From: Atopococcus tabaci DSM 17538
GTDB lineage: Bacteria > Bacillota > Bacilli > Lactobacillales > Carnobacteriaceae_A
Assembly (NCBI RefSeq): GCF_000429585.1
Contig: NZ_KE386923.1
Span: forward strand, 16,897 to 56,670
Length of the DNA stretch: 39,774 nucleotides
Direction: 5' to 3'
The stretch's first letter is position 1. The number at the start of each line of letters is the position of its first letter. Below are positions 1-39,774 of this stretch, in pieces. The notes beneath the pieces were generated by a model. It made no database searches and was not told the origin of the DNA. It saw nothing but the letters and a program-made list of their open reading frames with translations. A program made the translations under genes and the position numbers.

Positions 1-31
1 AAAATCCCTGCAATATTTCGCAGGGATTTTT
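1..31 (-). terminator. Intrinsic terminator after pglZ
   Basis: Read on the minus strand there is an 11-bp perfect stem (AAAATCCCTGC / GCAGGGATTTT) with an 8-nt loop, starting 5 bases after the pglZ stop codon. The window edge cuts off what follows, so the length of the U-tract is unknown. Its position implies that the BREX transcript ends, or is strongly reduced, right after pglZ. Confidence 0.8.
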
Positions 32-35
32 CATA

Positions 36-2585
36 TTAAACCAAGTCTATTTCAAAAATTTCTTTTTTCACATCCGTCCGATCATTGACGTTTTCCATAA
101 CAAAATAGATGGTTTGACGCACGGTGTTTTTATGATTCAAGAACACAAACTTCTCTTTGAACACGCGCTCTGCACTGGTGTCGTTTTCGCTGTCAGCAAT
201 CAACAACACTTCGTTGGAAATTTTTTCTCCTGTCTCGTCCTCAAAATAGAGATTCAATCGTTTTTCTTTTTTCAAGTCACTCACCGGTTCTAGCTGCAAG
301 AAATCCAACCAGACTACGGAATTGGTCAATGTCCGCGTCTGACTGACCAATGAAATAGCCACTTCTTCCAACTCGTTGCGGCTGCGGTCAGTCTTGATTC
401 GCAATAACGGCACCAGCGTCTCTTGCGGCAAATGGCCTCCATGAACGTATTGGTACCCGCCGCCTTGTAGGGCAAACCGGTTCATTCCCCGAGGGACCAA
501 TACATATCCCTCGTTCGACAACCGTTCAGACAATGGAAGACTCAAGCCGCTGAAATGTTCGATTGGCTGTTTTGAAACCAAAAAGCGTTTGTTTTTAATC
601 CAGGCACCTTCACTGCCTTCCAGTTTGACTTTCTCGGTCGGACGCACCGATTCTCTCGTATAGAGATATCCGTGATCAGCTGTCACCAAAAATTGGCTGG
701 CGCTGACTTCGGTTGTCAGACGGTCCATCAACCGTTTCAGCTGTTCGATCGTTTCTTGCGTCGCCTCAAACACCTCGTTTTCGGTCGGGCGGTGGTCGCC
801 AATGGCATCGATTCGGTTTTGATAAATGTACACCACTTTTTTGCCTGCCATCAAACTCCGCAGTTCGGTCTTGTTCAATCGATTCAACTGCTCCGCCTGC
901 ACCGCGATAGCGTCAGGGTGACCTTCTTTTCGCAAGACAGCAGCTCGATTTTCAAGACCATTTGTCGGCTGATTATCCACGCGCACGTCTCCGTTCGGAA
1001 AGAACTCCAGCTTTTTATGTGGCAACAGGTTAGCCATCCCGACAGAAGTCACGGAAGGGAGTTCCGTCTTCAGCCAATCGATGTCTCCGTTGTAGCGGGT
1101 GGTTTCGGTTAATTTCAAAAACAATTCTTTCCCGGCTTCATACCGCAGCCCATCTGAAATCAATACAAAGACGCGGCGATTTTTCTCCGCAAACGGCTGC
1201 ACTTCTTGTCGATAAAATGCCGCCTGCAATTGCGTATCTCCTGTATCTGGTTGGTTTGTATAGAGCCGGTCCCATTTCTCAGTGAATTTGGTCAAGTACT
1301 CCCGGACATACTGCCATTCGACTTTTTGTTTCAAGTCCGCCAACAGCTCTTTCCAGTCATTGTCCAAGCCGTCCAAATAAGTGTAGAACTTTCGGTACGC
1401 CTGGTCGATTCGGTACCATTCATTCCGCATCAAGTTCCACATCGTCTCGGCATCGTGGATATCTACTATTTCTTCCAAGAATTTGTCGGTATTCCGCAGC
1501 AACCGGACGCTCCACTTTAAGGCGTGGTACACTTCCCGAAACGCCGGGTACCAAAACTTGTTGCGCCGTTGAGACAACAAATGTTCCGTCCGCTCGTAAT
1601 CGACCGTATCACCCAACAACTCACTTACCGTCCGGCGGATCACCGCATGGTCGAACCACTCGAAGGTTTCCGGATCCGCCAGTTCGCTGCTGGAGAGATT
1701 GTCGAAGACTTGAGAAAAGTCTTCTTTGTTTTGCACTGCAAACGCCACTTTTCGGTAGCTGTCTTCCTCGGTACGTGCATTCATCCATTGGTTAAGAAAC
1801 ACGATGATTTGGTTGACGTTCGGCAAGATATAACGTTGGAGTTTTTTCGGCAATCCATTTGCCATTTCGGAATCTAGATGGGTAAAGAAGACTTGGGCCA
1901 TGAGTTCTTGCACAGATCGGTTACCAGATACACTCGTGTCTTCGTTGTACCCGAGTAAACGATCCATCCAGCCCCAAAACCGTTCCACGTCTCCGAATTT
2001 CACCAACATGTCCCACTTGGCGGATTCACCGGCAGCTTCTTCGTCAAAGAGATTCATCAACACCGCCATCCAGTCCGGTGCTTCCGCCCGGGTGAGCGCC
2101 GCAAAGATGGCAAACTCCGCTGTTTCTTTGGAACGAATGCCGGAGTGGAACAGGCGTCGGAAGCGCTGTGTGCGTTCTTTTGAACGGAAAAAGACCGGAT
2201 ACCGTTCCACCACTTCCCGGATATCCGTTTCTTCTGGATTGATCCCCAACGTCAACAAGAGCTGGCTTTCTTCGTCAACACGCAGTTCTTTGCTATAAAG
2301 CAGTACGTCCAGCAGCGGGTTGTCGTGGTAGGATGGCTGTGGGATAGTGTAGTATAAAAACAAATGATCTTCCGTTAACTCACGTTCAATCTGGTACTGC
2401 ACTTTAAAGTAACGACGGTCATCAACTTCCAATACTTTGAACAAGCCGCTTTCTTCTGCCAATGCGGTCACGGTTTCCCAGTATTTGCGTTCCTCATCGT
2501 ACAGGTACAAGATTTTCCGGTGTTCTCCTCGTTCAAGAGGAGAGGAAAAGTAGGTTTCGATTTGTTGTTCGATTGTTTGCGCCAC
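36..2585 (-). CDS. pglZ: BREX alkaline-phosphatase-fold protein PglZ
   Basis: This 849-residue protein is PglZ, a core BREX component. The family has an alkaline-phosphatase-like fold and is needed for both defence and self-methylation in BREX systems. The metal-site signature is visible as ISDGLRYE near residue 475 and TADHGYLY near residue 635. The long N-terminal half, about 450 residues, is helical and charged, as usual in type 1 PglZ. The start is GTG with a GAGGAG/GAAGG ribosome site just upstream; it lies 20 bases after the pglX stop, so the two are co-transcribed. Length is normal for type 1 PglZ. It is the last gene of the operon here, because a terminator follows within 5 bases. Confidence 0.95.
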   Translation of the reverse strand: MAQTIEQQIETYFSSPLERGEHRKILYLYDEERKYWETVTALAEESGLFKVLEVDDRRYFKVQYQIERELTEDHLFLYYTIPQPSYHDNPLLDVLLYSKELRVDEESQLLLTLGINPEETDIREVVERYPVFFRSKERTQRFRRLFHSGIRSKETAEFAIFAALTRAEAPDWMAVLMNLFDEEAAGESAKWDMLVKFGDVERFWGWMDRLLGYNEDTSVSGNRSVQELMAQVFFTHLDSEMANGLPKKLQRYILPNVNQIIVFLNQWMNARTEEDSYRKVAFAVQNKEDFSQVFDNLSSSELADPETFEWFDHAVIRRTVSELLGDTVDYERTEHLLSQRRNKFWYPAFREVYHALKWSVRLLRNTDKFLEEIVDIHDAETMWNLMRNEWYRIDQAYRKFYTYLDGLDNDWKELLADLKQKVEWQYVREYLTKFTEKWDRLYTNQPDTGDTQLQAAFYRQEVQPFAEKNRRVFVLISDGLRYEAGKELFLKLTETTRYNGDIDWLKTELPSVTSVGMANLLPHKKLEFFPNGDVRVDNQPTNGLENRAAVLRKEGHPDAIAVQAEQLNRLNKTELRSLMAGKKVVYIYQNRIDAIGDHRPTENEVFEATQETIEQLKRLMDRLTTEVSASQFLVTADHGYLYTRESVRPTEKVKLEGSEGAWIKNKRFLVSKQPIEHFSGLSLPLSERLSNEGYVLVPRGMNRFALQGGGYQYVHGGHLPQETLVPLLRIKTDRSRNELEEVAISLVSQTRTLTNSVVWLDFLQLEPVSDLKKEKRLNLYFEDETGEKISNEVLLIADSENDTSAERVFKEKFVFLNHKNTVRQTIYFVMENVNDRTDVKKEIFEIDLV

Positions 2586-2605
2586 ACCTTCACGCTCCTC
2601 TGTGA

Positions 2606-5600
2606 CTAGATTTTTTCCAATAAGTTCCGTTTGGATACTTTGCCAGTGTGTTCGTCCACCACTTCGATGTTTTGGAACTTGGCGTAATTCACTTTTACCC
2701 CGTCATCTAAATCGAGTTCCATTCGGCGTTTCGCCATGTGGTCGAGAACGGCATCGTATTTGGCCAGTTCGTCTTTGTCTTTTTGGTAATTTTCGATGCG
2801 CTTTTGGGCCGCAGCTTTTTCGGATTTGGAAATGGCTGGGTCTTCCAAGGTGTTTTGTTCCAACGCAATCAAGTTATCCAACGCAGCACTTTCTTTCAAG
2901 ACATATTCAGTTCGGAGGCGTCCCAACGTGTCCCGGTCATACCGGTGCAAGTAAATCAATCCTTTGAACGCGCCGCGGCGCCCACTTGTGAACTGCCAGT
3001 AAATCGGGCGTTTCTGGTAGGTCTGCAGGTGATCTTTGTAGAATTCTTTCATGAAGTAGCGACGGATGCGGTCACGCGGGCTTTCGTTCTTTTTCATCTT
3101 CAACGCGTCCGCAATGAAGACCAAGTTTTCTTCCAGGGTTTCCTTGCCATAAATCAACGCCACCAACTCTTCGACTTTTTTCACGATGTCGTCTTCAAAG
3201 TACGCTTCTTCCGTCAAAGGAAGAATATTCGACTCATCCGGCTGATAAGACTGGTAGAGCGATGAATCCCATTCCCCGCCGGCATACGCCAAACCTTTTT
3301 GATCCAAGGAATAGCGCCCGAACATGACGCCTACCAAATAGGACAAGAAGCTTTTCACATCCCGCACCAAATCGGCTTTCCGGACTGTGACGTCTTTCTC
3401 CTCCACATCCGGGGTCAATTCGTCCTGTAGTCCGTAAATGTCAATGAAGATGCGGTTCAGTTCTTCCTCGTTGGATTTCAACTGATAGAATCGCTCTTCC
3501 GCCACTTGTTTCCAATGGTTGAAGCTGTCTTGGATTAGTGAAGAATCTTCTTTATAAGTAAGGAAAGGATGTTCTTCGAAGTCCCAAGAGGTTTCGAAAG
3601 AGTCCCAGTCTTTTCTAGAAATTTGAATAGCTTTTTCTGTGAGTTTAATTACCTGCTTTGTTTTATCTTTCTCTGTAATAAATGGTAATGACCCTAATGT
3701 TCCTGGCTGATAATTCATCGTAGGATTAATAAAAGGCAATAATATTTCAGTCACTTTTGAGGATAAAAAAGCTAATCCATAAAAGATCGTCGAGAGCTGA
3801 TTATCTTTTGCAAACGCCGTAGAGCCAGCATTGTCAAATAGAAATCCTTTAGGAGAAAAACGCGGGCTTAACTTGCCACTGCTTAAAGCCGACCACGTTA
3901 TGCCAGGCTTAAAAATGTAGTCTAAGTTATAGTTATGGGAACGAACTTTCCCTTTTTTATCTGCGAAATTTCGGATTTTAGTCCCATTATTCTCCCAATT
4001 TACGAGATAGTCTAAATTTCCATACCATTTTCTATAACTTCCGCCTTTTTGATATGGAAACCATTTAGAAGAGCTTTTTTTTGCATCTTCCATGTTAGAA
4101 TAGCTGAACCCAATCCTCCCATAAGAAACTTCAGGCCATAAGCGTAGAAACCTATTATTATCAGCCGTTGCCATTCCTAATCTAAAATCAAATGATGTAG
4201 ATATTTGTTCTTCTTTTTCAAATATAGCAACTGTTTCTTTACTCGCCCAATATGCTATCGGACTTCCCGGAATTTTTTCAAAATTAAACTGTTTTATTTT
4301 ATACAGAAGAGATTTATCGCGAAAACTTTCTTGTTTTTCAGTGGCGTTTGGGATATCTGTCATCCGAATATACTTTGTCTCAAAGTTAGGTAAATGGAGT
4401 TTTCTAACAATAAAAGTAGTGTTTTGCACTACTTCTCCACCAATCTCTTCAAATGTACGCGTTCCTAAATGAATCATATTAATGATTGTATCAGTCTCAA
4501 GAAGCTTTTCCCTTAATTTTTCATAAGAAGACAAAAACATCCATGAATGCTGATTAATTGTCGCAGTATAATAGTTTTCTCTAGTGAAGTTTTTGGTGAC
4601 TTCCATAAACACCGCAAACAAATCGCTTTTCTCGTCTTTATAGTGCTTTTTCACATACGCTGATAGTTTCGGATCCATCCCTCGTGAGCCCATATACGGT
4701 GGATTCGTCACAACCACTTCATACTGCATCGCCATCAGCTCATACTGGCTGATCAAATCTTCCAGTAGCGGGAAAGTGTATTCGATCAATTCCGTTGTAA
4801 AGATGTCTAAATCTGCTTCTTTTCTAAGGAACTCCATCTGATTACGTATCATTTCAATGTCTATTGACGGCACTTGGATAATGGAGCCATAGAGTTTTGC
4901 GTCTTCAAATGTGGCGACCAGTTTCCCAGTTTCCGTCTGGACCTCTTTATTGCCTTTTGCGAACAATTCGATATCATCCGTGGTAATGGAGTTGCTTTCT
5001 TCGATGCTGTGAACGTGAACGTTAAAGTCACGGCTGAATAAGCGACGGTCGTATTCTCTTGCTTTCATGATGACTGCGAACGTCGCCAATTGAGCGGCCC
5101 GTTTGTCAATATCCAATCCATACAGATTATTTTCCAAAATCAGTTTTGGAATCTCCCGCTGACGGTAACCTTGGGATAAGTACATCTCGTAAAAGACCTC
5201 GAACGCATACACGAGGATGTGTCCCGACCCACAGCTTGGGTCGAAAAACTTGATTTGTTCCACATCAAGGGAAGGATCCTTCAATTCTTCCAGCTGTCGC
5301 TTCACATCTTCGGTCTGTTCTGCATCGTCTAAATAGTACTCTAGTTTCTCTTTGATTTCCTCATTTGGATGTGACTCCAGCCACAACCGTCCTAGGGAGT
5401 TGTCCACCATGTATTGAACGATCCAACGTGGGGTAAATAACTGCGTGGCCGGTCCGATGTCGTCTTTCCCGATTTTTGTATTTTTCTTCAAGCGGGAAAA
5501 GACAGCATCTTTTTCTTCCGAGATATAAAACTGATACAACCAGCCAACGATTTCCACGTTTTTCCAGTCTTCTTCATCAATCATCGTTACGATGTCCCGA

Positions 5601-6169
5601 ACAATGCTGTTCTCATTCAACAGATTATCCGGCAACAACAGTGCTAAGTCGTCCGTGATATGTTCAAACACATTGGGGATAATTTCCCCTAACTTATTCG
5701 ACAGCATCACCAACAAGTATTGGTACAACTCGTTATCCCGGTTCGCATCCTGCAGTTCATAAATGCGTTCCCGTTTCATTCCCAATTCGTCGCTGATGTC
5801 CAAGATCCGTGTCAAGGCATCCGGTTCCGTTTTCCCCGGAGTTTCTGAGGAAAGAACCCGCATTTGGATCGGCAGGAAACCGTTGACTTCCATGTACCGA
5901 AAGGCGATCAAGCGGTTGAACCATGTGTAAGCCGCTTCTTCCATTACATGGTCGTACCCTTCAAAGACAATACGGTTCCGCAGATGGGTGTATTGTTTTT
6001 TTTCTACTTCTCCCATGACGGTCCCGTTGACCACGAGACCGTCTGGAAGTTCCTGGATAGATTTGACTTCGTCTTTTGTAATACCAAAGGCATACGCTTT
6101 TTGTTTGACAGCGTCCATCATTTTTTTCCGTGCTTGGACGGAGAAACGTTTCAGTGCTGTTTTATCCAT
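2606..6169 (-). CDS. pglX: BREX adenine-N6 DNA methyltransferase PglX
   Basis: This 1187-residue protein is PglX, the site-specific methyltransferase of BREX that marks host DNA at a non-palindromic motif. The SAM-binding motif is FDPSCGSGH near residue 310 and the catalytic motif IV is NPPYMGSRGMD near residue 488. The part from about residue 516 to 876 is the presumed target-recognition region, and its DNA (about 3540-4620) is visibly richer in A+T than both flanks. That pattern fits replacement of the specificity module by recombination. ATG start with GAAGGAG upstream, 14 bases after brxC. No homopolymer or invertible repeat suggesting phase variation was seen by eye. The methylated motif cannot be inferred from sequence. 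Confidence 0.95.
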   Translation of the reverse strand: MDKTALKRFSVQARKKMMDAVKQKAYAFGITKDEVKSIQELPDGLVVNGTVMGEVEKKQYTHLRNRIVFEGYDHVMEEAAYTWFNRLIAFRYMEVNGFLPIQMRVLSSETPGKTEPDALTRILDISDELGMKRERIYELQDANRDNELYQYLLVMLSNKLGEIIPNVFEHITDDLALLLPDNLLNENSIVRDIVTMIDEEDWKNVEIVGWLYQFYISEEKDAVFSRLKKNTKIGKDDIGPATQLFTPRWIVQYMVDNSLGRLWLESHPNEEIKEKLEYYLDDAEQTEDVKRQLEELKDPSLDVEQIKFFDPSCGSGHILVYAFEVFYEMYLSQGYRQREIPKLILENNLYGLDIDKRAAQLATFAVIMKAREYDRRLFSRDFNVHVHSIEESNSITTDDIELFAKGNKEVQTETGKLVATFEDAKLYGSIIQVPSIDIEMIRNQMEFLRKEADLDIFTTELIEYTFPLLEDLISQYELMAMQYEVVVTNPPYMGSRGMDPKLSAYVKKHYKDEKSDLFAVFMEVTKNFTRENYYTATINQHSWMFLSSYEKLREKLLETDTIINMIHLGTRTFEEIGGEVVQNTTFIVRKLHLPNFETKYIRMTDIPNATEKQESFRDKSLLYKIKQFNFEKIPGSPIAYWASKETVAIFEKEEQISTSFDFRLGMATADNNRFLRLWPEVSYGRIGFSYSNMEDAKKSSSKWFPYQKGGSYRKWYGNLDYLVNWENNGTKIRNFADKKGKVRSHNYNLDYIFKPGITWSALSSGKLSPRFSPKGFLFDNAGSTAFAKDNQLSTIFYGLAFLSSKVTEILLPFINPTMNYQPGTLGSLPFITEKDKTKQVIKLTEKAIQISRKDWDSFETSWDFEEHPFLTYKEDSSLIQDSFNHWKQVAEERFYQLKSNEEELNRIFIDIYGLQDELTPDVEEKDVTVRKADLVRDVKSFLSYLVGVMFGRYSLDQKGLAYAGGEWDSSLYQSYQPDESNILPLTEEAYFEDDIVKKVEELVALIYGKETLEENLVFIADALKMKKNESPRDRIRRYFMKEFYKDHLQTYQKRPIYWQFTSGRRGAFKGLIYLHRYDRDTLGRLRTEYVLKESAALDNLIALEQNTLEDPAISKSEKAAAQKRIENYQKDKDELAKYDAVLDHMAKRRMELDLDDGVKVNYAKFQNIEVVDEHTGKVSKRNLLEKI

Positions 6170-6183
6170 CTTGCTCTCCTTCT

Positions 6184-9100
6184 TTAATTCAACTTGATGA
6201 CGTCTACTTCATCCAACTGATTAATTAAGTTTTGTTTGAGGGACGACAAAAAGTCATCCACGTCTTCTTCTGTCCGCAATTCCACCAAGCGGCGTGTCCA
6301 TAAGTCATCCAAACTCATCACCGCAGCTCGTTCGTCCTTGAGAACAGGTTCTGGCTCTGGAGTTGGGGTGACGGTTGTGATCGAGACCGGTCCATCGTCT
6401 TCTCTTACACGATCTGTATTTCGTTCATTTTCTTTTTCTTGTTCTCTCTGACGACGGCGTTCGTTTTCTTCACGCTGTCTTCTTTGGCGTTCCGCGATTT
6501 CTTGTTTGGTGTCTTCCACGCGGCGGACAAATGTCAGCTTGATGTCTTTGCTTTCGCCTTTGTAAGCATTCAACCGTCTTAAAGTCGGCGCATGGGTAAC
6601 ATTCTTTTCCAAGTCTTCCATTTTAAATCGGAAGGAACGAACGATTTGATCGTATTCCGGAAATCCTTTCAACGCCTCCAACTCTCTGTAAACATCTTGG
6701 GCGTCTTGTTCCATCAATTCTTGAATGGGAACCATCACGCGGTCCATTTCTTGTTCCATTTCCAAATCGAACTGTTGGTTCAACTCCTGCAATTCGCGGA
6801 ATCGGGCATACGGCCGCGGCATTGCTTGAATGTCTTTCATTTTTTCTACAATGAAGTCAATCTCTTGATTGTCTAAATAGTTTTGATCTTCTTTGTATTT
6901 CTTTAGGCGATCAAGAGTGGTTTCAAAAATTTCTTTTTTGTTTGTCTCAAAGAAGTCTTTGACATCGTCCAAATCCTCCATCACGTCCAATACGTCGTCT
7001 TCTTGGTTTGCCAAAGCAGTGAGAAATTCGCCCGAATCCGTGATGTTGAGCAATGAACGGAGAAGTTGGATGGCCGTTTCCACTTCTTCTTTTCCTGGAT
7101 AAGGCTTGAAGCGGTAATTCTCCCTTAGACGTTCTAACTGACTCTGTTCTTTGCTGAGACGTCCGTGGACATATTGGTAAATCTCTTCTTCTTTCTCTCC
7201 AATCGAACGGACACCATATAACTCGCTGACGATTGTTCGGACAGAGTCCACAATCCGCGAATCAAGTACTTGCCGTTTTGTAACCCAGATACTCTCCTGC
7301 ATATCTTTTCGTTGTACCTGACGGAGAAAATCAGACTCCGTCACTGACATCTTGCGGTTATTGAGAGAGAAATGAATTTTTTCCGCTTTAATCAAGCGGA
7401 TCAGACTGGCCAAAATGTCCAAATCTTTCCAACTGTACGGCTCTTTTCCAAACCGGTCCATCACTTCCCTGAGCGTCACTAACATGTTGCGCTCTTGCTG
7501 AGTGCCCAAATAGCGGTCGATTTCTTCTGTCGCCTTATAGTTTTTATCAGTGTAGTCTTCCAGTATTTCTTGTTGTTCGTAAATCAGTTTTTCTAAGTCG
7601 TCTTTCGTATATGAACGTTCAACATAATTGATTTTTGGATATGTGCTCTCCACCAATACGCGCAATCCTTCATCGATGCGGGAGGCAAATGATCCTTTCA
7701 CTTCCACTGGATAGCCGTTGACATACAGGTCCGCATGTTCGACAGCCGACTGCAGCTTGGACTTGAATAAGGTATAGATTTGTCCCCGTTCTGTCGCCTT
7801 CCGGTACTGAATCTCTTGGATGACCGGCGTCTTTTTCTTAGCCGACTGTTCGCGCAAATATTGGTTGATTTGCATGTATTGGCGCAAATCTCCGAAGTCT
7901 TCATCGGAAGGTAACTGGACCACCAACTTGGACTCGCGTTGAGAAAGAGCTAACACAGCGGGCTCTTCCTCATATTCCTCTGCATAGACAGATAAAAAGC
8001 GGACTCCAAAATCGATGGACGGATTTTTTAAATTGCGGTCGTCGATCCACTGAGAAAAATCAATCAAGTACTCTAATTGTTTGTTCTCTGAAAATGGGCG
8101 ATAGGCATACCGCTGCATATTTAACAATTCATCAAACAGAATCCGTCCCGCTTCTTTGACCACTTCTGAAGTAGGAATTTGAATGCGGTTGATTTCGCGG
8201 TTCACGTCTTGTTCTTCATTCGTCAAGAAGAGGTACTCCTTGCCGATGCGTTGCACGAGGTATTCTCTTTCAAGTTTTTGCAAGGACTCGCTGATTCGTT
8301 TACCCAACTCAATGGTGTCTTCTTCGATGTGGGACAGCATCAATGTCGTCAAGTTCTTGAGGGTGCCCGGCATTTCATCCACATACCGAATCAGGAACAA
8401 TACTTTCAACACAGCAACATCAAATTCCGTCAAACTTTCATTTTGTTGTGCCCGGATGATAGTGGAGCGCACAGAATGTTCTAATGCTTGATCGATGCTT
8501 TCATAAAACGTTTGGAACGGAATCAGCTGACCAATTTTTTTATCTTGGTAACGGATTGTCGCTTGTTGGATAGATTCCAACAAATTCCGTTCTCCGTCTG
8601 ATAAGTGTTTTCCAGCTGATCCGTGCTCTCGGATTGCCGTGAACACACTTTGGAGCAGGTTAAACTGATAGGGAACAAATGGATAAACGCGCGCGAAATC
8701 ATCCCGGTCTCGATAAAAGCGCATTGTTGCTGCTTCTTCAAACTCCAATTTGTTTCGCAAGGCCACTTTTTCTTCATCATAAGTCAACGTCAATGCATGA
8801 TAGGCATCGTCTGTTTTTTCAAGTAAACGAATCTTGATGACCTCATCCGCGTTGGCACTGCTTAAGTTCATGCGCGTATTAAACCGGCCCTGGATTTTGG
8901 AAAAGTCGGTCACAGAAAGGTTTTCTCGCAGACTGTCGATGTCTTGCTGGGAAGTCACGATAATCCATACTTTCCCTTTGCATAGTTTGCCTAAATCCTC
9001 CGCCACAGTCTGCAAGTTCAGCATCAACTGCGTGTTTCCTGAAATGTACTGCCCCACTTCATCGGCTGCAAAGACCAAACGGTAGCGGTCTTCTTTGGTC

Positions 9101-9849
9101 TCTACATACTGGCGCAAACGGTTGGCAAAACTGTCTACAGAAATGGAATAGTTGTCTTCTCCGTTTTCCACCCAACTGCGGGCGCTGTCTTCTGACATCC
9201 CGGTTGTTTTAGCCAAAGCTTCGATGGCTTCATCCATCCGGTAGTAGAGTTCGTCCCGACCTTCTTCCCACGAAAGCCCGACAATCTCTTGGAAGTTGGC
9301 TTTGAACTGGTCGTACTGTCCGTTCCGGTCCAACGTCTCTTCCAATTCCGCCAACCACGGAATGCTTGCAGAATATCCACGCATTTCGTTGTAGACTTTA
9401 TTGAAAACTTTGACGATAGCCGTTTTGTTTTGTTTGCTGTCGGAATCGGCTTTTGAATCGATATTGAAGAGTGCCACTTCACTGGGCGCCTCTGCCACAG
9501 TCCGCATTTTTTTAAGCAGTTCCTCGTCTTCGATTTTATCTTCAAAGAAATCGACCGCTCGTTTTCCGTCAATTTCCATACCGGAACTCAGTAGGTAAGA
9601 TAGGATTTTAAGGAAGTGCGATTTCCCTGAGCCAAAGAAACCAGAAATCCACACCCCCATCTTATCGGTCGGCCGTTCAAATGCCCGAGTATAGGCAGTG
9701 AAAAAAGTATCGAAGTGCTTTTTCAACTCATCCGTCACGACGTATTCTTCCAGTTCTTGCTGGACGTCTTCTTTTACTGCTGATCCAATTTTAATGACAC
9801 CTTGGATTTCACGATTGATGTCTTTACGAAACAACGATTGAATAGTCAT
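6184..9849 (-). CDS. brxC: BREX AAA+ ATPase BrxC
   Basis: This 1221-residue protein is BrxC (PglY-like), the large P-loop ATPase of BREX. The Walker A motif is GFFGSGKSH at residues 70-78. A Walker-B-like stretch, LVFAADEVGQYI, lies near residue 260. The middle part is helical. Residues from about 1100 form a basic and acidic region rich in R, E and Q, followed by a proline-containing linker and a short conserved tail. The ATG start has GGAGGAG 5 bases upstream, and the gene lies 11 bases after brxB. The length agrees with type 1 BrxC proteins of about 1200 residues. No lesion is visible. Confidence 0.95.
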   Translation of the reverse strand: MTIQSLFRKDINREIQGVIKIGSAVKEDVQQELEEYVVTDELKKHFDTFFTAYTRAFERPTDKMGVWISGFFGSGKSHFLKILSYLLSSGMEIDGKRAVDFFEDKIEDEELLKKMRTVAEAPSEVALFNIDSKADSDSKQNKTAIVKVFNKVYNEMRGYSASIPWLAELEETLDRNGQYDQFKANFQEIVGLSWEEGRDELYYRMDEAIEALAKTTGMSEDSARSWVENGEDNYSISVDSFANRLRQYVETKEDRYRLVFAADEVGQYISGNTQLMLNLQTVAEDLGKLCKGKVWIIVTSQQDIDSLRENLSVTDFSKIQGRFNTRMNLSSANADEVIKIRLLEKTDDAYHALTLTYDEEKVALRNKLEFEEAATMRFYRDRDDFARVYPFVPYQFNLLQSVFTAIREHGSAGKHLSDGERNLLESIQQATIRYQDKKIGQLIPFQTFYESIDQALEHSVRSTIIRAQQNESLTEFDVAVLKVLFLIRYVDEMPGTLKNLTTLMLSHIEEDTIELGKRISESLQKLEREYLVQRIGKEYLFLTNEEQDVNREINRIQIPTSEVVKEAGRILFDELLNMQRYAYRPFSENKQLEYLIDFSQWIDDRNLKNPSIDFGVRFLSVYAEEYEEEPAVLALSQRESKLVVQLPSDEDFGDLRQYMQINQYLREQSAKKKTPVIQEIQYRKATERGQIYTLFKSKLQSAVEHADLYVNGYPVEVKGSFASRIDEGLRVLVESTYPKINYVERSYTKDDLEKLIYEQQEILEDYTDKNYKATEEIDRYLGTQQERNMLVTLREVMDRFGKEPYSWKDLDILASLIRLIKAEKIHFSLNNRKMSVTESDFLRQVQRKDMQESIWVTKRQVLDSRIVDSVRTIVSELYGVRSIGEKEEEIYQYVHGRLSKEQSQLERLRENYRFKPYPGKEEVETAIQLLRSLLNITDSGEFLTALANQEDDVLDVMEDLDDVKDFFETNKKEIFETTLDRLKKYKEDQNYLDNQEIDFIVEKMKDIQAMPRPYARFRELQELNQQFDLEMEQEMDRVMVPIQELMEQDAQDVYRELEALKGFPEYDQIVRSFRFKMEDLEKNVTHAPTLRRLNAYKGESKDIKLTFVRRVEDTKQEIAERQRRQREENERRRQREQEKENERNTDRVREDDGPVSITTVTPTPEPEPVLKDERAAVMSLDDLWTRRLVELRTEEDVDDFLSSLKQNLINQLDEVDVIKLN

Positions 9850-9860
9850 GTTTCTCCTCC

Positions 9861-10442
9861 TTAATTTTCTGTAATTTTAAATGCACGGTAGTAGTTGTCG
9901 TCGGTAAACTTGGAAAATAATTTCAAGCTTCCATGTTCGTATTGCCCTGGATAAAACAAAATCAACGGTTTGTCTTCCACAATTGTCTGAAGGTTGTTCA
10001 ATACAGTGTGCGAGCGCACAATCGGGAAGGCTTTTCCGACTCCAGTGAGAAAGACCATTGATTCTCCGTCCCACTTTTCCTCGATGTAGCGAATGATGCG
10101 GTCTTGATTGGTCGCAATGCGCAAGGTTTTCTTCATAATTTCAAAAAGTTCCTCGCTGCCTTTTTTCTCTTCCATTTCAAAGTTTTTATTCATAAAGCCT
10201 TTTTGTTCAAAAAATTCCAACACAATGTCATATAAGTCAAAAATCTGAATCCGTGTTTCTGGATTTTCTTTTTCAATATACCGCTTGATTCGGGGAATGG
10301 CTTCTCGAACCACAAGCTCCTCTTTCGGATCGTAATCAAAGATATAAAATCCTACTTCATTCCCCAACCCTTTATTCTGCAGCAGTTTTTCATCAAGCAA
10401 TTTATCCTGTAACTCTTCTAAACGGTCCGCTATATTCCTCAT
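9861..10442 (-). CDS. brxB: BREX protein BrxB (DUF1788)
   Basis: This 193-residue cytoplasmic protein has the size and position of BrxB, a small conserved BREX protein of unclear biochemical role. It begins MRNIADRLEELQDKLL and ends with the family-like stretch LILFYPGQYEHGSLKLF. The ATG overlaps the brxA stop by 4 bases (ATGA), so translation is probably coupled. No catalytic motif is visible. The assignment rests on the sequence pattern plus the exact brxA-brxB-brxC-pglX order. Confidence 0.92.
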   Translation of the reverse strand: MRNIADRLEELQDKLLDEKLLQNKGLGNEVGFYIFDYDPKEELVVREAIPRIKRYIEKENPETRIQIFDLYDIVLEFFEQKGFMNKNFEMEEKKGSEELFEIMKKTLRIATNQDRIIRYIEEKWDGESMVFLTGVGKAFPIVRSHTVLNNLQTIVEDKPLILFYPGQYEHGSLKLFSKFTDDNYYRAFKITEN

Positions 10443-11047
10443 AATATCGGCTCCCCTAACACCACTTCTACAATGTTTTTTTCTTTCTTTGTAATTAGAT
10501 ATTCCTGCACAGTAGGTTCTATGAGCGGCAGTTGAAGTGTGAGTTCTTGGTCTTTATCCCTCACAGCAATATCCGCATCTGTGAGTACTTGATGATACGC
10601 ATCTATCAAGTGTCTCTTTGTATCCTCTGTCCAATTCCGGACCACTTCTTCTTGTTCGCCTTTTTGTTCGACAAATCTTCTAGTTTCTGATTTACGGACT
10701 GTATAATCAAAAACAATTCGTTTGTTGTACACCACTTCTCTCATCCATTCATAAAACAACCGGTCTTTTTTCAATAAAGCATAAAGCAAAATGGTTTTGG
10801 CGGTTTGTGTATCTGTCTTAGCTAACTGAGTCAACAAATACTCATCCAACATCTTCAGTCGTCGCATGATTTCGCCATAAAAGGACAATGCTCGCTGAGG
10901 ACTGGCCAGTTGAAACAAATTTTGTTCCAGTACCATTTTTTTGATATCTTCTTCTACTTTCCCATCAAGCAGCAGTTGAGCCACGTTTTTTGTTTCTTGA
11001 AATAGAAACGGACGTGTGTTCAGCGTGGTTGTGTATTTTCTCGGCAT
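10439..11047 (-). CDS. brxA: BREX protein BrxA (DUF1819)
   Basis: This 202-residue protein is the first gene of the BREX operon. The BrxA family is small, helical and related to NusB-like/RNA-binding folds; its exact role is unsettled. Visible features are the basic N-terminus MPRKYTTTLN and a central stretch, FYEWMREVVYNKRI, typical of DUF1819. ATG start with AAGGGTG upstream. A promoter with a good -10 lies 35-63 bases before the start, and the upstream gene is closed by its own terminator, so transcription of the whole system begins here. Confidence 0.92.
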   Translation of the reverse strand: MPRKYTTTLNTRPFLFQETKNVAQLLLDGKVEEDIKKMVLEQNLFQLASPQRALSFYGEIMRRLKMLDEYLLTQLAKTDTQTAKTILLYALLKKDRLFYEWMREVVYNKRIVFDYTVRKSETRRFVEQKGEQEEVVRNWTEDTKRHLIDAYHQVLTDADIAVRDKDQELTLQLPLIEPTVQEYLITKKEKNIVEVVLGEPIL

Positions 11048-11081
11048 TTTTTCACCCTTAAAAAAGTCAATTATCCTTTAC

Positions 11082-11110
11082 ATTATAGCATTAACGCCCC
11101 CTCTTTAAAA
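11082..11110 (-). promoter_or_regulatory. Probable promoter of the BREX operon
   Basis: On the minus strand a perfect TATAAT (11082-11087) carries an extended TGC just upstream. A weak -35, TTTTAA (11105-11110), lies 17 bases further up. It is the only promoter-like site between the upstream terminator and brxA. Confidence 0.6.
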
Positions 11111-11164
11111 CGTAAGTACAGAATTCATTTAGGAACTCTTCGTGACATTTTTATTTTTCTAGAA

Positions 11165-11200
11165 CAAAAAAAGACTCTTCCCGCTTCCAGGAAGAGCTTT
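11165..11200 (-). terminator. Intrinsic terminator after the TspO-like pseudogene
   Basis: Minus strand: CTCTTCC pairs with GGAAGAG across an 8-nt loop (11175-11196), followed by a run of seven Ts. It separates the TspO-like remnant from the BREX promoter. Confidence 0.8.
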
Positions 11201-11222
11201 TGCATCTTTGTCTTTGATTCAA

Positions 11223-11762
11223 TTAACGACTCTTTGCAGGCATCACCGCAAACCGATAACGGTAAAACGCATAGGCTGCCAACGCGACCAACGGAATGAT
11301 CCCGATTAGTGCGGTCCATTCCACGCCTTGGGAAACGTCCTTACCTTGAAGAGCCTGGTAAATTCCCCAGTATCCCCAGGCAATCGGCAGTGTGAACACT
11401 GCGTTTTTCACACGCGTCAACACCCATCCGGCCAGGACCACGGCGACGATCAGAACCGCAATCGTCCACCATTCCTCTGAAAGACCAAAGCCGTTCCAGC
11501 CGATCTGGGTCAGGAAAGCCGCCACATTCACCACGGTAGCGATAAACAACCAGCCCGTGTACATTCCGAATGTCACCGGCAAGAGCCACCGTTTCCCGTC
11601 GTTGATTCTCCAAAGCCGCACTAAGATCAAGCTCAATGTAAGGACAAAGGCAAAAATGAAAATCGTGGAGATTCCCAGTTGCAGATACGAAAATGTGCTG
11701 TCTATTTCACTGCTCTGGCTGCATCATACGGGTGATTGTTCGCGGATTGATTCTTCCATCAT
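11223..11762 (-). pseudogene. Decayed TspO-like (tryptophan-rich sensory) membrane protein
   Basis: The readable frame (about 137-165 codons) has the helices and the motif GMYTGWLFIATVVNVAAFL followed by GWNGFGLSEEWW. These match the C-terminal half of the large TspO/MBR-like tryptophan-rich proteins of Bacillota, normally near 260-270 residues. The N-terminal half is missing. Upstream in the same frame a plausible ATG ATG GAA start at 11762 runs only 12 codons to a TGA at 11724-11726. Another ATG at 11775, with a good AAAGAGG site, gives only 22 codons in a different frame. I read this as a 5'-deleted remnant. A short translated product starting at TTG 11636 cannot be excluded. Confidence 0.75.
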
Positions 11763-11887
11763 GCGGTTCGATCATGTTGTTCACCTCTTTCGACCTGCCT
11801 CATGAAGAATGACCTTACGACATCAAAAAGCCTTTTCTCAACTGTATTATACCACCTCTTTGCCGGCGGAAAAAATCCAAAGAACTG

Positions 11888-11916
11888 AAAAAAGCCTCAT
11901 TCATAAGAATAGAGGC
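11888..11916 (-). terminator. Intrinsic terminator of the guanylate-kinase-like gene
   Basis: Minus strand hairpin GCCTCTATTC / GAATGAGGC (one mismatch) followed by TTTTTTC, 25 bases after the stop codon at 11941. Confidence 0.8.
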
Positions 11917-11940
11917 CCTCCCTTTGATTGTATGATTCTT

Positions 11941-12501
11941 CTACATATTTTTTGTATGCTCTTCGAGTCCAAACGCCTTCAAAATGGTTTCTGCCGTGTC
12001 TTTCACATGGATGTTTTGGACAATCAAGTCTGTTCCGTTGGGCGGGATGTTTTCTTGGGTTTCGCGTCCAAATGCCAATCGTTCTGCGATGGTTTCTTCG
12101 CTCTCTCCCCGCTTACGCATTCTTTCCGCCATTTTCGCTTCCGAGATTTCAAAAAAGATGATGCGGGTCTCTTCCGGATAAGCTTTTCGCATGGCGATAG
12201 CCCCGTTTTGATCCAATGAAACGTGTACAATGTCATATTCTTCCAGAGCTGTTTCCACTTCTTTGCGCGTCAATCCGTACGTATTGTCGTTGTAGACGGT
12301 CTGTTCCACAAAGTCTTCCGGGTCCAGTTCTTCCGCTTTTGCAAAATAATAGTCTTGTCCATCCACTTCGCCTTTTCTTGGTTGCCGTGTCGTGGTGGTG
12401 ACCAGTTTTTTTATTCCTTTTTTGGATAATTCATTTCCTACCGTCGTTTTTCCGCTCCCGCTTGGTCCGACGAACACCAGTATCCGTTTTTCTGAAGCCA
12501 C
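11941..12501 (-). CDS. Guanylate-kinase-like nucleotide kinase
   Basis: This 186-residue protein carries a P-loop, GPSGSGKTT, at residues 12-20, and the guanylate kinase landmark TTRQPRKGEVDGQDYYF (GMP-binding region). After that it departs from canonical Gmk: the usual YGT-type segment reads TYGLTRKEV, and the protein is shorter at the C-terminus. It is probably an accessory GMP-kinase-family enzyme rather than the essential gmk, which normally sits beside rpoZ. It is monocistronic, with its own terminator. The substrate is inferred from the family only. Confidence 0.75.
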   Translation of the reverse strand: MASEKRILVFVGPSGSGKTTVGNELSKKGIKKLVTTTTRQPRKGEVDGQDYYFAKAEELDPEDFVEQTVYNDNTYGLTRKEVETALEEYDIVHVSLDQNGAIAMRKAYPEETRIIFFEISEAKMAERMRKRGESEETIAERLAFGRETQENIPPNGTDLIVQNIHVKDTAETILKAFGLEEHTKNM

Positions 12502-12587
12502 ATTTTCCCCTCCGCTCCTGTTTGCTTCTTACTTTACCAAAATATTGGGGAAAGGAACAGCACATTGCCGGCTCTGCATATAAATCA

Positions 12588-12625
12588 CAAAAAACCGGAA
12601 AGAACCGTGCCTGCCCTTTCCGGTT
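12588..12625 (-). terminator. Intrinsic terminator of msrAB
   Basis: Minus strand stem AACCGGAAAG / CTTTCCGGTT (10 bp) followed by a T-run, 11 bases after the msrAB stop. Confidence 0.85.
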
Positions 12626-12635
12626 CAATCAGCTT

Positions 12636-13601
12636 TTAATCAAACAACACGCGGTATTCGCCGTACCCTTCTTCTTCCAGTTTTTCTTTCGGCACAAACC
12701 GCAACGCGGCGGAATTGATGCAGAAGCGCAGGCCGCCTTCTTCTTCCGGTCCATCGTAAAAGACATGTCCCAGATGGGAGTCGGCGTATCTGCTGCGGAT
12801 TTCCGTGCGGATCATGCCGTGGCTTTCGTCCAAGCGGTCTTCGATTTGATAATAACTTAACGGCCGGGTGAAGCTCGGCCATCCGCAATCGGCATCGTAC
12901 TGATCGATGGAACTGAACAGCGGCTCTCCTGACACCACATCCACATAGATGCCGTCTTCGGTGTTGTCATAGTAAGCATTCTCGTACGGTGTTTCGGTTT
13001 TGTTTTCCTGCGTGACCGCATATTGTTCCGGAGTCAACTGCTGACGGAGCTGTTCAGGATCTTTTTCCATCCGCCATGTCCGTTCCAAAAAGTCTTTGCG
13101 CCCGGACCCTTTTTCGTACAAGTTGTAATGGAAGGAGGCTTTTTGGTAGTAGTTTTGGTGTTTCTCTTCAGCCGGGTAAAACGGCTGTGCCGGCAGTATT
13201 TCCGTGGCGATCGGCTTGGAGAATTTTCCACTTTCTTCCAATGCCTGCTTGGAAGCTTCGGCAGCTTGTTTTTGTTCGTCGGTATGGTAGTAAATTGCTG
13301 TTTTATACTGTTCTCCGCGGTCGTTGAACTGCCCGCCTGGATCGGTCGGATCGATGGTGCGCCAATACATCTCCAACAACTTTTCATATGGGAAGACAGA
13401 AGCATCGAATGTGATTTGGACCACTTCTCTGTGTCCTGTTTCGCCTGCGACGACTTCTTCATATGTCGGGTAAGGTTTGTCTCCACCGGAATAGCCGGAA
13501 ACAACTTCTTTTATCCCCGGTAATTGATCAAACGGTTTGACCATGCACCAGAAACATCCACCTGCAAAAGTTGCTTGTTCTACATGTATGTTATTTGCCA
13601 T
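12636..13601 (-). CDS. msrAB: Bifunctional peptide-methionine sulfoxide reductase MsrA-MsrB
   Basis: One protein reduces both epimers of methionine sulfoxide in proteins. The MsrA domain (about residues 7-165) has GGCFWC with the catalytic Cys16. The MsrB domain (about 180-320) has DCGWPSF near 235, [11 protein letters not shown] near 278 and the catalytic Cys in [11 protein letters not shown] near 293. The ATG at 13601 is chosen over one two codons upstream because GGAAGG lies 6 bases before it. No signal peptide is present, so it acts in the cytoplasm. It is monocistronic. Fused MsrAB is common in Bacillota; nothing is missing here. Confidence 0.95.
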
Positions 13602-13640
13602 GCGCATCCTTCCTTTCCACTTTCCATCTTTCTTTCCCCT

Positions 13641-13670
13641 ATCCTAGCCCAAATTTCAAGTAAAACACAA
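13641..13670 (-). promoter_or_regulatory. Possible msrAB promoter
   Basis: Minus strand: TTGTGT (13665-13670), an 18-base spacer and TAGGAT (13641-13646), about 40 bases upstream of the msrAB start. Both boxes are imperfect. Confidence 0.4.
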
Positions 13671-13711
13671 CTCTTTTTGTCCGAATATACAAAACATTTA
13701 TATTTATATAG

Positions 13712-13730
13712 AAAAACCGCAAGAGAGCGG
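13712..13730 (-). terminator. Weak terminator-like hairpin bounding the structured intergenic element
   Basis: Minus strand CCGC / GCGG (4 bp) followed by TTTTTC. The stem is short, but it sits exactly at the lower edge of the multi-hairpin region, which suggests an RNA transcribed on the minus strand could end here. Confidence 0.35.
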
Positions 13731-13733
13731 GAC

Positions 13734-13948
13734 AAAATGCGTTTAGACCCGAACCTTCTAACGCATACCATATCCGTAAGCCGCTAAAGCGGCAACGGCT
13801 ATGGCAACTGGAGCGAATAAGCGGATGAGAGGCAAAGCCCCTCGAGCATTATTCTAAAGGAGGCACTGTGGGCAGATGCCCAAGTGTATCATGACTGTAC
13901 ATTGCTAAAGCAACTACAGTCATGACAAAGTGGACGTCGGGTCTGCAT
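13734..13948. ncRNA. Candidate multi-branched structured RNA or dispersed intergenic element
   Basis: The non-coding stretch between the PTS EIIC and msrAB genes contains several consecutive hairpins: 13768-13804 (CCATA..TATGG enclosing GCCGC-TAAA-GCGGC), 13815-13854 (GAATAA..TTATTC), 13864-13886 (GGGCA-GA-TGCCC) and 13889-13925 (11-bp TCATGACTGTA stem). All are enclosed by a long-range pairing: AAAATGC plus AGACCCGA (13734-13752) with TCGGGTCT plus GCATTTT (13934-13948). An alternative local stem, ATGCGTT / AACGCAT (13737-13766), competes with it. No ORF is credible. The strand is not certain; the weak terminator at 13712 favours minus. It could be a small RNA, a leader of msrAB, or a palindromic mobile repeat. 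Confidence 0.5.
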
Positions 13949-13983
13949 TTTGGAGCGCATTTTCGCTAGCCTATTCGGAACCG

Positions 13984-14015
13984 CAAAAGAGGTCGGGACT
14001 ATTGTCCCAACCTCT
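13984..14015 (-). terminator. Intrinsic terminator of the PTS EIIC operon
   Basis: Minus strand AGAGGT-T-GGGAC / GTCCC-G-ACCTCT hairpin with a short AATA-type loop, followed by TTTTGCGG, about 30 bases after the EIIC stop. Confidence 0.75.
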
Positions 14016-14046
14016 CCTTTGAGGAAAGAAGTGATGCATAATTTTG

Positions 14047-15417
14047 TTAGGTGACAGCATCCGTATTGTCTGCACTGACGTTGCTCTGTTCTTGTTCCAT
14101 CAGTTTCCGGTCGTATGCGCGGATGAATGGATAATAGATGACAAATGCCGCTGCAGCACAAATCAGTGAAACTACCGCAGCCCGCCAGTCGCCCCCTGTT
14201 CCGATAAAAGCACCGATGCCTACTGGGGATGGCCACGGGAGCAAGGCAATGATGGGGTTGATCCATCCCAAAGTGATGGAGAAATACGCGATGGTGGCAC
14301 TGACCATGGGTGCCAAAAAGAATGGGATGGCCAAATATGGATTATAAATCATCGGCAACCCGAAAATAATCGGTTCATTAATGTTAAAAATTGCCGGAAT
14401 CATGGCGGCTTTTCCAACGGCTTTCAACTGTTCCGATCGGGCCAGGAAAGCGATGAAAAAGGTCAACAGCAGCGTCCCACCGGAACCGCCGAGCGTCACA
14501 TACGCGTTATTGAACTCCCCGGCCAATGGGATGGCGGCCCCTTCTGCGTTGGCTGCCAAGTTGGCCAGCGTAATCGGCGTGATGAGGGAGAAGATGATGT
14601 TCGCTCCATGAATCCCCACCAGCCATAGCGCATGCACCAAGAAGTAAATCACCATGACCCCCAGCCAGCTGTTGGTCATGTTCGTCACAAAACCGAATGG
14701 CACTTGGATGATGTCAAAGATGTTTGTGTTCAAAACCGCCAACACACCGTTGATCAGCAACACCGCAAAAGCCACCACAAATGCGGGAATCAATGCGGTG
14801 AAGGCGCGGGCCACCCCGCTCGGCACTTCTTCCGGCAGTTTGATGATCCAGTTTCTTTTCACACACATTTTATACAAGTTGACCGCAATCACGGCCATAA
14901 CAATGCCTGTAAAGATGCCGACCGTTCCCAGCCGTTCAACAGCGTCCCCCATTCGCCAGCCGTTGACGATGGTGACTTCTTCTGTCACTTCGGTTACACG
15001 GGAAATTACTCCGTCTTGGAACACCAATTCCGGAATCGTCATGAAGAAGGCAAACATGGAAAGCAGCGCTCCGTTTAACCCACTCATTTCCAACTTCTCA
15101 TCACCGGCAATAATGCGGCTGTATTCATATCCCAAACTAATATTGAAGTATAATGCCAATAAGCCCATTGTAGCCATGTTGGCTAACATGTATAAGTCGC
15201 TGAAACGGAAAAACGTCGCATTAAAAAAGCCTTCCAAAAACGGAAACGTCAACGGCAGCACGTTGAATACTAAAAACATCGATCCGACAATCGTAAACGG
15301 AATGGTCGCTATCCCGGCACCCATGATGCCGCGGACAATTTTCATCTGTGAAACTTTTCCGAGCGGACCCATCAAATACCGTTCCAACAGTTGAAATACT
15401 TTGTTTTCATTTTCCAT
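14047..15417 (-). CDS. PTS lactose/cellobiose-family EIIC permease
   Basis: A polytopic EIIC that moves a sugar, probably a beta-glucoside or related oligosaccharide, across the membrane with phosphorylation. The family is supported by the N-terminal MGPLGKVSQMKIVRGIMGAG pattern, the GGSGGTLLL segment and the conserved FNINEPIIFGLPMIYNP near residue 345. About ten hydrophobic helices run through 456 residues. The ATG at 15417 overlaps the end of the upstream gene and has a GAG 8 bases before it; a GTG at 15426 is the alternative. EIIA and EIIB are not in the window, so it must borrow them from elsewhere. The operon promoter overlaps a cre-like site. The substrate is not predictable. Confidence 0.88.
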   Translation of the reverse strand: MENENKVFQLLERYLMGPLGKVSQMKIVRGIMGAGIATIPFTIVGSMFLVFNVLPLTFPFLEGFFNATFFRFSDLYMLANMATMGLLALYFNISLGYEYSRIIAGDEKLEMSGLNGALLSMFAFFMTIPELVFQDGVISRVTEVTEEVTIVNGWRMGDAVERLGTVGIFTGIVMAVIAVNLYKMCVKRNWIIKLPEEVPSGVARAFTALIPAFVVAFAVLLINGVLAVLNTNIFDIIQVPFGFVTNMTNSWLGVMVIYFLVHALWLVGIHGANIIFSLITPITLANLAANAEGAAIPLAGEFNNAYVTLGGSGGTLLLTFFIAFLARSEQLKAVGKAAMIPAIFNINEPIIFGLPMIYNPYLAIPFFLAPMVSATIAYFSITLGWINPIIALLPWPSPVGIGAFIGTGGDWRAAVVSLICAAAAFVIYYPFIRAYDRKLMEQEQSNVSADNTDAVT

Positions 15418-15901
15418 TTGGATCACTCGCTTTCAATGTGTGTTTGTACTTCAAAACCGCGTGATGCATCCTGTCTTGTCTTTGGTGAATGGCTTGGATT
15501 TTTTGCAGGGATTTATATGCCATTCCTATTCCCAACACCAAAACGATCTGAAGACCAATCAAACCTTGGGCGCTTTCTGCCATAAACGGGAATGCGCCTC
15601 TAAAAAACACCGGAACAAATGCCAATACACAAAGCAGTCCATTTAACAGCAACTGGCTTTTGAAATAACGAGTCGTATGCGTTAAAGATGATTTCTGTCC
15701 ATACACTTTGATCTGTTCCATGATGGACGGGCCTGCAAACACCAGCATGACAAAAGGCAGCAGCGCATACACCGAGCGGACAGTCAGCAAGAACACCAAC
15801 CAGTTCAAATTGGCAAAGAAAAGGACGGCCAATGAGTAACGCAACGCGATATAGCGGTTGTACTCCATATTCTTCAACGACGTTTTTTCTCTCTGATTCA
15901 A
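15407..15901 (-). CDS. Small four-helix membrane protein co-transcribed with PTS EIIC
   Basis: I do not recognise a family with certainty. The 164-residue product has a short charged N-terminus, four hydrophobic segments (about residues 20-60 as two helices, and 83-103 and 110-130) and a basic C-terminal tail rich in K, H and Q. It starts with TTG, preceded by AAAGGAGG at 7 bases. Its 3' end overlaps the EIIC start by 11 bases, so translation is likely coupled and the function is probably tied to the sugar permease. No PTS phosphorylation motif is present. Confidence 0.75.
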   Translation of the reverse strand: MNQREKTSLKNMEYNRYIALRYSLAVLFFANLNWLVFLLTVRSVYALLPFVMLVFAGPSIMEQIKVYGQKSSLTHTTRYFKSQLLLNGLLCVLAFVPVFFRGAFPFMAESAQGLIGLQIVLVLGIGMAYKSLQKIQAIHQRQDRMHHAVLKYKHTLKASDPNGK

Positions 15902-15950
15902 CCCCTCTCCTCCTTTAATATTTACTCATTCAACTTTACTTATGACCATT

Positions 15951-15990
15951 ATATTATAAAGCGCTTACAAAACACAATGGCATATGCATA
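15951..15990 (-). promoter_or_regulatory. PTS operon promoter with overlapping cre-like site
   Basis: Minus strand: TTGTGT, an 18-base spacer, then TATAAT, about 50 bases before the TTG start at 15901. The spacer contains TGTAAGCGCTTTAT, which matches the CcpA cre consensus except for the last two bases. CcpA binding there would block RNA polymerase, so glucose repression of this operon is the expected regulation. Confidence 0.6.
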
Positions 15991-16030
15991 AATACTGTTT
16001 TTCTCTGGTCGCTCCTTCGAACAAATCGCC

Positions 16031-16186
16031 TCTTTGACAAAGAAACCGACACCGCGCACTTCTTTGTCGAAGAGAGACTTTCTCTACAACAAAGACACTT
16101 CCGCGCCGCAATTCTTTGTTTGATAGAGCCTCTCTCTTCAACAAAGAACCCATCCTCCGTAGTATCTTTGTCGATGAGTCCGCCTT
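16031..16186. repeat. Three 52-bp tandem repeats with internal CTTTGT palindromes
   Basis: ACAAAG occurs at 16037, 16089 and 16141, and CTTTGT at 16062, 16114 and 16166, each series spaced exactly 52 bases apart. Each unit can fold into a hairpin of 7-9 bp (for example GACAAAGAA / TTCTTTGTC) with a GC-containing loop of 15-17 nt. The units have diverged outside the palindrome, with AGAGAG/CTCTCT tracts between them. The array lies between the dsdA terminator and the PTS promoter and has no credible ORF. Confidence 0.75.
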
Positions 16187-16192
16187 GCATAC

Positions 16193-16236
16193 AAAAAAAG
16201 CAAGAACCTCTGCCAAAGAGAGGATTTCGCTTTTTT
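16193..16236 (-). terminator. Bidirectional-looking terminator after dsdA
   Basis: Outer arms AAAAAAGC / GCTTTTTT enclose CCTCT / AGAGG, 8 bases after the dsdA stop. Confidence 0.75.
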
Positions 16237-16243
16237 GTTTGAT

Positions 16244-17605
16244 TTAATGTGTGTCGCTTTGAGCCAATGCTTCTGCGCCTTCTTTCAGAAATGCTTCCTG
16301 ATCGGTTTTTGGTACCATGGATCCGCCTGTTGCCCATGCGATATGAGTGGCGTTCGCCATTTTATCTGCAACGTTTTGGGCTTCCATGTACTGCTGACCT
16401 GCTTGGGTGCGGAACAAACGCGCTGCCCCTGACAAACCGGCCAATGCGGCGGGTTCCAAGAAGATGCCTTCCGTTTCGTGGAGAGCTTTCAGCAAGGCTT
16501 TGAATTCGTCTTCCTGAACAGTGTATCCTCCGCTGAAGAACGGCTCCATCAATTTGGCAACCAGTCCGGACGTCCGCGGCACCGCCAATCCGTCCGCAAC
16601 AGTCAAGCCATGGATGCCGACATCGTCCACAGAAATGTCGTCGTATTTGTGTGTCATCAATCCCAACAACATGCTCGGCATTTTTGTCGGCTCTGCAAAG
16701 AAGCAGTGCACGTGATCGCCAAAAGCTTGTTTCATCCCAAAAGTGATGCCGCCCGGAGAACCTCCGATTCCGCACGGCAAGTACACAAACAGCGGGTGGT
16801 CGGCATCCACTTGAATGCCTTCTTCTTCCAACTGCCGTTTCATGCGCAATCCGCCCACGGTGTATCCCAAGAAGAGGTCTTCAGAATGCTCGTCGTCCAC
16901 GAAGTAGCTGTTCGGGTTCGCTTCGGATTCTGCGCGTCCCTGCTCCACCGCTTTGGAGAAGTTGGTTTTGTGTTCGATGACTTCCACGCCTTTACTGCGG
17001 AGGAAGTCTTTTTTCCATTGTTTGGCATCGACAGAAACGTGGACCGTCACGTTGAATCCCAATTTCGCGCCCATCGTTCCGACACTGATGCCTAAGTTTC
17101 CGGTGGTGCCTACCGCGATGTGGTGCTTGGCGAAGAAGTTTCTGAATTCTTCGTTGGCAAAAACCACGTAATCTTCTTCCGTGCTTTTCAGCAATCCGTG
17201 TTCCAACGCCAGTGTTTCTGCGTGTTTCAACACTTCATAGATGGCACCGCGCGCTTTGATGGTTCCGGCGATCGGCAACGTGTCATCGCGCTTCAAATAC
17301 AGTTCACCGACGATTTCTTGCTGGTACCGTTTTTCAACGAATTCCTTCATGTTTGGAATGCGGCTAATTTTGGAACCGATGATGCCTTTATTGGCTTCGG
17401 TTTCCGGGAAAGCCACACGGATGAAGGAAGCAAAACGCTGCAACCGTGCTTCCGCGTCTTTGACGTCTTCTAGTGTGTAGGAGGACTTTTTCATCGCTTC
17501 TTCAAATGTCGTGTAATCCGGGTTAGCCCAAAAAACTTCCGCCTCCGCAGCAATTGCCTGCAGCAATTCCTCGGAGGCAGAGTGGGTCTGGTGTTTGTCT
17601 GCCAT
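16244..17605 (-). CDS. dsdA: D-serine ammonia-lyase (PLP-dependent)
   Basis: Converts D-serine to pyruvate and ammonia, removing a toxic D-amino acid and allowing its use. The Schiff-base lysine lies in IAGTIKARGAIYEVL near residue 116, the phosphate-binding glycine loop is GTTGNLGISVGTMGAKLG, and a second glycine-rich stretch is PCGIGGSPGGITFG. The start is placed at ATG 17605, because AAGGGAG lies 9 bases before it and this gives 453 residues, close to DsdA enzymes. A start at 17665 would add 20 unconserved residues. The gene is divergent from the thrE-like gene. No DsdC-type regulator is nearby. Confidence 0.92.
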   Translation of the reverse strand: MADKHQTHSASEELLQAIAAEAEVFWANPDYTTFEEAMKKSSYTLEDVKDAEARLQRFASFIRVAFPETEANKGIIGSKISRIPNMKEFVEKRYQQEIVGELYLKRDDTLPIAGTIKARGAIYEVLKHAETLALEHGLLKSTEEDYVVFANEEFRNFFAKHHIAVGTTGNLGISVGTMGAKLGFNVTVHVSVDAKQWKKDFLRSKGVEVIEHKTNFSKAVEQGRAESEANPNSYFVDDEHSEDLFLGYTVGGLRMKRQLEEEGIQVDADHPLFVYLPCGIGGSPGGITFGMKQAFGDHVHCFFAEPTKMPSMLLGLMTHKYDDISVDDVGIHGLTVADGLAVPRTSGLVAKLMEPFFSGGYTVQEDEFKALLKALHETEGIFLEPAALAGLSGAARLFRTQAGQQYMEAQNVADKMANATHIAWATGGSMVPKTDQEAFLKEGAEALAQSDTH

Positions 17606-17718
17606 AGCAATATACTCCCTTGTATCATTATTACTGAAAGCTGATACCTTCAGCGAACCATTCATATTGTACCATATCTGCCCCTTTGTATCTTTAGAAT
17701 TAAAGAAGAAATTAGTGG

Positions 17719-17747
17719 TTGTGTGGATGGAACAAGGGCGGTATACT
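17719..17747 (+). promoter_or_regulatory. Promoter of the ThrE-type gene pair
   Basis: TTGTGT (17719-17724), a 17-base spacer and TATACT (17742-17747), followed by AGGAGG at 17763 and a TTG start at 17776. Confidence 0.7.
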
Positions 17748-17775
17748 GGTAGTATTTTTTTTAGGAGGGAAGGAA

Positions 17776-18527
17776 TTGAGTGCTCAATACTATGACGAAG
17801 CAGAAGTCTTGGACCTCTGTATTCATGTTGGATCCGTCATGCTGGCCAACGGGGCAGAAACTTACCGAGTCGAAGATACGCTTTATCGGATCGCAGCGAG
17901 TTATGGATTGACCTACATCAATGTGTTCGTCGTTCCAACTGCAATTATCTTAACCGTGCAAGGTGAAAAGAGACAAGACTATACGGAATTGCTCCGGACC
18001 ACATCTGGTTCCACAAACTTGCAAAAAGTGACGGCAGTCAATGATTTGTCCCGTGAAATTTCGGCATCCCCATTGCCGCTTGAAATTGTCAAACAAAAAA
18101 CTGACCGCCATCGAAAAGCATACACCCGAATTCACGAGATGGCGGCGGATGGATAGATTTCGTCCCTGCAGGTATCGCAGCCGGTTTTGGGATGAACGCA
18201 TTTGAAAAAGTCGACAACTTTTTCAACATAACCTTTTTTGCTCAAATCGTTGCTTCCTTCGTGACCGGAATCATCGCCATGCTTTTCGTTCAAACAGGTT
18301 GGGGGAATAACTTGGACACCATCATCGTATCTGCTTTGATGGGGTTGGTTCCCGGAATGGCTATCACGAACAGTTTCCGTGACTTGATGGCAGGACACCT
18401 CGTGGCAGGTATTTCCCTGCTGGCGCAGGCGTTGTTGACCGCAGCAGCCATCGGTGTAGGAATCTTCTTGTCTTGGCGTTATTTTAAAACAGTACTTTCT
18501 ATATATGAATTGAATGAAAGGAGATAG
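17776..18527 (+). pseudogene. ThrE-type exporter, DUF1212 half, broken by deletion and frameshift
   Basis: The first part (17776-18156) is the cytoplasmic N-terminal half of a threonine/serine exporter: CIHVGSVMLANGAETYRVED and the conserved NVFVVPTAIILTV. It then runs into a stop after HEMAADG. The second part continues in another frame as GGWIDFVPAGIAAGFGMNAF and supplies most of the membrane domain to the stop at 18527. In intact relatives about 20 residues, including the first transmembrane helix, lie between these two parts. So there is an out-of-frame deletion at the GCGGCGG repeat near 18143. The start is TTG with AGGAGG upstream. The partner gene 18532-19008 is intact. Confidence 0.8.
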
Positions 18528-18531
18528 AACA

Positions 18532-19008
18532 GTGCTTTTGAATTTCTTCGTTTCTATCGCAGCCGGAGTGGTTGCCGCTGGATTCTCCGTTTTGTATAAC
18601 GCACCTTCCAGAACCACATTCGCTTCGGGTTTGGCTGGCATGGCCGGGTGGCTGGTGTACGCTTCTCTCCCTTCAGACAACGGCTTAGACTTATTCATTG
18701 CAGCCGGTGCGGCATCATTTGCCTTGTCTGCATTGAGCCAAATTTTTGCCCGCCGCTACAAAGTTCCCGTCATCGTCTTCAGTATTCCTGCCCTGATTCC
18801 ATTGGTCCCGGGAGGAACGGCGTACAACACCATGCGCGCATTGATGGAAGAGAACTTTGACAACACGATTCGTCTGGGAACCGAAACGTTTTTCATCTCC
18901 GGCGCCATCGCCTTGGGAGTTTCATTGAGCAGTGCGGTGTGTCAAGTGATTCATCCGCGTCTTTCAAAGAAAAGATTAAGACCGCCTATGCGTGGAAAGA
19001 AAATGTGA
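18532..19008 (+). CDS. Threonine/serine exporter, second (DUF3815-type) membrane subunit
   Basis: A 158-residue protein with about five hydrophobic helices and the family stretch PVIVFSIPALIPLVPGG. In Bacillota ThrE is often split into a DUF1212 protein and this smaller partner, which together export Thr/Ser. I choose the GTG at 18532 because AAAGGAGA lies 7 bases upstream and the product then begins MLLNFF like relatives; an ATG at 18514 is possible. It follows the broken DUF1212 gene by 4 bases and is probably co-transcribed. With its partner disrupted, export activity is doubtful. Confidence 0.85.
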   Translation: MLLNFFVSIAAGVVAAGFSVLYNAPSRTTFASGLAGMAGWLVYASLPSDNGLDLFIAAGAASFALSALSQIFARRYKVPVIVFSIPALIPLVPGGTAYNTMRALMEENFDNTIRLGTETFFISGAIALGVSLSSAVCQVIHPRLSKKRLRPPMRGKKM

Positions 19009-19014
19009 TTGTTG

Positions 19015-19045
19015 CATCTGCCTTGAACAGGCAGGTGTTTTTTTT
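19015..19045 (+). terminator. Terminator of the ThrE-type operon
   Basis: CATCTGCCT / AGGCAGGTG (with one G-U) followed by eight Ts, 6 bases after the stop. Confidence 0.85.
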
Positions 19046-19048
19046 GCA

Positions 19049-19094
19049 CAAAAAAAGCTATCCGCTCCTCACTGAGTGAGTTCAGATAGCTTTT
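19049..19094 (-). terminator. Terminator of the M23 peptidase gene
   Basis: Minus strand outer stem AAAAGCTATC / GATAGCTTTT with an inner CTCAC / GTGAG stem, followed by Ts. Confidence 0.8.
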
Positions 19095-19101
19095 GTGGTT
19101 T

Positions 19102-20646
19102 TTATAGTCCCAAGTATGGAGCCGGGTCGACAGTTCTGCCGTTTTTGTACACTTCAAAGTGCAAGTGGACACCTGTGGAAGAACCGGTTGTTCCCATGGT
19201 TCCAATTGTTTGTCCTTGAGAAACTTCTTGTCCTGGTCTGACACGGACGCTTCCAGTCTGCATGTGCGCATACAAGGTTTGAAGGCCGTTTCCGTGATCA
19301 ATCTTCACGTAGTAGCCCCAACCGCTGTGGTAAGTGGCAGTGACAACCCTTCCGCTTTGAGCAGCGACAATTGGGCCACCGCCGGCAAAGTCCATTCCTG
19401 CATGAAGTTTGTTGTATCCAAAAATCGGATGGCGTCTGTAACCATAACGGGAAGTTACATAACCGCCTGATGGACGGATAAATCCGCTGGATGACTTAGC
19501 AGGCTTAGAAGCCGGTTTAGACGTCTGCGTGGTTTTCGGTTTCGCCGGAGCTTGTTTTTTAGGAGCCGGTGTTGATTTTTTGGACTCTGCTTTAGGAGCT
19601 GACGCTTTTTTCTCTGATTTTGTTTCTGCCTTCGCTTTAGATGCTGCTTCTGCTTCTGCTTCTGCTTCTACTACGGCTGCTGCTTCCGCTTCTGCCGTAG
19701 CTCTTGCTTTAGCTTCTGCTTCTGCTTCTGCTTCTGCTGCCGCTTCTGCCGCAGCTCTTGCTTTAGCTTCTGCTTCTGCTTCTGCTTTAGCTTTGGCTTC
19801 TGCCTCTGCTTTTGCACGAGCTTCCGCTTCTTTGCGTGCTCGTTCTTCTTCCGCTTTACGGATAGCTTCTAAACGGTCACGTTCAGCTTGGATTTCTTTA
19901 TCCAAATTGCTGGTTTGTTGAACAATCGCTTGTTGTTCTTGGACAAATGCTTCTTTTTCTTCAGCTGTCATATTGTATAATTCAGCCACTTGAATAATGG
20001 TGTCATCCAATTCTACTTTTTGAGCGACCAAGTTGTTGCGGTCCTCTTCCATTTGCGCTTTGATGGCTTCGATTTCTTCTTTTTCAACTTGTACTTGTTT
20101 TTCTGCAGCTTCCAACGCTTTTTGGTCGTTAACTTGTTCGGTCACGATGTTTTTATTGGCGCCAACGATTTGGTTGACAAGGCCGATTCGTCCAACAAGG
20201 TCGGACAAATTTTCTGCAGATACAATGATATCCAACATGTTGTTTGGATCACCTTGTGTTTGCACGGCACGGGCTTGGTTTCTTAATTTGTCTTCCCGTT
20301 GTGCAATTTGTTCTTTCAACTGAGCAATTTCTTTTTGCAGTCGTTCAATCTCTGCATTTTTTTCTTTCAACTTTGCTTCTTGGTCCTGAAGTTTTTGAAC
20401 CAATTCGTTGATGCTCGCTTGAAGCGTCTGCACTTGCTGTTCCAATGCTTCTCTTTCAGACTGCAAGTTTTGCATTTGTTGTTCACGATTTTGGATTTCA
20501 CTTTCCACTTCACCGGAACGATTTTGTAATTCTTGTCTTTGTTGTTCCATTTCTTCCAAAGTAGAGGCTTCTGCTTCAACTGGAACCAATCCGGATCCCG
20601 CTAACAACAGAAAAGCCGCTATACTATATGTCCATTTCTTATTCAA
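19102..20646 (-). CDS. Secreted coiled-coil M23 (LytM) peptidoglycan hydrolase
   Basis: A PcsB/CwlO/EnvC-like cell-wall hydrolase of 514 residues. A signal peptide (residues 1-27) ends in a VEAEAS-type cleavage region. A long coiled coil covers about 30-265. It is followed by a low-complexity Ala/Glu/Lys linker of EAEAKA-like repeats (about 265-345) and a Lys/Pro/Ser-rich wall-spanning segment. The C-terminal zinc peptidase domain has HAGMDF near 413 and HLHFE near 495, so the metal ligands are present. The start is TTG with AGGAGG 10 bases upstream. The linker DNA is built of GCTTCT-type repeats and is prone to length change. Probably FtsEX- or WalRK-linked as in relatives, but neither is in the window. 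Confidence 0.92.
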   Translation of the reverse strand: MNKKWTYSIAAFLLLAGSGLVPVEAEASTLEEMEQQRQELQNRSGEVESEIQNREQQMQNLQSEREALEQQVQTLQASINELVQKLQDQEAKLKEKNAEIERLQKEIAQLKEQIAQREDKLRNQARAVQTQGDPNNMLDIIVSAENLSDLVGRIGLVNQIVGANKNIVTEQVNDQKALEAAEKQVQVEKEEIEAIKAQMEEDRNNLVAQKVELDDTIIQVAELYNMTAEEKEAFVQEQQAIVQQTSNLDKEIQAERDRLEAIRKAEEERARKEAEARAKAEAEAKAKAEAEAEAKARAAAEAAAEAEAEAEAKARATAEAEAAAVVEAEAEAEAASKAKAETKSEKKASAPKAESKKSTPAPKKQAPAKPKTTQTSKPASKPAKSSSGFIRPSGGYVTSRYGYRRHPIFGYNKLHAGMDFAGGGPIVAAQSGRVVTATYHSGWGYYVKIDHGNGLQTLYAHMQTGSVRVRPGQEVSQGQTIGTMGTTGSSTGVHLHFEVYKNGRTVDPAPYLGL

Positions 20647-20666
20647 AATAAGTATTCCTCCTGCGT

Positions 20667-20672
20667 ATTATA
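20667..20672 (-). promoter_or_regulatory. -10 box of the M23 peptidase promoter
   Basis: A perfect minus-strand TATAAT just before the AGGAGG site. The expected -35 position (ACTTTT, 17 bases up) is poor. The rest of 20647-20900 is AT-rich with no gene; it holds a palindromic AAGCGCTT near 20850 and TGTTAC/TGTAAT half-sites near 20813-20825 that could bind a regulator. Confidence 0.5.
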
Positions 20673-20900
20673 GCTGTTGTTTGTCATTCAAAAGTGTCGG
20701 GACTGCGATTCATGTGTTTAATAACATTTATAGTATGTTTTGATATGTTTTTTTTTGAAAAATTAACTAAGAGTATCATAACATATTAAAAAAGAAACAA
20801 TATTTTAATTGTGTTACAGATGTAATAAGCTGTGTTATTTTTAAATTTAAGCGCTTTATATCGCATTTTTCCTTTTATTTCTGTAACACTTCATTCACAA

Positions 20901-20940
20901 AAAAAGGAAAAACCTACACGACGGCAGGTTTTTCCTTTTT
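20901..20940 (-). terminator. Terminator of the P-loop kinase gene
   Basis: A perfect 15-bp stem AAAAAGGAAAAACCT / AGGTTTTTCCTTTTT adjoining the stop codon. It can work in both directions. Confidence 0.85.
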
Positions 20941-21675
20941 CTATAAACATAACAATTCACCAGTTGGAGAAAGCCCCAGCAGAATGTTCGATTTTTGTCG
21001 GTGTGCCAATACGCGGCAGACATTTTTCCGGTCGCTGGCTGCGTAAAAAGCTGCCGCTTCCGTCTGTGAAAATCCGCCTTTCATTTTTCGCTCAATCAAC
21101 CGGGGACGCAGCAAACTTTCCTCCGCTTCGATGAAAATACTCAAATCGCAATAGTCTCTCAATTCATCCCAATTTTCTTCATTTAACAACAGCCAGTTGC
21201 CTTCAATCAGTACAATATCCGCATCCACCCATGTTGTCTCTTCGCTCACATCGTGTAACTGACGGTCATACACCGCCCATTCCACTGGGCTATGTTGCAA
21301 GGTCAGAATGTTTCTTTTCAGTGCTTCCAGGTTGAACGACTCCGGACTGCCTTTCACATCGTTCAGCCTCACCCGGGTCTTTCCCTCTTCCAACCAGTGC
21401 GTCAATAAATATTCCCGTTTATGGTGGTACCCGTCAATGGAAACCGATTGGAAAGTATACGGGAAGTCCTGCTGTTTGTACAAATACTCCATAAACAGAC
21501 TGAGCGTGGTTTTTCCCGTCCCGGGAGGAGCAGCCAAGTACGCAATCACCCGGCTGCCTTTTTCCGCCCGTTTTTGATTGATCTGATTGAGAAGAGGCAA
21601 CAAGACCTGATTTATTTCTTTTTCGGTGTACTCTGCCTCCACTTCTAATCCTGTCACACGTAACGTAATCTTCAC
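20941..21675 (-). CDS. Nucleoside/sugar kinase-like P-loop protein (PRK/PanK-related)
   Basis: The 244-residue protein has a P-loop, APPGTGKTT, near residues 47-55, an aspartate-containing SIDGYHHKREYL segment and VYDRQLHD, followed by VLIEGNWLLL as a Walker-B-like strand. This is the layout of the uridine kinase/phosphoribulokinase/pantothenate kinase superfamily, close to the YggC-type nucleoside/nucleotide kinase family proteins. The substrate is not known. I use the GTG at 21675, with AAAGGAGAGG just upstream; a GTG at 21720 is possible but lacks a ribosome site. Monocistronic between two terminators. Confidence 0.75.
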   Translation of the reverse strand: MKITLRVTGLEVEAEYTEKEINQVLLPLLNQINQKRAEKGSRVIAYLAAPPGTGKTTLSLFMEYLYKQQDFPYTFQSVSIDGYHHKREYLLTHWLEEGKTRVRLNDVKGSPESFNLEALKRNILTLQHSPVEWAVYDRQLHDVSEETTWVDADIVLIEGNWLLLNEENWDELRDYCDLSIFIEAEESLLRPRLIERKMKGGFSQTEAAAFYAASDRKNVCRVLAHRQKSNILLGLSPTGELLCL

Positions 21676-21722
21676 CGAAACCTCTCCTTTTGCATTTTCT
21701 TCTATTATATATGTATACACAA

Positions 21723-21764
21723 AAAAAGATGGAAGAAAGTCCCCTTACTTTCTTCCATCTTTTT
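21723..21764 (-). terminator. Terminator of the polar amino acid ABC operon
   Basis: A perfect 18-bp stem AAAAAGATGGAAGAAAGT with its complement across a 6-nt loop, followed by Ts on the minus strand. Confidence 0.9.
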
Positions 21765-21765
21765 A

Positions 21766-22491
21766 CTATAGTACTTTTGCGAGAAAATCTTGTGTTCTCG
21801 GGTTTTGCGGATTTTCGAACAACTCTTCCGGCGTGCCTTGTTCAACGATGACACCCGCATCCATGAACAGCACGCGATCCGCCACTTCTTTGGCGAAACC
21901 CATTTCGTGGGTCACAACCACCATCGTCATGCCCGACTTGGCCAGGTCGTGCATCACCTTCAGCACTTCCCCTACCATTTCCGGATCCAATGCACTCGTC
22001 GGCTCATCGAAGAGCATCACTGCCGGGTTCATCGCCAACGCACGAGCGATGGCCACACGTTGCTGCTGCCCGCCTGAAAGACTGGACGGATACGCATTGG
22101 CTTTTTCCGCCAGACCGACTTTTTCCAACAGATCCTTCGCTGTTTGCTCAGCTTCCTGCTGGGAAATGCCTTTGGCTTTCATCGGAGCAACAGTCAGATT
22201 TTGCAGCACCGTCATATGCGGAAAGAGGTTGAAACTTTGGAAGACCATGCCCATTTTTTGACGCAATTCATTGAGTTTACCTTCTTTCAAATTGGTCAGT
22301 ACGGTTCCTTCAAACTCGATCTCGCCGCTTGTTGGTACTTCCATCAAGTTCAAACAGCGGAGGAAAGTACTTTTCCCGGAACCACTGGGGCCGATGACGA
22401 CCACCACTTCGCCTTTATGCACTTCTTCCGAAATGTCTTTCAGTACCAAATTGTCTCCAAATGATTTTTCTAAATGGCGGATATCAATCAT
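21766..22491 (-). CDS. Polar amino acid ABC transporter ATPase (GlnQ-like)
   Basis: A 241-residue ATPase with Walker [10 protein letters not shown], the Q-loop in [12 protein letters not shown], signature LSGGQQQR, Walker [14 protein letters not shown] and the H-loop histidine in [10 protein letters not shown]. It powers the fused binding-protein/permease encoded just upstream; the two genes overlap by 8 bases (ATGATTGA), so they are translationally coupled. Glutamine or glutamate is the likely substrate by family. Confidence 0.93.
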
Positions 22492-23938
22492 ATTTCATCT
22501 TCCCTTCATAGTAGTTGAGGAGTTTCGTCAAGCTGAATGTCAAAATGAAGTAAATGATCATCGTGATGAACAACGGGAGAACACCGCGGTATGAAATGGA
22601 GGTGACCACGCGGGTCTGGAAGATCAATTCGCTGACACCGATGATCGAAACGATCGAACTTTCTTTGATGACCGTAATGAATTCATTCCCCAATGCTGGC
22701 CAGATATTTTTCAATGCTTGCGGGAAAATGATGTGGCGCATCGTGTCCCGGTGGCCCATGCCCAAACTTCTGGCGGCTTCCGTTTGACCCGACGGCACAG
22801 AGTTCAAGCCCGAGCGGATGATTTCGCAAATGTATGCCGCACTGTTCAAGGAGACAGCGATAATCCCCGAGAGCATAGCCGGGATATTGACCAAGTAACC
22901 GACCGCGAAGTAGATGAACATCACTTGAATCAGCATCGGCGTTCCACGTACAAATTCGACATATGCCGTTGCCAGCGGACGGAAGACCATGTTTCGGGAT
23001 AAACGCATCAGCGCCAACAGAATCCCCAAAACGGATCCAAAGAACACACTGACGATTGAAATGAAAATCGTATTCATCGTTCCATTAAGGAAGTACGGCC
23101 CATATTGGCTGATGGATGATCCTTCTTCTTGGTTTTCAAGGTTCAAATATTCCCCAGCTTGTGCCAGATACTCCTCTTGCAATCCTTGTTCATCAATTTC
23201 TGCCAAAACGCCGTTCACCACTTCGACCAGTTCATCGGACCCTTTTTGGAAAGCAATCGCCGATCCTTGTTCTGATTCATCCAGCTCGAAACCTCCGTCA
23301 AAAGTGTATAAGTCCGGATTATTTCCCGCATAAGCTTCCGCATTCGGTTTTTCCATGACAATGGCTTCCACTTTGTTGGTCTTTAGGGCCAAAATCAAAT
23401 CCGTAATTTTCGTCAGTTTCATCAATTCGACATCTGGAATTTGTGCCGCCAAGGCTTCTTGCAGTGACCCACTTTGAACCCCGACTACTTTTCCGGCGAG
23501 TGAATCAATGCCCGTATAAATTTCTGCGTCTGTTTCACGCACCATGAGGTTGTGCCCTCCGACATAGTATACATCGGAAAAATCCACACTCTGACGGCGC
23601 TCTTCGGTCGGGCTCATCCCGGCGATGACCATATCCACGCTCCCCGTTTCCAGTGCCGGCAGCAAACTGTCGAACCCAATGTCTTCAATCTGCAGCTCCA
23701 CTCCTAATTCTTCGGCAATTCTTTCTGCGATGAATATGTCCATTCCGACAATTTTGTCCTGGCCGTCCACCCTCGCATGAAACTCATACGGCGGAAAATC
23801 CGCACTTGTTCCAATGATCATCGTTCCTTTGTCTTGTATCTCCTCTATTGTTGTCGCCTGTGCCGTCATCGGACTGAACACCAACACCTGCAACAACATC
23901 ACAAACGCAAAGAGTACCGCCATTCCTTTTTTTCTCAT
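22484..23938 (-). CDS. Fused substrate-binding/permease protein of a polar amino acid ABC transporter (GlnPH-like)
   Basis: A single 484-residue protein joins a signal peptide (1-29), a periplasmic-binding-protein-type domain (about 35-265, with [12 protein letters not shown]) and a permease with about five helices (280-480) bearing the EAA loop [17 protein letters not shown] near residue 400. This fusion is typical of lactic acid bacteria and streptococci. ATG start with GAGG upstream. A promoter lies at 23978-24006. Intact. Confidence 0.92.
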
Positions 23939-23977
23939 TTGGATTCCTCATTCCTAAAGTGATAGTTGATTGATAGA

Positions 23978-24006
23978 ATCATACCAACTTTAGAATGTTT
24001 ATGCAA
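23978..24006 (-). promoter_or_regulatory. Promoter of the GlnPH-GlnQ operon
   Basis: Minus strand TTGCAT (24001-24006), a 17-base spacer and TATGAT (23978-23983) with an extended TGG-type element. Confidence 0.7.
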
Positions 24007-24091
24007 CAATTATTTAGAAATTTGAATCATTTTTTGTTTATTACACGCTTTTATGTAAATTATGTGTATAATCGAATAAAACTTCCACAAG

Positions 24092-24142
24092 AAAAAACAC
24101 CCTTTTCGCTAACAGGAAAGTCCGTTAGTGGAAAGGGTGTTT
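24092..24142 (-). terminator. Terminator after the truncated PTS EIIBC gene
   Basis: Minus strand stem AAACACCCTTTCCACTAAC with a nearly perfect complement, followed by TTTTTTC. Confidence 0.85.
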
Positions 24143-24173
24143 GAATGGCTAATGATGTTTTCGTTTTAGACAA

Positions 24174-25304
24174 TCAGCTTCCAGCAGTTGCTTGATCGAC
24201 GACTTTTTGGCTTGGTTCTTCAAATCCTAATACCCAAGTCAGCGCAAATCCAGCTGCAAATGAAATCACAACCATGAGCAACGTGTGCATCAAGTTATTG
24301 CCGCTGTCCAAGAAGACAGGAATTTCCGCGATGCTCGGGTTCGCGAAGGCAAATGCGCGGACAGTCATGATTCCCGCGTACAATCCGCCGATTCCCCCTG
24401 CCGCCAACACAGCGTACAATGGACGTTTCAAAATCAATTCGATTCCGTACAATGCCGGCTGGGATACACCCATCATCGCCATCACAGTCGCTGAAACTGA
24501 GAAAGATCTGTAGGCTTGGTTTTTGGTCTTCAAAGCCACCGCCAAGGCTACTCCTGCGTGGGCCATGTTTCCGGCCAACAAACCAGGGCCGAGGATGGTC
24601 TCATATCCCAATGCAGCGATCGACAAGGTTGCTGCCGGGAAGAGAGAATAGTGAACGCCGGCCATGATGATGAACGGGCTCAACGTTCCTACGATGGTTG
24701 GAACCAACCACGGAACCGTTCCGTTGAAGTAGTTCAACACTGTTGCAATGGCATCGGCCACGACTGTTCCAATCGGTCCGAGGACACTTAAGCCCAACAA
24801 GGTTCCCAATACCAGGATAAACAATGGATTCAACACCGGAGCCAATAAGTCCGGCATGATTTTCTTTAAACCACGCTCAATATAGCTTTGTGCCCAGACA
24901 ATCAAAATGATGGGAATAACACTGTTTGCGTATTGAACGGATCGAATCGGCAATTCAAAGAAACTGAATACATTAAACTGTGCCATCGCTGCCAGCAAAA
25001 TTGGCATAAAGTAAAAGACCGCATCTGAAATTGTGCTCAATACGCCTTCTTCGGCAGTACCTTCCGATACGATTCCCAAAGTCAACAACAAGATGATAAT
25101 CCCTTGAAGAATCCCGGCGCCTGCGAGCGGAGTTAAGATAGGTGCGAAAATCCCTTGAATCACTGCAAGAAGTTTTTTCCCGGCTCCATCTGACTCTTCT
25201 TCCGGTTCATCGTCAGAGACAGATAAGTCAGACTCCAATTCTTCCGCCATCTCTCTGTCCATACGCAATACCAATTGATGGTCTTGGGTGACAATTTCAG
25301 TCAC
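24174..25304 (-). pseudogene. Truncated PTS beta-glucoside/sucrose-type EIIBC
   Basis: The 376-residue reading frame begins with only the last 25 or so residues of an EIIB domain (GVTEIVTQDHQLVLRM); the phosphorylated-Cys part is absent. The EIIC domain starts at GIFAPILTPLAGAGILQG. After FYFMPILLAAMAQFNV it jumps directly to FFELPIRSVQYANSVIPII. Relatives carry about 30 more residues here (the AAKKF...NP..A...G..LHP segment), so there is an in-frame internal deletion too. The start is taken as GTG 25304 with AAGGA upstream. A promoter is still visible at 25365-25392. Probably non-functional as a sugar permease. Confidence 0.75.
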
Positions 25305-25364
25305 TCCTTTATTCCTTCTAGACAACAAAATAAGGATGAATCAAAAGCGACTTTCCTATCTGTT

Positions 25365-25392
25365 AGTATAGAAGAAAAGCGGTACATTCCAA
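25365..25392 (-). promoter_or_regulatory. Promoter of the truncated EIIBC gene
   Basis: Minus strand TTGGAA (25387-25392), a 16-base spacer and TATACT (25365-25370). The remaining stretch 25393-25620 is AT-rich and shows no gene. Confidence 0.5.
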
Positions 25393-25621
25393 GCAATAAG
25401 CCTTGATATGCAATTTTTACCTTTACTAAAATAAAACGAATTGTAGTACCTGTCAACTATCGTTTTATAACGAAAAAAACGCCTCCAATTTCAACTAGTT
25501 TTTTGCATACAGCTCCAACCCTCATATTGTTACATATTGAGCATTTGTTCTGTCAGAAATGTTGAAACACCCTTTTTATATAAAACCCTTTCCAAGTGAA
25601 CAATTGAACTTTTAGAGAGTG

Positions 25622-25664
25622 AAAGAAAAAACGCTAAGAAAGCGTAACCTTTCTCAGCGTATGA
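25622..25664 (-). terminator. Terminator of the small membrane protein gene
   Basis: Minus strand ACGCTGAGAAAG / CTTTCTTAGCGT hairpin followed by TTTTTTC, about 50 bases after the stop at 25716. Confidence 0.8.
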
Positions 25665-25715
25665 TTTCTTAACATTGTGAATGAATTTAGAACTTTTTGA
25701 CATGTTTAGATTGTT

Positions 25716-26033
25716 TTAATAAAATGTGTACCGTTTCTTCCGGTTGTTTCGAAAGCGATAAATCAGCGGATTGGCAATGGACAATACGACAATTGCAAGG
25801 TAGAAGTATAATGTAACCGGATCGCCTGTCCATCCCATTTCCTCGAGGATTTGGTTTTCAACAACCAACAGGGCTGTCGCCGTCAACAAGCCGGTGACCG
25901 ACACACTTCCTATCGCAAACAGACTGACCCCGCTTGATTGGCTGCGCTCAATCAACGCAAGAATGGTAAAGACTACTAAAATTGCTGCAATGACCATGAA
26001 GACCGGCCGCATCTGTGTAAACATTTCGGACAT
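25716..26033 (-). CDS. Small membrane protein of unknown function
   Basis: Not recognised. The 105-residue product has three hydrophobic helices (about residues 12-28, 37-57 and 72-92) and ends in a strongly basic tail with R, N and K. The ATG at 26033 is used because AAAAGGGG lies 8 bases before it; an upstream in-frame extension has no ribosome site. It follows the broken SRAP gene by about 75 bases and has its own terminator. Confidence 0.6.
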   Translation of the reverse strand: MSEMFTQMRPVFMVIAAILVVFTILALIERSQSSGVSLFAIGSVSVTGLLTATALLVVENQILEEMGWTGDPVTLYFYLAIVVLSIANPLIYRFRNNRKKRYTFY

Positions 26034-26108
26034 ACAACGTCCCCTTTTCTCTTTTTCTATCATGGTACCGTGAAACACCGTGCGGAACAAGTACAAGAAA
26101 ATAAGTTT

Positions 26109-26691
26109 TTAATGAATGACCAGCTCTCGTTCAGTCGGTTTCAACGATTGCTGCACTTCTCTTGGGTCTTGTGACAAATCCAAGTAACGGGCTTCTTCGT
26201 CCGGCTCCAAAATTACCGGCATCCGGTCATGAATATCCGCCATCTGTTCATTTGCGTCCGTGGTCAAGATGGCATACGTCAAGTAGCTTCCGCCTTCATC
26301 ATCTTCATACCGCTCACAGATTCCCGCCATAGAAAAAATGGGTAAATCTTTCACTGCAATTGTCTTTTTTTTCCTTTTTCTTCTGCCCATCCACCTTTTT
26401 CCATTCATAGAAAAAAGTAGCCGGTACGATGCACCGTTTCTTGGCAAACGGTTCTTTGAAAGTGGGTTTTTCCAAGACACTTTCAGCACGCGCATTGATG
26501 AGCGGCCGTTTGGCAAAGCTGGGGGTGAAGCCCCATTTGACCCGATGCAGGCGGTAGTTCGGCAGCAGGACGATATTTTCGGTGGTTGGAAAGATCTCTT
26601 CCCGCTCTTCGATGGGGCCATCCGATTCTTTTACAGGATAGCGGTCATGCAGTTCTTCTTTTGAGACTGTCAGTCCATATCTTCCGCACAT
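26109..26691 (-). pseudogene. SRAP/YedK (HMCES-type) abasic-site protein, frameshifted
   Basis: Members of this family form a covalent link between Cys2 and abasic sites in single-stranded DNA, protecting them. The start ATG TGC at 26691 (AAAGGA 8 bases upstream) gives the required MCGRYG. The N-terminal frame also has NARAES and PATFFYEW, then ends after a Lys-rich run. A second frame resumes at the same point and carries the catalytic HDRMPVIL and the C-terminus to 26109. The switch lies in a run of eight As (about 26366-26373), so a single-base slip is the lesion. All the catalytic residues survive across the two frames, so a sequencing error or a reversible slippage are both possible. Confidence 0.85.
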
Positions 26692-26787
26692 GCTGATCAT
26701 CCTTTCCGGTTTGTCAGTTGTATCTTACCAAAAAACACAAATGAGAGCATGTATACGGCACCGTTTCTCCTATTAAATGGTCGTCTG

Positions 26788-27612
26788 TCACTTCACCGTT
26801 TCTTTTAATTGCAAAAGCAGTGGTTGGGGCGTTTCCGCCACATACAATGTCTGCCCTTCTTCCAATGTCAGTTCCAACGCAGGGCCGGTCGCAATCGGTT
26901 CTCCTGTTGTTTCATCGATTGCCCACCGGCTGAAAAATTCGATGACACGCGGTTCGACCGTGTCTTCAAAAATATATAGGTAACCACCGGCCGGTTGCTG
27001 CTCCAATAGGTAAGTTCCCGCCTGCACGTGTTCGCCTACGTTCCAAATACCCGGACTCAGCACAGCGTCCGCTTCAACTCTTTGTACCGCCGAATGTTCA
27101 AGGCGGCCGTCTATTTCCACAAAAAATTCTTCTCCTGCAAGGGTCACCCGGTTTCCTTCCCGCAAGTCCACTTCAACCGGCATAGGCGTCATCGGCGACA
27201 ACAACTCCCGAAGAACCAACCAGCCTTCCGCATCTGTGATTGTCAACGTGGCGTTGCCGCTGTTTCGGGGATCCATATTTTCCGTCACATACCGGAACTG
27301 GTACCGTCCGGCCGAAATGTCTTCTCCGATGGTATATATGCCTGGTTCCATTTGATGCGCCGGTTCATCCGTCAGCGGCAATGGCGGTTCCAACAGTTCT
27401 TCACTGAACGGCTCCAAAAGATACAGCGCTTTTTCTTCTCCGATGATTTCCTGGTTTTTCTGATAAGCTGCGATGGCTTGCTCATTTCGTTGGATATCCT
27501 GTCCGTCGTACCGCTCGGGGGCCAGCCCCGTCCATCCGGCACATCCTGCCGCCAACACACTCATCCCCGTCCAAGCAACGGAACACAGCCGTTTAAGAGA
27601 CAAAGACGTCAT
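26788..27612 (-). CDS. Lipoprotein with two PGxYxxGxxxxAGxY repeats, linked to an ABC-2 transporter
   Basis: A 274-residue secreted lipoprotein: basic N-terminus, hydrophobic stretch and lipobox LAAGC with the acylated Cys24. It has two copies of a short domain: PGIYTIGEDISAGRY near residue 90 and PGIWNVGEHVQAGTY near 192. Such repeats occur in various surface proteins without an assigned function. The ATG at 27612 has GGGAGGG 6 bases upstream and overlaps the end of the ATPase gene by 20 bases, so it belongs to the same operon. It may help the transporter recognise its substrate outside the cell; this is inference. Confidence 0.75.
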   Translation of the reverse strand: MTSLSLKRLCSVAWTGMSVLAAGCAGWTGLAPERYDGQDIQRNEQAIAAYQKNQEIIGEEKALYLLEPFSEELLEPPLPLTDEPAHQMEPGIYTIGEDISAGRYQFRYVTENMDPRNSGNATLTITDAEGWLVLRELLSPMTPMPVEVDLREGNRVTLAGEEFFVEIDGRLEHSAVQRVEADAVLSPGIWNVGEHVQAGTYLLEQQPAGGYLYIFEDTVEPRVIEFFSRWAIDETTGEPIATGPALELTLEEGQTLYVAETPQPLLLQLKETVK

Positions 27613-28534
27613 TGCGGTCCCTCCCGGCTTTTGTTTCTGTCCGTCCATAAAAATGCGTGTAATACTCCGCTGTTCCCAATGGTCCAACGACTACGGCTTC
27701 TGCTTTTATCGTCCGCAACAGATGGAACAGTTCCAATTGTTGGTCCAAGGTATAGGAGTGAATCGGGATGCAAATTTTTTCCCCGTTCAACCGGACCGTG
27801 TCTCCCGGAAGCGGCCACATATCCGCCAGTTTTCTTTGTTGTTCCTCTGAGAGCACCGCTTTGAAGTAATCCGGTGTGGATTCATGCCGGTTGTAGGTGA
27901 AATGGATGCGACCGTCTTTCAAGAAAAAGACTTGGTCTGCGTATTCGTCCAAGTTGTCCAACAAATGGGAAGAAACAAAGATGATTTTACCCGCTTCCCG
28001 GAGTTCCCGAAGCACACTGGACACCAAGTCCACATTTTCAGGATCCAATCCGTTCATCACTTCATCCATCAACATGATGGACGTATCGGCGGCGATCATC
28101 ATCGCAAAACACAACCGCTGTCGCATCCCCAATGAATAGGTGGCCACTTTCCGTTCCACATAATCCCTCATCTTCAACCGGTCAATGATGCGGTCCACCC
28201 GGCTGCGGTCGTTTTTCCAAATGTCGGCATACATCAAAATGTGTTCGGTTCCCGAAAAATTCTCATGCTAGTCGGCTTGATCTGGAAAAAAGGTGATGTG
28301 TTTGTGTAGATTCAAGACATCTTTGGCAGCTTCCGTGTACTCCGTCCCATCCACCAAGATACGGCCGTTTTGAATGGGTATAAAACGCATGATGGCATTG
28401 AACAACGTCGTCTTTCCTGTTCCGTTTGGAGCCACCAATCCAACAATCTGCCCATCTTCCAACTCAAACGACACGTTGTCCAGCACAACCCGGCTGCCGT
28501 AAGCGACCGTCAATTTTTTCACTTCCAAACTCAT
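27593..28534 (-). pseudogene. ABC-2-type transporter ATPase interrupted by an amber codon
   Basis: One continuous frame of 313 codons encodes an export-type ABC ATPase: Walker A APNGTGKTT, signature YSLGMRQR, Walker B IMLMDEVMNGLD and H-loop SSH. At 28268-28270 the frame has TAG between FFPDQAD and HENFSG, where relatives have an ordinary residue. The stop separates Walker A from the signature motif, so neither half alone can work. The start ATG overlaps the upstream permease stop by 4 bases. Unless the amber is read through or is an error, the transporter has no motor. Confidence 0.85.
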
Positions 28535-29718
28535 GCGCGTTTCCTCCTTTTTAACCCCATCGTCTGAGTAGGGATCAAGTCAAACACTTGGTTGAATACA
28601 AGCTCCAATCCGAGCCAGTACAGCAAAAACATTACCGGTGTTTTCCACACGTAAATTCCCGGCAGTCCGAATTGCTCTGCGCTGACACCGGATACGACCG
28701 GTACAATATGCAGATACAGCGAAGGCTGCCATGAACCCAACGGCTCCACAATATTCCATATATAGGGTATGAAATACACTCCGATAGACAGTCCGATGGT
28801 CAGATACACATTCCGTATCATCCAACTTAATCCGGTCGTCAGCAGCAACAACACATAACTGAGGAGCATCCCCAAACCAATCAGCAAGAGGATATACTGC
28901 CAGAGGGGGATGTAGCTCGTATTTTGAGCTGTCTGGATCGCCATCGGGTACTGCAGGCTTCCCGGCGTTTCCCGCACCAAACTGATTCCGTAGCTGACTG
29001 CCAGCCCCACCAAGGTAACGCCCCACATCAGTCCCCACATCTGCAGACTCCGCTCTTGCCACTGTCTTTTCCAAGATACCGGAATGCCTTGGGTGCCACT
29101 CCAATTATTCGTCTGGTCCTGTGTGAACCGGTCGGACGCCATAAGCGCCACGAATAAAAACAAGACGATACCCACCATCAATTCCACTTCTTGGTAAAGG
29201 ACTTGGCTGGCGGAATATGGATTCCACTCAATGTCCAATCCTTGTTCTTCCATAAAAGAGTAAAAAGCCAGCTCTTGTCGGAGGGTTTCAGGTTCAGACA
29301 ATGTGCGGGTGAGCAGGTCGTGAGACTGAAAATCTGTCATCTCCCACAAGCGAAGTTGGTTTTCCGTCAGTTTTCTGCCGTTGTTCAAATAGTTGTCCAC
29401 CACAGAACCAATGCCCTCCACTGTGTTCCCTTCCTGTTCCGACAGGATATACCGCTGCATCCCGTAGAGCCGTTGCTGTTGAGCCAGCAGATCATAAACT
29501 TCTTCGCCCGTTCCATCTTCGAAGTGCTGGGCCGGAATCATATGAAACAACTGTTGGATCACGCCATACTGATTTTCCATCTCATGAACCGGCAACTCCA
29601 ATGTTTGTTGGCGGTAGAGCAGTGAAAACGAGCTGAAAAACAACAAGAAGGCCAACAACAGCATGCGCGTCTTCCAATCCCGCAACAATTTTTTCCAATG
29701 CCACTTTCCTGAATTCAT
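28531..29718 (-). CDS. ABC-2-type permease, second subunit
   Basis: A 395-residue membrane protein: one N-terminal helix (about 18-36), a 130-residue extracellular loop, then about six helices (from 180 on) and a basic tail. This is the layout of ABC-2 exporters and of bacteriocin/lantibiotic-immunity-type permeases. It lies 12 bases after the first permease and overlaps the ATPase start by 4 bases. The substrate is unknown. Confidence 0.8.
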   Translation of the reverse strand: MNSGKWHWKKLLRDWKTRMLLLAFLLFFSSFSLLYRQQTLELPVHEMENQYGVIQQLFHMIPAQHFEDGTGEEVYDLLAQQQRLYGMQRYILSEQEGNTVEGIGSVVDNYLNNGRKLTENQLRLWEMTDFQSHDLLTRTLSEPETLRQELAFYSFMEEQGLDIEWNPYSASQVLYQEVELMVGIVLFLFVALMASDRFTQDQTNNWSGTQGIPVSWKRQWQERSLQMWGLMWGVTLVGLAVSYGISLVRETPGSLQYPMAIQTAQNTSYIPLWQYILLLIGLGMLLSYVLLLLTTGLSWMIRNVYLTIGLSIGVYFIPYIWNIVEPLGSWQPSLYLHIVPVVSGVSAEQFGLPGIYVWKTPVMFLLYWLGLELVFNQVFDLIPTQTMGLKRRKRA

Positions 29719-29730
29719 CTTTTCCCCTCC

Positions 29731-30933
29731 TTATCGAACAAACCGTTGCCGGGTGACGACTTTTGTGGCGGCCCACAGCAGCAGCTCAATCACCACCACG
29801 GTCCCTGCCACAACCAGCAATCCCCGGTTCCACGTGATCATCGGCGTATTCAGCAGGAAGTTTTTCTCGCCGCTCACCACTTTTCCAAAGTCAATGTAAG
29901 TTTGCGGAAAAAAACTTAAATCAATGCCTAAAATGTCCCGCATGCGCCGGCTGTAATACAATTTTTCAAACACCACCGCAAATACACCCGCCATCAAAAC
30001 CACCACATCGTTCCGGAACACGAGGCTGAACAACACGGATAAGCGGATCATCAAATAAAGAAACAGCAGCAAAAACGGCAGGCTTTTCCAGAGAAAGGTG
30101 CCAAGTTCCATCAATCCAAACACTGAGTCGTTTGTCACGTAATCCGAGCTGTATGTATAAAGCGGCACTTTCAAATCCAAACTCCCGAAACCGAATAACA
30201 GGCCGTTCACCAAGAAAAACCAAAGGCCGACTGCCAGAAAAAAGAGGCCGGTGAAGCAAAAAACCGCTGCGGATTGAACGAATAAGTACTTGGACCATGC
30301 ATACGGCACGCCGGCTTTTTGTGTCCGGGCTTCCCGGTCCCGGGTCACCACATCACTGGCCAAAAATACCGTCCCGATCAACAGCAATACCGGTCCCCAA
30401 TTCAGCAAAAAGAGATGGATCTGCTGCCAAGAAGTTTTTTCTTGTACCATATGGAACGTAGGATTCGGCACTTCTTCTAAGTAACTCTCCAAACGAATCC
30501 GACGGTTGGTTTGGTCATAACCCAAGTCCTTCATCGGTTCGCTGGAATTTTGCATATAATAATCCTTCATTTTATCCGCCACTTCTTCCGGTACATAATC
30601 CAACTGGATGTAACGCCGGACATCTCCCGTGTCGATGGCCGCTTTAAAAGCCCGTTGTTGCTGGAATTCTTCTTTGGCCATCTGATAGGTAGATTGGCCG
30701 GTGAACAAATTCGCTTCTGTTGTTCCCTGCTCGAACTGACTTTCCATCAATCCACGATTTCCCAGCATATCGATTTCCAACCGATTCATATCTACTGTGT
30801 TCAGCGGCTCAAGATTCGGCAGCACCATTCCGGAATAGACGATCACCCCCAAAAAAGCCACCACGATAACCAGCCGGTTCTTGCTGTTGCGCACCAATGT
30901 TTTAAATGTTTCGAGAAAGATTGCTTTTGTCAT
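29731..30933 (-). CDS. ABC-2-type permease, first subunit
   Basis: A 400-residue protein with the same layout as its neighbour: N-terminal helix (about 20-40), large outside domain (about 45-180), then six helices. Between helices it has the charged ASDVVTRDREARTQKAG loop, which parallels ASDRFTQDQTNNWSGTQG in the second subunit, so the two are distant paralogues and likely form a heterodimer. ATG at 30933 with AGGGA upstream. First gene of a four-gene operon with ATPase and lipoprotein. Confidence 0.8.
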   Translation of the reverse strand: MTKAIFLETFKTLVRNSKNRLVIVVAFLGVIVYSGMVLPNLEPLNTVDMNRLEIDMLGNRGLMESQFEQGTTEANLFTGQSTYQMAKEEFQQQRAFKAAIDTGDVRRYIQLDYVPEEVADKMKDYYMQNSSEPMKDLGYDQTNRRIRLESYLEEVPNPTFHMVQEKTSWQQIHLFLLNWGPVLLLIGTVFLASDVVTRDREARTQKAGVPYAWSKYLFVQSAAVFCFTGLFFLAVGLWFFLVNGLLFGFGSLDLKVPLYTYSSDYVTNDSVFGLMELGTFLWKSLPFLLLFLYLMIRLSVLFSLVFRNDVVVLMAGVFAVVFEKLYYSRRMRDILGIDLSFFPQTYIDFGKVVSGEKNFLLNTPMITWNRGLLVVAGTVVVIELLLWAATKVVTRQRFVR

Positions 30934-30963
30934 CTCTTGTCCCTGCTTTCCCAATTTCTAAAA

Positions 30964-30979
30964 TGTTTCATGTGAAACT
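30964..30979. promoter_or_regulatory. parS-like palindrome upstream of the ABC-2 operon
   Basis: TGTTTCATGTGAAACT differs at two positions from the Bacillota parS consensus TGTTTCACGTGAAACA. It sits 31-46 bases before the first permease start. It may be a ParB site or simply an operator for a local repressor. A minus-strand TATAAT lies further upstream near 31014. Confidence 0.4.
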
Positions 30980-31199
30980 TTCTGATGTGTTCCATTTATC
31001 GTAAAACACCCTATAATTATAACATAATGAGAGTTATCTGAATGTAAACAAAGAGACTTTTCATCCATTCAAATATTGAATTGTGAAGTGAGGGGCAACG
31101 AATTGGTTACAAACCTTTTCCGATGAACTATACCAACGCTTCGGTTATGATAATAAAGATTCTTACAGAAGAAATATGTACAGGAAGAATTATTCGCGT

Positions 31200-31422
31200 C
31201 GTTGTTCTTGACTGCCTGGGGAACCAGAGAAAAAACCGATGCTGTGGCAAGCACCGAAAACGACAGCGAACAAATGAGATACACTGACGCCGGGTCACAC
31301 ACGAAGCAAATAAAGAGGATATGGTTGATTTAGGTCCGAATGCGGAAGGCGCCAAAAACGGTTTTGTCGTCCCGACATACATGGACATCGACTCCATCGA
31401 AGACTTGGAACCAAAAGAATAA
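31200..31422 (+). pseudogene. Remnant of a glycine-betaine/proline ABC binding protein (OpuAC-like)
   Basis: The last 44 codons (31291-31422) read RVTHEANKEDMVDLGPN and then end in GFVVPTYMDIDSIEDLEPKE. These match the well-conserved hinge region of OpuAC-type binding proteins, which normally continues for about 100 more residues. A fragment LTAW in another frame at 31208 resembles the adjacent family motif. The rest back to about 31080 is scrambled. A terminator follows. This is a decayed gene fragment, perhaps the former start of an osmoprotectant operon. Confidence 0.7.
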
Positions 31423-31437
31423 TTATCTTTCTATATT

Positions 31438-31467
31438 AAGGCTGTCTCGAAAAAGGCAGCCTTTTTT
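31438..31467 (+). terminator. Terminator after the OpuAC remnant
   Basis: AAGGCTG / CAGCCTT stem followed by TTTTTT. Confidence 0.8.
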
Positions 31468-31584
31468 GCATGGCATATTTCGTCTCCCCTCTTCAAACAG
31501 GACGAGAAAGTGGTTTTTTGTTACTATGAATGAGACATTCTTTTTACAAGAGAACGACTGCAAGCCATTCGGAAGGAGAATTCC

Positions 31585-32568
31585 ATGATTCAATTCGAGC
31601 AAGTCACAAAAGAATATACCCCTGGAAAGCCCGTGGTTTCTGATGTCACAATGGAGATCCAAGACGGGGAGTTCTTTGTCCTCATCGGCCCAAGCGGCAG
31701 CGGGAAAACCACCACGTTGAAGATGATCAACCGCCTGATTCCGCTGACGAAAGGCTGGATCAAAATCGACGGTACCCCGATCAGCGAGTTCCATTTACAA
31801 GAACTCCGTTGGAATATCGGGTACGTTCTGCAACAAATCGCCTTGTTTCCCAATATGACGGTGGAAGAAAACATTCTGGTTGTGCCGGAAATGAAAAAGT
31901 GGCCGCAAGACCAGATGAAAAAACGTGTGACCCAGCTGCTGGACCGCATCGGCCTGGACCCGCATACATACCGCAACCGAAACATCTCTTCCTTGTCAGG
32001 CGGAGAACAACAACGGGTCGGCGTGGCGAGGGCATTGGCGGCCGACCCGGACATCATTTTGATGGACGAACCCTTCAGCGCCCTCGACCCGGTCAGCCGC
32101 AATCAATTGCGCCAAGACGTCTCCCGTCTGCAAAAAGAATTGAAAAAAACCATTGTCTTTGTCACCCATGACATGCAGGAAGCCATCCAACTGGGAGACC
32201 GCATCGGGTTGATGAACAACGGAAAAATCGAACAAATAGGCACCCCCAAAGCCATTTTGGAAAAGCCGAAAAATGAATTTGTACGCAATTTTTTGCAGAC
32301 TGGTCTGCCGAATTACAAAGAACAGACACGAATCCATGAATTGGCCGCACAAGGGTATATCCAGGAAGAAACATTTCATTCCGACTCTGTTTCTCCTGTA
32401 CTCTCATCGGAAGACCCACTCGATGCACTTATTGTCGCCTTAGCCGCCCATCCTCTGGCATATGTGACACATCCAGACAACCGGCCGGCGGGAGTGGTGA
32501 CCCAGGAATCTTTGCTTGCGTTTCTTGCGGCCAACCTCGACGCAGACGAGGCGGTGACGACGGAATGA
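31585..32568 (+). CDS. Quaternary-amine/ergothioneine ABC transporter ATPase (EgtUA/OpuCA-like)
   Basis: A 327-residue ATPase with Walker A GPSGSGKTT, signature LSGGEQQR, Walker B IILMDEPFSALDP and H-loop FVTHDMQEA. The C-terminal about 80 residues resemble a shortened CBS-type regulatory domain (VVTQESLLAFLAANL). ATG start with GGAAGGAG upstream. It shares ATGA with the next gene, so the two make one two-gene operon. It is the motor of the EgtU-type importer. Confidence 0.9.
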   Translation: MIQFEQVTKEYTPGKPVVSDVTMEIQDGEFFVLIGPSGSGKTTTLKMINRLIPLTKGWIKIDGTPISEFHLQELRWNIGYVLQQIALFPNMTVEENILVVPEMKKWPQDQMKKRVTQLLDRIGLDPHTYRNRNISSLSGGEQQRVGVARALAADPDIILMDEPFSALDPVSRNQLRQDVSRLQKELKKTIVFVTHDMQEAIQLGDRIGLMNNGKIEQIGTPKAILEKPKNEFVRNFLQTGLPNYKEQTRIHELAAQGYIQEETFHSDSVSPVLSSEDPLDALIVALAAHPLAYVTHPDNRPAGVVTQESLLAFLAANLDADEAVTTE

Positions 32569-34079
32569 CCACTCTTATCCAAACATTCCAGGAGCGGAGC
32601 GGCGACTTGTGGACGGCAGTGTTGGAACACATCCAATTATCCTTTGTGTCCCTTTTTATCGCCGTGTTGATCGCGGTGCCGCTCGGTATCTATTTAAGCT
32701 ATCACAAAAAGTTGGCTGAGCCGATCATCCAAATCACCGCGGTCTTCCAAACCGTCCCTTCCCTGGCGGTCTTGGGCCTGTTGATTCCGTTGGTGGGTAT
32801 CGGAGCGGTCCCGGCCACCATTGCACTCGTCATCTATGCGCTGCTTCCGATTTTACGGAACACCTATACGGGAGTCACAGGCATCGATTCTGCATTGATT
32901 GAAGCTGCGGAAGCCATGGGGATGAACCGTTGGCGGAAACTCACCAAGGTCCAACTGCCGCTAGCCCTGCCTGTCATCATGGCGGGCATCCGCACAGCTA
33001 TGGTGTTGATTATCGGCACGGCAACAGTTGCGGCTTTGATTGGCGCCGGCGGATTGGGGAGTCTCATTCTATTGGGAATTGACCGTGGAAACAATGCGTT
33101 GATCCTCTTGGGGGCTGCTCCGGCAGCTTTGCTGGCGATTGGGTTTGATTGGCTGATCGGTCTGTTCCAGCGTATTTCGCTCAAGAAAACGACGGTCGTA
33201 CTGGGAAGTGCCGCCTTAATCCTCTTCGGATTGGCGGCCATGCCCTTATTCTTGGAGGAGGACGATTTGACGGCTGCCGGAAAACTGGGAACCGAACCGG
33301 AGATTTTAATGAATATGTACAAATTATTGATCGAAGATCGCACTGATTTATCGGTGTCCGTGGAACCGAATTTCGGCAAGACCACGTTTGTCTTCAACGC
33401 GCTGCAATCAGGCGAAATCGATGTGTATCCCGAGTTCACCGGCACCGTGTTGTCGACATTTTTAGACGGCAGTTTAGAAGACACCGATGAACAAGCCGTT
33501 TACCAACAGGCCAAAAACGGCCTGATGAATGAATATGAGTTGGCTTTATTGGAACCGATGGCGTTCAACAACACCTACGCGATTGCGGTTACACAGGAGT
33601 TTGCTGAAGAGCACGAGCTGGAGACCATTTCCGATTTGGGTCCGGTGGCGGATGAAGTCCGAGCAGGCTTCACTTTGGAATTTGCTGACCGAAAAGACGG
33701 ATACGTCGGCATCCAAGAACTGTACGGCATCTCTTTTCCTGATGTCCGCACCATGGAACCCCAGCTGCGGTACACCGCTTTGGAAACCGGCGACATCAAT
33801 TTAATCGATGCATACAGCACCGACAGCGAACTGGTCCGCTATGATTTGGTGGTGTTGGAAGACGATTTGGGTCTTTTCCCTCCTTATCAAGGCGCCCCGC
33901 TTTTACGGCAGGAAACATTGAAAAAGCATCCGGAGATTGAACCGGTCCTGAACGAACTTTCCGGAAAAATCACGGACGACCAAATGCGCAACATGAACTA
34001 CAGCGTGGACGTCGAAGGCCGGTCACCGGAAGAAGCGGCACGAGAATTTTTACTGAACGAAGGTTTGATAGAAAAATAA
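32565..34079 (+). CDS. egtU: EgtU-type fused permease/substrate-binding protein
   Basis: A 504-residue fusion. The N-terminal permease (about residues 20-230) has GIDSALIEAAEAMGMNRWRK as EAA loop. The C-terminal binding domain (about 240-500) has GTEPEILMNMYKLLIED, NFGKTTFVFNALQSGEID, YPEFTGTV and YSTDSELVRYDL. By recall these segments resemble the pneumococcal EgtU ergothioneine transporter more than choline/carnitine OpuC proteins. The permease and binding domain face the outside together, so no separate lipoprotein is needed. The substrate (ergothioneine versus betaine/carnitine) is inference and depends on pocket residues that I cannot align here. Confidence 0.85.
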   Translation: MTTLIQTFQERSGDLWTAVLEHIQLSFVSLFIAVLIAVPLGIYLSYHKKLAEPIIQITAVFQTVPSLAVLGLLIPLVGIGAVPATIALVIYALLPILRNTYTGVTGIDSALIEAAEAMGMNRWRKLTKVQLPLALPVIMAGIRTAMVLIIGTATVAALIGAGGLGSLILLGIDRGNNALILLGAAPAALLAIGFDWLIGLFQRISLKKTTVVLGSAALILFGLAAMPLFLEEDDLTAAGKLGTEPEILMNMYKLLIEDRTDLSVSVEPNFGKTTFVFNALQSGEIDVYPEFTGTVLSTFLDGSLEDTDEQAVYQQAKNGLMNEYELALLEPMAFNNTYAIAVTQEFAEEHELETISDLGPVADEVRAGFTLEFADRKDGYVGIQELYGISFPDVRTMEPQLRYTALETGDINLIDAYSTDSELVRYDLVVLEDDLGLFPPYQGAPLLRQETLKKHPEIEPVLNELSGKITDDQMRNMNYSVDVEGRSPEEAAREFLLNEGLIEK

Positions 34080-34083
34080 ACAA

Positions 34084-34122
34084 AGACACCCTCCACCGTG
34101 TAGTCAGTGGAGGGTGTTTCTT
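34084..34122 (+). terminator. Terminator of the EgtU-type operon
   Basis: An 11-bp perfect stem ACACCCTCCAC / GTGGAGGGTGT followed by TTC-rich bases, 5 bases after the stop. It may also work for the minus strand. Confidence 0.8.
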
Positions 34123-34160
34123 ATATTGTCTTCCATAGTTTGAATGTTTCTTCTGCGGTT

Positions 34161-34445
34161 TCATCCGCATAGCGATTTCCGAATTTCTTCAAATTGTGCG
34201 GCGACCGGTAGTGGGTTTCCGTAATGAAGTCCAGCTGGGATGTGTCCCGAAACGAAAAGGCGCCCCATTTTTAGGCTGCCGAATTCCGGCGTTTCCAATA
34301 GGTTCATACAACGCAGGAGCGTGGATTTTCCCGATCCGGAAGGTCCGACGATGACTGTGGTTTGGTTTTCTTCGAATGTCGGTGAAATATTTTTTAATAC
34401 AAGCGTGTCTTCGAATGACTTGTTCACATTCTTTAATTCCAACAT
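34161..34445 (-). pseudogene. Truncated amino acid ABC ATPase
   Basis: Only the first 58 or so codons are ABC ATPase, with Walker [10 protein letters not shown] and LLRCMNLLETPEFGSLKMG. After that the sequence is unrelated in all frames that I checked and stops at 34161. The signature, Walker B and H-loop, about 160 codons, are missing. ATG with AGGAG upstream, 12 bases after the permease gene. A deletion joined the 5' part to unrelated DNA. Confidence 0.8.
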
Positions 34446-34457
34446 GTAATCCCGCTC

Positions 34458-35117
34458 CTAAACATACGTAGAAAATCGAATTTCCTCTTTCTTTTGCACC
34501 CATGTCAACACTGTGGTCATCAACAGATACAGCACGGCCACTTCCAAATAAATCAACATCGTTTCATAGTAATAAGACACGTATCGTTGGGCCACGAGGA
34601 ACATGTCCATGATGGTCACGGTGGACGCCAGAGATGTCTGTTTGACCAACGAAATGAAGTTTCCCATCAATGCGGGAACAGCCACCCGGATCGTTTAAGG
34701 GAGAACCACCCGGAAAAAGACTTGCCGTCCACTCATCCCCAATGATTCTGCCGCTTCGATCTGCCCTTTCGGCACAGACAAAATGGCCCCGCGGATAGAC
34801 TCAGAAGCATACGCCCCAAAGTTTAATCCGAATGCCAATATTCCCGCCGGCCATGGATCCAATACAACTCCCACACTCGGCAAGCCAAAAAAGACAATGA
34901 ACAATTGGACAATCAACGGAGTGCCGCGGATAATCCACACATAAAACGATGCGATGCTTTTGATTAGTTTATTGGAAGAACGTTTTCCTGCCGCAGCCGC
35001 CACCGCCAACACAATGCCGAATAAAAACGACAGGATGGACAGTGGTATTGTGACGAAAAGCCCTGCGCGGATGATCGGCCACAATGAATCAAGTACTATT
35101 CCCAGTTCTCTCGTCAT
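34458..35117 (-). pseudogene. Amino acid ABC permease (GlnP/TcyB-like) with an ochre codon
   Basis: One frame of 219 codons encodes a His/Glu/Gln-type permease: five helices and the EAA loop IEAAESLGMSGRQVFFRVV. At 34695-34697 the frame reads TAA between VVLP and TIRVAVPALM, where relatives have Gln, so a single C-to-T change (CAA to TAA) explains it. The frame remains open on both sides. ATG start with AGGCGGG. It lies 23 bases after the binding-protein gene. Confidence 0.85.
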
Positions 35118-35140
35118 TCGCTTACCCGCCTCTCATCTTT

Positions 35141-35987
35141 TTACCTGAACTCTTCCACCGAAATGTCACGACCCAGGTAATCGAGGTAAATGTCGCCTAA
35201 TGTGCCGTCAGCCGTATTTTCACGGATGGATTCGTTCAGTGCGTCCGTCAATGCGTCGTCGCCTTTTGGCAGCACTCCTCCGATTTTATGAGGAATGGTC
35301 ATTTCTTCTTCAATCAAGTGAACCGGTGCATCCGGTTGGTTTTCCAAGTAATGCAACTGGCCCGTTTTGTCGGCCAAATAGAAATCTGCACGTTTTTGAA
35401 TCACCATCTGAATCGCTTCGTTCGCTGTTTCAATTGGGACAATTTCCGCGCCTACAGATTGGGCGGTTGCCCCTGTGGAAGTGTCAATGCTTTGTGCGGC
35501 TTTTTCCCCTTCTAAGTCAGCCATTGAATCAATGTCGCTGTCGTTGTGGACCAAGATGCCGTAAGTGGAACGGAAATAAGGATCGGTGAAGTTGTATCCT
35601 TCTGCGCGTTCCTCCGTTTTCCCCATGCTGTGCATGATCAAATCCACTCGTCCGGAATCCAGACTTGGAAGCAAAGAAGAAAAAGACATTTCAACAAATT
35701 CAACATCCACGCCCAAATCTTCGATGATGGCCCGCGTCGCATCCGCTTCGTATCCCACCAAATCACCTGTCACATCATCGTGGTAGTTGCTCGGTACAAA
35801 TCCTCCGGTAATCCCTACTCGGATCACTCCTGCTTCTTGGACCTCTTCTAAACTGGCATCTTCAGTGGTTTCCGCTGGTGCAGCAGATGTCTGTGCACTT
35901 CCTCCGGATGCCTCAGTTCCCCCGCCGCATGCCGCCAGCAGGAAGCTGAATGAAACCAATAAACCGGATAGTATATGTTTCTTCAAC
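35141..35987 (-). CDS. Amino acid ABC substrate-binding lipoprotein
   Basis: An intact 281-residue lipoprotein of the solute-binding family 3. The lipobox is LLAAC with Cys20, followed by a Gly/Ser/Ala/Thr linker. The binding domain begins VIRVGITGGFVPSNYHDD and has GYEADATRAIIEDLGV, VDLIMHSMGKTEERAEGYNF, and DFYLADKTGQLHYL. TTG at 35987 is chosen because it is preceded by AGAGGGG and followed by a proper signal peptide; a longer N-terminus would put unlikely residues before it. Its permease and ATPase are both broken, so it can import only if it uses another transporter. Confidence 0.82.
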
Positions 35988-36144
35988 CCCCCTCTTTTAA
36001 AAACAATTTTGTTTATGTCGGAAAAGAAAAAATTTATGGATATAGAACAGCATAAAACGGCTGTTTTTTTATTTTGCACATCGAAAGCAAACGCTGAACA
36101 AAACGTATTCATTAAAAACAGATGAAAAAACTTTAATTTTATTG

Positions 36145-36173
36145 TTGACTTTTCCTCACCGTACTTCTATACT
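36145..36173 (+). promoter_or_regulatory. Strong promoter of the aromatic leader and TrpXYZ-type operon
   Basis: TTGACT (36145-36150), exactly 17 bases, TATACT (36168-36173). This is the best sigma-A promoter in the window. It is followed by AGGAG and the leader start at 36206. Confidence 0.85.
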
Positions 36174-36205
36174 AAGCACATCAACTTTCAACAGGAGTGA
36201 TTGTC

Positions 36206-36277
36206 ATGTTAAATCAACTGAATAAAACCACACAATTGAATCACTTCTACTTTAGCTATTTTAGGTACTGTTTGTAG
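36206..36277 (+). CDS. Phe/Tyr-rich leader peptide (23 codons)
   Basis: A short ORF starting ATG with AGGAG 8 bases upstream. After MLNQLNKTTQL it ends NHFYFSYFRYCL. Three Phe and three Tyr codons fall within eight consecutive codons (36245-36268); the stop is TAG at 36275. The ORF is placed right after a consensus promoter and before a terminator with an alternative pairing. That is what is expected for a leader peptide that senses charged tRNA-Phe and tRNA-Tyr through ribosome stalling. The peptide itself need not have a function. Confidence 0.8.
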   Translation: MLNQLNKTTQLNHFYFSYFRYCL

Positions 36278-36456
36278 ACATGAGTTTTCATCATGGATAC
36301 AAACATCAGCGCAAACTGAGTTTTGTATCTATGATGGCTAAAGCAATTTGAGTTGATCAAATTTGGCCACATGGATTGAATAATCTAAGTGGTCAACCAT
36401 ACCAGCGACATTTGGCGCACCTATTTAGATTATTCTATCTAAATAGGTGCTTTTTT
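36270..36456 (+). promoter_or_regulatory. Transcription attenuator with competing hairpins
   Basis: Visible structures: (a) GTTTGTA at the leader stop (36270-36276) can pair with TACAAAC (36298-36304); (b) this competes with a 15-bp hairpin CATCATGGATACAAA / TTTGTATCTATGATG (36289-36336); (c) AATTTGA / TCAAATT (36345-36363); (d) a hairpin TTGGCCAC / GTGGTCAA (36363-36396) that hides GAATAATCTAA; (e) GAATAATCTAA (36378-36388) is perfectly complementary to TTAGATTATTC (36425-36435), the 5' arm of the terminator. Pairing (e) excludes terminator formation. No T-box consensus is present. Confidence 0.8.
36417..36456 (+). terminator. Attenuator terminator upstream of the TrpXYZ-type operon
   Basis: A perfect 14-bp stem GCACCTATTTAGAT / ATCTAAATAGGTGC with loop TATTCT, followed by six Ts, 55 bases before the first structural gene. 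Confidence 0.92.
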
Positions 36457-36510
36457 ATTGGGAACAAATACACTCGTCGCTCAAGTCAATGAAAAATAGG
36501 GGGATTTGGA

Positions 36511-37491
36511 ATGGATAAGAAATGGTGGAAGAAAGCTTCAGCGTTGGTTTTGACAGGTATGGCAGGAATCACTTTGGCAGCGTGCGGCAGCGGTGAAACA
36601 GCTGCCTCAGGAGAAGAAACTACAAATGTGGGAATCCTGCAATTCATGGAACACAATTCTTTGACCGCTGCAAAAGACGGTTTTGTCAAAGAATTGAAAG
36701 ACGCTGGTTACACAGAAGGCGAAAACTTCTCTCTTGAAGTCATGAATGCACAAGGCGATCAAGCAAACTTAAAAAGCATGAGTGAACAACTAGCAAAAGA
36801 CAATGATCTGATGCTGGCCATTGCCACACCGGCCGCCCAATCGTTGGCAACCGTAGAAATGGACAAACCGATTCTCTTCACCGCTGTCACCGACCCGGAA
36901 GACGCCGGATTAGTGGAAAGTGCAGAGAAACCTGGGAAAAACGTCACCGGAACAAGCGATATGGTGCCGATTGAAGAACAAATTCAATTGCTTTTGTCCA
37001 TCAAACCAGAAGCAAAAACCATTGGAATCATCTACAATTCCAGTGAACCAAACTCAGAAATCCAAGCAAACTTAGCCATTGAAGAACTGGAAAAAGCCGG
37101 CGCCACAGCGCAAGTCTCCACCGTCACATCCACAAACGATGTGCAGCAGGTATTGACCAGTTTGGCTCAAGATGTAGATGCGTTATACATTCCAACCGAC
37201 AACACACTGGCAAGCACCGCCGCCACTGTAGGCGAGATTGCCACAGAATACAAACTTCCTGTAGTAGCCGGTTCAACGGAACAGGTAGAAGCAGGCGGTT
37301 TGGCCACATACGGCATCAATTACGAAGCACTCGGACGCCAAACAGCACAGATGGCGTTGGAAGTACTTGAAAACGATGCATCTCCGTCTGAAGTGGCTGT
37401 TGAAACGTCCGACCACTTGGAATTGTACGTCAACGAAGACATGGCAGAAGCGATTGGAATCGATCCGGACAGCATCACACTTCCGGAATAA
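36511..37491 (+). CDS. TrpX-type ABC substrate-binding lipoprotein
   Basis: A 326-residue lipoprotein of the ABC_sub_bind (DUF534) family, which in streptococci binds tryptophan (TrpX) and elsewhere other aromatic compounds. The signal peptide has the lipobox TLAAC with Cys25. Landmarks are NVGILQFMEHNSL, the LMLAIATPAAQSLA segment, KPILFTAVTDPEDAGLV and TIGIIYNSSEPNSEIQ. ATG with AGGGGG upstream, preceded by the attenuator. The leader peptide, rich in Phe and Tyr and without Trp, suggests an aromatic amino acid substrate such as Phe or Tyr rather than Trp. This is inference from regulation. Confidence 0.88.
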   Translation: MDKKWWKKASALVLTGMAGITLAACGSGETAASGEETTNVGILQFMEHNSLTAAKDGFVKELKDAGYTEGENFSLEVMNAQGDQANLKSMSEQLAKDNDLMLAIATPAAQSLATVEMDKPILFTAVTDPEDAGLVESAEKPGKNVTGTSDMVPIEEQIQLLLSIKPEAKTIGIIYNSSEPNSEIQANLAIEELEKAGATAQVSTVTSTNDVQQVLTSLAQDVDALYIPTDNTLASTAATVGEIATEYKLPVVAGSTEQVEAGGLATYGINYEALGRQTAQMALEVLENDASPSEVAVETSDHLELYVNEDMAEAIGIDPDSITLPE

Positions 37492-37505
37492 GGAGGAAAC
37501 GAAAA

Positions 37506-38435
37506 ATGGATTTATTGATGTCGAGTGTCTCTCAAGGGTTGTTGTGGTCTATCATGGCCATCGGAGTGTACCTCACGTACCGAATTTTAGATGTGGCGGA
37601 TTTAACGGCGGAAGGCAGCTTTCCTTTGGGAGCAGCCATCTGTACCAGCTTAATCGTCAACGGCGTCGCACCTTGGCTGGCGACGATGGCAGCCGTCATC
37701 GGCGGGATGGCGGCCGGGTTCATCTCAGGTTACTTGCACACCAAATGGAACGTCCCTGCCCTGCTTTCCGGTATTATCACCATGACGGGCTTGTACTCCA
37801 TCAATCTGCGCATCATGGGGCAGGCCAACTTGACCCTTCTCGGTGAAGAAACGTTAATCCGAACCGTTCAAAGTTGGGGACTCACGAGCACAAACGCCGT
37901 ATTGGTGGTCGGTTTGTTGGCGGCTGCGGGGGTCATTTTGCTCCTTCACTTGTTCTTCCACACTGAAATCGGTCTGGCAATCCGTTCCACCGGGGACAAC
38001 AATGAAATGAGCGAAGCCAACGGCATCCGGATCCATGCAATGAAAATCATCGGCTTTATGATTGGAAACGGCTTGATTTCCATGTCCGGAGCGCTGCTGG
38101 CTCAAAACAACGGCTATGCGGACATCAGCATGGGGATCGGAACCATCGTCATTGGCCTGGCGTCCATCATCATCGGAGAAGTGTTCTTCCGACATGTGAC
38201 CCTGGCAAAACGCCTGGCAACCATCGTCGTCGGTTCGGTGATTTACCGTCTCCTGCTGTTGTTGGTCTTGGAGATGAACGTCAACCCGCAAGATTTGAAA
38301 TTGTTCTCTGCCATTCTTCTTGCACTTGCATTGGGGCTTCCGGCAATTCAATCCCGTCTGCCGAAAAACAAAAAGCAACGTACACGTAAAAAAGCTAAAG
38401 CTAAAGGAGGCGCCCTCTCATGGATGCAGCGTTAG
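37506..38435 (+). CDS. TrpY-type ABC permease
   Basis: A 309-residue permease of the branched-chain/sugar permease superfamily with about eight or nine helices. Landmarks are DLTAEGSFPLGAA near residue 35 and GLAIRSTGDNNEMSEANGI near residue 160, characteristic of TrpY-type proteins. The C-terminal tail is very basic (KNKKQRTRKKAKAKGG) and overlaps the ATPase start by 16 bases. ATG with AAGGAGG upstream, 14 bases after the binding-protein gene. Confidence 0.88.
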   Translation: MDLLMSSVSQGLLWSIMAIGVYLTYRILDVADLTAEGSFPLGAAICTSLIVNGVAPWLATMAAVIGGMAAGFISGYLHTKWNVPALLSGIITMTGLYSINLRIMGQANLTLLGEETLIRTVQSWGLTSTNAVLVVGLLAAAGVILLLHLFFHTEIGLAIRSTGDNNEMSEANGIRIHAMKIIGFMIGNGLISMSGALLAQNNGYADISMGIGTIVIGLASIIIGEVFFRHVTLAKRLATIVVGSVIYRLLLLLVLEMNVNPQDLKLFSAILLALALGLPAIQSRLPKNKKQRTRKKAKAKGGALSWMQR

Positions 38436-39223
38436 AATTGAAACAAATCCATAAAATTTTCGAAGCTGGAACCGTAAATGAAAACCATGTGTTGAAAGGC
38501 ATCGACTTCACCGTTCAAAAAGGAGATTTCATCACCGTCATCGGCGGAAACGGCGCCGGAAAATCCACTTTCCTCAACAGTATCGCCGGCAGTTTCCCGG
38601 TGGACGAAGGCACCATTTTACTGGATGGACAGGACATCACTCACACTCCTGCCTATGAACGCGCAGCCCATATCAGCCGCGTGTTCCAAGACGCCAAAAT
38701 GGGAACGGCCACTCGTTTGACCATTGAAGAGAACCTGGCTGTGGCGTGGAACCGCGGAAAAAAACGCCGCTTCGCCTGGGGCATTAAAGAAGCACAGCGA
38801 AAAGTGTTCAAAGAAGAGCTCGAGAAACTGGACTTGGGATTGGAAGACCGATTAAAAATGGAAGTCGGCCTCCTTTCCGGTGGACAGCGTCAAGCTTTGA
38901 CGCTGCTGATGGCCACCCTCGTCGATCCCAAGTTGCTGCTGTTGGATGAACACACCGCTGCGTTGGATCCGAAAACAAGCCAAATGGTGTTGGATTTGAC
39001 CGACCGCATCGTCCAAGAAAAACAACTGACCACATTGATGATCACCCACAATATGGAACACGCCATCCAATATGGCAACCGGCTGATCATGATGAACAAC
39101 GGGCAGATTGTCGTAGACGTCTCCGGTGACGAGAAACAACAGCTGACTGTGCCGGATTTATTGGCTCTGTTCAAACAAAACAGCGGAAACGCCGTGATGG
39201 AGGACGCTTTGTTGCTGAGTTGA
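38420..39223 (+). CDS. TrpZ-type ABC ATPase
   Basis: A 267-residue ATPase with Walker A GGNGAGKST, Q-loop RVFQDAKMGTA, signature LLSGGQRQ, Walker B LLLLDEHTAALDP and H-loop MITHNMEHA. The DEHTAALDP form is typical of this importer family. ATG with AAAGGAGG 9 bases upstream inside the permease gene. Last gene of the operon; a strong terminator follows. Confidence 0.9.
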   Translation: MDAALELKQIHKIFEAGTVNENHVLKGIDFTVQKGDFITVIGGNGAGKSTFLNSIAGSFPVDEGTILLDGQDITHTPAYERAAHISRVFQDAKMGTATRLTIEENLAVAWNRGKKRRFAWGIKEAQRKVFKEELEKLDLGLEDRLKMEVGLLSGGQRQALTLLMATLVDPKLLLLDEHTAALDPKTSQMVLDLTDRIVQEKQLTTLMITHNMEHAIQYGNRLIMMNNGQIVVDVSGDEKQQLTVPDLLALFKQNSGNAVMEDALLLS

Positions 39224-39236
39224 CAAGAGCATGTCC

Positions 39237-39267
39237 AAGCGGCCGGAGTTTTTCCGGCCGCTTTTTT
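39237..39267 (+). terminator. Terminator of the TrpXYZ-type operon
   Basis: AAGCGGCCGGA / TCCGGCCGCTT perfect stem with a short loop and a T-run, 13 bases after the stop. Confidence 0.92.
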
Positions 39268-39279
39268 CTGTCTCCATTC

Positions 39280-39465
39280 AGAGCGTTTTTCTTTGAGAAA
39301 CAACGCTCGGGTGGTACGCTTTCAGTGAGAAAACGTGATGGATGCCGGCTCTTCTCCTTCAATTGTCCGGTCTTTTTTGCCACTTTCTCTGCCACCCTGT
39401 CACAGAAACAGGTGATTGAAATGAACGCAAAAGTGACAGACATTTTTATAGATGTATGGGCGTAA
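39280..39465 (+). other. Leader-like stretch with hairpin, GGGTGGTAC motif and a cut-off gene start
   Basis: A hairpin GAGCGTT / AACGCTC (39282-39310) is followed at once by CGGGTGGTACG, part of a T-box-like sequence (consensus GGGTGGNACCGCG, incomplete here), then a weak CCGG hairpin with six Ts near 39376. At 39421 an ATG starts 14 codons (MNAKVTDIFIDVWA) that end where the IS200/IS605-type right end begins. This may be the leader and first codons of a gene cut off by the insertion. Confidence 0.3.
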
Positions 39466-39774
39466 AACCCCTATGCCTTTAGGCTAGGGGATATAAGCCC
39501 TAATGACCTTGTTCTTGAATATATTTTTGGATAATCTCTTTGCTTACATTTCCAATACTACAAGAAAAATATCCATCACTCCAAAAGGTTCTTTCTTTCC
39601 AAAAATATTGAGAAAGATATTCGTTATGCTTTTGCCATATTCGATAGGTTGTAAGTTGCTTCAATAATCTAACGATTTCAAGAATACTCCATTTCGGAGA
39701 ATAACGAATCAAAATATGAATATGGTCTTGGTCTATTTCTTGCTCGATAATTTGCCAACCATAACGATTAGATA
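39466..39774 (-). mobile_element. IS200/IS605-family element, right end and transposase (cut by window edge)
   Basis: The subterminal hairpin CCCCTA-T-GCC / GGC-TAGGGG (39468-39490) lies 9 bases after the transposase stop, as expected for the recognised right end of these single-strand transposons. The element runs off the window at the higher coordinates. The exact left boundary near 39460-39467 was not determined. Confidence 0.75.
39500..39774 (-). CDS. tnpA: IS200/IS605 TnpA transposase (partial, N-terminus outside the window)
   Basis: The visible 91 codons belong to the small Y1 HUH transposase. The HUH metal motif is in DQDHIHILIRYSPKWS and the catalytic tyrosine region near the C-terminus is NVSKEIIQKYIQEQGH. 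The frame is open to the window edge and reads NRYGWQIIEQEI before the motif. It nicks and joins single-stranded DNA at the element ends. No tnpB is present on this side. Confidence 0.88.
   Translation of the reverse strand, partial: SNRYGWQIIEQEIDQDHIHILIRYSPKWSILEIVRLLKQLTTYRIWQKHNEYLSQYFWKERTFWSDGYFSCSIGNVSKEIIQKYIQEQGH

Follow-up and report, generated by a model that had tools for sequence, protein, structure and literature searches.

Evidence for a probable leader-peptide attenuator with Phe/Tyr codons ahead of a TrpX-like transporter operon of Atopococcus tabaci, and for its likely kinship with the trpB motif

The stretch of DNA analysed here (the window, 39,774 nucleotides from Atopococcus tabaci DSM 17538) carries a transporter operon coding for a TrpX-like substrate-binding lipoprotein, a permease and an ABC ATPase. 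The operon is preceded by a leader region with a short open reading frame rich in aromatic codons and an intrinsic terminator, the stop codon of the leader and the terminator being separated by 139 nt (Table 1). A preliminary description of this DNA had listed an AGGAG site, a 23-codon ORF with six Phe/Tyr codons among eight and a perfect 14-bp terminator, and all of these can be read exactly in the sequence. Its consensus promoter stands in part: a good match to both hexamers is present, but promoter-like sites are fewer in this region than in its shuffles and the site at 36145–36173 does not rise above the shuffled background. In addition, GAATAATCTAA (36378–36388), which sits inside a hairpin (36363–36396), is indeed fully complementary to TTAGATTATTC on the 5′ side of the terminator stem. 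The proposed competition of the leader stop region with a further hairpin is also borne out, as TACAAAC (36298–36304) is the partner of GTTTGTA (36270–36276) and also of the GTTTTGTATC stretch (36320–36329). Divergent from the leader and adjoining it lies an ABC operon which by eye is of the family-3 solute-binding general kind (35141–36112), and a partial ORF on the reverse strand at the right end of the window (39500–39772) resembles by eye an IS200/IS605 TnpA transposase.

Table 1. Features of the leader and of the transporter operon in the window (percentages are canonical pairing over 126 sequences)
Feature	Position	Strand	Remarks
Putative sigma-70-type promoter	36145–36173	+	TTGACT-17-TATACT; 10/12 consensus positions
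Shine–Dalgarno (SD) sequence of leader ORF	36193–36197	+	AGGAG; direct reading
Leader ORF	36206–36277	+	MLNQLNKTTQLNHFYFSYFRYCL*; 23 codons, ATG at 36206; kept in 126 distinct loci
Aromatic codon cluster	36245–36268	+	F-Y-F-S-Y-F-R-Y; Phe/Tyr in 6/8 codons
Segment 1′	36250–36259	+	CTTTAGCTAT; within aromatic codons; partner 4; 95%
Segment 1	36270–36282	+	GTTTGTA (36270–36276), extended; overlaps leader stop; partner 2; 96%
Segment 2	36292–36304	+	partner 1 or 3
Segment 3	36320–36329	+	partner 2; 96%
Segment 4	36327–36343	+	ATCTATGATGGCTAAAG; switch link; partner 1′ (95%) or 5 (91%)
Segment 5	36366–36376	+	partner 4 or 6
Segment 6	36378–36393	+	antiterminator strand; partner 5 or terminator 5′ arm (7)
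Intrinsic terminator (segments 7:8)	36417–36450	+	perfect 14-bp; TTTTTT directly after
Substrate-binding lipoprotein	36511–37491	+	ABC_sub_bind, TrpX-like; PF04392, E=1.5e-74
Permease	37506–38435	+	BPD_transp_2
ABC ATPase	38420–39223	+	
Terminator-like hairpin	39237–39263	+	closes the operon

With the lipoprotein as query, matches were obtained in 82 of 99 related genomes, and the same leader peptide was found upstream in 27 of 30 loci with the best TrpX-like matches. As these loci were found without an RNA model, they are the least biased evidence for the leader. Further loci were gathered by means of the Rfam model RF02863, bringing the total to 133 loci with 126 distinct leader sequences in Lactobacillales; most loci thus entered with a selection bias from which the 27 of 30 are free. 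The model itself covers the codons from the Phe before the Ser onward and excludes the start codon, the SD sequence and the upstream Phe/Tyr codons. Since it starts inside the ORF, the leader ORF is hidden in this record.

Each of the 126 aligned leaders has three to six Phe/Tyr within seven core codons, and an SD-led ORF with at least four Phe/Tyr in seven codons is found at 117 of the 133 loci, against 0.5 expected from dinucleotide shuffles. Leaders that keep the terminator and lose the aromatic codons would, according to the preliminary description, count against its interpretation; the terminator is present in 126 of 126 homologous leaders and none of them has lost the codons. The core peptide is x-[FY]-[FY]-F-S-Y-F-R with free exchange of F and Y, and Gly is the sole replacement of the core Ser. 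An Arg codon (mostly AGA), for which codon starvation does not account, closes the core in 122 of the 126 leaders, and the stop follows directly in about 90 of the 126 and three codons later in most others. A clear SD sequence is mostly absent from the Streptococcus leaders (L121, L182, L189 and others), which keep the ORF.

By an exact-pattern search the leader was found in named genomes of Enterococcus, Streptococcus (S. pneumoniae and S. mitis included), Tetragenococcus, Vagococcus and Lactobacillus, and also in Eubacterium multiforme and Clostridium moniliforme. Pattern matches in Brumimicrobium, a Deltaproteobacterium and two uncultured records are without leader context and look like chance. 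The model R1, for which Phe/Tyr leaders alone were used, was run against 398 genomes from the phylum. It matched the genome of the window, two further Lactobacillales genomes and a single genome from outside the order (G651), whose homologue, from Clostridia (L317), has the rewritten core IFFNNHFR*. One genome carries two tandem units of leader and TrpX-like gene (G022:C79:52125 and 55515).

The preliminary description could not see how the position of the ribosome is linked to the hairpin at 36363. This link is segment 4: it pairs either with segment 1′ or with the 5′ arm of that hairpin, and therefore a chain of eight segments joins the ribosome position to the terminator. The chain has two parities, as the helices 1:2, 4:5 and 6:7 leave the terminator open and the helices 2:3, 1′:4, 5:6 and 7:8 go with the closed terminator. 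Canonical pairing reaches the values given in Table 1 and 92% for 5:6, against at most 53% for slid-partner controls, and a 26-sequence alignment (A1) gave the same pairing counts for both states. Compensatory changes in 1′:4 lead from TTTAGC/GCTAAA to TACAGC/GCTGTR and to TTCGGC/GCCGAA and thereby alter Phe to Tyr and Ser to Gly; the Clostridia homologue keeps this helix through AATAACCAT/ATGGTTATT. When matched partners were compared with partners swapped between loci of less than 60% identity, the p-values, which ignore shared ancestry, were 1e-14 for 1′:4, 1e-5 for 4:5, 3e-23 for 5:6, 3e-44 for 6:7 and 1e-76 for 7:8, and the non-partner controls 5/7 and 6/8 were not significant in this test. 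The top eight co-varying of 12,090 column pairs all fall within predicted helices, the strongest co-varying pairs being 36282–36292 and 36279–36295 in helix 1:2. Co-variation served as a ranking only; our home-made phylogenetic null (substitutions on a FastTree tree) proved over-dispersed, and with it even clear-cut helices failed to reach E<1. The same ORF and antiterminator, for which the preliminary description had proposed a search in related genomes, thus recur at 126 distinct loci with co-variation in the tested helices.

The co-directional gene next behind the leader codes at all 133 loci for an enzyme of the aromatic pathway or for part of an amino-acid-type transporter. These targets are the TrpX-like binding protein (88 loci), shikimate dehydrogenase AroE (36), DAHP synthase (4), chorismate synthase AroC (1), a family-3 solute-binding protein (3) and a permease (1, L136) without match to the reference target proteins. 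In the named genomes shikimate kinase (AroK) is found behind the leader in E. florum and an SNF-family sodium symporter in two clostridial genomes, with a similar symporter in G651. The downstream genes fit a Phe/Tyr supply regulon. The position of the symporters behind leaders of this type outside Lactobacillales (L201, L229, L317) suggests that they import Phe or Tyr. The leaders that precede a family-3 solute-binding protein (L140, L169, L173) are from relatives in the same family, and in Tetragenococcus halophilus (L198) an IS200-like transposase gene, recognized by eye, lies between leader and expected target.

This arrangement bears on the filing of RF02863 as the E. faecium small RNA sRNA_2410. 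According to this filing the element would be a trans-acting small RNA and the terminator its mere 3′ end, and sRNA_2410 was indeed listed as a small RNA with two transcripts by Northern analysis (PMC5593968). The kind of gene that follows at every one of the 133 loci and the co-evolution of the antiterminator with the terminator are however at odds with this explanation, to which we give practically no credence.

The binding proteins themselves give a hint about the substrate. The lipoprotein of the window scores 323.5 bits with the TrpX equivalog NF041285 and is thus under the cut-off of 390, and its paralogue on contig C28, which is preceded by a Trp leader, is above the cut-off with 449.5 bits. 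A tree calculated for 113 binding proteins shows a single change of leader type, with all 25 Trp-leader proteins in one clade (support 1.0) and all 88 Phe/Tyr-leader proteins in the other. Judging from this split and from the scores, the transporter of the window most likely imports Phe and/or Tyr rather than Trp. The preliminary description had arrived at the same preference, with which the shikimate-pathway targets agree as well.

We suggest that the element is a ribosome-mediated transcription attenuator which senses the supply of Phe and Tyr through the leader codons. On the comparative evidence we hold this to be highly probable, and translation of the leader would very probably decide whether the transporter operon is transcribed. 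On a shortage of Phe- or Tyr-tRNA, the leading ribosome would stall on the aromatic codons with F14–Y18 in the A-site, and its footprint would mask segment 1′ and spare segment 1. The helices 1:2, 4:5 and 6:7 would then form, the terminator could not close and the operon would be read. When both Phe and Tyr are plentiful, the ribosome would reach the stop (36275), cover segment 1 and have left most of 1′, and 2:3, 1′:4 and 5:6 would form together with the terminator 7:8. For these A-site positions the leading edge would be at about 36258–36270, assuming that it lies ∼13 nt ahead of the first base of the A-site codon. The leader-peptide attenuation put forward in the preliminary description is thus supported and largely right; the stalling, the size of the footprint, the kinetics and the direction of the response we infer from comparative sequence.

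The spacing within the leader fits to this mechanism. The distance from the aromatic codon before the Ser (codon 0) to segment 1 is 19–20 nt in 115 of 126 loci, whereas segment 4 lies anywhere between 60 and 90 nt from codon 0 across the 126 loci, as would be expected if the ribosome serves as a ruler. Partition-function folding was run up to the end of segment 7. For the 126 sequences the mean predicted probability of the antiterminator is 0.49–0.58 with a stalled ribosome, 0.34 with the ribosome at the stop and 0.21 without ribosome, and the predicted value is higher for the stall than for the stop in 94 of 126 (p=2e-10). For the RNA of the window itself, equilibrium folding predicts 0.70 with Y18 in the A-site and at most 0.03 at F14–F16, because helix 2:3 is strong there. 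Therefore, the order of synthesis, with 1:2 formed first, would have to matter, and the equilibrium folding modelled for the earlier codons is a real weakness of the mechanism.

The strikingly conserved core [FY][FY]FSYFR with its end Arg (122/126) might also be taken as the sign of a TnaC-like arrest, in which the nascent leader peptide would stall the ribosome on free aromatic amino acid and not upon tRNA shortage. However, F and Y exchange freely, and the Ser is explained by the helix 1′:4, in which its change to Gly co-varies (GGC/GCC). Moreover, the Streptococcus leaders do not have QLN, L317 reads IFFNNHFR, and targets for uptake and biosynthesis fit derepression on shortage. We regard an arrest peptide as quite improbable and prefer stalling by tRNA shortage.

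A probable second element of this kind is the trpB motif (RF04312), which has been published as a strong riboswitch candidate, although its authors could not exclude an attenuator (PMC11109978). RF04312 matches occur in 160 of 295 Lactobacillales genomes, and in each of the 30 best matches (L031, L037–L065) a short ORF that carries Trp codons towards its 3′ end lies just upstream and falls outside the RF04312 model. The ORFs end in WQNWRR*, WQSWRR*, WQSR* and similar (pattern WQxWRR*), and a strict automatic test recognized 28 of 30, against 0.2 expected. The Trp leaders, too, commonly have Arg ahead of the stop. Outside the order, weak RF04312 matches (L032, L033, L035) lack a leader ORF of this sort and probably arose by chance. 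Behind the Trp leaders lie genes of the other, true TrpX clade in 24 of 28 cases and trpB in three (by eye from the sequence). The genome of the window has both types: locus L036 on contig C28 (23535–23651, reverse strand) is an RF04312 match with the Trp leader ORF MTHTDTIQLNSWQSH* upstream of the motif and the true TrpX paralogue behind it. Given the Trp ORF in 30 of the 30 best matches, we take the trpB motif to be, very probably, an attenuator with a Trp leader peptide.

Of 13 tested Trp-leader loci, R1 finds eight with E<1e-4, in register, and two more below 1e-3, and thus the Phe/Tyr and the Trp leaders are homologous families. The first Trp codon is 20–22 nt away from segment 1, which matches the Phe/Tyr ruler. 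In contrast to the Phe/Tyr leader the trpB motif has Trp codons, a shorter chain and the true TrpX clade and trpB as targets, and the window scores 32.1 bits with RF04312, under the gathering cut-off of 59; it is a sister and not a member. We consider it likely that the trpB motif and sRNA_2410/gbs2033 are one homologous attenuator family, whose specificity would have been switched between Trp and Phe/Tyr via the leader codons and in whose Phe/Tyr branch the ribosome would alternately mask two strands set by a fixed ruler.

The element as such has been seen before. In the window no Rfam family matches at the gathering threshold, and RF02863 is found only by an E-value search, with a full-length match of 56.2 bits (E about 1e-8, gathering score 61); in Lactobacillales, 48 of 198 genomes have a copy of the element above the cut-off. 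The window element corresponds to RF02863, which is filed as a small RNA and not as a leader. Judged from its context it is very probably also the "gbs2033 riboswitch" of 2015: like our element, the latter is conserved in Lactobacillales, precedes one member of a pair of paralogous ABC operons and shows early termination, but it was described as a riboswitch. That study reports short terminated RNA and long transcripts in S. agalactiae by RNA-seq at both operons of the pair, gbs2033 and gbs1262, and notes gbs2033-type elements ahead of aroFBC-tyrA of E. faecium (PMC4448216). The trpB motif is probably the gbs1262-type element.

Riboswitches for aromatic amino acids were proposed there on transcript and covariation evidence (PMC4448216), and the RNA structure with its terminator and antiterminator is in fact conserved. 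In such a riboswitch the RNA would bind Phe, Tyr or a precursor directly and the ORF would be incidental. Against this stand the matching codons in 126 of 126 leaders, the excess of SD-led ORFs and the sister family, in which Trp codons occupy this place and the targets are of Trp type. In addition, the Clostridia homologue rewrites the core sequence and keeps the pairing and the Phe codons, and the alternative helices account for all conserved segments. A metabolite riboswitch is thus improbable, and we favour attenuation by the translated leader. The word "peptide" is absent from the main text of PMC4448216, and a partial literature search found no description of a leader peptide for sRNA_2410/gbs2033 or for the trpB motif. 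Within the reach of that search, the proposed leader-peptide mechanism and the unification with the Trp family are new.

In Bacillota aromatic transport is usually controlled by T-boxes, for example, at trpXYZ of S. suis (PMC9382623). The covariance model of the T-box (RF00230) has no match in the window, and of the 19 T-box matches in the genome none is at either TrpX operon; we therefore reject a T-box. For the DAHP synthase gene aroF of Acholeplasma a Phe uORF followed by a terminator has been proposed (uORFC-13-1, PMC8632094); it is from another taxon and, going by its description, a different RNA.

In the trp, phe and his attenuators of enterobacteria a small ORF is translated that contains codons for the amino acid under control, and alternative hairpins and an intrinsic terminator go with it. 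These attenuators control the operon for the same amino acid, and the his leader also chains several hairpins. When the layouts are compared, the Lactobacillales leader differs in having mixed Phe/Tyr codons and in controlling uptake and shikimate genes. Its eight-segment chain has two strands that would be masked by the ribosome, 1′ in the codons and 1 at the stop, whereas the enterobacterial leaders have one.

Thus, a leader that fronts aromatic amino-acid genes in more than 100 related bacteria and had been classed, without an explanation, as a small RNA or a riboswitch receives a testable mechanism, and so does the trpB motif. For Enterococcus, Streptococcus, Tetragenococcus, Vagococcus and Lactobacillus, leader-peptide attenuation would be a routine way to control aromatic supply. 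Phe or Tyr is the predicted substrate of a widespread TrpX-like transporter, and to look for a free ligand of the trpB motif may be the wrong course. Changing the leader codons would be a way to retarget a regulator.
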